Shown one piece after another: positions 1-57,513 of a stretch of 57,513 nucleotides of DNA (positions within the stretch are counted from its first letter, which is position 1; every line of letters begins with the position of its first letter). Position numbers and translations under genes: made by a program. The DNA lies in the NCBI GenBank assembly GCA_913049785.1, contig CAJWXP010000013.1:1-57513 (forward strand), given 5' to 3'. The notes beneath the pieces were generated by a model. The model made no database searches, was not told the DNA's origin, and worked only from the letters and a program-made list of their open reading frames with translations. The stretch is from an uncultured Dehalococcoidia bacterium (GTDB lineage: Bacteria > Chloroflexota > Dehalococcoidia > Lucifugimonadales > UBA1127).

Positions 1-7718: not shown

Positions 7719-10565
7719 CTAGCCCTGGGATGGAGCCGTCAGCCAGCCGGTGACCAATCCTGGCAGTTCGCTGAGTTGCGGTCGTTCCACTGTGCAGTCC
7801 GGCAGCGACTTAAGGAACAACGAGCCGTACGAGCGTGCAGTCAGCCTTCGGTCCAACACGGCCACAACACCACGGTCTGTGCCTGTGCGGATCAATCGAC
7901 CAAACCCCTGCCTGAATCGCAGGATTGCCTGGGGTACGGCGTAGTCACGGAACGGCTCCTCGTACCCTTCTGACCTCGCTGCGAAGATGGGGTCAGTTGG
8001 CACATCGAATGGCAACCGTGCCAGGATCAGGACAGTGAGCGCATCGCCCGCCAAGTCTACACCTTCCCAGAAGCTGGAAGTGCCCAGCAAGAGGGAACGA
8101 GGGTTTGAGATGAAGTCGTCCATCAACGCTCTGGGCGCGCCATCGACGCCTTGAGCAAGTACGCGGATGTCGTCGCCCTCAAGCGCAGTCCGGGCAACCT
8201 CTGCGGCAGCGCGAAGGGCTGCATGGGACGTGAATAGCGCCAGTGTATGCCCGTCTGCTGCGCGGGCCAGTTCCGCGACCGTCTTGGCGAGGGTGGCTGC
8301 ATAACCGGTGCTGTTGGGCTCCGGCATGTCTTGCGGAAGCAATATAAGCGCCGCCTTGGGGTAGTTAAAGGGTGACCCCAGTAGCAACTCTTCCATCTCC
8401 TCAACACCCAGGCGCTCTCGCAGGGGGCCGAAGCTGCCCGCCACAGCCAGTGTTGCGCTGGTGAGTACGATGCTTTTTTTCTTATCGAAGAGTTTCTGCT
8501 TCAGGATTTCTCCAACATGGAGGGGCGCTGTACAGAGGACATGGTTGCTCTGCTGGTTTCCCTCCACCCAATAGATGTTGGCATCGTTCGGTCGAAGCAT
8601 GAAGCCGTCTGCCTGACCACGGCTCTCCTCCAACGCTTCTTCCTGAGTAGAGAGCTCGGAACGGAGCCCGTCATAGTTCAGCAGGTCGAGCTTCTCCAGT
8701 CCGTCCAACGAGCTTCGCAGGCCAGAGACGGCACGGACCACGTCCGACAGAGCCGCGCTAGGGTTTTCCCACACGACTTCCAACTCGGACCAGTCTGGCT
8801 GCGTCCTGACGGCGGACGTCACGCGCATCTGGTTCTGCTGGCCGTTGTTGCCACCGTCGCGGTTCTTGATGAACCGGTTCAACGCTGCGAACATCTCGTC
8901 GAGTCGTTGTCGCGCCCTGGCCACGGCCTCCGTGAGATGCGTAGAAGCCTGTTCCGTGGCCTGCCTGCGTGATTCGCCTGCTTTGGACGTCCTGTAGGCG
9001 TTGACAACCTCTGTTGCCAGTCCTCGAGGGCCTGAGAGAGCGTCAAGGTGTTCCGTGAACTGTGCATAAGCGACTTTGGAGCCGAGTTGACTAGTTGCCT
9101 CTGATTCAAGGTGCTGCGCCTCGTCGACGATGAGGTAGTCATAGTCCGGGATGAGCCCGCCACCGCGTGCCAGGTCCGAGAGTAGCAGAGAGTGATTCAC
9201 AACAACCATGTCTGAAGTGTCAGCCCGCTCCCGTGCAGAACGGAGGAAGCATGCGCCCTCTGACAGCGGACACTCGCGACTGCCCTGAGCGGAGAGCTTT
9301 TCCCACACGCCGTTGTCCTGCCTGCTCATTCGCAGGTCGGCACGGTCACCGTTGGATGTCTCCTGAAGCCAGCACGTCAGCTTCCCCATGAAACGCGCCT
9401 CGTCCACGCTGAGGTCCGACGATGATCGCATGTGAGACCAGCGTCGAAGGCAGAGGTAGTTGGCGCGCCCCTTCAGTGACGAGAACAGCAGGTCAGTTGC
9501 ATTTGCGATGCCCGCTTCCGCCAGCGTTTCCCCTACCGTAGGGAGGTCTTTGTGGATGAGCTGCTCCTGCAGGCTGATGGTGTTGGTCGAGATGACCACC
9601 CTGGTCTTGTTACGCAGCGCAAAGTCGGCAGCGGGGAGGAGATATGCCATGCTCTTGCCGACCCCTGTGCCAGCCTCGACGACCAGGTGTTCCTCGTTGG
9701 CGAAGGCCTGGGCGACACCAAGCAGCATGGTTTCCTGCTCACCCCGGTGCTCAAAGCCCGGTATGACGCGTTCCAGTGCCCCACCAGCGCCGACGAGGGC
9801 GCTCGCCATCTCCTCAGGCGATAAGACATCGCTTTCAGCCGACTCACGTGGCCTGGCTGATTTGGATCGAGGGGGGTGGAGCCTCTTTTCCAAGGTGGTG
9901 AGGTCCACGCCGCCCATCGCTAATGACGATTGCTTACCTTGAGAATCCTGTTCCTTGGTGATAGCTCGCAGGAGGTGTCGAAGCGGCCAGTTGGCAATGG
10001 AAGCCAGCCGGTCTAGCTCCGCAATGACGCCAGGATCCATATCGAGCGCTTTGTGGATAAGGGTATTCAGCACCAGGTGGGTCGCTTGAGCATCGCCTAG
10101 GGCACGGTGCGCGCCCCATTCGGCTACGCCAAGGCTTTTGGCCAGGGCACCAAGGGTGTAGTTTCCGTTGGGGAGGAGCATGGCTGCCAGTTCCCGGGTA
10201 TCGAAGACGGGACTGGTGAACCGAACGCCCGCCTTCGCCAGGAAGTTGATGTCGAACCAAACGTTATGTCCAACAACGGGCGCATCGCCGACAAAATTCG
10301 CGAAGAGCGGGCCGACGGACGAGAAGGACGGTGCATCGCTGACCTCCTGGGGTTTAATGCCCGTGAGTTTTTGGATGAAGGGCGTGAGGGTGCGTTTGGT
10401 GTTGACAAGGCTGGAGAAGGTATCCAGCACTTCGGAGCCCCGGAATTTGACAGCGCCCACCTCAATGATCTGATCCTTGTCCGAATCAAGGCCTGTCGTC
10501 TCAAGGTCAAGCGCAACAAACGTGCTCTGCAGCGTGGTGGACTCCATGACAGAAAAGAGCGTCAT
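7719..10565 (-). CDS. dinG: DnaQ-family exonuclease fused to DinG-type helicase
   Basis: A 948-residue protein. Residues about 13-180 are a DEDD exonuclease domain: FVALDLETTGLDSD (ExoI), VVGHNVWFDINFL (ExoII) and HRALGDAQAT (ExoIII, H-x4-D). Residues about 260-940 are an XPD/DinG superfamily 2 helicase with Walker A VVEAGTGVGKS (about 297), DEAH-box LIVDEAQHLE (about 480), a Cys-rich insert likely to hold a 4Fe-4S cluster, LGTSSFWEGVDL, and motif VI QGFGRLIRT. This architecture matches the exonuclease-containing DinG of Gram-positive bacteria. It probably resolves R-loops or damaged structures. The start at 10565 and the ATG at 10547 are both possible. Confidence 0.9.
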   Translation of the reverse strand: MTLFSVMESTTLQSTFVALDLETTGLDSDKDQIIEVGAVKFRGSEVLDTFSSLVNTKRTLTPFIQKLTGIKPQEVSDAPSFSSVGPLFANFVGDAPVVGHNVWFDINFLAKAGVRFTSPVFDTRELAAMLLPNGNYTLGALAKSLGVAEWGAHRALGDAQATHLVLNTLIHKALDMDPGVIAELDRLASIANWPLRHLLRAITKEQDSQGKQSSLAMGGVDLTTLEKRLHPPRSKSARPRESAESDVLSPEEMASALVGAGGALERVIPGFEHRGEQETMLLGVAQAFANEEHLVVEAGTGVGKSMAYLLPAADFALRNKTRVVISTNTISLQEQLIHKDLPTVGETLAEAGIANATDLLFSSLKGRANYLCLRRWSHMRSSSDLSVDEARFMGKLTCWLQETSNGDRADLRMSRQDNGVWEKLSAQGSRECPLSEGACFLRSARERADTSDMVVVNHSLLLSDLARGGGLIPDYDYLIVDEAQHLESEATSQLGSKVAYAQFTEHLDALSGPRGLATEVVNAYRTSKAGESRRQATEQASTHLTEAVARARQRLDEMFAALNRFIKNRDGGNNGQQNQMRVTSAVRTQPDWSELEVVWENPSAALSDVVRAVSGLRSSLDGLEKLDLLNYDGLRSELSTQEEALEESRGQADGFMLRPNDANIYWVEGNQQSNHVLCTAPLHVGEILKQKLFDKKKSIVLTSATLAVAGSFGPLRERLGVEEMEELLLGSPFNYPKAALILLPQDMPEPNSTGYAATLAKTVAELARAADGHTLALFTSHAALRAAAEVARTALEGDDIRVLAQGVDGAPRALMDDFISNPRSLLLGTSSFWEGVDLAGDALTVLILARLPFDVPTDPIFAARSEGYEEPFRDYAVPQAILRFRQGFGRLIRTGTDRGVVAVLDRRLTARSYGSLFLKSLPDCTVERPQLSELPGLVTGWLTAPSQG

Positions 10566-10716
10566 TGTAAGCCTTGAAGGCCCGTCAATGGGGCGGTGAT
10601 GTGGTTGAGAGGTGAGCCTGGAATGTGATGTGTCTCCACTGTAAAACCAGTCTAGCTATAGCGGATATGGCAGTCAACAGGATTTGAGGCGGATACTGGG
10701 GTAGTTGGTGAAAGGG

Positions 10717-11754
10717 CTACGCAGGGTCACTCGATGGTATTGCGCGATTCGCTCTGGGGTGAGCCGCTACGTACGTGCGACGAGCGCTCGCCTGGGTAAC
10801 GTGTGTGTATATCTCCGTGGTGGTTGGCGTTGAGTGACCAAGGAGCTCCTGCACAACACGGAGGTCTGCGCCGCCGTCCAACAAATGTGTGGCAAATGAG
10901 TGCCGCAGCGTGTGTGGATGCACGGAAGCCTCGATGCCCGCTTCAAGCGCGTATGTCTTGACGAGCTTCTGTACGCTCCGAGGAGTCAGGCGACCTCCAT
11001 CTCGGTTGAGGAACAATGCGCCGTTGTCCCTACGAGCTTGCAGGTGAGGTCGACCATCGTGGAGGTACACCTCGATAGCTGCGATGGCGTGGCTGCCCAT
11101 CATGACGATGCGTTGCTTGGATCCCTTGCCGGTAACCCGGGCCTGATGCTGCGCCAGATCAAGGTCAGCTACGTCCAGACCTGTCAGCTCACTGACGCGC
11201 AGGCCGGCGGCGTACAACACTTCCAGCATGGCACGGTCGCGCAGGCCGGCGGGGGTTGTTACAGTCGGTGCGCTCATCAACTCGTCCGCTTCTTCAACAT
11301 CGAGGAAGGCCGGCAATCGGCGTACTGTGCGTGCTGTCGATAGCGTCGTAGTCGGATCGGAGGGGATGTCGCCTTGATTGGCCAAATATCCAAAGAGGAC
11401 GCGCAATGCGCTCAGCTTGCGTGCGACACTCTTGGGATCGTAGCCCAGCGCTCCTTTACGGACCGGGGGAACGAAGCCTCGACCGCCTATCATTGGTCGA
11501 GCGTCGGTCAACAGCCAGTGGAGATATGAGCGCAAGAATGGCCGATCTATTATCGCCAGATCCTGCCCCTGATTATCATCCAAGAAATGCCAGAAAGGCA
11601 GCAGATCCGTCATGTAATTGCGAACGGTGTAGGTTGTCAAACCACGCTGCGCCTGAAGGTGTACGCGCAGGCGGTTGAACAGCGGTTTTGCCCAGTGACC
11701 GTCACCGGGATCGCCAGGCAGGCCCGACGAGCCTTGGGAAACGTGACTTACCAC
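10717..11754 (-). CDS. xerC: Tyrosine recombinase XerC/XerD-like
   Basis: A 345-residue site-specific recombinase. An N-terminal SAM-like core-binding domain (LQAQRGLTTYTVRNYMTDL) precedes the catalytic domain. The catalytic set is visible: Arg in AAGLRVSELTGLD, Lys in VTGKGSKQR, H-x-x-R in HPHTLRHSFATHLL, His in LLGHST and Tyr in EIYTHV. The GTG at 11754 is chosen because GGAGG at 11761-11765 is six bases upstream and overlaps the end of topA (stop 11756-11758), so translation is coupled. The dprA-topA-xer order is common in Gram-positive-type genomes and points to the chromosome dimer-resolution enzyme, not a phage integrase. A dif site was not identified. Confidence 0.88.
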   Translation of the reverse strand: MVSHVSQGSSGLPGDPGDGHWAKPLFNRLRVHLQAQRGLTTYTVRNYMTDLLPFWHFLDDNQGQDLAIIDRPFLRSYLHWLLTDARPMIGGRGFVPPVRKGALGYDPKSVARKLSALRVLFGYLANQGDIPSDPTTTLSTARTVRRLPAFLDVEEADELMSAPTVTTPAGLRDRAMLEVLYAAGLRVSELTGLDVADLDLAQHQARVTGKGSKQRIVMMGSHAIAAIEVYLHDGRPHLQARRDNGALFLNRDGGRLTPRSVQKLVKTYALEAGIEASVHPHTLRHSFATHLLDGGADLRVVQELLGHSTPTTTEIYTHVTQASARRTYVAAHPRANRAIPSSDPA

Positions 11755-11755
11755 G

Positions 11756-13924
<2,169 letters not shown>

Positions 13925-13931
13925 AACTCCT

Positions 13932-15048
13932 CTAGTTTGCTGGCTGGTAGCTAGCCGCAGTCTCTCGAACACGCACATAGTGCATTGCGCCTACCTGCTT
14001 CATCAGTCCTTTGATCCCTAATAATGATAATGTGCTGCTCACATTGGCTACAGGCATTCCAGCCTGCCGACGAAGCTCGTCGATGTGGACCGGCTCCACG
14101 CCGATGTGCTCCAGCAACCCTGCTTCTTCGCCCTCAACTTCCTCTACAGGACTGAAACCGGGCAGCGATGGCTGCTGCTCCAACCTGGAGATGTTCAACT
14201 CCTCCAGTACATCGGCTGCATCCGTAACCAGTTTAGCTCCATCCTGTATCAAGCGGTTTGAACCCAGGCTGGACGTCGAGAATATGCTCCCGGGTATGGT
14301 GAACACATCCCTGCCTTGCTCCAACGCAAACCGCACCGTGTGCATCACACCGCTGTCCAGGGGCGCTTCTACCACCAGGACACCTAGCGAAAGCCCGCTG
14401 AGTATCCTGTTCCTCCGTGGGAAGTTCCGGGCGTCCGGCTTGGTTCCCAGCGGGAATTCGCTCATCAATACCCCGGTCCGCTGATCTTCTGCGCCAGTGA
14501 CCTGTGACCAGCCGGATATACCACATCTAGTCCAGAGCCCAAGACCGCTATAGTACGGCCTACCGCCTCTATCGTTGTCCTGTGGGCAATCCCGTCTATG
14601 CCTTTGGCCAGCCCGCTGATGATGGTGATGCCTGCTATGGCCAGGTCCTTCACCAGCGCTGCACAGGCCTCTCGACCGTACGCAGTAGCACGTCGAGTGC
14701 CGATGACCGCTACTCCATGGGCATCGCGCTCTGTGAACGCTCCCTTGAGGTATTTCACCGACGGCGGGTCATATATCTCTTTTAACGCTGACGGGTATTC
14801 GGCGTTGTTCCATGTAAACGCTCGAACCCCTGCCTTGCCCATCCGCTCCATCTCTGCATCCGGGTCAATGAGCGACGCTCCGTTATTTGTCGTAGCGCGC
14901 TTCCTTCGATGCCCACTACCTTGAGACTGGACGCCGACGCTTCCCACGCTTCCTGCAGCGATGCAAACCCGCTTTCCAACAAGCGCATGCGTACAGTCCC
15001 AATCGATGGGATACGCGAGAAAGCTACCCAGTACTTCAGATCGTCCAT
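13932..15048 (-). pseudogene. dprA: DNA processing protein DprA, interrupted by two single-base frameshifts
   Basis: Three consecutive frames together encode a full-length DprA. From 15048, MDDLKYWVAFSRIPSIG gives the N-terminal SAM-like domain. A second frame (about 14880-14465) carries the Rossmann core VAVIGTRRATAYGREA and ISGLAKGIDGIAH. A third (about 14468-13932) carries MSEFPLGTKPDARNFPRRN and VVEAPLDSGVMHT plus the C-terminal winged helix. The second break needs one extra G in the GGGG run at about 14475, and the first needs one base near 14880. DprA loads RecA onto incoming single-stranded DNA in transformation. Two homopolymer-type indels suggest sequencing error, but true loss cannot be excluded. 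Confidence 0.85.
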
Positions 15049-15142
15049 AGACTCACTATACAACGACGTGCAACACGGGGGAATTGTTCCCGGAGTGCGA
15101 CAAGAAGGAAATCAGAAGGCGAACCTACCAGTGGGATCATCG

Positions 15143-15234
15143 TGGCGGAGAGAGCGGGATTCGAACCCGCGAGAACCCTTCCGAGCTCTATACGCTTTCC
15201 AGGCGTACCTGTTCAACCGCTCCAGCACCTCTCC
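15143..15234 (-). tRNA. tRNA-Ser (anticodon GGA)
   Basis: On the minus strand the 5' end GGAGAGG pairs with TCTCTCC, followed by G and an encoded CCA. The anticodon loop reads CTGGAAA, giving anticodon GGA. A long variable arm (class II tRNA) and GGGTTCGAATCCC in the T-arm are clear. It lies just upstream of dprA. Confidence 0.95.
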
Positions 15235-15369
15235 ACAATGACAAAAAAGAGCTTCACCGCCGGGGAACCGTTGCTTCTACAGCAACGCAACCAGTGAAGC
15301 TTATCTAGTATGACTTTGTATGACAGTGAGTGTCAACGAAGTGGGGTAGGGCGAGAGTAATTGCCTGTG

Positions 15370-15459
15370 TGGCGGAGAGAGTGGGATTCGAACCCACGAT
15401 GGGTTGCCCCATACCGCATTTCGAGTGCGGCGCGTTCGACCGAGCTCTGCCATCTCTCC
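15370..15459 (-). tRNA. tRNA-Ser (anticodon CGA)
   Basis: On the minus strand GGAGAGA pairs with TCTCTCC, followed by G and an encoded CCA. The anticodon loop reads CTCGAAA, giving anticodon CGA. The long variable arm contains TATGGGGCAACCCAT, and the T-arm reads GGGTTCGAATCCC. It is tandem with the GGA isoacceptor 135 bases downstream; the spacer between them holds a GCTTCAC/GTGAAGC inverted repeat. Confidence 0.95.
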
Positions 15460-15578
15460 GTGCTCGAGACTCTTTATAGGGTAGCTATATCTACTACGCC
15501 TCGCAAGCGTTTCGCACTCGCATAGGGTACGATAGCGCATATGGCGCTGGATTGCAGAGGAATCAACAAGAGGGATTG

Positions 15579-15854
15579 ATGGAGAAATCACTGACCAAGG
15601 AAGAGTTCCAGAGGGAACTTCAAACCAACGTGGAGTACATTGCTGAGACCAGAGTGTCAAAGCTCTTGGGAATGTCCATGCCCGATTTCAAGGTCACCCA
15701 CAGCGACCTTGAAGAGCGGGATGACGGCATGATCTATATCAATCCGGAACGCCTACGTTCCTACGTAGGCATGGTGTCTGTGGAGATCGTGGCGATGTTT
15801 GATGAAGCACTGATCGATATCGTATATCAGGAGAACAGTGCTGCTGAAGCCTAG
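15579..15854 (+). CDS. Small conserved-looking protein of unknown function
   Basis: A 91-residue soluble, acidic protein starting MEKSLTKEEFQREL, with AGAGGGA just before the ATG. It has no signal peptide, membrane segment or metal motif. The central part (MSMPDFKVTHSDLEERDDGM then IYINPERLRSYVG) suggests a small alpha/beta fold. Its stop codon overlaps that of the convergent gene on the other strand within CCTAGG at 15850-15855. I do not recognise the family. Confidence 0.55.
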   Translation: MEKSLTKEEFQRELQTNVEYIAETRVSKLLGMSMPDFKVTHSDLEERDDGMIYINPERLRSYVGMVSVEIVAMFDEALIDIVYQENSAAEA

Positions 15855-16108
15855 GCACCGGTATAAGGGGACAGCTCAGACAACTCGATCATCTTCGCAT
15901 CAGCACGGTTGCTGACCCATTCCCCCTTCTGAAGCAGGGTAGGTAGGACGTAGACAAGCTGAGACCTATCCAGGGGAACTGGATCCGTCTCTGCGGGAAT
16001 GGTGACATCTATCCGACGGCGCTGATAGGCATAACCGCACTGCTCACCGTCTGCATGGTTTGTCTTGATGACCTTCATGGCGTCACCTGTGAATTCTGAT
16101 ACTTCCAT
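15851..16108 (-). CDS. Small hypothetical protein
   Basis: An 85-residue protein starting MEVSEFTGDAMKVIKT, with AAGG sequences upstream of the ATG at 16108. The sequence is mostly beta-prone (RRRIDVTIPAETDPV, QLVYVLPTLLQKGEW). No known motif is recognised. It is convergent with the preceding gene, sharing two bases of the stop codons, and divergent from glmU. Confidence 0.5.
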   Translation of the reverse strand: MEVSEFTGDAMKVIKTNHADGEQCGYAYQRRRIDVTIPAETDPVPLDRSQLVYVLPTLLQKGEWVSNRADAKMIELSELSPYTGA

Positions 16109-16143
16109 ATCCTTACCTTCCAATCACCTGTTTGGTAACTCGA

Positions 16144-16225
16144 TTGACAAGTATACCCTCAAAGACGCCTAACGGTGTTCTTTGGAAGCTACCGCTTGAC
16201 AAGCCTAACGGGTTTTCCCTAGCAT
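16144..16225 (+). promoter_or_regulatory. glmU promoter region with repeated TTGACAAG / CCTAACGG blocks
   Basis: A sigma-70-like promoter is seen as TTGACA at 16196-16201, an 18-base spacer, and TAGCAT at 16220-16225. The block TTGACAAG occurs at 16144 and 16196, and CCTAACGG at 16168 and 16204, so the region holds two related units 36-52 bases apart. The repeat may be tandem promoters or an operator. The leader to the glmU start is about 130 bases. Confidence 0.5.
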
Positions 16226-16356
16226 GATACATATCCAGACATTGCGCCGGGAGGCACAAAAGTCGTTACCAGTGAGACGGAAGACCCCTTCTTACCTCTT
16301 ATAGAAAGAGACATGAGAAGCACAGGCCTTTCAGTCATCGTTTCAAAGGTTCTGAG

Positions 16357-17724
16357 ATGAGCGCTTGGCAAGCCGTAATTCTGGCCGCCGGAGCTGGCAC
16401 TCGCATGCGCTCAGCAACCCCCAAGGTGCTCCACCCCGTTTGTGGCGCCCCCCTCATCCAGCATGTCATTGCCTCGCTCTACAATGCTGGCCTTGAACGG
16501 CCGATTGTTGTGGTGCCCCCCGATGCCGAGACACTTCGAAACTACCTTGGAACCAACGTGGACTTCGCCGTACAAGAATCTCCATTAGGTTCAGGCCATG
16601 CGCTCGCGTGTGCACGAGAAGTGCTCGGCAAGGATTCCGACAACATCCTTGTGATCAACGCCGATTGCCCTCTTGTCCCACCAGAAGGGATTCAGCTTCT
16701 GATGAGGTGCCACGAAGAGACCAAGGCAGAGTTGACCTTGATGACCGCCGATGGTGCAGATCAGGATGGGTATGGCCGGATAATCCGAGATGCCTCAGGT
16801 GCGTTCACGGCGATTGTAGAGGAACGGGAAGCCACACCTGAACAACGTGAGATCAAAGAAGTGAACGGCGGAGTGTATGCATTCCGGACGGCATCGCTGT
16901 GGCCGAATCTGGCGACACTCAAACCTTCCTCAAACGGTGAGATTTATCTCACAGACATGGTTGCGTGTGTACACCAGTCCCAGGGATCCATCGCGACGGT
17001 ACAGGCAGGAGACCCTCACGATGTCCTTGGGGTGAACACGCGCGTCGACCTCGCAAATGCAGAGGCTGTCTTGCGAGACCGCATCCGGGAGCAGCACATG
17101 CTGGATGGCGTGACGCTGATCGACCCATCAACAACGTACATCGATAGCGGCGTGGTGATCGGCAAAGACACGGTCGTCTACCCCAACACTCATCTACAAG
17201 GCACTACGCAAGTAGGCAAAGGCTGTCGAATCGGACCCAATAGTTTGTTAAAGGATTCGGTTTTGGGCGCAGGATGCCGAGTTGTGTCGTCAATGCTTGA
17301 AGGCGCGACGCTGGATGCCGATGTGGATGTGGGTCCCTTTGCTCATCTACGGCCAGGTACTCATGTAGGCGAAAAGACGCACATCGGCAACTTTGTCGAA
17401 GTGAAAGAGAGCACGCTGGGCGTGGGTGTGAAGTCCGGCCACTTCAGCTACATCGGCGATGCTGACGTGGGTGATAATGTGAACATCGGCGCTGGCACGG
17501 TGATCGCCAACTTTGATGGCGTTACAAAGCACAGAACCACCATTGATGAGAATGCGTTCATAGGTTCGGACACCACGCTCGTAGCGCCGGTCCGAGTCGG
17601 CAAAGGTGCCGCCACTGGCGCTGGTGCAGTCGTGACAAAGGACGTCGATGCTGGTGAAACCGTGGTCGGCGTACCTGCCAGGCCCAAACCAAAGAAATCC
17701 AGTAAGAAGCCGGCCCAGGCATAG
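16357..17724 (+). CDS. glmU: Bifunctional UDP-GlcNAc pyrophosphorylase / glucosamine-1-phosphate acetyltransferase
   Basis: A 455-residue enzyme making UDP-N-acetylglucosamine for peptidoglycan. The N-terminal uridyltransferase domain opens with VILAAGAGTRMRS then PKVLHPV, and has the NADCPL metal region near residue 102. The C-terminal half (from about 250) is a left-handed beta-helix of hexapeptide repeats. It contains GHFSYIGDADVGDNVNIGAG and IANFDGVTKHRT, whose His and Asp/Asn residues form the acetyltransferase site in known GlmU. Length is typical of the family. The following CBS-domain gene begins 18 bases after the stop and is probably co-transcribed. Confidence 0.95.
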   Translation: MSAWQAVILAAGAGTRMRSATPKVLHPVCGAPLIQHVIASLYNAGLERPIVVVPPDAETLRNYLGTNVDFAVQESPLGSGHALACAREVLGKDSDNILVINADCPLVPPEGIQLLMRCHEETKAELTLMTADGADQDGYGRIIRDASGAFTAIVEEREATPEQREIKEVNGGVYAFRTASLWPNLATLKPSSNGEIYLTDMVACVHQSQGSIATVQAGDPHDVLGVNTRVDLANAEAVLRDRIREQHMLDGVTLIDPSTTYIDSGVVIGKDTVVYPNTHLQGTTQVGKGCRIGPNSLLKDSVLGAGCRVVSSMLEGATLDADVDVGPFAHLRPGTHVGEKTHIGNFVEVKESTLGVGVKSGHFSYIGDADVGDNVNIGAGTVIANFDGVTKHRTTIDENAFIGSDTTLVAPVRVGKGAATGAGAVVTKDVDAGETVVGVPARPKPKKSSKKPAQA

Positions 17725-17742
17725 CATAAGAGGTGAAGTGTT

Positions 17743-19017
17743 TTGGATAGTGACCAAATAATCCCATTAGCGATCGGTATCGTATTTCTGCTGCTGTCCG
17801 CTGTCGTCTCTGTCAGTCGATCAGCGTTCTCCAGGGTTGATGCGAGGACTGACGAAGATAACCACCAAAAAACTGGCGTGTTACAGGGAGCCCTGAATGC
17901 GGTTCTCAGGAACGCTGCGGGAGCTACCTTCACGCTGTTTTTGTCCCGGATAATCTTTGACGGCATTGCTGCCGGCGGGCTGATCGTCTATCTGTTGAAT
18001 ACTAATTTGAGTCAAGCGGAATTCGTGGTGAGTCTACTGGCCGGCCTTGCCGTGTTGTTAGCCATGCCAACGTTGGTCAACCCGCTGAGCCGTAAATACA
18101 CAAGCGGGATAGCCCTTGTTGCGGCCCCTGCTGCGTTGATTGTGGACTTTGGCCTAAAGCCGGTTACTCGCCCGCTGTATAAAATCTCGCAGTGGCTTTC
18201 TGGAGCATCTGAGACATTGCCAGAACTTGCGACCGAGTTGGCTGCCAGGTTTAATCAAGTGCTTATCCCATTGAACAAAGAGGTGAATCCCCCTGACGAG
18301 CAAGAGTTAGAGATGATCTACGCGATCCTGCAAATGGAAGAGACCGCTGTGCGAGATGTCATGGTGCCCCGTCCTGATCTTGTGACAATTGAACTCTCAG
18401 AGTCTGTGTCCAAAGCGGTGTCGTTGATGAGAGAAGCTGGGCATAGTCGAATCCTGGCCTATGAAGGCTCGATTGACCACGTAGTTGGAATCCTTCATGC
18501 CAGGGACCTTCTGAGACTTGCTGAACCCACCGAAAGCTCTGTGACGATACAAGACATGCTCAGACCCGCGCTCTTCGTTCCTGAAGGCAAGCGATTGGAT
18601 GACCTGCTGCGTGAGTTCCAGCGACAGCGAGCACACATGGCAGTGGTCGTCGATGAGTATGGTGGAACCTCAGGGCTGGTAACGCTTGAGGACATCCTGG
18701 AAGAGATCGTCGGCGAGATCGTCGATGAATTTGATGAAGATGAACAAGAGGTCCAGATCATCAGCGATGACGAAGTGATTCTTGATGCCAAGGTGAATTT
18801 GAGCTTTCTAAAAGAGCATTTCAATGTGGAAGTAGAGGGCGATGGGTTTGATACCATCGGCGGCCTTGTGTACAACCAGCTTGGGAAGATACCCACGCAA
18901 GGTGACCAGGCTGTCTCCGATGGTCTCAGGGTTGAGGTGTTGAGCATTGAAGGCAGGCGTATCACGAAGGTCCGCGTTTTACGGGAGCCTGAGCCAAAAG
19001 CTGCCGAGCAGAGCTAA
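17743..19017 (+). CDS. CNNM/CorC-HlyC family membrane protein with two CBS domains
   Basis: A 424-residue protein from a TTG start behind AAGAGGTG. Residues 1-150 hold three or four hydrophobic segments in the position of a CNNM (DUF21) transmembrane domain. Residues about 200-325 are two CBS repeats (RDVMVPRPDLVTIEL, IQDMLRPALFVPEG, then VVVDEYGGTSGLVTLEDILE). Residues about 340-420 are the CorC_HlyC domain (FDTIGGLVYNQLGKIP). Such proteins are linked to Mg2+ or Co2+ transport or efflux. The membrane part is divergent from classic DUF21, so the transport role is inferred. Confidence 0.85.
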   Translation: MDSDQIIPLAIGIVFLLLSAVVSVSRSAFSRVDARTDEDNHQKTGVLQGALNAVLRNAAGATFTLFLSRIIFDGIAAGGLIVYLLNTNLSQAEFVVSLLAGLAVLLAMPTLVNPLSRKYTSGIALVAAPAALIVDFGLKPVTRPLYKISQWLSGASETLPELATELAARFNQVLIPLNKEVNPPDEQELEMIYAILQMEETAVRDVMVPRPDLVTIELSESVSKAVSLMREAGHSRILAYEGSIDHVVGILHARDLLRLAEPTESSVTIQDMLRPALFVPEGKRLDDLLREFQRQRAHMAVVVDEYGGTSGLVTLEDILEEIVGEIVDEFDEDEQEVQIISDDEVILDAKVNLSFLKEHFNVEVEGDGFDTIGGLVYNQLGKIPTQGDQAVSDGLRVEVLSIEGRRITKVRVLREPEPKAAEQS

Positions 19018-19341
19018 TCAAGGGCCTGCTTGATGGTAGTCACGTAGCATCTCTTGTAACTACTGCCGGACACTTGCTCCCCTGTTCTCCGCTCTTTTAA
19101 TCACCTTTTAACAGCCCACGTAGAGCCATGGAATGGGATCTGTGTGGACTGAGCGCATTCACAAACGCTTGTGTGCTACCCAGCCAGGGACAATTGTGCA
19201 TCAAGTCCGAGCGAGAGTGGCTCCCTACCTCGCTCTCCCTGCCTCTGGTGTGATACAGCATGCAATTGACTTGACCACCTCTTGTGTATCCCATGCTCCC
19301 TACGTCAGGGCTAACAACCACGAATAATGAAATCGTTAGGC
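19018..19341. other. Intergenic region without a recognised gene
   Basis: Short open frames occur but none has a ribosome site or family resemblance. A GAGCGAG/CTCGCTC inverted repeat lies near 19211-19242. I looked for tRNA, tmRNA, SRP RNA, RNase P RNA and 6S signatures and saw none. It separates the CBS protein from the convergent collagen-like gene. Confidence 0.4.
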
Positions 19342-19387
19342 AAAAGAAGAACCCCTGGTGGTTAAATCCACCAGGGGTTCTTCTTTT
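19342..19387 (-). terminator. Bidirectional terminator with a 20-bp perfect stem
   Basis: Positions 342-361 of this kilobase (AAAAGAAGAACCCCTGGTGG) pair without mismatch to 19368-19387 around the loop TTAAAT. An A-run flanks one side and a T-run the other, so it works as a Rho-independent terminator in both directions. It ends the collagen-like gene on the minus strand. Confidence 0.85.
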
Positions 19388-19404
19388 AGTTCCTCGTGTG
19401 AAAA

Positions 19405-19971
19405 CTACTTCGCAGCTTCAACAAAGACCATTGGTGCACTTGCCACGGAACCATCGGTTCCTGTCACCTTCAGCGTGAATACACCAGCTGAAATGGCACC
19501 CAGCGATGTCAGGTCAAGATCCTGTGGGTTGACCTGGAACGCACCGTACGCATTGGCTGTTGCGCCTATCAGGATCAAGTTGTCCTGAGAAGTCTGCAAC
19601 TTGCCAATCACTACCTCGTTCGGCATGAAGCCGTATCCGGTAAGGGTGAACGTCTCGTCTACGCCTAGAACGTAAGTGGTCTTATCAAGCATGACGCCTG
19701 CTGCAATCTGAGCGCCGTCACTGCCGTCAACACCAGCGACTCCTTGAAGTCCTGGGAGACCCGGGTTGCCTGGGAGACCTGCCTCACCTTGGACACCCTG
19801 CAAGCCTGCGGCTCCTGGGTTGCCTGGTAGACCTGGTAGACCTGGTTGACCTGGTTGACCTGGGGCCCCTGCAAAGCCGTCATCACCGGCACAGCCTGCA
19901 ATTACCAGAGTTGCCACCAAAGTAAGCATTAGAACCAAACCGCTGAAGCGTCCCCGTGAAAAACGTTTCAT
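19405..19971 (-). CDS. Collagen-like repeat lipoprotein
   Basis: A 188-residue secreted lipoprotein. [11 protein letters not shown] plus a hydrophobic run ends in the lipobox VIAGC. Directly after the acylated Cys comes a run of roughly 18-20 Gly-x-y triplets (for example [16 protein letters not shown]) with Pro at many x positions, a collagen-like triple-helix stalk. The C-terminal 90 residues form a predicted beta-rich head ([20 protein letters not shown]) recalling Ig/IPT-type folds. The ATG at 19971 is supported by AAAGGGGATCTG upstream. The protein probably stands as a trimer on the outer face of the membrane; its ligand is unknown. A strong promoter lies upstream. Confidence 0.85.
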
Positions 19972-20011
19972 CAGATCCCCTTTCAATTTTACGATGTGTT
20001 TGGAATCCATT

Positions 20012-20315
20012 AGATCTGATTTGTCTAGCGTGATTCCTATCTAGCTAAATACCTAAATACCGCGTTTTATACTAGATGTAGCTCTAGGCTGTGTCAAGCC
20101 CCTTTAGTGTCACTGTGAATCAGGTTCACGACACATGGTAGATCATATCTATGTTAGTAAACGCGGCATTCATGGAATGTGTTCCAAGAAATCTGACGAA
20201 CAGTACAGGAGATTTGCGATTGAACAAGACGGTAACCCAAATTCTGGTTTTCCCGCGCTAAATGGAAACTGATAAATATGATTCCTATGTGTAGCTCCCG
20301 CAAGCGTTTCAGACG
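20012..20315. other. AT-rich divergent intergenic region
   Basis: Apart from the promoter of the collagen-like gene and the -10-like box of rsfS, this stretch shows no gene. It is AT-richer than its surroundings and has a local repeat (CTAAATACCTAAATACC at 20044-20060). Confidence 0.4.
20069..20097 (-). promoter_or_regulatory. Promoter of the collagen-like lipoprotein gene
   Basis: On the minus strand a perfect -35 TTGACA (20097-20092) is followed by a 17-base spacer and TAGTAT (20074-20069). It is a strong sigma-70-type match, about 100 bases upstream of the ATG at 19971. Confidence 0.65.
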
Positions 20316-20321
20316 TATACT
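20316..20321 (+). promoter_or_regulatory. -10 element of rsfS, probably a leaderless transcript
   Basis: TATACT at 20316-20321 is followed by GTGTAT and then the ATG at 20328. No ribosome site precedes the ATG. A transcription start at or next to the ATG is therefore expected. No good -35 box is seen. Confidence 0.4.
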
Positions 20322-20327
20322 GTGTAT

Positions 20328-20681
20328 ATGCCAACACAAGAACCTCTCCAGATAGCTCAACGAACAGTAGAGATCGCCAGCGACAAGCAAGCAACAGACA
20401 TTATTCTCTTGGACATCCAAGGTATCGCGTCGTTCGCAGATTATTTCGTGTTGTTAAGCGCTGATAGCATGCGCCAGATCAACGCACTGGTGGACGACAT
20501 CACCCTCCAGTTGAAGACCGAAGGCATCCAGATCGGTCACAAAGAAGGAACATCTGAGTCCGGCTGGGTACTTTTGGACTACGGCGATGTGGTCATCCAC
20601 ATCTTCTCGCCAGAGGAGAGGGAGTATTACCGTCTAGAGGAACTGTGGAAAGATGCTACCGCCTTAGTCCAGGTACAGTAG
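20328..20681 (+). CDS. rsfS: Ribosomal silencing factor RsfS
   Basis: A 117-residue RsfS/Iojap protein, which binds L14 on the large subunit and blocks subunit joining in starvation. Family motifs are present: ATDIILLDI, ASFADYFVLLSADSMRQINA, and GWVLLDYGDVVIHIF near the C-terminus. The start ATG 20328 has no ribosome site but lies six bases from a -10 box. Its stop is one base from that of convergent ndk. Usual neighbours nadD and yqeK are absent. Confidence 0.92.
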   Translation: MPTQEPLQIAQRTVEIASDKQATDIILLDIQGIASFADYFVLLSADSMRQINALVDDITLQLKTEGIQIGHKEGTSESGWVLLDYGDVVIHIFSPEEREYYRLEELWKDATALVQVQ

Positions 20682-20682
20682 C

Positions 20683-21141
20683 CTACTCGGTAATCCACGC
20701 CTCAACACTCCTCTCCCACTCCACCAACTCGTCAGAGCCAAAGAACAATGTAAGCTCATGGGCCGCAGCTTCCGGTGAGTCAGAGCCGTGAACAAGATTA
20801 CGACCTATGTCTAAGCCCAGGTCCCCACGCACCGTTCCGGAGCCTGCTGCCTTCGGGTCTGTGGCGCCCATCGTCTGGCGAACAACCTCGATGCTATTCT
20901 TCCCTTGAATGGCCAGGGCTGCCACCGGGCTGGACGTGATGAACTGCACCAAACCCGGAAAGAAGGGTTTGCCTACATGCGCCTCGTAATGCCGGTTGGC
21001 CAAGGCCTCGTCGATCTGCAGGAGTTTCATCCCAACGATTTTCAGCCCTCTGCGCTCCAATCGACCGATTATTTCTCCTACTAGGCCTCGTTGTACTCCG
21101 TCTGGTTTGATCAACACCAGGGTTGTTTGGACATCTGCCAC
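20683..21141 (-). CDS. ndk: Nucleoside diphosphate kinase
   Basis: A 152-residue NDK that balances NTP and dNTP pools. It has TTLVLIKPDGVQRGLVGEII at the N-terminus and the phospho-His motif NLVHGSDSPE (His near residue 119). The length is that of the standard bacterial enzyme. It is the last gene of thiL-tsaE-tsaB-ndk, 23 bases after tsaB. Confidence 0.95.
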   Translation of the reverse strand: MADVQTTLVLIKPDGVQRGLVGEIIGRLERRGLKIVGMKLLQIDEALANRHYEAHVGKPFFPGLVQFITSSPVAALAIQGKNSIEVVRQTMGATDPKAAGSGTVRGDLGLDIGRNLVHGSDSPEAAAHELTLFFGSDELVEWERSVEAWITE

Positions 21142-21164
21142 GAGTCTGCCTCCTACTTTGTTTG

Positions 21165-21860
21165 CTATTTGGGTTTAGTTGTTGATGGCATGGTTATGCT
21201 GGGTTGCCGAAGATAGTTTGGCTCCATTGCCGTGCTGTCGGCAACCACGCCCGTCGCCAGAGCTCGTAGACCCAGAGTCGAAAGGATCAACGGCTTCCGT
21301 GTGGGCGGGGCAGTGGCGATGACTGTCTCTTTGCCCCTTCCGAGTGCCTGGAGTCGGTCTAACGCCTCCGAGGCACCTTCGCCACAGAAGAGCGTACCAT
21401 CCGGCACAGCATCCACCATAGCCTCTAACGTGGTCACCTGTTCATCGATTGAGAGCGACCACTCCGCAGAAGAGCGTTCATACAGACTCCATGCAAATCG
21501 GTCCCTTCCTACTTCGAGCATCGGACATAGTGGAATTTCTTGCGCTGTATCGAAGAAGTGGGCTACTTCAATCTCTAAGGTACTCACCCCAACGAGTGGG
21601 ATGCCCATCGATTCGGCCAATCCCTTGGCGAAACCCATGCCTACACGTAGGGCACTGAACCCACCCGGGCCCTTGGCCACGATCATACTGTCGACGTCCG
21701 AGACACCTACCCCTGCATCTTCTAGCATCGCAGCAACGGTTGTAGCAAGTTCCAGCGTATGGTTCTTACTGCTGTGCCAGGACACCTCTTTGATGATGCT
21801 CCCGTCTGCCGTGAGGGCGACGCTTGCGTAGCGTGTGGAAGTGTCTATGCAGAGTTCCAT
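21165..21860 (-). CDS. tsaB: tRNA threonylcarbamoyladenosine biosynthesis protein TsaB
   Basis: A 231-residue ASKHA-fold protein that acts with TsaD and TsaE to make t6A37 in tRNAs. Family markers are CIDTSTRYASVAL at the start, HSSKNHTLELA, and VAKGPGGFSALRVGMGFAKG. It begins two bases after the tsaE stop, and its ribosome site lies within tsaE. The C-terminal half diverges, as is common for TsaB. Confidence 0.93.
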   Translation of the reverse strand: MELCIDTSTRYASVALTADGSIIKEVSWHSSKNHTLELATTVAAMLEDAGVGVSDVDSMIVAKGPGGFSALRVGMGFAKGLAESMGIPLVGVSTLEIEVAHFFDTAQEIPLCPMLEVGRDRFAWSLYERSSAEWSLSIDEQVTTLEAMVDAVPDGTLFCGEGASEALDRLQALGRGKETVIATAPPTRKPLILSTLGLRALATGVVADSTAMEPNYLRQPSITMPSTTKPK

Positions 21861-21862
21861 GT

Positions 21863-22351
21863 TTACCTGTTCTCCATTGTGGAGGCCCTACTCTTCAGGG
21901 AAGCTAACAACGCAACGTGCCTGTCGCCGTCCGCAGTCATAGAGACTCGACGTGTGTCTTCGTCGATCGATTCCAGGGAAATCCATAGACAGTCTGCGGG
22001 GAAGGCATGTGGCGCTCTGTCCGCCCATTCCACCACGGTCACACCCTCTCCAGAAAGATATTCATCCAGACCCAACTCGCCCAACTCCGCAACGTGGTCT
22101 ACCCGGTAGAGGTCCAGGTGGTACAAGGGCAAACGACCGTGGTACTCCGTAGCCATGACGAAGGTGGGGCTGCGTGGTCGCTCTGCTACTTCCAACCCCT
22201 GCGCGATGCCCTGGGTCAACGTGGTCTTGCCTGCTCCAAGTTCCCCGGTGAGAAGAAGGACATCACCAGCCTTGGTATTCTGCCCAAGTTGCACGCCAAG
22301 GGTATGGGTCTCATCGCTGCTATGGCTGATTATTTCCAGTTCAGTGGTCAT
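21863..22351 (-). CDS. tsaE: tRNA threonylcarbamoyladenosine biosynthesis ATPase TsaE
   Basis: A 162-residue P-loop ATPase of the t6A pathway. The Walker A is LLTGELGAGKTTLTQ; SPTFVMATEY and YHLDLYRV are the usual TsaE motifs, with EWAD near residue 115. The ATG at 22351 overlaps the TGA stop of thiL in an ATGA junction, which fixes the start. The longer frame starting at 22369 is not supported. Confidence 0.93.
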   Translation of the reverse strand: MTTELEIISHSSDETHTLGVQLGQNTKAGDVLLLTGELGAGKTTLTQGIAQGLEVAERPRSPTFVMATEYHGRLPLYHLDLYRVDHVAELGELGLDEYLSGEGVTVVEWADRAPHAFPADCLWISLESIDEDTRRVSMTADGDRHVALLASLKSRASTMENR

Positions 22352-23358
22352 GGTCGCAGGTGATCCCATCCCTGGGCATCCACTTCCAGAGGTTCTCCAT
22401 CTCTATCGACGATGCTAACGATGCCGGGTTCACCGTCTGTGATGGTGCCGATGATGTGAAATCCGCTCTTGAGCTTCCCTTCCAGTGATGCCATGACACT
22501 GGCGGGTGCGGTGAACACAAGCTCGTAGTCCTCTCCGCCGTTGAGCGCCATGCCCAGGGCTGTTTGAGGGAGAGTCTTGGTGGCCCCGGGATGGATTGGG
22601 ATGTCTGGGGCTTCCACTCGTGCAGCGTTCCCGCTTGCATGGCAGATCTTTTTGAGGTCGCTGAGAAAGCCATCACTCACGTCCATAGCGCAAAGGACTC
22701 CGGCATTCACCAATGCTTGGCCTTCGCTTACCCGTGGTCGAGGGCGCTGATGGGTTTCGATGATCGATTCGGGGTCACTGCCGTCGCTTGGTTTCTCTCC
22801 TTGGAGTATGGCCAGCCCCGCGGCTGAACCGCCGAGCGTTCCGGTGACGGCAATCCGGTCGCCTGGGCGTGCTGCCGACCGCAGCATTGGTGTCGTGTGG
22901 ATCACTCCGGTCTGCGCGATTGTCATGAAGAACACCGGGGATGAAACGATGTCGCCACCGATGACGTTGACCCCATACACTGCCGCGGCCTCAAGCAAAC
23001 CCTCGTAGAGATCATCCATGTCCTGGACCTTGGTGTCATCAGGCAGCCCAAGGGTTACGACTGCAAAGGTGGGCGTGCCGCCCATTGAAGCGATGTCGCT
23101 GAGGTTTGAGGCTAGCCCTTTCCAACCCACCGTCTGCCACGTGCTGGTCTCCGGAGTGAAATGCACACCTTGGACGACCGTGTCTGTCGTCAGGAGTTCC
23201 GTCACGTCGGCAACGGTCCACGCCGCGGTGTCGTCGCCGATGGTGACTGTCAGGCGAGGCGTTGCCGGGTCTTCGGCATGAGGTTGTGTGGCTGCTGCAG
23301 CTACTTGCTGAGCCAGCCGTTCAATGAGCCCGAATTCGCCGATATCCCGTACGTACAT
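22348..23358 (-). CDS. thiL: Thiamine-monophosphate kinase
   Basis: A 336-residue ThiL, which phosphorylates thiamine monophosphate to the active cofactor. Motifs are IGDDTAAW, TTDTVVQGVHF, SNLSDIASMGG, GGDIVSS, and GGEDYELVFT near the C-terminus, in the order of the PurM/ThiL superfamily. The ATG at 23358 is chosen because the one at 23367 is part of a TATAAT box. The gene thus appears leaderless. It heads the thiL-tsaE-tsaB-ndk operon and ends with a TGA that is a true stop. Confidence 0.93.
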   Translation of the reverse strand: MYVRDIGEFGLIERLAQQVAAAATQPHAEDPATPRLTVTIGDDTAAWTVADVTELLTTDTVVQGVHFTPETSTWQTVGWKGLASNLSDIASMGGTPTFAVVTLGLPDDTKVQDMDDLYEGLLEAAAVYGVNVIGGDIVSSPVFFMTIAQTGVIHTTPMLRSAARPGDRIAVTGTLGGSAAGLAILQGEKPSDGSDPESIIETHQRPRPRVSEGQALVNAGVLCAMDVSDGFLSDLKKICHASGNAARVEAPDIPIHPGATKTLPQTALGMALNGGEDYELVFTAPASVMASLEGKLKSGFHIIGTITDGEPGIVSIVDRDGEPLEVDAQGWDHLRP

Positions 23359-23365
23359 CCGGTGC

Positions 23366-23395
23366 ATTATACTGAATGAAGTAGCTACGACTCAA
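23366..23395 (-). promoter_or_regulatory. Promoter of the thiL-tsaE-tsaB-ndk operon, leaderless
   Basis: On the minus strand TTGAGT (23395-23390), an 18-base spacer and a perfect TATAAT (23371-23366) are followed after seven bases by the thiL ATG at 23358. The transcript should begin at or very near the start codon. Confidence 0.65.
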
Positions 23396-23407
23396 GGTAG
23401 GGGGCGC

Positions 23408-24145
23408 ATGCGTTACCTGGTTGTCGCTGATATTCATAGCAACTTGGAGGCTTTGCAGACGGTCATGCGTCATGCGGAGTCGCAGGGAGGCTTTGAGAGC
23501 ATCTGGTGTCTTGGGGACATCGTGGGCTACGGCAGTGACCCTGCCCCATGCATCGACCTTCTCCGTTCGTACCCCCTCGCCTCGGTTTCCGGCAACCATG
23601 ACCTGGCGGCCATTGCTGTGTTATCCCTGGACGAGTTCAACGGGTACGCTAAAGAAGCCGTTCTCTGGACGCGCCAACAACTAGGGTCAGACCACCGAGA
23701 GTTCCTGGCAGGCAACCCTATGACACGCGTAGAGAACGGTGTAACGCTGTTGCACGGCACCCCCCGAGACCCGATTTGGGAGTATTTCCTGCCCCAGTTT
23801 CTTTCCACGACGGACGTGGCAGATAGCTTCTTGCAGTTCTCTACGCAAAGCTGCTTGGTCGGCCATTCCCACATCCCCTTCATGTGCATCGAGGACGGCG
23901 CACAATTTATTCAACTCCAGCCTGAGCGAAAAACATTGTTCTCCCAAGCTCGATGTGTTGTGAATCCTGGCAGCGTCGGCCAGCCCAGGGACGGGGACTC
24001 TCGTGCGGCATACGCCCTGTACGATGCCGAGACCGACACGCTCACCCACTATCGTGTTGCATACGATATCGAGGCCACGCAGGCGAAGATCATCGCTGCC
24101 GGGTTGCCTGACATCCTTGCTTCCAGGCTGTCTGATGGAAGGTAG
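23408..24145 (+). CDS. Metallophosphoesterase, YfcE/MJ0936-like
   Basis: A 245-residue calcineurin-fold phosphoesterase. Metal-binding motifs in order are VADIHSNLEAL (D-x-H), CLGDIVGYGSDP (GD), VSGNHDLAA (GNHD), LLHGTPRD and VGHSHIPFM (GHxH), all ligands present. The ATG at 23408 follows GGTAGGGGG. Family members hydrolyse phosphodiesters or protein phosphates; the substrate is unknown. It is divergent from thiL with a 49-base gap. Confidence 0.85.
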   Translation: MRYLVVADIHSNLEALQTVMRHAESQGGFESIWCLGDIVGYGSDPAPCIDLLRSYPLASVSGNHDLAAIAVLSLDEFNGYAKEAVLWTRQQLGSDHREFLAGNPMTRVENGVTLLHGTPRDPIWEYFLPQFLSTTDVADSFLQFSTQSCLVGHSHIPFMCIEDGAQFIQLQPERKTLFSQARCVVNPGSVGQPRDGDSRAAYALYDAETDTLTHYRVAYDIEATQAKIIAAGLPDILASRLSDGR

Positions 24146-24233
24146 CTTGGAGTGGCATATCGGCATGCTAGACTTGCCGTTGATGCCGACGGGCATGCGT
24201 TGGGACACACTGCATTGAAGGAAAGCAAACAAC

Positions 24234-25184
24234 GTGCATACCCACAAAGCTCACAACCACGAGGAAGGTAATAGGTCGCTCTTCCGAAAGCGATTGACCT
24301 TCGCGCTCGCCCTCACTGCAGCGTTCTTCGTTGTAGAAGTGGTTGGCGGTTTCATGACGGGGAGCCTTGCGCTTCTGGCAGATGCCGGCCACATGCTGAC
24401 GGACATTGCCTCACTGGTCCTGGCGCTCATCGCTATTTGGATCGCTACTCGCCCACACTCGTCCAAGCGGAGCTATGGCTATCAGCGCGCAGAGGTGCTG
24501 GCGGCTATGGTCAACGGCATGGCGCTGTGGCTCATCGTTGCTTTCATCATGTTTGAAGCCGTAACGCGTTTTGGCGATCCGCCGAAAGTCGACGCTCTGC
24601 CGATGATCGTCGTGGCAACCATCGGCCTGGTGGTGAACCTGGTCAGCGTTGCCATCCTCCATAGCTCATCCCACGAAAGCCTCAACATGCGTGGCGCGTT
24701 TCTGCACGTCGTCGGCGATGCCCTCGGGTCGGTAGGCGCCATTGTGGCAGGCATTTTCATGCTTACACTGGACTGGTACTTGGCCGACCCTATCGCCAGC
24801 ATCGTCATAGGCCTGTTGATCCTCTGGAATTCCGGGAAGCTGTTGCTCCACACGTTCCACGTCCTGCTGGAAGGGACGCCCAGAGAGCTTGTGTTGGAAG
24901 AACTGGAAGGGGTGATCCAGGGCACCAATGGAGTGCTTGAGGTTCATGATATTCATGCATGGACGCTGACATCCGGTTACAACGCCATGACCGCCCATGT
25001 GGTGGTAGCCGATGATTTTCCCCACTCGCAGCGAGAGGCACTGCTTGACTTGTTCCGGCACATGATTCCCGCGACGTTCCCCATCCACCACCTTACCATT
25101 CAGATGGAAGAGTCCTCCAGCTGTTGCGAAGAGGCTCACCTCCCTGCGGCCAACCCTCCGGCCAGGTCAAGTAATGACAGCTAG
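24234..25184 (+). CDS. Cation diffusion facilitator, zinc/cadmium efflux
   Basis: A 316-residue CDF transporter with a short His-rich N-terminus (HTHKAHNHEEGN), six membrane segments and a cytoplasmic C-terminal domain. The metal-site motifs of the Zn-CDF group are present: LLADAGHMLTDIASL in helix 2 (D-x3-D type) and HVVGDALGSVGAI in helix 5 (H-x3-D). The tail ESSSCCEEAH could also bind metal. The GTG at 24234 follows GAAGG. It should export Zn2+ or similar ions by proton exchange. Confidence 0.9.
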   Translation: MHTHKAHNHEEGNRSLFRKRLTFALALTAAFFVVEVVGGFMTGSLALLADAGHMLTDIASLVLALIAIWIATRPHSSKRSYGYQRAEVLAAMVNGMALWLIVAFIMFEAVTRFGDPPKVDALPMIVVATIGLVVNLVSVAILHSSSHESLNMRGAFLHVVGDALGSVGAIVAGIFMLTLDWYLADPIASIVIGLLILWNSGKLLLHTFHVLLEGTPRELVLEELEGVIQGTNGVLEVHDIHAWTLTSGYNAMTAHVVVADDFPHSQREALLDLFRHMIPATFPIHHLTIQMEESSSCCEEAHLPAANPPARSSNDS

Positions 25185-25249
25185 CAACTAACCTTCCCCG
25201 GGCAGTACTCCGATACACCTCGTGTGCTACCATACAGACAGCAAATAGT

Positions 25250-25271
25250 GAACCGCCGAATAGGGCGGTTC
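25250..25271 (+). promoter_or_regulatory. Hairpin in the leader of the next gene
   Basis: GAACCGCC (25250-25257) pairs with GGCGGTTC (25264-25271) around six bases. It lies 33 bases before the ATG at 25304. It may end the cation-efflux gene or act in the leader; there is no T-run. Confidence 0.35.
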
Positions 25272-25303
25272 CTTGGCGAAACCAACACTATCAAAGAGGT
25301 TGT

Positions 25304-26086
25304 ATGAGCAAGCTTATTCAGCGGATTGAACGACTGGGCAAAGATACTCCGGCACCTCTGGGGTTTGGTGCAGCCACTCGTCGAAAGGCCGCTCCCACCA
25401 TGGTTCTCCTGGCGTCCATGTCTGACCCAAGCGCCGCGAGCAAGCTTGACGGTGTACCCCTGGACGGCGTGATCTTTACACCAGAGACGGCAATTGGGTC
25501 CGTTCTTGCGAAGGCCGCTTCCGGATTAAAGGACATTCCCTGGGGCGTGCAGGTACAGACCCCCACAGCCGATCAAGTGAAAGATTTGGTAGATGCAGGA
25601 TGCGATTTCATTACCCTGACGGGGATGGGTGCGTCATTGGAGGCGCTGCACAATGAGGATATTGGTAAGTTCCTGGTTGTTGCAGAGGGAATTAAAGAAG
25701 AGCAATCCCACTCGTTGGAAGTCATGCCGGTGGATGGGGTGGTATACGCCGACCCAGTCTCGTCCCCTTTGAATCTGGAAGGGCTTCTGCAACTGGCGTG
25801 TGTCCGTGGTGAGATTGGCTGCTGCTTCCTTCTCCCTGTCAGCGGCACGTTGACAACCTGGGAGTTGGAGTGCTTGCGCGACATCGGTGTTGAAGGCGTC
25901 ATTGTGGATCTGGAAACCACTGATGTTGACGCATTGAATGCGCTTGCTCTGACGATTGCCGATCTCCCACGTCGTCGCTCACGAGTAGAGTTTTCATCGG
26001 CCTCGCTGCCCCGTGTCTCCGCTCGTGCACAGGCCCCGGACGACGATGACGACGACTATCCGGAAAGCCCGGATGATATTTCGTAA
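25304..26086 (+). CDS. Unknown protein with TIM-barrel-like pattern and acidic tail
   Basis: A 260-residue soluble protein that I do not recognise. Alternating strand-helix segments (PLDGVIFTPETAIG, IPWGVQVQTPTADQVKDL, DFITLTGMGASLEAL, VDGVVYADPVSSPLNLEGLL, VEGVIVDLETTDVDAL) resemble a beta/alpha barrel, with a Cys-Cys pair near residue 175. It ends in an Asp-rich tail (DDDDDDYPESPDDIS). It overlaps the following M50 protease gene by 14 bases, so the two are translationally coupled and may work together. No signal peptide is present. Confidence 0.65.
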   Translation: MSKLIQRIERLGKDTPAPLGFGAATRRKAAPTMVLLASMSDPSAASKLDGVPLDGVIFTPETAIGSVLAKAASGLKDIPWGVQVQTPTADQVKDLVDAGCDFITLTGMGASLEALHNEDIGKFLVVAEGIKEEQSHSLEVMPVDGVVYADPVSSPLNLEGLLQLACVRGEIGCCFLLPVSGTLTTWELECLRDIGVEGVIVDLETTDVDALNALALTIADLPRRRSRVEFSSASLPRVSARAQAPDDDDDDYPESPDDIS

Positions 26087-26768
26087 CCTGGATGTCCTGA
26101 GCCAGGATCCAGGGGCATTCCTGCTGTTCACTGTGTTCCTCTTGACGGCGTTGGTCGCCAGCCTCACTGTGCATGAGTTCAGTCATGCTCTGGTGGCAAC
26201 CAGCCTAGGCGACGATACTGCCAAACGGCTGGGCCGCCTCTCCCTCGACCCCAGAGTCCACCTTGACCCCACGGGTAGCCTGATGATTCTCCTAGCCGGG
26301 TTCGGTTGGGGAAAGCCTGTCCCTGTTAACCCCCGGACTTTTGGTGCAAACGCCCTCAAAAGCATGATGTTTGTCGCTGCCGCAGGCCCCGTGTCCAATT
26401 TCCTGATGGCGTTTTCCATCGGATTTTTGTTTAAGGCAGGGATTCTGGATTGGCCTAATATAGGAATCTTGACACCACAATCTTTAGATACATCTCCATC
26501 GGTTCTTCTGGGGCAATTATTCGCAATCGCCCTTTTCCTTAACTTGGTTCTTGGGGTATTCAACCTCATTCCTCTGGCCCCACTTGATGGCTCCAAAGTG
26601 GCTCTCGGCCTACTGCCTAGGGAATTGGCCATCTCCTACATGAGACTTGAGCCATACGGCCCTGGCATCCTGATGGGCATCATCATGCTGGATATCTTCG
26701 CCAACACCGGCATCATCGCCTGGATCCTCGGGCCACCCATCAACACGTTGGGGAAATTGATTATCTAG
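26073..26768 (+). CDS. Site-2 protease family (M50) intramembrane metalloprotease
   Basis: A 231-residue polytopic membrane protein. The zinc motif HEFSH is in the second hydrophobic segment (TVHEFSHALVATSLGD), and the third ligand motif is NLIPLAPLDGSKV. This is the compact M50B form, lacking PDZ and CBS domains. It starts inside the end of the preceding gene, at ATG 26073. It may process an anti-sigma factor or membrane protein, but no candidate substrate is adjacent. Confidence 0.88.
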   Translation: MIFRNLDVLSQDPGAFLLFTVFLLTALVASLTVHEFSHALVATSLGDDTAKRLGRLSLDPRVHLDPTGSLMILLAGFGWGKPVPVNPRTFGANALKSMMFVAAAGPVSNFLMAFSIGFLFKAGILDWPNIGILTPQSLDTSPSVLLGQLFAIALFLNLVLGVFNLIPLAPLDGSKVALGLLPRELAISYMRLEPYGPGILMGIIMLDIFANTGIIAWILGPPINTLGKLII

Positions 26769-26774
26769 AGCGTG

Positions 26775-26805
26775 TTGCACTATACCTGAACTACACGGGT
26801 ATAAT
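26775..26805 (+). promoter_or_regulatory. Promoter of the tyrA-aroA-gmk operon
   Basis: TTGCAC at 26775-26780, a 19-base spacer and a perfect TATAAT at 26800-26805 lie 57 bases before the tyrA ATG. The spacer is slightly long. Confidence 0.5.
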
Positions 26806-26861
26806 AATCAGCAACTTCTATGGCTCCATGAAACAATGGCTTCAAAAGGCGGGATGGTCGT

Positions 26862-27860
26862 ATGGATAGGATTGTAATCATTGGGCTAGGCCTCATCGGA
26901 ACTTCCCTTGGCCTGGCTATTCGTCAATCGATGGGCAAGGACGTTGAGGTAGTTGGCACTGACCTTGAGACCAGCCATATTGCAACGGCCAAGAAGATGG
27001 GGGCGATAGATAGGGACGAACGCAACATTCCAGCAGCCGTCCAGGGCGCGGATATCGTCATCCTAGCCACCCCCATTCTGGCCATGCGTGACCTCATGGA
27101 ATTCATGGTGCCCTATATGTCCGAAGGGACTGTTGTGACCGATGTAGGTAGCACCAAGAAGGAAGTTGTTGCCTGGGGCGAGGAGCTGCTTCCCGCCGGG
27201 GTCAGCTTCGTTGGCGGCCACCCTATGGCGGGCAAAGAGACTTCCGGTCCGAAAGATGCCGACGCTGCCATGCTTAAAGGCGCAGTCTATGCGATCTGCC
27301 CAGCACCGTCAGCGACAGAAGAAGCAACGAAGTCGATTGTTGCCATCGCTCAGGCGATAGGCGCGAAACCCTACTTTATGGACCCCGTAGAACACGATAG
27401 CTACATTGCAGCCGTCAGCCACCTACCGTTCCTTCTCTCTGTCAGTCTCATCAATACCACCACCAAGAGCGCAGGATGGCGTGAGATGTCGCGCCTGGCT
27501 TCCAGCGGATTCAGGGATATCTCACGTTTGGCGGCAGGTGATCCGGTTATGCATCGAGATGTTGCGGTAACCAATCGTGATGCCATAGTGCACTGGTTGG
27601 ACGAGTTCATCAAGAACCTGCATAGCCTGCGCAATCTAGTCAAGGATGATCAGGAAGGTCTGGAAAAGGCTCTAGTGGACGCATGGGAAGGACGAGCCCG
27701 CTGGCTTATTAACCGGGATTCTGAGGAGCCGATGATCGGTGAAGGGGTGAATGCCTCTGACCAGTTTATGGGAATGATCCTTGGCGATACGGTGGCCAGC
27801 AAGTTCAGGGAGATGGGCGATAAGGGAAAAGAAGATCCTACTCGCTATCGAAAGAGCTAA
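26862..27860 (+). CDS. tyrA: Prephenate dehydrogenase
   Basis: A 332-residue NAD(P)-dependent dehydrogenase of tyrosine synthesis. It begins with the Rossmann motif VIIGLGLIGTSLGLAI (GxGxxG). The catalytic region has GHPMAGKETSG, whose His is the conserved prephenate-binding residue, and SHLPFLLSVSL in the C-terminal helical domain. There is no ACT domain. aroA starts four bases after the stop, forming a shikimate/aromatic operon. Confidence 0.92.
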   Translation: MDRIVIIGLGLIGTSLGLAIRQSMGKDVEVVGTDLETSHIATAKKMGAIDRDERNIPAAVQGADIVILATPILAMRDLMEFMVPYMSEGTVVTDVGSTKKEVVAWGEELLPAGVSFVGGHPMAGKETSGPKDADAAMLKGAVYAICPAPSATEEATKSIVAIAQAIGAKPYFMDPVEHDSYIAAVSHLPFLLSVSLINTTTKSAGWREMSRLASSGFRDISRLAAGDPVMHRDVAVTNRDAIVHWLDEFIKNLHSLRNLVKDDQEGLEKALVDAWEGRARWLINRDSEEPMIGEGVNASDQFMGMILGDTVASKFREMGDKGKEDPTRYRKS

Positions 27861-27863
27861 CGC

Positions 27864-29165
27864 ATGCTGCAACGCGTTGTATCGGTGGACAGGTTAGAGG
27901 GGACACTGTCTCCTCCTGGCGACAAATCGATATCGCACCGCGCTATCCTCCTCAATGCCATTGCCAGGGGTCCGGCGCGGATTACTAATTGCTCCACGAG
28001 CATTGACTGTGAAGCCACCGTGGCCTGCATCCGAAAATTGGGGGTTCTGGCATACCACAGCCACTCAGAGCCTTCCGTAGTGACGGTTGAAGGCGCCGGA
28101 GGACTACTGTGGGAGCCGTCTATGCTCTTGGACGCGGGTAACAGTGGCACAACACTACGATTGCTAAGTGGTATTCTGGCGGGCCAATCCTTTTTCTCCG
28201 TAGTCACCGGTGACCATTCCCTGCGGCATCGACCAATGGCCCGCATCATCGAACCCCTCAAGCTCATGGGCGCAAACATCCAGGGCAGGCATGATGATGC
28301 TCTGGCGCCGTTGGCTATTCATGGTGGAGGTCTGCACGGCATCGACTACAAACTCCCCATCGCCAGTTCGCAGGTGAAGTCGGCGCTGCTGTTGGCCGGA
28401 CTGCAGGCGAGTTCCCCCACCACATTGAGGGAACCCGCGCCCACTAGGAACCACACGGAAAACATGCTTGCTGCCATGGGTGCTGACATTGCGATAGACG
28501 GCAATACGGTGATGATCTCGCCAAGTACCCTAAATGCCCAGGACATCAGGGTGCCCGGCGATATCAGCGCTGCAGCGTTCTGGATGGTGGCTGCGGCGAC
28601 TCACCCAAATGCAACGTTGGAGATCAGCGGAGTAGGGGTCAACCCTTCTCGCGCCGGTGTGCTGGAGATACTGAGACGTATGGGCGCTGACATCCAGATG
28701 AACAACCCTCGAGAAGAGGGTGGAGAGCCGGCCGCAGACATCGTTGTGAAATCCAGCAGTTTAGAGGGAATCAAGATATCCGGGGACATCATCCCCAACG
28801 TGATCGATGAACTACCTGTCTTGGCCGTTGCAGCCTGCTTTGCTCGCGGCACAACAGTGATCAGAGACGCCGCGGAGTTGAGGTTGAAGGAGACCGACCG
28901 CATCACAGCAATGGTTCAAGAGTTACGGAATATGGGCGCGGTAATCCAGGAACTGCCTGACGGTATGGTCATAGAGGGCTCAGCATCGCTCAATGGGACC
29001 ACGTGCCAGAGTTACGGCGATCATCGCGTTGCCATGGCTCTGGCCGTCGCAAGCCTCCTTGCAGTGGGAGAGACCGTAATTGAAGGCGCAGAATGTGTTT
29101 CTGTATCCTATCCGGAATTCTGGGAACACCTGGAGACCGTGACGAAGAGAGACGTTATTGCCTGA
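27864..29165 (+). CDS. aroA: 3-phosphoshikimate 1-carboxyvinyltransferase (EPSP synthase)
   Basis: A 433-residue EPSP synthase joining shikimate-3-phosphate and PEP. The two inside-out barrel halves are visible through PGDKSISHRAIL (substrate-binding K and S), LDAGNSGTTLRLL with Gly-Asn-Ser-Gly-Thr, RHRPMARIIEPL, RLKETDRITAM and YGDHRVAMALAV. The NSGTT stretch has no resistance-type change that I can see. It overlaps the next gene by eight bases. Confidence 0.95.
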   Translation: MLQRVVSVDRLEGTLSPPGDKSISHRAILLNAIARGPARITNCSTSIDCEATVACIRKLGVLAYHSHSEPSVVTVEGAGGLLWEPSMLLDAGNSGTTLRLLSGILAGQSFFSVVTGDHSLRHRPMARIIEPLKLMGANIQGRHDDALAPLAIHGGGLHGIDYKLPIASSQVKSALLLAGLQASSPTTLREPAPTRNHTENMLAAMGADIAIDGNTVMISPSTLNAQDIRVPGDISAAAFWMVAAATHPNATLEISGVGVNPSRAGVLEILRRMGADIQMNNPREEGGEPAADIVVKSSSLEGIKISGDIIPNVIDELPVLAVAACFARGTTVIRDAAELRLKETDRITAMVQELRNMGAVIQELPDGMVIEGSASLNGTTCQSYGDHRVAMALAVASLLAVGETVIEGAECVSVSYPEFWEHLETVTKRDVIA

Positions 29166-29784
29166 TGCTGACCGAGTCCTGAAGCAGTTAGGGCCTCAAC
29201 CACTGATGATGGTCCTGTCCGGTCCGTCAGGCGTGGGCAAGGATGCCGTGCTCTCACGGATACGGGAGCTAGGCTATCCCCAACACATCGTCGTTACGGC
29301 TACTACCCGTGCAATGCGACCGATGGAAACAAATGGCGTGGACTACATTTTCCTTGACCAGGACGCATTCGATAAAAAAGTGACCGACCATGAGTTTCTT
29401 GAATGGGCTGAGGTCTACGGGAACTTTTACGGCGTCCCCAAAGACCAGGTACGGGAAGCGATTGCTAGTGGTCAGGACGTCATTATCAAGGCCGATGTAC
29501 AGGGCGCGGCAACAATCAAGAAACTGAACCCTCACGGGGTGTTCGTTTTTCTAGCACCCCCATCTTTCGATGAGCTTGAGCAACGATTAAGGATCCGCAA
29601 GACCGAGGCACAGATAGACCTTGATCGACGACTGGAAACAGCAAGGGATGAGATGCAGCAACTACCGCTGTTCGACTACGTTGTGGTTAACGCTGATGGA
29701 GCGCTGGACGATGCTGTAGCCGCTTTGGAATCCATCATCCAGGCTGAGCGATGGCGGTTCCCTCGTAGGACGTTGTCTCTCTAA
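29158..29784 (+). CDS. gmk: Guanylate kinase
   Basis: A 208-residue GMP kinase. The P-loop is LSGPSGVGKDAVLSR; the GMP-binding segment has TTRAMRPMETNGVDYIFLD and EWAEVYGNFYGVP; the lid follows with RLRIRKTEAQIDLDRRL. A TTG at 29158 inside the aroA end is the probable start, since the family needs only a short lead before the P-loop; translation coupling to aroA is likely. The placement of gmk with aro genes is unusual but not unique. Confidence 0.93.
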   Translation: MPDADRVLKQLGPQPLMMVLSGPSGVGKDAVLSRIRELGYPQHIVVTATTRAMRPMETNGVDYIFLDQDAFDKKVTDHEFLEWAEVYGNFYGVPKDQVREAIASGQDVIIKADVQGAATIKKLNPHGVFVFLAPPSFDELEQRLRIRKTEAQIDLDRRLETARDEMQQLPLFDYVVVNADGALDDAVAALESIIQAERWRFPRRTLSL

Positions 29785-29842
29785 GCCTGATCGTCCCCAC
29801 ACCTCACCGCGAGTTCCCTACTTCGCTCTCTAAACACTCGAT

Positions 29843-30976
29843 ATGAAAATCGTAATCGCACCTCAAGCCTTCAAAGGAAGCCTTAGCGCTCTCCAAGCTG
29901 CCGATGCTATCGCCAAAGGAGCACTGCGGGTATTTCCAGACGCCCGATTGGTGCGCGTGCCCGTTGCCGACGGTGGTGATGGGACACTTGACGCCCTAGT
30001 CAACGCCACAAGCGACACCTTCCATGAGGCCAAGGTCTTGGGACCCTTGGGGTCACCTATTGATGCGCGATGGGGCGTGCTAGGCGATGGGGGCACTGCT
30101 GTCGTTGAAGCTGCTCAAGCCTGTGGCCTGACCTTGCTGTCCAACGACGAAAGAAACCCGTTAATCACTTCAACGTATGGCGTTGGTGAGTTGATCAAAC
30201 AGGCACTGGATGCAGGGCATCGGAAGATGTTCATAGGCCTCGGCGGAAGCTCTACCAATGATGGCGCAGCGGGCCTCGCGATGGCGCTAGGGGCCAGGCT
30301 GCTGGATGCGGATGCAAAGCCGATTGCGCAGGGCGGGCAGGCGCTGCTGAACTTGGCGACCATCGACCTTATTGGTATTGACCCTCGTTTGCAGGAAACA
30401 GAAATCATCGTCGTGGCGGACGTCACAAACACACTATGTGGCCCCGCCGGTGCGGCAGCAACCTTTGGCCCACAGAAAGGCGCATCACCAGAGGACGTTG
30501 CAACCCTGGACTCCGCCCTGGGGCACCTTGCTAGCATCATAGAGAGAGATATTGGCGTTGACGTGATGGACCTGCCGGGCGGAGGCGCAGCCGGTGGGAT
30601 GGGCGCAGGTCTGGTCGCCTTCCTTGGCGCAAAGATCGAGTGGGGAGCGGACATTGTCTGCGATGCTGTTGGGCTGGATGCGCATCTTATCGACGCCGAC
30701 GTTGTGATCACCGGAGAGGGTCGGCTGGACTGGCAGACTGCGTACAACAAGGCCCCGGTGGCGGTTGCTCGACGTGCAACAGCGCGTTCCATACCGGTGT
30801 TGGGAGTCGCAGGTTCGCTTGGTCCGGGGTGGAAGAGTCTCTATAAAGAAGGGTTCACAGTACTGAGCGGCATGGCCTCAAAGAGTGTGAGCATGGATGA
30901 TGCCATCGCTGCTCCTGAAGCACACCTGACCAATGCCACTGCAAGAGGTCTACGGAGGCTTCGCACTAGCCTGTGA
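29843..30976 (+). CDS. Glycerate 2-kinase (GarK/GlxK family)
   Basis: A 377-residue class I glycerate kinase making 2-phosphoglycerate, linking glyoxylate or sugar-acid breakdown to glycolysis. The N-terminus IAPQAFKGSLSALQAADAI, then PVADGGDGTLDAL, GLGGSSTNDGAAG, and VITGEGRLDWQTAYNK are family motifs. It ends TGATAA, two stops in a row, and overlaps the convergent lutC end by 11 bases. It is 58 bases after gmk and may belong to the same transcript. Confidence 0.92.
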   Translation: MKIVIAPQAFKGSLSALQAADAIAKGALRVFPDARLVRVPVADGGDGTLDALVNATSDTFHEAKVLGPLGSPIDARWGVLGDGGTAVVEAAQACGLTLLSNDERNPLITSTYGVGELIKQALDAGHRKMFIGLGGSSTNDGAAGLAMALGARLLDADAKPIAQGGQALLNLATIDLIGIDPRLQETEIIVVADVTNTLCGPAGAAATFGPQKGASPEDVATLDSALGHLASIIERDIGVDVMDLPGGGAAGGMGAGLVAFLGAKIEWGADIVCDAVGLDAHLIDADVVITGEGRLDWQTAYNKAPVAVARRATARSIPVLGVAGSLGPGWKSLYKEGFTVLSGMASKSVSMDDAIAAPEAHLTNATARGLRRLRTSL

Positions 30977-31682
30977 TAATCACCAGGTGAACTTCGCCCG
31001 GCCCGTGTACTCCAATGACGATGGTCTGCTCGATGTCGGCAGTCTTGCTTGGCCCACTTACCAGGTTCATGTACCAGTTCGGTGCGTCCTCTTCCGCTAA
31101 CTCGGCCTCTCGCAAGGTCAGTAAATCGCCAAGGTTTTCCACCACCTGGTCTATGTGAGCAACCGCTATGTGGACCGGCGGCAGCAGCGAGGACATGCGA
31201 GTCATACCTTTTCGCGAGACTAGGGTGGCTGATGCGGTCTCCGCTATCACGTAGTCCACGCCCGTGATACCGATGTCGGCGCGGGCAGCGATGTCCTGAA
31301 GTCGATCTGGTGCTAGGTTTCCTGAACGTGATGTCAGCAACACTGATTCGATGGAGCTGGCCGCTAATGCCTCATCCAGCCCAAGTCGTTCAATCATCGG
31401 ATGCGATGTCCGTACGACAAGATCAGCGTCCAGGCCTTTGGCGATGGCGACGACCGCATCCCGCGCTTCAGCTTCAGAACCCACGGTCACAACATTCCAC
31501 TCCTGGAGAACGGCGTTCTTTTGGAGCTGCGACAACAGTGCATCTTTCCGCTGAGCCAATCCTTTACGCAGATCGGTTGCATTCTGAATGACATCGACTT
31601 CTGGGACGAGAATGGCAGGTGTTTGTCCTCCCTTGGCCAAGGCCTCACGAACGGTGGTAAGGAATGCCTCTTTAGTCGCCAT
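30966..31682 (-). CDS. lutC: Lactate utilization protein LutC (LUD domain)
   Basis: A 238-residue LUD-domain protein, the third part of the LutABC L-lactate dehydrogenase complex. DYVIAETASATLVSRKG, SSLLPPVHIAVAHIDQVVENL and GPSKTADIEQTIVIGVHGPG are its hallmark segments. The ATG at 31682 lies within the end of lutB. Gene order lutA-lutB-lutC with overlaps of about 14 bases shows one operon. It is cytoplasmic. Confidence 0.9.
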   Translation of the reverse strand: MATKEAFLTTVREALAKGGQTPAILVPEVDVIQNATDLRKGLAQRKDALLSQLQKNAVLQEWNVVTVGSEAEARDAVVAIAKGLDADLVVRTSHPMIERLGLDEALAASSIESVLLTSRSGNLAPDRLQDIAARADIGITGVDYVIAETASATLVSRKGMTRMSSLLPPVHIAVAHIDQVVENLGDLLTLREAELAEEDAPNWYMNLVSGPSKTADIEQTIVIGVHGPGEVHLVIITG

Positions 31683-33132
31683 CACTGCCCTCCTTACTTG
31701 GTGGTAGGGCCATTGCTGCCCATCGCGACCGGAATGGTTTGGCGGCTACCTTGGGGAAGTCCCTTGACCTTGTCCAACCGGACAACGGTGGGGGCAATCG
31801 ACGTAGGAACCGGTTTCTCGACAGCGGCCATTGGAGGAGCGTCGCGACTTTGCCTGCCATGGTGAACATCCTTGGCCCGCCAACGGTCATCCGCCAGCCA
31901 CGCATCACCATCGCTTCTACGCGGTTCGCTTTCCTCGTACCTTTGGGTCCTTCGTTGGCATCGCTGCGGAGCTTCAAGAGCATCCGGGGAATGTCGATGT
32001 TCAGCGGGCACACCTCTCGGCAGGCTCCGCAGAGGGTGGAAGCGAATGGCAGGTCCTTGGCGATGGGCACTCCCACGAGAGATGGTGTCACTACTGCGCC
32101 GATAGGCCCCGGGTACACCCAGCCGTAAGCGTGACCACCAACCTTGCTGTAGACGGGGCAGGCGTTCAGACAGGCACCGCATCGGATGCAGTACAGCGCC
32201 TCCCTCAGTTGCGGGTCGGCCAGCATGTTGGAGCGCCCGTTGTCCAGAATCACCAGATGAAACGCTTCCGGCCCGTCTTCCTCGTCGCTCCGTCGTGGGC
32301 CGGTTGCGAAGGATACATAGCTGGTTATGCGCTGTCCAGTGGCAGACCTCGTCAGCAACGGAAGGAACGTGGATAGGTCAGCCAAACGTGGTATCACACG
32401 CTCCATGCCCATCGTCGCAACGTGCACCTTGGGCAACGAAGATGACATACGGCCATTGCCTTCGTTCGTGACCATGACAATGGTGCCCGTCTCAGCCACC
32501 CCGAAGTTGGCGCCGGTCATTCCCATGTCTGCCTTGAGGAACTTCTCCCGCAGGACTTTGCGGGCGATGGCGGCCAGGGCAGTTATGTCACTCTGTGCAG
32601 GGGTACCCAGAATACGCTCAAAGAGCTCAGAGACTTCTTCCTTCGATTTGTGTAGCGCCGGCGCAATGATGTGGTAGGGTGCTTCCTTGGCCAGCTGGAT
32701 GATGTACTCGCCCAGGTCTGTCTCCACAGGTTCTATGCCCATGGACTCCAGAACATCAGCTATGCCCATCTCCTCAGAGACCATGGATTTACTTTTGATG
32801 ACGGTCTTGACGTTGTTTGCCTGGGCGACTCCTGCTACGTAGTCGTTGGCTTCCTGAACATCGTGAGCGAAAAACACATGGCCGCCAGCTCGCTCCACAT
32901 TTGTAGAGAGCATATCCAGGTAGTGGTCCAGGTGCTCCATCGTCTCATGTTTGATCTCCTGGGCACGCTTCTTGTATTCGTCCCACCGTTCCTGGCCAAA
33001 CTCGGCGATGGCCTCCTCTCGACCTTGTCGGAAGTTGGACAACCTGCCCAGTGACTCCTGGATAGTGGGGTTATTGATGGCCTCTGACGCCCGAGGGGTA
33101 AACTCCTTCGTCCGTATGCTAGGCACATGCAC
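31672..33132 (-). CDS. lutB: Lactate utilization iron-sulfur protein LutB
   Basis: A 486-residue protein with an N-terminal LUD domain (residues about 70-300, including GMTGANFGVAETGTIVMVTN) and two C-terminal 4Fe-4S motifs, CIRCGACLNACPVY and CGACREVCPLNIDIP. It is the electron-carrying subunit of the L-lactate oxidising complex. The start may be the GTG at 33132 or that at 33126; the latter is better placed behind GGAGG. It overlaps lutA by 14 bases. Confidence 0.92.
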   Translation of the reverse strand: MHVPSIRTKEFTPRASEAINNPTIQESLGRLSNFRQGREEAIAEFGQERWDEYKKRAQEIKHETMEHLDHYLDMLSTNVERAGGHVFFAHDVQEANDYVAGVAQANNVKTVIKSKSMVSEEMGIADVLESMGIEPVETDLGEYIIQLAKEAPYHIIAPALHKSKEEVSELFERILGTPAQSDITALAAIARKVLREKFLKADMGMTGANFGVAETGTIVMVTNEGNGRMSSSLPKVHVATMGMERVIPRLADLSTFLPLLTRSATGQRITSYVSFATGPRRSDEEDGPEAFHLVILDNGRSNMLADPQLREALYCIRCGACLNACPVYSKVGGHAYGWVYPGPIGAVVTPSLVGVPIAKDLPFASTLCGACREVCPLNIDIPRMLLKLRSDANEGPKGTRKANRVEAMVMRGWRMTVGGPRMFTMAGKVATLLQWPLSRNRFLRRLPPPLSGWTRSRDFPKVAAKPFRSRWAAMALPPSKEGSDGD

Positions 33133-33874
33133 CTCCGGGGAGTCCGGACGCTAAGAGTTCCGCGATGTGCATCGGTCGAGCTTGCATCGTCTGACGACGC
33201 ATGGCTCCGCCCATATGCATGAGGCAGCTTGCGTCCACGGCGGTGAGTATCTCTGCGCCGCTTGCGTCTACGTTGCGGAGTTTCTCGTTCAGGATGGCTG
33301 TGGATATCTCCGAGTACTTCACGGAAAACGTCCCTCCAAATCCGCAGCAGCTCTCGCAGTCTGTCAACTCCACCAACTCGATGCCGTCGATCGATTGGAG
33401 CAGTTGCCGGGGCTGGCTGGCCACGCCGAGGTCTCTGAGCGCATGGCAGCAATCGTGGTAGGCGACCCGTGTGGGTTTCGGGAGGAATGCTCCTACCTCC
33501 TCGACACCCAGAACGTCTACCAGGTATTGGGTGAGTTCAAATGTGCGGTTCCGGAGGGATTCCACTTCGCCGGCCAGTTCAGGGAACTCGCTTAGTAGTT
33601 CGGGGTAGTGGGTGAACACCGTCGTAACGCACGACCCCGAAGGTGCTACGATCGCCTCGCTGTCGCGAAAAATCTCCACGAACCGTCGGGCGACAGCAAC
33701 CGCGTGGGAGCGATACCCGCCGTTCAACGCAACCTGGCCACAACAGGTCTGGTCTGCAGGAAAGTCCACCTCAACCCCAAGGTGACGGAGCAACCTGACG
33801 GTTGCCTCGCCTATTTCCGGATAGAATTGGTCAACCAGACAGGTGACGAACAGTGAAATCTTCCTAGCCGCCAT
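33119..33874 (-). CDS. lutA: Lactate utilization protein LutA (CCG-domain Fe-S oxidoreductase)
   Basis: A 251-residue protein with two Cys-rich CCG-type domains: DQTCCGQVALNGG and CESCCGFGGTFSVKY, with a Cys-rich YHDCCHALRDLG between. It binds Fe-S clusters as part of LutABC. The ATG at 33874 is chosen because AAGGAG sits just upstream and the protein then begins in family style (ISLFVTCLVDQFYPEIG). It is divergent from oadG. The operon lets the cell feed lactate or related 2-hydroxy acids into the electron chain. Confidence 0.92.
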   Translation of the reverse strand: MAARKISLFVTCLVDQFYPEIGEATVRLLRHLGVEVDFPADQTCCGQVALNGGYRSHAVAVARRFVEIFRDSEAIVAPSGSCVTTVFTHYPELLSEFPELAGEVESLRNRTFELTQYLVDVLGVEEVGAFLPKPTRVAYHDCCHALRDLGVASQPRQLLQSIDGIELVELTDCESCCGFGGTFSVKYSEISTAILNEKLRNVDASGAEILTAVDASCLMHMGGAMRRQTMQARPMHIAELLASGLPGGACA

Positions 33875-33983
33875 GATGCTCCTTACAGTCACAGTCTCAG
33901 TACGGTAGCAGGGGTTTGTTACCCTCGCAAGGGGAGAACGATGGGTTTGAGGGAAATGGGATTCATAGTTGTAGATTTGCTTA

Positions 33984-34415
33984 ATGCGCACCAGTACAAT
34001 AGCTTTGCATTGGCTGTGGAGGAATCCTTTGGGAGATTATGAGAGGGCACTGGAAACTGCTGGGACCGGTATCGGTGTCGTGTTCCTAGCTTTGGTAGCC
34101 CTGATGCTCATTACGATGGCTCTGACTCGTTACCTGAAGGAGAACGACCAACAAAATGATGGGCCGCCTGACACTCCGACGCCCCCTGAACCTACCGGTG
34201 ATGAATCTGTGACAGCGGGTCAAGATGATGACCCTGCCGTGATTGCAGCCATGATAGCGGCCATCCAAGTGGTTCGAGGTGGTGTTGCTCGGGTCATCAG
34301 GCGTCCGAAGGCTCCTACGAATACGCCTGCATCGAGTTCATGGCGCTCTCAGGGGCGACAGGCGTTGATGGGTACTCAGGGTACTTCCACCAATCCTAGA
34401 TCACGAAAGCGATGA
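33984..34415 (+). CDS. oadG: OadG-like small membrane subunit of a sodium-pumping decarboxylase
   Basis: A 143-residue protein with one membrane helix near residues 28-48 (GIGVVFLALVALMLITMAL), a Pro/Thr-rich hydrophilic stretch, and DDPAVIAAMIAAIQVVRGG near residue 80. The helix, linker and AVIAAMIAAI element are the normal layout of OadG/gamma subunits. The C-terminus is basic. The beta subunit follows 43 bases later. No alpha (carboxyltransferase/biotin) subunit is in the window. Confidence 0.75.
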   Translation: MRTSTIALHWLWRNPLGDYERALETAGTGIGVVFLALVALMLITMALTRYLKENDQQNDGPPDTPTPPEPTGDESVTAGQDDDPAVIAAMIAAIQVVRGGVARVIRRPKAPTNTPASSSWRSQGRQALMGTQGTSTNPRSRKR

Positions 34416-34458
34416 TGTCGTTGAAGAACAATGAAACAATGCTGGCTGAGGGCGAATC

Positions 34459-35583
34459 GTGCTAACTGGTGACATCCCGTTCGACAGCCAGTTCTTTTCT
34501 GAAGTTGCAAGCTACTGGGGTAGCGGATTGATGTTCCTGATAGCTATAGGGTTCATCTACCTGGCTATCCAAAAAAACTTTGAACCTCTCCTCCTGATTC
34601 CCATTGGCGTCGGCATGATGCTTGCCAATATTCCTTTTAGCGGCATGGCCGAAGAAGGCGGCTTGCTGATTTTACTGAAGGGCTTTGGCTTGGATACGGG
34701 CCTGTTCCCTCTGTTGATGTTCCTAGGCCTTGGCGCGCTGACGGACTTCACTGCGCTCATCCAAAGACCAAGCATGGCGCTCTTGGGCGCTGCGGCGCAG
34801 GTAGGGATATTCGGGACACTACTAGGCGCTATCGCTCTGGGGTTCACACTGGAAAATGCCGGTGCAATCGGCATCATTGGAGGCGCGGACGGCCCAACGG
34901 CTATCTTCGTCTCCATCCGACTGGCCGACGAGTCATTGTTAGGGCCGATAGCTATTTCTGCATACTCTTACATGGCTATGGTCCCGTTAATCCAACCACC
35001 GATAATGCGTTTTCTGACGACGAAGACAGAACGTAGCGTCGTGATGACCTTCGACCCGAAGCCTGTCCCAAAGCTGGTTCGCCTGTTGTTCCCACTCGTC
35101 ATCCTGATGCTTGCTGCCCTGGTCGCTCCGAAGTCGATACCCCTGATAGGTATGTTCATGTTCGGCAACCTGCTTCGTGAGAGTGGGGTTGTAGAGCGTT
35201 TGGCTAGGACGGCACAGAACGAGCTCATCAATATCACTACGATATTGCTGGGCCTGACGGTGGGCGGAACGATGGTGGCGGACAAATTCCTTGACCCAGA
35301 TACACTGAAGATCTTTGGGCTTGGCCTGGTGGCATTCACCGTAGCTACTGCCAGTGGGGTGCTTTTTGGCAAGGTCATGTATCTGGTGTCGGGAAAGAAG
35401 ATCAATCCGTTGTTGGGAGCTGCTGGCGTTTCAGCTGTCCCAATGTCGGCCAGAGTAGTACATAAAGTCGCCCTGGAGGCAAACCCGAACAACTATCTGA
35501 TCATGCACGCAATGGGACCGAACGTAGCAGGGGTTTTGGGGTCGGCCATTGCCGCAGGGGTCATCATAAGCATGATAGGGTAG
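34459..35583 (+). CDS. oadB: Sodium ion-translocating decarboxylase beta subunit
   Basis: A 374-residue polytopic protein with about nine or more membrane segments. Family landmarks are [33 protein letters not shown], and the conserved [16 protein letters not shown], whose Asp is the sodium site in the family. The final segment has [19 protein letters not shown]. OadB couples decarboxylation of carboxybiotin to Na+ export. The start GTG 34459 follows CTGAGGG. Partners OadA and biotin carrier must be elsewhere. Confidence 0.92.
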
Positions 35584-35592
35584 CTGCCACTC

Positions 35593-37974
35593 TTACGGCA
35601 TCAGCAAGCCAATCTCTCGCAAATGGGGAGATCCTTCGATCCAATACGGCAGCCCTTGCACCAATCTGGCCAATGCAAGCTCCTCCATTGCACCTATCTG
35701 TGCGCCGATGCTTCTCATTAGCACAGTCACATACAGGCGCGCCTCCCCAGGAGAAAAATCGATGAGATAGTTGAACAGATCCTCCGCCGTCTCTGCCGGG
35801 ATAGACAGGTTGTTAAACAGGATGGTTCGTTCCTGCCTCAGGTTAGGATCTGCCAGCAATGCCAGCCAAAGCACCAACTGACCGCGGGCGTGTTCGCTGG
35901 TCTCCGAGTTCTGCCATAGGTTATCCAACTGGGTCTCAATGAAGGTCTCGTATCCAGGTAGCTCCGGGTAGAGCAGTAGGTCCAAACCTGTCAGTCCTTC
36001 AAGCGTACGGAAGAAGAGGACTTGGTGGGCATACGCTTGAGCTTCCCTAAGGGCCAGGACATTGATGTTGGCACGGTTGTCCAGTTCGGGATTCGTATGA
36101 CTCTGCCGGAAGTGGCCCAGCTCATGCGCAAGGGTGCTCAATACCAGCATAGGCGAACGCTCGCCCTTCACGACGATACGGAATGCGCCTCGCCAGGACG
36201 TGTGGTATCCGATGAACCCCTTGGTGGTCTCGCACTTGTCCAGATAGAGGGACTGGACGCTAGGGTCGAGGGTGGGGGAGACATCGCTGCACTCTGCATC
36301 TACCCATTGCTCAAACTCAGCATCGGTCAGGATATTGATTACCAGTGGTTCATCTTGCAAGGGAAAGCGATACAGCGTCTGATACACAGCATGCACAACC
36401 GTGTTGAGCGCATCCAGCTGTTCTTCTGAATCTGTAGCTGGGTTACTAGAGGAGCGCAGGGTTTCCACTATGGTCAACCGCCGCGCTAAGTCTCCCCGAT
36501 CGAGGAGTTCAGTGGTTAGTTCCGGGGTTTCTCCGTCCAACCAACCAACACTCCGTGTCGCCAGGAGCGAAGTGCTTGTAGATACTTCTTCCGTATTTCC
36601 TAAACTTACGAGGAGCTGTATCTCGTATACGCCTGGGTTGGGGCTGACTTCAAGCAGTTCGTCAATGACGACGTCTATCGCCCCCGATTCAAGCCCAGGG
36701 CGAGTCCAACTTTGGATTACCGACCCACCTAGAAGCAGATCGACTATAAACGGCCCGTCCAACGACCCCGTCCCTTCATTTATGATTGCCCAACTGACAA
36801 ACGCATCGCCATCACGGTAGACAGGGCCTAAGGCTCCGGTTTTACCGGGATAGCTGGTAACAATCAATGGTCCAGACCAGCCGGTGGGAGCATATGCAAC
36901 AATCTTGGGCTGGGTATCCTCTGAAAGGTAAGTTGTCGGAGCAGCAGGTGGTGGGTCCCCACCCCAGTAGAAGCGCAGCGAGGCAAAGTTGTCAGTTTCG
37001 TCAGTCTCTTGGACGAGGTTTGTGGGATCAAGTTGAATGGTAATCGTATGAAAACCAATTGTTAAATGAATGATGTCCAATAACTTCCTCCAGGGAGGTG
37101 TAATGACTGCTCCGTTAGATACCAATCCTTGCTGACTGAATTTGGCGATTAATACGTTATCGAGACGCATTTGGACAAGGAAAAATTGACGAATACTTGA
37201 TAAACCGACGTTGTTATAGGCGATTTGGATCCTTGGATCACGGGGATTAGAAAGGACTTCCTCTTCAGAGGGTAGTGCGTCGAGTTTGATCGAATCTTCC
37301 CAATCTTGGGGCGTAAACAAGGCTAAATTAGGTAGTCGATCAGGCGCTAATGATATGTCGGAAGGCGAAGATGAATTTAGAGACCACTCAAAAGAGACCG
37401 TCGCAGTGTTTGATTCACTTTCGCGTGATTGTACGTATCCGGTGGAATCAACGACCAAAGACAGCGTATGGACGCCCGCTGTGAGTCGCGTCCGGCTAGG
37501 AAGAACGCTCCAATCAACGACAGATTGGACTTCATCCACAAATAGTCCTTTAGACGTCCATCGTTCTACTGGGATGCCATCCAATAAAAGATCGATAGAG
37601 AATGGTTTGTTCGCAGAATCAGGTCCCTTGTTGGTTACAGCCCAGCTGATGAATATCTCTCCGTCTTCCTGGATGGGTCCGCTTTTGGTCGCGTTGGGTT
37701 CTCCGGAGACTATGAGAGGGGAATTCCATGCTTCAAGTGCAGTAGGCTGCAGAGACACCGATAGAGACGCTACTCGGAAAAGTTCAGTATCGTCGGGTCC
37801 GAGTGAGGGCGTCACGGAATCCGGAACAGCTGTAGAGCGGGGCCTGACAGAATTACTTGTGGTAGTAGGTGAAACGGACGCCGTTGGAATGGAAGAACTG
37901 GAGCACGCCAATGCTAGGAGTGCAATTATCGCTGTTATGGGAGCCAGGGCCATGACTGACCTGGATCGCATCAT
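35593..37974 (-). CDS. Secreted lipoprotein with CARDB-like repeats and a HELGH metalloprotease-like domain
   Basis: A 793-residue lipoprotein with signal and lipobox LLALAC, then a Ser/Thr-rich linker. Three similar beta-sandwich units follow (each with a GPIQEDGEIFISWAVTNKG or similar pattern and a FSIDLLLDGIPV type strand), fitting CARDB/CARD-like adhesion modules. Residues about 520-790 hold a domain with STLAHELGHFRQSH near residue 615; the His-Glu-x-x-His pattern is a zinc site. The third ligand might be the Glu in LREAQAYAHQ. Secreted on the cell surface, it may bind and cleave polymers or proteins. It is convergent with oadB, only nine bases apart. Confidence 0.75.
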   Translation of the reverse strand: MMRSRSVMALAPITAIIALLALACSSSSIPTASVSPTTTSNSVRPRSTAVPDSVTPSLGPDDTELFRVASLSVSLQPTALEAWNSPLIVSGEPNATKSGPIQEDGEIFISWAVTNKGPDSANKPFSIDLLLDGIPVERWTSKGLFVDEVQSVVDWSVLPSRTRLTAGVHTLSLVVDSTGYVQSRESESNTATVSFEWSLNSSSPSDISLAPDRLPNLALFTPQDWEDSIKLDALPSEEEVLSNPRDPRIQIAYNNVGLSSIRQFFLVQMRLDNVLIAKFSQQGLVSNGAVITPPWRKLLDIIHLTIGFHTITIQLDPTNLVQETDETDNFASLRFYWGGDPPPAAPTTYLSEDTQPKIVAYAPTGWSGPLIVTSYPGKTGALGPVYRDGDAFVSWAIINEGTGSLDGPFIVDLLLGGSVIQSWTRPGLESGAIDVVIDELLEVSPNPGVYEIQLLVSLGNTEEVSTSTSLLATRSVGWLDGETPELTTELLDRGDLARRLTIVETLRSSSNPATDSEEQLDALNTVVHAVYQTLYRFPLQDEPLVINILTDAEFEQWVDAECSDVSPTLDPSVQSLYLDKCETTKGFIGYHTSWRGAFRIVVKGERSPMLVLSTLAHELGHFRQSHTNPELDNRANINVLALREAQAYAHQVLFFRTLEGLTGLDLLLYPELPGYETFIETQLDNLWQNSETSEHARGQLVLWLALLADPNLRQERTILFNNLSIPAETAEDLFNYLIDFSPGEARLYVTVLMRSIGAQIGAMEELALARLVQGLPYWIEGSPHLREIGLLMP

Positions 37975-38070
37975 TAAAGGCCTCTGCCTTGGTATCTATA
38001 GCGGGCGAACGTTCTATGAAAAGTAGCTATCCCTTCCATATGCGCAGTGTATCACGCCTGCTGACCATGT

Positions 38071-38119
38071 AACGGAGCCGCAGCCCCCAGGGTTAGGCCC
38101 GGATAGCTACGGCTCCGTT
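38071..38119 (-). terminator. Hairpin downstream of the pyrophosphatase gene
   Basis: AACGGAGCCG (38071-38080) pairs perfectly with CGGCTCCGTT (38110-38119), enclosing a 29-base GC-rich loop. It starts 25 bases after the hppA stop. Confidence 0.55.
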
Positions 38120-38143
38120 GATTTCCTTATGACACCTACTAGA

Positions 38144-40207
38144 TTAGATGAACGATGGTGCGAAGACTAGTGCCACGATGGACATGAGCTTCAACAAGAT
38201 GTTCAGTGATGGTCCGGATGTGTCCTTGAAGGGGTCGCCTACGGTATCGCCAACAACGGCGGCCTTATGGGCATCGGAGCCCTTACCACCGTGTGCGCCA
38301 CTTTCAATGAACTTCTTAGCATTGTCCCAGGACCCGCCTGCATTTGCCATGGTGACCGCAAGCATGAAGCCTGAAGCGATGGCACCCATAAGCATGCCAC
38401 CCAGGGCCTCTGCGCCCAGCAACATTCCTACGACTACCGGGGTCACTATCGCTAGAACACCTGGGAGGATCATGGCTTTCAATGCCCCTTGGGTACTGAT
38501 GTCCACACACCTGGCATAATCAGGTCTGCCCGTACCATCCATGAGGCCAGGTATTTCCTTGAACTGACGTCGGACCTCGACCACGATTGCAAAAGCCGCT
38601 CGTCCGACTGCTTGCATGGTGAGGGATGAGAACAAGAAAGGGAGCATTGCCCCGATCATCAAGCCGACCATTGTATTAGCGTCCAGCAGGTCGGCAGTCT
38701 CCAGGCCAACTACCTGGGCATAAGCCGCCATTAACGCCAGGGACGTCAGAGCAGCAGAACCGATGGCAAAGCCTTTGCCAGTTGCTGCAGTGGTGTTGCC
38801 AAGAGAGTCCAGCGCGTCTGTGCGTTCACGCACTTCAGCGGGCAGGTGAGCCATCTCTGCAATGCCGCCCGCATTGTCTGCAACGGGTCCGTATGCGTCT
38901 GTCGCCAGGGTGATACCGAGTGTAGAGAGCATTCCCACGGCAGCTATTGCGACGCCGTAGAAACCAAAGAGTTCAAAGGACATCCAGATGCCTGCGGAGA
39001 CAACGATCACTGGAACCAGCGTGCTTTGCATTGCGTTGGCAAACCCGGCGATGATGACCGTTGCCGCACCTGTCTCTGAGTTCTCGGCTACGTTCTTGGT
39101 TGGGCCGTAATCATAGGATGTGTAGTACTCAGTCATGTACCCGATGATGATGCCCGCGCCAAGTCCTATTAGGACACAGTAGAACAGCTCCATACCTGTA
39201 TCGCCTGGGAAGTCGAGGAGCTGCGTGATGGCGAAGGTAAACCCTACAACCAAGACACCTGCCACCAATACTCCACGTCGGAGTGCCCAGAGCAAGGTGC
39301 TGAAGGTTGCATTCTCATTCGCTCGAACGAAGAACGTTCCTATGATGGAGGAAACGATGCCGCCCGCAGCAATGAGCATTGGGAACATGATGAAGGGTGA
39401 ATAGAGGTCAGTTAGCGCCGGGATCTTGCCCCCAACGGCTCCAGCGGAGAATACCGCCAGCGCCATTGCTGCAATGATTGACCCGATATAGGACTCGAAT
39501 AAGTCCGCACCCATACCGGCCACGTCACCCACGTTGTCGCCAACGTTGTCGGCGATGACCGCGGGGTTGCGGGGGTCGTCTTCCGGGATACCCTGCTCCA
39601 CTTTACCTACTAGGTCAGCGCCAACATCGGCAGCCTTGGTGTAGATACCGCCGGCAACCCTGGCGAAGAGGGCGATGGAGGATGCGCCGAAGCTGAAGCC
39701 GACGATCCATTCCATGATGTCTCTAGCGTTGACTGCGACTGTAGCTGAATCGCTGGCAACGATCTCGCCAAAGATGATGTAGAGGGAAGACACGCCGATG
39801 AGGCCCAGCCCCACGACCATCAGACCCATAACCGCGCCGCTGGAAAATGCTACGCGAAGGGCGGGGTTCAATCCTTTTGCTGCCGCTGCCGTAGTCCGTA
39901 CGTTGGCTCGGGTGGCTACTGCCATGCCCAGGTAACCAGCTCCGGCAGAGACGATGGCTCCTACTACGTATGCGGTAGCGGTACGCCAATCAATTACGAC
40001 GACAAGGACGACCGTTACAACAATGACAAATATCGCTAAAAAGCTGTACTCACGCTTGAGGAAAGCCTGTGAGCCTTCTTGAATGGCTTTGGCGATCTCC
40101 TGCATGGTACTGTCGCCTTTGTCTGCTTTCATCACCTGATACACTAGACCTAAAGCGAATAGAAGTGCTAGGGCTCCGGCGCCGCCGGAAAGGGCTATGC
40201 CTTCCAC
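38144..40207 (-). CDS. hppA: Membrane-bound pyrophosphatase (ion-pumping)
   Basis: A 687-residue, roughly 16-helix protein that couples PPi hydrolysis to cation export. The catalytic acidic loop DVGADLVGKVEQGIPEDDP is followed by NVGDNVGDVAGMGADLFESY, and the third loop is DTVGDPFKDTSGPSLNIL. GNTTAATGKGFAIGSA has Ala where K+-independent pumps have Lys, so it should be a K+-dependent enzyme. Na+ versus H+ specificity cannot be settled by eye; the neighbouring sodium decarboxylase makes Na+ worth considering. A GTG start follows GGAGGAG. Confidence 0.93.
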   Translation of the reverse strand: MEGIALSGGAGALALLFALGLVYQVMKADKGDSTMQEIAKAIQEGSQAFLKREYSFLAIFVIVVTVVLVVVIDWRTATAYVVGAIVSAGAGYLGMAVATRANVRTTAAAAKGLNPALRVAFSSGAVMGLMVVGLGLIGVSSLYIIFGEIVASDSATVAVNARDIMEWIVGFSFGASSIALFARVAGGIYTKAADVGADLVGKVEQGIPEDDPRNPAVIADNVGDNVGDVAGMGADLFESYIGSIIAAMALAVFSAGAVGGKIPALTDLYSPFIMFPMLIAAGGIVSSIIGTFFVRANENATFSTLLWALRRGVLVAGVLVVGFTFAITQLLDFPGDTGMELFYCVLIGLGAGIIIGYMTEYYTSYDYGPTKNVAENSETGAATVIIAGFANAMQSTLVPVIVVSAGIWMSFELFGFYGVAIAAVGMLSTLGITLATDAYGPVADNAGGIAEMAHLPAEVRERTDALDSLGNTTAATGKGFAIGSAALTSLALMAAYAQVVGLETADLLDANTMVGLMIGAMLPFLFSSLTMQAVGRAAFAIVVEVRRQFKEIPGLMDGTGRPDYARCVDISTQGALKAMILPGVLAIVTPVVVGMLLGAEALGGMLMGAIASGFMLAVTMANAGGSWDNAKKFIESGAHGGKGSDAHKAAVVGDTVGDPFKDTSGPSLNILLKLMSIVALVFAPSFI

Positions 40208-40472
40208 TACAGATAACTCCTCCGCCCCACGTATGCGAGGCTACTGTTTTACAATCCCGAAAACTATCACGAATTTCGTCGAGGGTCAAGGAAATCATAT
40301 GGAGAATAACCTTGAAAACCGACGTCTTATTGAGAGTCTGGGGTTCAAATAATCGTGGGTGACAGCGCGATGTGGTGGGCACGATGAACATCATAGGTGG
40401 TCTTACCGACTGGAATGGGTATACTGCACCCAAAAGGCCACCTTGGGGCACCTGTTGGCAAAAGAGGAAGGG

Positions 40473-41690
40473 ATGATGGTATTGGATGGAGCACGGACCA
40501 AAAACATGAGGCTATTGGCTCATCATGACCTAGACGGCTATGGCAACGGAGGGGAAGGGCTAGCTATCCAGACATCAGCTGACGGTCGCCGGATACTGTA
40601 CATCGCGCATGAACGCGCACCCAAAGACTTCACCAGCGTCGATGTCACCGATCCTCAAAACCCCCAAACCGTCCTACAAACGGACTTACCCCATGCCGAG
40701 GTGCGCTCCAACTCCCTCGCCTTGGTAGGTGACTTGTTGCTTGTGGCCTATCAGACCGTCAGACCCGGGTTGTCGCCCGCGGGAATGGGTGTGTATGACA
40801 TCAAAGACCCAGAACACCCCAAGCAGATATCGTTCTTCGACACGTCAGGCCCGTATTCACGTGGAGTGCATTGCCTTTGGTTTGTAGATGGGAGATATGC
40901 CCATCTGAGCACCGGAGCCAGCGATTTCCAGTCCCATGACCAGAAGGACGACCAGTTTTACATGATCGTGGACCTCAAAGACCCGGCAAACCCGAAAGAA
41001 GCAGGTAGATGGTGGCTGCCTGGCACTCGCGTAGGAGACATCGAGCCACGGCCGGAGCGTCACACAGTCCTGGACACCGGGTTCCGGCTCCACAATGCGA
41101 ACGTTTACCCAGAACGGCCTGACCGTGCGTACTTGGGCTATATCGACGGAGGAGTTGTTCTGCTTGATGTTGCGGACTATGCCAACCCCAAGATGATCAG
41201 CCGCCTTGACTATCATCCTCCGATGCCCGGTTTCACGCACACGGTCTTGCCCCTCTTTAGTCGGGACATCCTTATCGTCACTGACGAGGCCGTCAGGGTG
41301 GACTGTGAAGATTGGCCCAAACTCACGTGGGTGCTGGACGCAAGCCATGAAAGCAACCCGATAATCGTGAGCACACTGCCTATGCCCAACAAAGAGGATT
41401 TTTGCAAGAACGGCGGAAGGTTCGGCGCCCATAACATCCACGAGAACCAGCCAGTCCCCACATCATGGATATCAGAGACGATCATCGTCGGCGCGTACTT
41501 CAACGCTGGCGTTCGTGTCCATGATGTGACTGACCCCTTTCGACCGGAAGAGGTCGCGTTCTACGTTCCGCCCTCACCGAGCGAGGAGCATGGTCTGAAC
41601 ATCAATGATGTCTACGTCGACGAAAATCGAATCGTCTACGCCATCGACCGATGGTCCGGCGGCCTCTATATCCTGGAGATGGACATCTAA
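40473..41690 (+). CDS. LVIVD-repeat beta-propeller protein
   Basis: A 405-residue protein built from about six repeats of the LVIVD type, each ending in a 'D-x-x-D-P-x-x-P' turn: SVDVTDPQNPQTVL, VYDIKDPEHPKQIS, IVDLKDPANPKEAG, LLDVADYANPKMIS, LDASHESNPIIVS and VHDVTDPFRPEEVA. Such repeats form a surface beta-propeller. There is no signal peptide. The ATG at 40473 follows AGAGGAAGGG. Marine Chloroflexota have many such proteins near catabolic genes, but the role is unknown. The cupin gene follows 24 bases later. Confidence 0.85.
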   Translation: MMVLDGARTKNMRLLAHHDLDGYGNGGEGLAIQTSADGRRILYIAHERAPKDFTSVDVTDPQNPQTVLQTDLPHAEVRSNSLALVGDLLLVAYQTVRPGLSPAGMGVYDIKDPEHPKQISFFDTSGPYSRGVHCLWFVDGRYAHLSTGASDFQSHDQKDDQFYMIVDLKDPANPKEAGRWWLPGTRVGDIEPRPERHTVLDTGFRLHNANVYPERPDRAYLGYIDGGVVLLDVADYANPKMISRLDYHPPMPGFTHTVLPLFSRDILIVTDEAVRVDCEDWPKLTWVLDASHESNPIIVSTLPMPNKEDFCKNGGRFGAHNIHENQPVPTSWISETIIVGAYFNAGVRVHDVTDPFRPEEVAFYVPPSPSEEHGLNINDVYVDENRIVYAIDRWSGGLYILEMDI

Positions 41691-41714
41691 ATCAACCAAA
41701 CCTGGAGGAATACC

Positions 41715-42068
41715 ATGCATGTAACCCGTATTTACGCAGGCTCCGATGGCAAGTCTCACTTTGAAGAAGTGGATTTGAATTTTAAGCCTAGAGCGGAAGG
41801 GCAATCAGAGGGCACACCGGTGTCTAACGCAAAAGAGGCTTTCTTCACTCGACAGGACGTTGGCTACGTCCTGGACTGGCATACAGCACCCGGGCGTCAA
41901 TACGTCATCACGCTGTCCGGTCAAGGCGAGATCGAAGTGGGTGATGGGAGCAAAAAACTATTTGAGCCCGGCGATGTCCTGCTGGCGGAGGATACTACTG
42001 GTCAGGGGCACGTTACCCGCGTTGTCGGTGACCATCCTCGAACTATGATGTGGGTACCCCTGGATTAG
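41715..42068 (+). CDS. Cupin-domain protein
   Basis: A 117-residue single-domain cupin. WHTAPGRQYVITLSGQGEIEVG is motif 1-like and FEPGDVLLAEDTTGQGHVTR is motif 2. Only some of the metal-binding His residues are kept (HTAPGRQYV; GHVTR), so metal binding is uncertain. GGAGG lies upstream. It resembles the other cupin at 42560-42892, so the two are likely paralogues. It probably forms one transcript with the LVIVD gene. Confidence 0.85.
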   Translation: MHVTRIYAGSDGKSHFEEVDLNFKPRAEGQSEGTPVSNAKEAFFTRQDVGYVLDWHTAPGRQYVITLSGQGEIEVGDGSKKLFEPGDVLLAEDTTGQGHVTRVVGDHPRTMMWVPLD

Positions 42069-42143
42069 GTAGCCACCCATCATTTGAGGATGCTGATATA
42101 TGCCTCTTCCAACGTTGGCTCTCGATTCACGAACTATTCGAGG

Positions 42144-42395
42144 TTATCTTGGCCTACTAGGTCTTGAACCCTCCGCCCAGGAGAAGACGGGGATGGAGGT
42201 GATTCTCTGAGGGTCGCTCTTAGATACTAGCCAGATATCCACATCTGAGTACTGGTTCTCAAAGCCCTCTACCCCGGAGCCGTTGAGGAAGGTCATATCG
42301 TCCGGCGTCAGGTGCCAGTCTTCCGCGACAGCACGAATGCTGTTGATGACTTGGTAAAGGGGTTGGGCTGCGCTGTGTGGTTCCGTGACCTGCAT
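42144..42395 (-). CDS. Truncated nucleotidyltransferase-domain protein
   Basis: An 83-residue protein starting MQVTEPHSAAQPLYQVIN behind a strong GAGGAGGT site. The motif FLNGSGVEGFENQYSDVDIWLV carries the Gly-Ser and Asp-x-Asp of the polymerase-beta-like nucleotidyltransferase fold. The frame ends shortly after, without the rest of the fold, so it is either a remnant or a very short MNT-type protein. The tail sequence after residue 65 (VFSWAEGSRPSRPR) looks random, which favours truncation. It lies between two cupin genes. Confidence 0.5.
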   Translation of the reverse strand: MQVTEPHSAAQPLYQVINSIRAVAEDWHLTPDDMTFLNGSGVEGFENQYSDVDIWLVSKSDPQRITSIPVFSWAEGSRPSRPR

Positions 42396-42441
42396 AGTCA
42401 CCTCCTCGATTGGTGGGTGTCGACCCAACACACAAATGAAA

Positions 42442-42470
42442 AGCCACCGATGCATATGACATCGGTGGCT
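42442..42470 (-). terminator. Terminator after the minus-strand cupin gene
   Basis: AGCCACCGATG (42442-42452) pairs perfectly with CATCGGTGGCT (42460-42470) around a 7-base loop. On the minus strand TTTTCATTTG follows, a good T-tract. Confidence 0.7.
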
Positions 42471-42559
42471 GATGCTATTGGTTGGAGATGGTGGTCACAA
42501 CCGAGGTGTTTTACGACTACGTACGCGTAATCACGCACGCACGGCTATGAATGCCGTTG

Positions 42560-42892
42560 TTAGTCCTTGAGCATCATGACGAAGGCAGAGCCAAAGCTCA
42601 GGTCTTCATGCGTGTGGCCAGGGCCGCGCACGTCCTCCATCAGACGGACATCCCCCGGGCGAAAGACCTGTTTCGTTCCGTCGCTCAAGCCGATCTCCAC
42701 TTCACCGGCAAGGTGGATAATGAGCCTACGCTCGTTCAGGGGATGGAAGTCCATCTTCCGAAGCTCCGGGTAGTGGTGGATGCCTGCCTCAGTGATGTTG
42801 TTGAAGGCTTCCAGGTAGGCATGGTCTTCCAGTGTTAGTGGTTCAATGTGACTTTCGTTGTCCGGGCCTGGAAATACCCTGTACATCGCCAT
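42560..42892 (-). CDS. Cupin-domain protein
   Basis: A 110-residue cupin starting MAMYRVFPGPDNESH. Motifs are MDFHPLNERRLIIHLAGEVE and FRPGDVRLMEDVRGPGHTHE; the terminal HTH could bind metal. It is similar in length and order to the cupin at 41715. A terminator lies downstream, and the FAH-family gene is separate upstream, with only the 16-bp duplication between them. Substrate unknown. Confidence 0.85.
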   Translation of the reverse strand: MAMYRVFPGPDNESHIEPLTLEDHAYLEAFNNITEAGIHHYPELRKMDFHPLNERRLIIHLAGEVEIGLSDGTKQVFRPGDVRLMEDVRGPGHTHEDLSFGSAFVMMLKD

Positions 42893-42917
42893 GTCGTTAC
42901 CCCTTTTTGTGTATTCC

Positions 42918-42949
42918 TTAGAGCGGCCTAACGTTAAAGCGGCCTAACG
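42918..42949. repeat. Tandem 16-bp duplication covering the FAH-family stop codon
   Basis: TTAGAGCGGCCTAACG (42918-42933) and TTAAAGCGGCCTAACG (42934-42949) differ at one base. The second copy holds the gene's last codons and TAA stop, and the first repeats them as a non-coding copy downstream. Confidence 0.7.
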
Positions 42950-43869
42950 CTCCTACCTGGGCCTGATGTGCCCTCTCGCACCGCTTTCGCTGTCTCTTGG
43001 TCAACGCCCTTGGCCCACTTGCGCTTGAGAGGGTCACTGACGTTGAAGGAGAAGCTGCCGACTTGCTCGATGGTGATCTCGATGTTGTCGCCGTCCTGCA
43101 TCGCGCCCAGACCCTGATGGTTGGTGCCCAGGTAAAAGACAACACCGGGGCTGACGGACTCGATGGCGGACACGTACTCGATTGACTCTTCGATCGTGTT
43201 GCCCATGTCGTTGGTGTTGTAGTCGCCACGCAGCTCGCCGTCAACGCGAAGCTCGACGTGGAGGTTCTGCGGGTTTGTGATCTCGTCCTTGGTGACGATG
43301 CACGGGCCCATAGGCGCAAAGCCGTTGTAGGATTTGGCCGAAGAGATGGGCAAGGTGTTGGGGACTCTGGCAGGGGCAGGGGTGTCGGTGAAGATGCGTG
43401 CCGATACGTCCAGGCCGCAGGTGTAGCCGAACACGTAGTCCATGGCCTCGGCGGACTTGATATTCTCGCCGTTCTTGCCGAAGACCAGCACCAGCTCGGC
43501 CTCATGGTGGAAGATATTGGCATCAATATCGGGAAGCACTACGGTGCCACCCGGAGCCAGGACGGCATCCAGCGACTTGGTGAAACCCCACATCGGTGCC
43601 GGCTTTTTGGCGCCGTTCTCCAGGAAGTTGCCGCCCATTGCCAGGATCTTGCCCGGCCGGGGCAGGGGGGCATCCAGCTTCAGGCTAGAAAGTGGAGTTG
43701 CATCGCCGTCTTTGGCGAGTTTCTCCAGGTCGCCCTTCAATGATTCGTAGTTGCTGATGAGGGATTCCATAGCCGCTTGCCCGCTACCGGTACAGTGACT
43801 GCTGATGTCCACTACGCCGTCGCCTTTGATGAGACCTGTTTTACCACCGTCGTACGTTACAAACTTCAT
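42934..43869 (-). CDS. Fumarylacetoacetate hydrolase family protein
   Basis: A 311-residue FAH-fold enzyme for C-C bond hydrolysis or decarboxylation in aromatic or sugar-acid breakdown. The metal site residues appear in FHHEAELVLVFGK (E-x-E), and GYTCGLDVSAR with the third acidic ligand. PRPGKILAMGGNF is the usual core opening. The ATG at 43869 follows GGAGG by eight bases. The pepN stop is 23 bases upstream, so it may be read from the same transcript. It fits the nearby Rieske oxygenase and RidA genes in a catabolic region. Confidence 0.9.
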   Translation of the reverse strand: MKFVTYDGGKTGLIKGDGVVDISSHCTGSGQAAMESLISNYESLKGDLEKLAKDGDATPLSSLKLDAPLPRPGKILAMGGNFLENGAKKPAPMWGFTKSLDAVLAPGGTVVLPDIDANIFHHEAELVLVFGKNGENIKSAEAMDYVFGYTCGLDVSARIFTDTPAPARVPNTLPISSAKSYNGFAPMGPCIVTKDEITNPQNLHVELRVDGELRGDYNTNDMGNTIEESIEYVSAIESVSPGVVFYLGTNHQGLGAMQDGDNIEITIEQVGSFSFNVSDPLKRKWAKGVDQETAKAVREGTSGPGRSVRPL

Positions 43870-43892
43870 CGCTTCATCCTCCAAGTATATTC

Positions 43893-46490
43893 CTAGCGTT
43901 TAGCCAACCACTGAGAGACATCGTCTTTGTTCTTATCAAGCCAGGCCACGTTGAGTTCCAGGCCTTCGATGACCTGTCGGACAGACCGCTCAGCCGCTGG
44001 GACCGGATGGGCCGCGTAGAACTGCTTCACATCGTCCAGCCGCTCCTGGGTCGTGAACCCACGGGGTAGGCCGACCAGGCGCATCAACATGAACCCGCCG
44101 TGGCCGTACCGCTCGTTGAACACGTCCCAGTTGTCCTTCAGGAAATCCCAGGCCAGTGCCTTGCCCTTCGGGTTGCCGGACACTGCTCCCAGCACCGTGA
44201 CGGTGTCCTGCGAGCGGACATCGTCGGTCAGCGAGCGTTTCAGCATGTCGCTAATGAGTTCCGGGTCGGGGATTCGAGTCAAGGAGACCAGAAGGCGCAC
44301 TTTTTCTTCCTGCAGATCGGCCTTCTTCTGCAGATCCCACAACTGTTCGTACGTTGCTGCGTCGCCCTGCTGCGCCGTCAGGCTGTAAACGACTCCGCGC
44401 AAATCGGGCGCGAGGGATGACGGGTCTTTGAGGTATCGCTCAAACCGAGCTTTGGCTTCACGCAGCACCGCTGGATCGTTGTAGTAGCCAGCCTGCCCCA
44501 GCGCAACACCTCGCAGGAGGGTGTCCAGGTGCCCTTCTTCGTCCTTTGGTTCCCAACCCATGCGCTGTGCCAGTGGTGTGAAGAGGCTCTGACACAGTTC
44601 CTTGAGCTTGGGGTAACACGCTTCGTCGGAGAGCAGGGTGTCCAGGTCGCCCAAATTCCCGGCCAACTCACGCCAAACGCTGGCGTCGGTCTCATCACGA
44701 TAGGCCTCTGCGATCGCCAGGAACTGACTTACAGGAAGGTATCCCGCCCGCGAGAGCGCATACGCATCGTTCTGCACACCAAGCCTGTCGGTGTCTGACA
44801 ACGCGCGTGACTTGATGGCGGGGATGAGCGCGTTCCAATCGTCTGGGCTCAGGTTCACACGATAGAACCCGGTCTGGCCTGTGTTCACCTTGAACCATGT
44901 TTGCGATGCGTCTGCACCCGCCGACTTAATGGCGATGGTGTCTTTGGCTGACTCCATGAGTGTCGGCTCAGGCGACTCGCCCCACGACGTTGCGACGCTG
45001 ATGGGTACCTTCCATGAGGAATCGCCAGCATCTCCATCGACGAGATGGCTGAACAGGAACCGCGATTGCGATATTTCAAGCTTCAGGCCGTTCGCATCGT
45101 GCTTGGATTCCACGTTCAGTACCGGGTAGCCCATCTGTGCCGTCCACGTGTCCATCAACGACTTCACTGGCTTTCCGGACGCTTCCTCCATGGAATCCCA
45201 GAGGTCAGCCGTCCGCGCGTTTGAATACTGGTGCCCAGAGAGGTATTTCTGCAGGCCGGCTCGGAAGGTCTCCGGGCTCAGGTAGTCTTCCAGCATGCGG
45301 ATGATAGACGCGCCCTTACTGTAGCTGATGGCATCGAACAGCTCCTCTACTTCAGCAGGCGTTTTGACCGTGGCTTCAATCGGGTGGGAGTTCTTCAGCC
45401 CATCCAGACTGAGCGCCCGTATGGTGTCGTTGGCAACAAACTGGGTCCACATCTTCCACTCCGGGTGGATGTGGTTGACCGCTTTATCGCCCATCCATGA
45501 AGCGAAGCTCTCGTTCAGCCACAGGTCGTCCCACCACACCATCGTCACTAGGTCGCCGAACCACATGTGTGCCATTTCGTGCGAGATGACCTCGGCCACG
45601 CGCTGACGTGTAGCAGCAGAGGAAATGGCAGGATCGACGAGTAACGCCGTCTCTCGATAGGTGATGGCGCCCCAGTTCTCCATCGCTCCCGCCGCGAAGT
45701 CTGGGATGGCGATGTGGTCCAGCTTCTCCAGCGGGAATGGGATGCCGAAGTACTCGTTGAAGTAGGTCAGCAACGCAACGGACGTGTCCAGCGCGAAACG
45801 CCCCTGCTCCTCCTTGCCCCGGGTGGTCAGCACGCGTATCAGGGTACCGTTGTCGGCTTTCTGTTCGATGATGCTGAGCTCTGCCACGATGAACGCCAGC
45901 AGGTATGTCGACATGATGGGCGACTCTGCGAACTTCATGGTCTTCGATTCGCCTTCAGGGGTTTCTTTGGCCACCGGCATATTGGAGACTGCATCCATGT
46001 CCGATGGGATGGTCAACGTTAATTGAAACGTGGCTTTGAGCGCAGGCTCATCCCAACACGGGAACGATCTCCGGGCGGACCCTGGCTCAAACTGCGTCGT
46101 CGCCATGGTGTGCGATTGCCCTGCAGAGTCTGTGTACTGGCTCCGATAGAACCCGGTGAGCCTGTCGTTCAGTTCGCCGGTGAACACGATGTGCAATGTT
46201 CCTTTGCCCGCCGAAATGGTGCTGGGAAAGGTAAGCGTCAATGTCTCTTCGTCGGCATCCATCGCGATACCGCTGGCGGTTGTCGCCGCGCCACTCGCAT
46301 CGGTGAAGGTCGCCTCGCTGACCTGTAATTCGGACGCGTTCAATACGATGGTGTCTGTGCTTTCCAGGACGTCGATCGCCACCGATTCTTTGCCGGCGAA
46401 CGTGAATGCCACCAGGTCCGGCGTTAGGTGGATGGCATAGCTGGTAGGCTGGACGTTTGATGGCAGCAGAACGGCGTTGGAAGTAGGCAT
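43893..46490 (-). CDS. pepN: Aminopeptidase N (M1 family)
   Basis: An 865-residue M1 zinc aminopeptidase. The exopeptidase motif GAMENWGAITYRE (about residue 268) and the zinc motif HEMAHMWFGDLVTM with NESFASW (about 303-328; H-E-x-x-H-x18-E) are intact. An ERAP1-like C-terminal helical domain fills residues about 530-860. There is no signal peptide, so it acts in the cytoplasm on peptides. AGGGAGGG lies upstream of the start. Confidence 0.95.
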   Translation of the reverse strand: MPTSNAVLLPSNVQPTSYAIHLTPDLVAFTFAGKESVAIDVLESTDTIVLNASELQVSEATFTDASGAATTASGIAMDADEETLTLTFPSTISAGKGTLHIVFTGELNDRLTGFYRSQYTDSAGQSHTMATTQFEPGSARRSFPCWDEPALKATFQLTLTIPSDMDAVSNMPVAKETPEGESKTMKFAESPIMSTYLLAFIVAELSIIEQKADNGTLIRVLTTRGKEEQGRFALDTSVALLTYFNEYFGIPFPLEKLDHIAIPDFAAGAMENWGAITYRETALLVDPAISSAATRQRVAEVISHEMAHMWFGDLVTMVWWDDLWLNESFASWMGDKAVNHIHPEWKMWTQFVANDTIRALSLDGLKNSHPIEATVKTPAEVEELFDAISYSKGASIIRMLEDYLSPETFRAGLQKYLSGHQYSNARTADLWDSMEEASGKPVKSLMDTWTAQMGYPVLNVESKHDANGLKLEISQSRFLFSHLVDGDAGDSSWKVPISVATSWGESPEPTLMESAKDTIAIKSAGADASQTWFKVNTGQTGFYRVNLSPDDWNALIPAIKSRALSDTDRLGVQNDAYALSRAGYLPVSQFLAIAEAYRDETDASVWRELAGNLGDLDTLLSDEACYPKLKELCQSLFTPLAQRMGWEPKDEEGHLDTLLRGVALGQAGYYNDPAVLREAKARFERYLKDPSSLAPDLRGVVYSLTAQQGDAATYEQLWDLQKKADLQEEKVRLLVSLTRIPDPELISDMLKRSLTDDVRSQDTVTVLGAVSGNPKGKALAWDFLKDNWDVFNERYGHGGFMLMRLVGLPRGFTTQERLDDVKQFYAAHPVPAAERSVRQVIEGLELNVAWLDKNKDDVSQWLAKR

Positions 46491-46698
46491 ATTCAGGGAC
46501 CCTCCCTAGGCATTTGTCAGCTCCGCATAGGCAAACGCATACGGAAACGCGCGGCCTGTTTCAGAGCATCAGTAGCTTACACGCAAACGCTGTGCGCTGG
46601 AACCCTCTATTCTTTAGTTGCTACCCGTCTGGAGATACATCACGAATCGAGTGGGCAACGTAGACATCTAAAGAGATACAAACACGCAAGGTTGCTGC

Positions 46699-47846
46699 AT
46701 GGATAGAGACCGAAAAGGAAATTCGTATATGGGATAGGCATCCTCGGCGTGGCGTTGGTGGTATTTTTCTGGGTCAGCACAGCTAACACCATCGATGAGG
46801 CTAAAGAGATCGCTCTCGCGAAACCTGCCTTGGATCTGGTCGATAGAGAACGACTGGTCGTTTCGCCTGAGATCGACGGCACCGACCTGACGTTGCTGAT
46901 ACCTCTGCCCGACCTTGTGTTCGACGGCACCGGCGTGTTCTCAACCGACAGAGGCACCGTCGACCCCGACACCAGGTTTCCACGCCAACTCATTCCGAAG
47001 GATGGCATACGCCCCGTCTATGACCCAACGTTCGTGACTGTGCCTGAGGTTATTTTGAGTCGAGACGACCTGGTGATAGGCCTGAACATAAACGGCGACT
47101 CGCGAGCCTATCCCATCAGCGTGCTGGAACGCAGGGAGATGGTTAACGACGTTGTGGGAGGCGTGCCTATCCTGGCGACCTGGTGACCCATCTGCGGCAC
47201 CGGTCTGGTTCGTGACCGGCGGATAGATGGAGTAGCCCACACCTTTGGGAACTACGGCGCACTCTTCATGAACGCCATGACCTGGTACGACCATGAGACG
47301 GACACGTTGTGGTCGCAACCAAACGGCGCAGCCCTCAAAGGAGAGTATGCAGGCCTTCGACTCGCGATGATCGCAACCAGCATAGAGCCCTGGGGGACGT
47401 GGAAGCGTGACAACCCCGATACCCTGGTGCTTTCCGGCCCCGGCCTGAACCCCGGATTCTCCTTCGATCCGTTCGATGGTCGACAAGGCCAGTACGTGCT
47501 TGGCGTGACGCTGGGGGACGACGCACGGGCCTACCCCCTTCGATCTCGTCAGCGGCAGGGGCGTCACCAACGACTTCATCGGCGATGTGCCTGTGCTAGT
47601 CGTCGCGGACCCCAGGGACAGGTCGGCCCACCTGTTTGTGCGCCAAATCGGCGAAGAGCCACTGAAGTTCGTACTGGAGGCGGAGAGTTGCGGGACGTGG
47701 AGACGGGCAGCCTGTGGAGCCCATTCACCGGGCTGGCGTTACAGGGTGAGTTCCGTGGTCAAGGCATGCGACAGATACCCTTCAGCACCGCATATTACTG
47801 GGCTTGGGAAGACTTCTATCCACAGACCACGTTCTACAGGGATTAA
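46699..47846 (+). CDS. DUF3179-domain protein, candidate selenoprotein (U-P-x-C) with three single-base frameshifts
   Basis: From ATG 46699, with one A restored in the A4 run at 46713, the protein begins MDRDRKRKFVYGIG plus one membrane helix, then an exported domain. It reaches MVNDVVGGVPILATW, TGA at 47184-47186, then PICGTGLVRDRRIDG in the same frame. DUF3179 proteins have CPLCGTA at this place, so the TGA replaces the first Cys of the CPxC motif. Further DUF3179 hallmarks follow: FGNYGALFMNAMTWYDHETD, SLWSPFTGLALQGEFRG. Two compensating indels (an extra C in the C5 run near 47535, a missing G near 47683) shift the middle. A SECIS-like hairpin is at 47200-47219. The function of DUF3179 is unknown. 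Confidence 0.65.
47200..47219 (+). promoter_or_regulatory. Candidate bacterial SECIS element of the DUF3179 gene
   Basis: CCGGTC (47200-47205) pairs perfectly with GACCGG (47214-47219) around the loop UGGUUCGU. The loop begins 19 nt after the UGA, with G at its second and third positions, reminiscent of the GGU of the E. coli fdhF loop. Confidence 0.6.
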
Positions 47847-47850
47847 AGTG

Positions 47851-48093
47851 CTAGGCTTTCTGATACCCCAATCGGTCCAGCTCTGTGTTGAGCGTTGGGG
47901 CCCATGCTTCCAGCGGTGTGCTCAGGGGTAGCGTTATCTCAAGGCTACCATCTTCGGCTCGTTGGACTAGGCCGGGATCCTCTTTGCTCAACTCCACACT
48001 GATGGTTTCTCTATCAATTCCGAACGTGTCCGTGACATCGAACACCTGAGCCATGTCAGCCATGGTGATGATGTCTGAGAATTCCTCTGTCAT
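47851..48093 (-). CDS. Small acidic hypothetical protein
   Basis: An 80-residue protein starting MTEEFSDIITMADMAQVFDV with GGAG upstream. It resembles no family I know. The sequence (DRETISVELSKEDPGL, LEITLPLSTPLEAW) suggests a small beta-rich domain. It is convergent with the DUF3179 gene, four bases from its stop, and divergent from the Rieske gene. Confidence 0.5.
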   Translation of the reverse strand: MTEEFSDIITMADMAQVFDVTDTFGIDRETISVELSKEDPGLVQRAEDGSLEITLPLSTPLEAWAPTLNTELDRLGYQKA

Positions 48094-48131
48094 TAAGTTT
48101 CTCCGTTTATCTAGCGTTATGTCCAATGAAG

Positions 48132-48159
48132 TTGACACGTATAGCCCCGCGGCCATACT
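48132..48159 (+). promoter_or_regulatory. Promoter of the Rieske oxygenase gene
   Basis: TTGACA at 48132-48137, a 16-base spacer and CATACT at 48154-48159 lie about 90 bases before the ATG at 48249. Confidence 0.45.
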
Positions 48160-48248
48160 ATTTTTGCAATTGTACCGTGGTTATGCGGTTTAGCGGCAAC
48201 CTGCAAAACATGCTGCTGCTCATAAATAATACAAGGGAGGGTTTTTCT

Positions 48249-49544
48249 ATGCTTAGCGTTGAAGAAAACGATATGTTGACCCAGACCGGCCCAGGCACCC
48301 CGATGGGTGATCTGTTCCGACGGCACTGGATTCCGGCACTCTTGGCCGAGGAGATTCCCGGCGCCGATTGCACACCGGTCCGCGTGCAACTTCTGAGCGA
48401 GAATTTGATCGCCTTCCGTGACTCCGATGGCAAACCCGGTCTCATCGACGCTTACTGCCCACACCGTGGCGCGCCTTTGTTCTTTGGTCGAAACGAAGAA
48501 TGCGGTCTACGCTGCGTGTACCACGGGTGGAAGTTCGATGTGAACGGCAATTGTGTTGACCTCCCCAACAGCCCGGAGGGGGAGACGTACAAGGACAAGG
48601 TCAACATCAAGGCATATCCGTCCTTTGATAAGGGCGGCATCATCTGGACATACATGGGGCCCGCTGACAAAGAACCCCCCAAGCCTACATTCGAGTGGCT
48701 TGAGGTTGGCGAGAACCAGCGTTACCTCCGCAAGTACTGGCTGCGATGCAACTACTTCCAGGCAGTGGAAGGCGACTACGATCCCAGCCACGCATACTTC
48801 CTGCACAGCACACTAGACAACAATGAGGGCAACCCCGGGCGTCGGTTTGGCGCAGGCGTGTTCAACAGTTTCCTGAACCGCACGTTCGCCGACTACATAG
48901 ATACGGACTACGGCATCATGAACGTGGCTGTATCCACAACGGCTGATGGACAGCAGCAGGCCAACATCGGTCACTTCTACATGCCCTCCTACAGCTCAGC
49001 AGGCATAGCCGGCCCTGACGTGTTCTCGAGCAACATGCGCATCCCCATCGACGATGAAAGTTGCTACATGTACCGGCTCCGCTGGAGCTATAACCCCTTC
49101 ACCGACGCGCAGAGCGCCGAGGACAAGTACGGTGGGTATACGTACCCTGAGCAGATTCCCGGCACCTTCCTTGCCGTTGAGAACAAGGACAACGAGTACC
49201 TCATTGACAGGGTGGCTCAGAAGAACTACTCCTTCACTGGCATCAAAGCGTTTCCTGTACAGGATCTGGCATTGGTGGAAGACCAGTGGGGCCCTCGAGC
49301 CCACCGGAATCTTGAGAGGCTGGTCAGCTCTGATGAGTCCATCATCAAGGTGCGACGTCGCCTGTTGGATGCTGCACGTGCATTGATGGAAGGCCAAGAG
49401 CCCTCAGGCCCAAGCAACCCGGACTCCTACCGTGTGCACACCGCGCGGGTGACAGTGCCGGGCGATATGTCGGCGCAGGACGCCATTGAAGCGGCTAAGT
49501 CCCGAATGGTCGGCCCATCAACATGGGAAGCCACCAAGGCCTAA
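48249..49544 (+). CDS. Rieske 2Fe-2S aromatic ring-hydroxylating oxygenase alpha subunit
   Basis: A 431-residue oxygenase. The Rieske centre is YCPHRGAPLFF then CGLRCVYHGWKFD (C-x-H...C-x-x-H, about residues 69-94). The mononuclear iron region is GDYDPSHAYFLHST near residue 178, with the Asp and two His residues. The layout is that of phthalate 4,5-dioxygenase-type enzymes. The ATG at 48249 follows AAGGGAGGG. It may start breakdown of an aromatic or related compound; the substrate is unknown. No reductase gene is adjacent. Confidence 0.92.
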   Translation: MLSVEENDMLTQTGPGTPMGDLFRRHWIPALLAEEIPGADCTPVRVQLLSENLIAFRDSDGKPGLIDAYCPHRGAPLFFGRNEECGLRCVYHGWKFDVNGNCVDLPNSPEGETYKDKVNIKAYPSFDKGGIIWTYMGPADKEPPKPTFEWLEVGENQRYLRKYWLRCNYFQAVEGDYDPSHAYFLHSTLDNNEGNPGRRFGAGVFNSFLNRTFADYIDTDYGIMNVAVSTTADGQQQANIGHFYMPSYSSAGIAGPDVFSSNMRIPIDDESCYMYRLRWSYNPFTDAQSAEDKYGGYTYPEQIPGTFLAVENKDNEYLIDRVAQKNYSFTGIKAFPVQDLALVEDQWGPRAHRNLERLVSSDESIIKVRRRLLDAARALMEGQEPSGPSNPDSYRVHTARVTVPGDMSAQDAIEAAKSRMVGPSTWEATKA

Positions 49545-49562
49545 GCCAAACCCTTTAACGTG

Positions 49563-49593
49563 AAAAGAGCCCCGAGGGTGTCGGGGCTCTTTT
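49563..49593 (+). terminator. Rho-independent terminator of the Rieske gene
   Basis: AAAAGAGCCCCGA (49563-49575) pairs perfectly with TCGGGGCTCTTTT (49581-49593); a T-run (TTTTCTTTT) follows. Its A-run makes it bidirectional, so it also ends the RidA gene on the other strand. Confidence 0.85.
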
Positions 49594-49619
49594 CTTTTGC
49601 CTGTTCTATATTGGCTAGA

Positions 49620-50006
49620 TTAAAAGACGCATGTGGTCTCTATCTCTATCTTCAAGCTCGGTCGGACCAGAGCTGCACAACCGATAAGGGTGTTCGTCGG
49701 GTAGTTGCCATCAAACATCTCCTCAAACATTGCATTGTTGGCTGCCCGGTTCTCAACCCACTCGTTCACGTCGGTTACAAACGTCGTCAGCTTCACCACG
49801 TCGTTCATGGCCTGGCCTTCCACTTCAAGAATGGCCTTAATGCGCCTCAACGCCTCTCGAAGTTGGTCGGGTAGAGAGCCTTGTTCGGCATCGCTTCCTC
49901 CGGCCGTGCAGCCAGCAATGAAGAACAGGTCACCCGCCTTGACGGCGCGGGAGTACAGGGCCGGGACCGGCGAGATATCGGGGTACTGCTTGTATTCCTT
50001 CTTCAC
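49620..50006 (-). CDS. RidA/YjgF family protein (copy 1)
   Basis: A 128-residue trimeric-fold RidA homologue with the family segments AVKAGDLFFIAGCTAGG, DQLREALRRIKAILEVEG and DVVKLTTFVTDVNEWVEN. The position of the deaminase Arg (R105 in RidA, in PARS or similar) is Asn here (YPTNTLIGCAAL), so it is not a standard enamine deaminase and belongs to a different Rid subgroup. It forms a cluster of three with the next two RidA entries. GGAAAACG-type sequence precedes the ATG. Confidence 0.9.
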   Translation of the reverse strand: MKKEYKQYPDISPVPALYSRAVKAGDLFFIAGCTAGGSDAEQGSLPDQLREALRRIKAILEVEGQAMNDVVKLTTFVTDVNEWVENRAANNAMFEEMFDGNYPTNTLIGCAALVRPSLKIEIETTCVF

Positions 50007-50060
50007 GTTTTCCCTGCGCTATATGTATGCGTTGTATTCTGACTGACCCAGGTTAATTGA

Positions 50061-50438
50061 TTAGAAAACGGCAATCGCCTCTATCTCCACCTTCATACTT
50101 GGCAGGGCGAGTGCAGCACAACCGATCATGGTGTTGGGCGGGTACTTGCCCTGGAAGATGTCCTTGAAGACTGCGTTGATGGCGTCGCCGTTCGCTGCCC
50201 ACTCCTTTACGTCCGTGACGAACGTCGTGAGTTTGACGATGTCGGCGATGGACAGGCCTTCCGCCTCCAATACGCCCTTGATCTTCTCAAGGGTCAGGCG
50301 CACTTGATCCGGCAGGGGTGCTGTGCTGTCACCTGCGGTGCAACCTGCCATGTAGAACGTGTTGCCCACCTTGGTGGCTCGGGAGTAGGCGCCCATCACC
50401 GGCGCGATGTCAGGGTAGTTCTTGAATTCCTTGTCCAT
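50061..50438 (-). CDS. RidA/YjgF family protein (copy 2)
   Basis: A 125-residue paralogue of copy 1 with the same order of segments (ATKVGNTFYMAGCTAG, DQVRLTLEKIKGVLEAEG, DIVKLTTFVTDVKEW). The catalytic Arg position is again Asn (YPPNTMIGCAAL). The ends are EIEAIAVF and EIETTCVF respectively. It lies 54 bases upstream of copy 1 on the same strand. Substrate unknown; the absent Arg suggests hydrolysis or binding of another small molecule. Confidence 0.9.
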   Translation of the reverse strand: MDKEFKNYPDIAPVMGAYSRATKVGNTFYMAGCTAGDSTAPLPDQVRLTLEKIKGVLEAEGLSIADIVKLTTFVTDVKEWAANGDAINAVFKDIFQGKYPPNTMIGCAALALPSMKVEIEAIAVF

Positions 50439-50622
50439 GTGCGGTTTCTTCCGTTATGTGTGTGCACAGCACTCTATAGGAGTGGGAGAATCTGGTCAAA
50501 AGGCATCTTGAGTGTATTATCCAAAACCCTATTAACGATCAAGCGAAATGAAAGCGGGGCTTGCTAGATTAGGAGGGCATTCCTTAGACAGATTCGCCCA
50601 CTTAGCTGGGTGTTTGCCTAAG

Positions 50623-50662
50623 AGGCAGTGAGTCCCCTCGCAAGCGAGAGGACTCACTGCCT
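50623..50662. repeat. 13-bp perfect inverted repeat, long hairpin
   Basis: AGGCAGTGAGTCC (50623-50635) pairs with GGACTCACTGCCT (50650-50662), and CTCG/CGAG extends the stem inside after one C-A mismatch. No T-run follows in either direction. Confidence 0.6.
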
Positions 50663-50774
50663 ACCAAGGGGGTAGCAAGGTAGGCCAGATACTGGGAAAC
50701 CCTAAATCGCTTCAGGGTTGTACATGTTAAAACTTCAAGTCAAGGATAGACTCTTTCAGCGATAGACAAAACTT

Positions 50775-50812
50775 GCGAGGTCTCTGCTCCGATTTTAGAG
50801 CAGAGACCTCGC
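50775..50812 (-). terminator. Terminator of the substrate-binding protein gene
   Basis: GCGAGGTCTCTGCTC (50775-50789) pairs perfectly with GAGCAGAGACCTCGC (50798-50812) around 8 bases. It lies 33 bases past the stop at 50845, and AAGTTTTG follows on the minus strand. Confidence 0.7.
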
Positions 50813-50844
50813 ATACAATCAAAGAATCCAACAGGTAGGCATTC

Positions 50845-52599
50845 CTACTCCTTGACCGCCAAGAACCGCTCAAAGTGGCTGACGGTTCCGAGCGGCACTC
50901 CAGACCACTTGTATGATGCTATAACCTTCGGGTTATAAACCAGCTCCTCTGGCTTCCACACCATTGGGATTGCAATGTGCAGGTCAAAGGTAATGTCTCC
51001 TGTTGTCCGCAAACGCTTATAGACTTCCTTGGTATCAATTACCTCTCGATGGAACGCGATCGCCTTGTCCATCTCTATAAGCTCAATAGCGCCTCCACGG
51101 GGTGACTCACATGAGCAATGGTGAACTCGGAACGTCTGAATATCAACAATGTTGCTCGTTTGATACACGATTCGACCCGTGAGGCCAAAAGCTCTCTGGA
51201 TAGCTCTTGTGACAGTTGCTTCGCGGGCATCAAGTTTAGCCTTAACACCAACTTCGATAAAGTACCCTGCCAAAGCCTCCATTACGTCGGCTTTCTCAGG
51301 AAGCCCACTGGAATGAGTTCCGTCGACCAGTATCTCCAAGGGGTTGTTGGGGCCATAGCCAGCTTCCGCCAGCAAGGCCTTGGCCGCAGCCGGATCGTAT
51401 CCATATTCCGCTTGGAATCTCCTGTCCCAATCTGGGTTCCAGTAAGACCGAGTAGGTACAAAGGCATGGTTGTGAACCGGGATACCCTTGCCACCGAAGA
51501 ATGCAGTGTTGATGGCATCACGATCAACCGCCTTACTCAAGGCTTTTCGCACCCTTATGTCTAGGAAAGGATCCTCACAATGGACATACCCACAAGGAGT
51601 ATTTTGCGTTTCATAGCCACCATACGTCTTGTCAATCACGGGTCCTTGGAACATCGCAGTTCGTTCTCGCGTCAGTACTTGGCCGGTAGCCACCGCCATA
51701 CCCTCGGACACCGCTTGGTTCTGCAAGTCCAACGGGAGTGTGGTGACATGGACTTCCGATGTGAGCAGCGATGCCAGCCGGGTGGAAGCTTCACTCGAGA
51801 ATCGGAACTCAATCTCTTCCCAGTCTGAAGTATAACGCCAGTGCTTGTAAGGAACTCGTTCAACTATGAAATTAACCCCTTGTGTGCGCTCTTTGAACTG
51901 GAAACCGCCTGTACCAGCGGGGGGTCTTGAAGTCAAATCTGGGTCACCACCTAGCTTCTCCAAATCTTTGGCGCTGAAAGGTTCACCTGAAATGACGTTC
52001 CAAGAAGATGAGTTATTCAGAATTTCCGGATTGGATTTGGATATGTTATAGACAATCTCATAGGGACTGACTATCTCAAGATCCACTGCACGATATTGGC
52101 TTCTGTGGGTATGTCGGGAATCTTCTTCGCCATGATTTTTCAACACAGCCGCTACATCGGCTGCAGAGAAATCACCGTTGTCACCGTGGAACCGGACACC
52201 CTCTCGGAGTTGGAATCGTATGGATATCCCGTCAGGCTCAACGGTCCATGATTCGGCCAATTGAGGTATGTGCTCTCCCGTATCCGCGTCGGCGCCGATA
52301 AGCGACTCATGGGTCGCCGCGAAGAACCAAGGGCCCCGGGGGCTTTCGTATCTCCAAGGCATGTTGGTTTCATTACTCGGTGCTGGCGTTGAAATAACCA
52401 GCCGTTTAACTACAGGCTTTGCCTCCGGAGCTGGTGCAACTGTGGCTGGTACCGCAGTTGCAGCCACTGCCGATGTCGAGGGCGAAGATGCGCCTGTAGC
52501 TCCGTCATCACCGTCGCTGCTACACGCCGCCATGAGCATCATTGCCATCAACCCGATAACTAAGATGCTCAAACCGCCACGAAAAGAACGAATAACCAT
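50845..52599 (-). CDS. Peptide/nickel-type ABC transporter substrate-binding lipoprotein (SBP_bac_5)
   Basis: A 584-residue solute-binding protein. The signal (MVIRSFRGGLSILVIGLMA) ends in lipobox MAACSS. Family segments are IPQLAESWTVEPDGISIRFQ, LREGVRFHGDNGDFSAADV and VRKALSKAVDRDAIN. The ATG at 52599 is supported by AAGGGAGG. No permease or ATPase is in the window, so it is an orphan SBP. It is paralogous to the one at the window end. Confidence 0.92.
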   Translation of the reverse strand: MVIRSFRGGLSILVIGLMAMMLMAACSSDGDDGATGASSPSTSAVAATAVPATVAPAPEAKPVVKRLVISTPAPSNETNMPWRYESPRGPWFFAATHESLIGADADTGEHIPQLAESWTVEPDGISIRFQLREGVRFHGDNGDFSAADVAAVLKNHGEEDSRHTHRSQYRAVDLEIVSPYEIVYNISKSNPEILNNSSSWNVISGEPFSAKDLEKLGGDPDLTSRPPAGTGGFQFKERTQGVNFIVERVPYKHWRYTSDWEEIEFRFSSEASTRLASLLTSEVHVTTLPLDLQNQAVSEGMAVATGQVLTRERTAMFQGPVIDKTYGGYETQNTPCGYVHCEDPFLDIRVRKALSKAVDRDAINTAFFGGKGIPVHNHAFVPTRSYWNPDWDRRFQAEYGYDPAAAKALLAEAGYGPNNPLEILVDGTHSSGLPEKADVMEALAGYFIEVGVKAKLDAREATVTRAIQRAFGLTGRIVYQTSNIVDIQTFRVHHCSCESPRGGAIELIEMDKAIAFHREVIDTKEVYKRLRTTGDITFDLHIAIPMVWKPEELVYNPKVIASYKWSGVPLGTVSHFERFLAVKE

Positions 52600-52699
52600 G
52601 AATGCCTCCCTTGTTTTGTTCTCCTTAAGGAGCGTCGCCGGATACATTTCCTTCTTTAAAACAGTCTAATCTTAATGAGAAGTGCTATGCAACCACGCA

Positions 52700-52728
52700 A
52701 AGGTACCGAAACGATAGCTGGCTGTCAA
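52700..52728 (-). promoter_or_regulatory. Possible promoter of the substrate-binding protein gene
   Basis: On the minus strand TTGACA (52728-52723) is followed by a 17-base spacer and TACCTT (52705-52700), a weak -10. It lies 100 bases before the ATG at 52599. Confidence 0.35.
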
Positions 52729-52839
52729 GCGGTGAATAGAAAATTAAATAGTACGATGACCAAAATTCATGATTGTTGAATAGGAAGGACCCCCGTTTTT
52801 CGGTGGGGGACCTTTGGGGTACTCGATTACGCGATTAAA

Positions 52840-53224
52840 CTAAAAAGCGGCAATTGCCTCAATCTCCGCTGGCAGAGTCGGCTTAAGCGATTCTGACATG
52901 TGTATAACGAAATTCCCGGAGTTGTAACCCTGAACATCTCCTCGATGATCCCGTTTATTTCATCGCGGTTTTTGCCCACCCTTCAATGTCGATCACAAAG
53001 GTGGTCAGCTTGGCCACATCGTCCAAAGTCTGTCCTTCTGCCCCCTTGATCGCTTTGATGCGCCCCAGTGTTTCCCGCAATTGGGCTGGGAAACCCTTCG
53101 TGCTCGGCAGAACTGTCGTTGGCCATGCAGCCAGCGATGAAGAACATATTATCGACCCTTACCGCCCGGGTGTATTGGCTAGATACCGGTGCTATATCCG
53201 GGTACTGCTTGTACTTTTTTCCAT
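52840..53224 (-). pseudogene. RidA/YjgF family protein (copy 3), frameshifted
   Basis: The ATG at 53224 begins MEK and the frame shifts at an A6 run, then reads KYKQYPDIAPVSSQYTRAV and MFFIAGCMANDSSAEHEGFP. It shifts at a C3 run to AQLRETLGRIKAIKGAEG then LDDVAKLTTFVIDIEGWAK. It shifts again at an A5 run to NRDEINGIIEEMF and once more near a G3 run before the final AEIEAIAAF. All four breaks are at homopolymers. The reconstructed protein is full-length and clearly homologous to the two intact copies. It may be a real gene with read errors. Confidence 0.75.
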
Positions 53225-54034
53225 GAACCCTCTCCTCCCTGTGTAAGTGCACAGCACAATATGGGAACAAAGAAGCAGGGTCTAAACCGCGGGGCGGTTC
53301 TGCTGCAGGTTGACGGGCCAGCGTTCGCTCAGGCATATCCAGGTCCGTGGACTGCGAAAGGTTGCTACTCACTGTTATCTGTCTCTGATTGCGGTGCAGA
53401 CTACCGAAAAACTGCAAGAATAATCGTTGCTTGTGTTCCAAACCCAGCAAGAGTTGGGATTACCTTGAAGATGAGTCTATCTTTAGAGAACGCTGAAACA
53501 TCAGTGAGGCGTTTATTGATTTGCCCCATGGCAACTTCAGACTTGTATCCATCAGGGACAGAGATATATTGCCAACCAGATTCTAAAGTGACTGGGAATT
53601 CCTCAAGTCATTCAGCGATTATTGTTGGGGCGATCATTCCTTTGAACATTAGACGTAACCACTAAATGAATCTTCGGTGTTTCGTGGGAGGAACCTCCAT
53701 CGGAGCGCCCGGTAACTGTAATCGTCACTTACATGCCAACTTAGCAACCTGTCCAATAAGGAAGAGACTTGAGCAGAGAGAGACGTCTCCACCCTCTTGG
53801 GCTGGCGTGGATGATAAAATTATGTCCTTCACCTTCTATATTTACGGATGGGTAGTTAGGCACCACTTTCTTCCAAGACATGAATAGGGTCATTCTACCC
53901 CTCCTTATCCCAAACAATATGTAAGATGCTCAATTGACAGCGTTATAGTCGTTCACTAGACTCAGGTGGAAGATTTCTTTTTACCCACCGACCTATAAAA
54001 ACCGCATCTCGTACGCTCACACGGAGGACCCGGC
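53225..54034. other. Intergenic region without a supported gene
   Basis: No gene is convincing. Plus-strand frames have no family likeness. On the minus strand a 46-residue frame (MSWKKVVPNYPSVN..., start at 53881) and an 83-codon frame from ATG 53649 to 53401 with an internal TGA at 53610 look protein-like but lack ribosome sites. They may be decayed genes. The region is AT-richer than its flanks. Confidence 0.4.
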
Positions 54035-56080
54035 ATGGCCCATTACAAAGCAAGTGAGGCCCAGGATTGGGCTTGGGAGACGTTGAAGGGCCAGTGGAGT
54101 ACCCTCATCACGCCGTTCGAGCAGAATGGCGACCTGGATGAGCAGGGTCTACGTAGGAACATCAGACACGTCAGAAAGCTCGGCACCCGAGGGGCTGGCT
54201 GTACCTGGGGCATGGGCGAGTTCTGGAGTCTGACTCACGATGAACGCGTACGCGTGATGGACATTGTCGCAGAAGAGGCCGCCGGCGTATGGCCCGTTGC
54301 AGCCCACGTCACCCACACATCGAGTCGAGAGACCGTTGATCTGGCACGACATGCGGAGTCAGTTGGCTTCGACATGTTGGTGATCGCGGCACCATACATG
54401 GCGGCCAAGACCGAAGTCCAGGTCATCGAGTACGTCAAAACCCTGAGCGACAACACCAACCTTGCCATCATGTTCTACAACTCTCCCCAGTTCGGCATCG
54501 TCATGAGCCCCCAGGGGCTGAAGCAAATTTGTGAGATACAGCAGGTCGTTGGCGTCAAAGAGGCCAGTTTCAACCAGCAGTTATCCATCGAAACGCACCT
54601 GTCTCTGGGCACAGACTACGTGATAAGCACGCCCGACGAGTGGATCTACCCCTTCGCCCAGGACCTGGGGTTCCAGCAACAGGTGATGTTTGCCAACACC
54701 TCCGACTGGCGTTTCGATACGCTTGAGGCGAACTACTACGTGCAGTTTATCGAACGTGCCAGCACCGGTGACTACGACGATGATTTCTACGAGACCCACT
54801 TAAGGCGTCTCAACGAGCTATCGGACACATGGTGGACACGCACAGCCGACAAGAACGGCGGCACGTTACCCGTAGCAATGATCAAGTATTGGGGCGAGTT
54901 GATGGGTATGGCCGGTGGCCCCACTCGGCAGCCTTTACCCCAGTTCACAGCCGAGGAAAAGGCCCAACTAAAAGAGGAGTTGACTCCATTGAAACCTAAG
55001 ACACCAGTAGCCACAACACCCTACAAACCCCGTGCAACCTGGCTGACCGGCAACAACGCATTTGCCACAGGCATGCTGCTCATGGTCAGTGTCCAGAACG
55101 TTGAGGAGGCCCTTGAGGCCGAACGCGGCGGCGCAGACGTTGTAGACGTCAAGAATCTCCAGGAGGCGCTGGTTGGGTCTGGTCATCCCACGACTGTGAG
55201 GCAGGTCCGGGCACAGATCCAGCCAGAGAACCACGTCAGTATCACGCTGGGCGTTGTGCCGAATCAGGCTGGCACCGTGGCAATGGCTGCGTATGCTGCA
55301 GCGGTGATGGATGCAACTTCTGTGAAGATCGGATTCATGCAGACCGGGTACGATGTGGCGGTGGATATCCTCAAAGAGGCCCGACGGGCGATGGACGGCT
55401 ACAACACCAAGCTGGTGGGCTCGCTCTTCGCCGATAACCTGCTCCACGAGGGCGGGCTTGATCCCAAGTTGATGGTGCAGCTTGCTACTGACGGCGAGTG
55501 CGACGGCTTCCTGATCGACACACTCATCAAGGACGGTCGGAACCTGTTCGATTTCCTCACCGAGGCTGAGTTGCACGACATGGTCCTGGAGGGCAAAAAG
55601 CTTGGTCTCAGCACCGCACTGTCGGGTCACCTCAAGCTTGATGACCTGGACGAACTTGCCCGCATCAACCCGGATATCGTTGGTGTGCGTGGCGCGGTAT
55701 GCAGCACCGGAGACCGTGACCGTGCCGTCGCCTGGGAGGCAGTGGCCGAGTTCAAGCGACAGATAGACTTGCGGAAGAGCGGCGAAATCAGCGTCCGGCC
55801 TGATGCTGCGACTAACGGCTCCAACGGCGATTCGCCTGTGGTGACAACCGGCGGAGGCTGGGTGGTCATCGATGGCAGGGGCAAGAGTTGCGCCGGGGTC
55901 ATTGCCGCGCTGGAGAAGCAGACCAAGGCAGATCATACTTCAATGGTAGAGACGATCCTTGGCGATGCATTGAACATCTTCGATGTCATCCTCTGGACGG
56001 AGAAGGGTGGCCACGCACTGATCAACCAGCGTGATGAGGGTGATGGAACCGTCCGCGTGCTCATCCAGCCAAAGGCCTAG
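54035..56080 (+). CDS. Three-domain fusion: DapA-like aldolase, MfnB-like furan-phosphate synthase, TusA-like domain
   Basis: An uninterrupted 681-residue protein behind GGAGG. Residues 18-325 are a DHDPS/NAL-type Schiff-base aldolase with FYNSP (Tyr148) and VGVKEAS (Lys175). Residues about 345-590 match MfnB, the (5-formylfuran-3-yl)methyl phosphate synthase of methanofuran synthesis: MLLMVSVQNVEEALEAERGG, DVVDVKNLQEALVG (Lys373), VKIGFMQTG (Lys431), DTLIKDGR (Asp495, Lys499) and DIVGVRGAVCSTGDRD. Lys373 and Lys431 are 58 apart, as are Lys27 and Lys85 of the M. jannaschii enzyme. Residues about 605-681 (WVVIDGRGKSCAGVIAALE, Cys619) resemble TusA/SirA but lack CPxP. The reaction is unknown. 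Confidence 0.8.
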   Translation: MAHYKASEAQDWAWETLKGQWSTLITPFEQNGDLDEQGLRRNIRHVRKLGTRGAGCTWGMGEFWSLTHDERVRVMDIVAEEAAGVWPVAAHVTHTSSRETVDLARHAESVGFDMLVIAAPYMAAKTEVQVIEYVKTLSDNTNLAIMFYNSPQFGIVMSPQGLKQICEIQQVVGVKEASFNQQLSIETHLSLGTDYVISTPDEWIYPFAQDLGFQQQVMFANTSDWRFDTLEANYYVQFIERASTGDYDDDFYETHLRRLNELSDTWWTRTADKNGGTLPVAMIKYWGELMGMAGGPTRQPLPQFTAEEKAQLKEELTPLKPKTPVATTPYKPRATWLTGNNAFATGMLLMVSVQNVEEALEAERGGADVVDVKNLQEALVGSGHPTTVRQVRAQIQPENHVSITLGVVPNQAGTVAMAAYAAAVMDATSVKIGFMQTGYDVAVDILKEARRAMDGYNTKLVGSLFADNLLHEGGLDPKLMVQLATDGECDGFLIDTLIKDGRNLFDFLTEAELHDMVLEGKKLGLSTALSGHLKLDDLDELARINPDIVGVRGAVCSTGDRDRAVAWEAVAEFKRQIDLRKSGEISVRPDAATNGSNGDSPVVTTGGGWVVIDGRGKSCAGVIAALEKQTKADHTSMVETILGDALNIFDVILWTEKGGHALINQRDEGDGTVRVLIQPKA

Positions 56081-56196
56081 TAGTGTTGTCATTCTGAGGG
56101 GATACCGTTCATCCTAATCACGTAGACGCAATTGACCCTATTCGCTTCATATTGGAACAGAAGCTTGGGACACGTGCAACAACTCAGACATAGGCT

Positions 56197-56252
56197 AGAT
56201 AGTGTTTGCCGTTGAGACGGGGCCTCCCCCATCTCTTCGGCAAACACTATCT
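56197..56252. terminator. Long hairpin between convergent genes
   Basis: AGATAGTGTTTGCCG (56197-56211) pairs perfectly with CGGCAAACACTATCT (56238-56252). Inside, GAGA/TCTC and GGGG/CCCC extend the stem. TCTTTTT follows on the plus strand. It lies between the convergent fusion and substrate-binding protein genes and probably ends both. Confidence 0.75.
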
Positions 56253-56285
56253 GTAGGTCCTCTTTTTGAATCGTTATCTAGTAGG

Positions 56286-57513
56286 TTACTCCATGACAGC
56301 CTTCAACCCGTCCGGGTCACTATAGGTTCCACTAAGGGCACCGGAGTAGGTATAACTGGAGATGATGCCCGGGTTAAACACTGCTTCCGGTGGTAGCCAG
56401 AAAAGTGGGACGTCCATGTGTAGGTCATAGATTGTGTTTCCAATGTCTATCAACTGGGCGTTTCGCTTGTCGGCATCCAACTCGGCAGATGCAACCCGCA
56501 ACGGGACGTTCACTGTGGGCTGGGACATGGTGAAGCCAGCCGCAGATATCAACGATGCGTTCCAAATCTTCAGGCCAAACAGGTGGGCAGAAGACGTGCC
56601 GTTAATGGTGGCGGCGTTGGTATATTCCCATTCCCTATACGCCGACCGGTAAACAGCCTGGTCAACTTGCTGTGTATCGATCTCCATTCCCACGGCAGAC
56701 CAGAAACCTGCCACTGCGTCAGCGACATCAAGCGAGCCAGCGAAGAATGGCAGGTTCCTGGCAAGCATGGTTACCTTGGCGGGATTGTCAGGCCCATAGC
56801 CTGCTTCGGCCAGCAACGCTTTAGCGGCATCCGGGTCATACCCGTATTCATCAGCGAACCGAGTCTTCCACTCAGGGTTCCAAGCAGGGCGGGTCTCGGC
56901 GAAGGTATTGAGGTACATCGGGGTGCCCTTGCCGCCAAAGAGGGAGTTCAATTCTTCTCGGTCGATCGCCTTGCTCATGGCCTTTCTGACGCGAACATCT
57001 GAAACAGGGCCGCTTGGCTCAAACCTGAAGGTATCCGTGGAAGGATCCACGAAGCAGCAGAGCAGGCTTACAAATGTTCTAAGGGCAGGTACGTTGCCCC
57101 GCGCGATTTCATAGCCGCGATTCGTTGCTTCAACAATCAGGTCATCCGGGAGACTGGTGACATGAATTTCATCTGTCAGGAGTGCAGCCAATCGGGTGGA
57201 TGCCTCTGACTGGAAGCGGGACTCGAACTCCTGGAAGTCCGGGGTAGAGCGCCAGTGGTCGTAAGACACACGCTCAAACGCTATGAATGTGCCAACGCCA
57301 CGCTCTTTAAACTGGTAGTTCGCTGTTCCAGGCGGAGGAGCGGCTTCAGGGTCAGTGGGCTCTCCGTTAGCATCGAAGAACGCCTTGCTGGAAATCTCAA
57401 ACCCTGATTGGGAGTCCGAGAGGTTGCTCAGGAAATCCGCGTCCGGATTGTTGAAACGAAAAACAACTTCGTAGTCGTTAACGATCTCGATGTCATCAAT
57501 TCGCTGGAAATAC
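56286..57513 (-). CDS. Peptide/nickel-type ABC transporter substrate-binding protein, 5' end outside the window
   Basis: The frame is open to the right edge, so the N-terminus and signal peptide are outside. The visible 408 residues are homologous to the binding protein at 50845-52599: FKERGVGTFIAFERVSYDHW, LLTDEIHVTSLPDDL, DVRVRKAMSKAIDREELN and YDPDAAKALLAEAGYGPDNP. It again lacks a transport partner in view. Confidence 0.9.
   Translation of the reverse strand, partial: YFQRIDDIEIVNDYEVVFRFNNPDADFLSNLSDSQSGFEISSKAFFDANGEPTDPEAAPPPGTANYQFKERGVGTFIAFERVSYDHWRSTPDFQEFESRFQSEASTRLAALLTDEIHVTSLPDDLIVEATNRGYEIARGNVPALRTFVSLLCCFVDPSTDTFRFEPSGPVSDVRVRKAMSKAIDREELNSLFGGKGTPMYLNTFAETRPAWNPEWKTRFADEYGYDPDAAKALLAEAGYGPDNPAKVTMLARNLPFFAGSLDVADAVAGFWSAVGMEIDTQQVDQAVYRSAYREWEYTNAATINGTSSAHLFGLKIWNASLISAAGFTMSQPTVNVPLRVASAELDADKRNAQLIDIGNTIYDLHMDVPLFWLPPEAVFNPGIISSYTYSGALSGTYSDPDGLKAVME

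Follow-up and report, generated by a model that had tools for sequence, protein, structure and literature searches.

The window, meaning the whole stretch of 57,513 nucleotides analysed here, comes from a SAR202-clade Chloroflexota bacterium with a genome of 2.15 Mb; among its near relatives, those with a name are MAGs assigned to SAR202, Dehalococcoidia or Chloroflexi. Positions 54035-56080 of the forward strand form a single open reading frame that runs from ATG to stop over 681 codons and, as read from the sequence, has no internal stop. The first-pass annotation had described it as an uninterrupted fusion of DapA-like, MfnB-like and TusA-like domains. The frame stands as described, and all three domain assignments hold by sequence and by structure model. 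The features of the gene are the following:

54035-56080 (+): complete fusion gene of 681 aa, DapA-like, MfnB-like and TusA-like
54035-54994 (+): aa 1-320, DapA/NanA-type class I aldolase domain (PF00701, E 1.3e-32; Foldseek to DHDPS, TM ~0.8)
54476-54478 (+): Tyr148
54557-54559 (+): Schiff-base Lys175
54995-55072 (+): aa 321-346, inter-domain linker (pLDDT <50 at 325-343), the site of the intergenic gap in split relatives
55073-55765 (+): aa 347-577, MfnB-type TIM barrel (PF04476, E 3.9e-54; 4rc1, TM 0.89-0.92)
55151-55153, 55325-55327, 55517-55519 and 55529-55531 (+): tetrad of the MfnB domain, Lys373, Lys431, Asp495 and Lys499
55253-55255 and 55628-55630 (+): Val407 and His532, residues of the MfnB domain specific to the SAR202 clade
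55766-55852 (+): aa 578-606, second linker, variable (pLDDT <50 at 590-606; dN/dS 0.22)
55853-56071 (+): aa 607-679, TusA-fold domain, b-a-b-a-b-b
55889-55891 (+): Cys619, at the start of helix 1 of the TusA-fold domain

A Pfam scan of the 681-aa protein matched the DHDPS family at aa 18-316 (E 1.3e-32), 4HFCP_synth at aa 349-573 (E 3.9e-54) and, below threshold, TusA at aa 611-678 (E 0.011). The full-length AlphaFold2 model, built with 71 sequences, reached a mean pLDDT of 85, with low-confidence linkers at 325-343 and 590-606. Because its pTM is low (0.52), the model does not fix how the domains are arranged relative to one another.

The neighbours of the fusion gene on the host contig include a Rieske oxygenase, RidA genes and extracellular solute-binding proteins. 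Two of the latter, both of family 5 (SBP_bac_5), flank the fusion gene at 50845-52647 and 56286-57512 (-), and no permease genes were noted beside the pair in the part examined. Two RidA genes are intact (49620-50006 and 50061-50438). A third RidA copy is present as a remnant at 52840-53230 (-) that is spread over three frames, with the pieces YKQYPDIAPVSSQYTRAV.., ..LRETLGRIKAIKGAEGQTLDDVAKLTTF.. and ..LPAEIEAIAAF; it is a decayed tandem copy.

Distribution and fusion history

The fusion, described at first as novel, is not confined to this bacterium and is a SAR202-wide unit. PF04476 was found in 105 of the 197 genomes of the order, as a single copy in 103 of these 105, and a sample of 400 Chloroflexota genomes held the family in two, both members of the host's order. 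Relatives were collected with peptide patterns taken from this protein, which restricts the set to close relatives. Among the 66 members analysed, 48 show the same domain order in one three-domain protein of 672-740 aa, as the first-pass annotation had proposed to look for. The other 18 are split: a DapA gene immediately precedes a same-strand MfnB-TusA gene, at a distance of -8 to +205 bp in 18/18 cases. The fusion of MfnB to TusA is common to the fused and split kinds in every member examined, and the association of the three parts is constant in the SAR202 relatives covered.

In the phylogenetic tree, the three-domain fusions make up one side of a branch with a support of 100/99. The fusion of the DapA part, or its loss, therefore occurred once, and the fusion of a pre-existing adjacent unit is the likelier direction over loss. 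A sister genus in the host's family (G005/L061) has split genes that group with the split set, while the host's genus lies inside the fused clade. As this placement suggests, the fused gene may have been transferred between SAR202 lineages or families. Another member (L100:549-2567) lies on a contig labelled Planctomycetota and sits deep in the SAR202 tree beside L102; the contig is probably mislabelled or misbinned.

Compared with nearest relatives, dN/dS was 0.03-0.07 in each of the three domains, which indicates strong purifying selection on each part. For the L005 pair, the second linker had a dN/dS of 0.22 versus 0.06-0.07 in the flanking domains. Given these per-domain values and the 48 of 66 members with a fused frame, single-contig genomes included, an assembly join or a chance frame is ruled out, and with it the sequencing join of separate genes that would have undone the first-pass reading.

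No conserved partner gene was found across the neighbourhoods of ~60 members. An AMP-forming CoA ligase, spermidine synthase/SpeD, or ThiD-IleRS-MutM stand nearby in single lineages only (names read from the sequences, not by family search), and Rieske and RidA genes adjoin the fusion gene recurrently in the host's genus only. The Rieske, RidA and binding-protein neighbours, earlier cited as context, are thus genus-specific rather than conserved with the gene and give no evidence of a shared pathway. The lack of a conserved wider operon suggests that the DapA-MfnB-TusA unit is largely self-contained.

Active sites of the three domains

The first domain shares with the DapA/N-acetylneuraminate lyase family (PF00701, COG0329) the class I aldolase barrel, the Schiff-base lysine and the catalytic tyrosine. 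It matched DHDPS chains in Foldseek with a TM of ~0.8, and Lys175 and Tyr148 are invariant in 66/66 rows of the alignment. The signature of DHDPS proper (the Thr-Thr of GTTGE and the Arg after YNxPxR) was not found on alignment to 3si9: the fusion protein reads GMGE for GTTGE and YNSPQF for YNIPSR, so that, unlike in DHDPS, Thr-Thr is replaced by Gly-Met and the substrate-binding Arg by Phe. The SAR202 domain has conserved clade motifs of its own, MGEFWSL and MFANTSDWRFD. The DapA part reached no NCBIfam equivalog cut-off, and its best scores, all far below cut-off, include 5-dehydro-4-deoxyglucarate dehydratase and KDG-type aldolases. A furfural/benzaldehyde-pyruvate aldolase of the NahE type is not favoured, as the profile score was 26.8 bits for NahE versus 91.9 for the best DHDPS chain with a comparable profile.

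The middle domain scored 184 bits against PF04476, for which the curated cut-off is 22.4. By sequence, the nearest protein of solved structure is MJ1099, the MfnB of M. jannaschii (PDB 4rc1, 4u9p; E 3.2e-41; 37-38% domain identity), and the modelled domain superimposed on 4rc1 in Foldseek with a TM of 0.89-0.92 and an rmsd of 1.8-2.0 Å. The first-pass annotation would have been undone by a structure model without the MfnB pocket; the domain models as MfnB. Lys373, Lys431, Asp495 and Lys499 align with Lys27, Lys85, Asp151 and Lys155 of MJ1099, the first three of which we take to be catalytic residues, and the tetrad is invariant in 66/66 SAR202 rows. The residues had thus been named correctly and the reported match in spacing needs one correction, since the interval from the second to the third residue is 64 versus 66 in MJ1099. 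Arg561 aligns with Arg217 of MJ1099, and the equivalent of Asp25 is also kept. For the M. jannaschii enzyme, it has been proposed that two glyceraldehyde-3-phosphates are bound, that phosphate is eliminated from one while the other is isomerised, and that the two are condensed to 4-HFC-P. In that enzyme, Lys155 takes part in catalysis or substrate binding, and Arg217, in a capping loop, is the presumed phosphate-binding residue (PMC11365854).

Unlike MJ1099, the SAR202 protein is fused to two other domains and comes from genomes that lack a methanofuran pathway (see below), and its pocket differs. We compared the 66 SAR202 rows with 13 other MfnB proteins (MJ1099, four actinobacterial and eight proteobacterial). 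Nine positions set the two groups apart, being constant or nearly so in one and holding a different, constant residue in the other. At the end of strand 3, Asp61 is replaced by Val407 and, in the strand-7 loop, Ser188 by His532 in 66/66 SAR202 rows, as are Pro29 by Leu375 and Gly32 by Ala378; the loop after Lys27 differs clade-wide at Pro29, Gly32, Leu34 and Ala36. The MfnB equivalog profile gave 185.7 bits, below its cut-off of 341. The active-site face of a TIM barrel is made up of the strand ends and the loops that follow them. Given that the changed residues lie at such strand ends and loops, we infer from the alignment that the pocket of the SAR202 clade has altered specificity. The earlier claim that MfnB chemistry is kept is doubtful in view of the uniform Val and His at the positions of Asp61 and Ser188.

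The TusA assignment, below threshold in the full-length scan, was clearer for the isolated C-terminal domain, which matched the TusA profile with an E of 2.9e-4. The TusA model was also matched by 15 of 21 relatives, and one split relative exceeded the Pfam cut-off with 28.8 bits. Modelled in isolation, the domain reached a pLDDT of 92; its best folds in Foldseek were the SirA-like 3hz7, YeeD and TusA, with structural alignments (VIA-align) at Z 11.6, 11.4 and 11.0 and rmsd of 1.9-2.2 Å over 72-76 residues. Alba, Smr and IF3-C, which ranked below these TusA relatives, share a common arrangement and were not counted as relatives. At least 97% of the 66 rows keep Gly616, Lys617, Cys619 and Ala620. 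Like members of the TusA/SirA/YeeD family (PF01206), the domain thus has the fold (Z ~11) and, where helix 1 begins, a clade-conserved cysteine; the cysteine-bearing domain that was first described is real. Unlike them, it is fused to an aldolase and has no CPxP motif around Cys619, where it reads CAGV (S-C-A-G-V in this protein). As CPxP is missing, sulfur carrying and transfer by the domain are putative; Cys619 might have a structural role, or the domain might act in assembly or regulation.

Methanofuran genes and other bacterial MfnB homologues

The genome of the host and those of its relatives in the order were searched for genes of methanofuran and tetrahydromethanopterin metabolism, a check of the kind recommended in the first-pass annotation. 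The formyltransferase FTR (PF02741) and MfnF (TIGR03123) were each found in 0 of 40 order relatives and MCH (PF02289) in 0 of 60, the host's own genome being included in all three counts, while methanogen controls were positive. A methanofuran/H4MPT pathway is therefore rejected. Consistent with the suggestion that the gene belongs to a new pathway, the absence of these genes makes a separate pathway likely.

The first-pass annotation had pointed to a bacterium outside the methylotrophs, but MfnB homologues from such bacteria are already annotated in public genomes, e.g., in Streptomyces. Bacterial methylofuran clusters carry homologues of MfnB, MfnE and MfnF together with fhc genes (PMC8141765). 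In Azospirillum, MfnB is located near formylmethanofuran dehydrogenase, and the SAR202 gene is not of that kind. On two Streptomyces plasmids (L111:8980-13437 and L112:9001-13263), a conserved operon combines genes for an MfnB homologue, an aldehyde dehydrogenase, an alcohol dehydrogenase and a methyltransferase, and possibly represents a candidate furan pathway. As in SAR202, the enzyme is of the MfnB type (35-39% identity), and the bacterium has no methylofuran cluster next to the gene. Unlike the SAR202 fusion, the Streptomyces protein is stand-alone, keeps the canonical Asp61 and Ser188 and has other partners. A Phyllobacterium plasmid protein annotated as MfnB (L117:3992-5188) is 398 aa long, with ~160 residues beyond a plain MfnB, and is followed by a dihydroneopterin aldolase and a flavoprotein; it is a further example of an extended MfnB.

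Candidate reactions of the fusion protein

Judged from its sequence, the fusion appears to consist of two re-specialised aldolases joined to a cysteine carrier domain, and not to be a methanofuran enzyme. Our best reading, which we put forward tentatively, is that this SAR202-specific protein pairs two biosynthetic aldolases with a cysteine that serves as covalent carrier, and turns central metabolites into one small molecule. The DapA-like barrel, with Lys175 and Tyr148, would handle a 2-oxo acid, e.g., pyruvate or a 2-keto-3-deoxy sugar acid, and would join or release an aldehyde. The MfnB-like barrel, with Lys373, Lys431, Asp495 and Lys499, would perform an MfnB-type condensation of phosphorylated three-carbon units, and its changed pocket probably takes another partner or yields another product than 4-HFC-P. 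Beside this barrel, Cys619 of the TusA-like domain may be presented either in persulfide form or as an anchor for a thioester/thiohemiacetal. The intermediate may pass between the parts, because the domains are physically linked. In this way, we infer a triose phosphate and a 2-oxo acid as substrates, a biosynthetic direction, a carrier role for Cys619 and channelling.

The alternative that fares best, although we consider it rather unlikely, is that the middle domain is a true 4-HFC-P synthase. It would join two glyceraldehyde-3-phosphates into 4-(hydroxymethyl)-2-furancarboxaldehyde phosphate, a furan aldehyde that the DapA and TusA domains would modify to a new compound other than methanofuran. 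A pyruvate aldolase could plausibly use a furan aldehyde as its electrophile, and the four catalytic residues, the equivalents of Arg217 and Asp25, the identity of 37-38% and the TM of ~0.9 to MJ1099 all fit such an enzyme. They have to be weighed against the uniform changes at Asp61, Ser188, Pro29, Gly32 and other positions relative to the 13 MfnB proteins, the equivalog score of 185.7 bits against a cut-off of 341, and the absence of FTR, MfnF and MCH.

Somewhat less probable still is a catabolic channel, in which the DapA domain cleaves a 2-keto-3-deoxy sugar acid to pyruvate and an aldehyde, the MfnB-like domain consumes or detoxifies the aldehyde, and the TusA-like domain binds it covalently or is structural. 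Paralogues of COG0329, the DapA family, are among the abundant SAR202 sets and have been placed in non-phosphorylative pathways of sugar and sugar-acid catabolism (PMC10444878), and this, together with the many reactions of the DapA family, makes a catabolic direction possible. The sub-cut-off NCBIfam scores of the DapA part for 5-dehydro-4-deoxyglucarate dehydratase and KDG-type aldolases point the same way. Unlike the expanded, multi-copy catabolic paralogues, however, the fusion is a near-universal single copy among its carriers and has no sugar-pathway operon, and simple cleavage does not need a conserved lysine tetrad of the MfnB type.

A furan or sulfur cofactor is a possible product. 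The specific version, in which a sulfur-containing or furan-type small molecule of SAR202 (cofactor or signal) receives its skeleton from triose phosphate by the MfnB-like barrel, gains or loses a pyruvate unit by the DapA-like barrel and obtains its sulfur from Cys619, strikes us as improbable. Such an insertion of sulfur would formally resemble ThiG/ThiS, but with other protein families. The thiazole of thiamine is made from pyruvate, glyceraldehyde-3-phosphate and carrier-bound sulfur, a similar set of inputs. That the fusion is itself an alternative thiazole synthase replacing ThiG is nonetheless very improbable, since 44 of 57 carriers (98 genomes compared) also have a full-length ThiG, which speaks against a general replacement even though the gene is carried by 13 of 16 genomes without one (Fisher p 0.053, uncorrected for kinship, with five from one genus) and follows ThiD-IleRS-MutM in one lineage. 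As a separate observation, full-length ThiG is absent from 5/5 genomes of the host's genus (G000-G004), while most of the order has one; thiazole synthesis has likely been lost in this genus.

In a literature search that was mostly outside subscription journals, we found no description of a DapA-MfnB-TusA fusion. The component families are known; their combination and the MfnB pocket are new. Of the planktonic prokaryotes of the deep sea, 10-30% belong to SAR202 (PMC10444878). The unit is present in about half of the genomes sampled from the order, almost always in single copy. That so conserved an enzyme has no assigned pathway leaves a definite gap in the metabolic picture of this abundant group. 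Together, the conserved unit and the lack of a methanofuran pathway point to a separate small-molecule pathway. To our knowledge, only one reaction has been described for the MfnB family. With the same lysines, a changed pocket and a built-in cysteine carrier, the SAR202 clade thus allows one to test directly whether the family also catalyses others.
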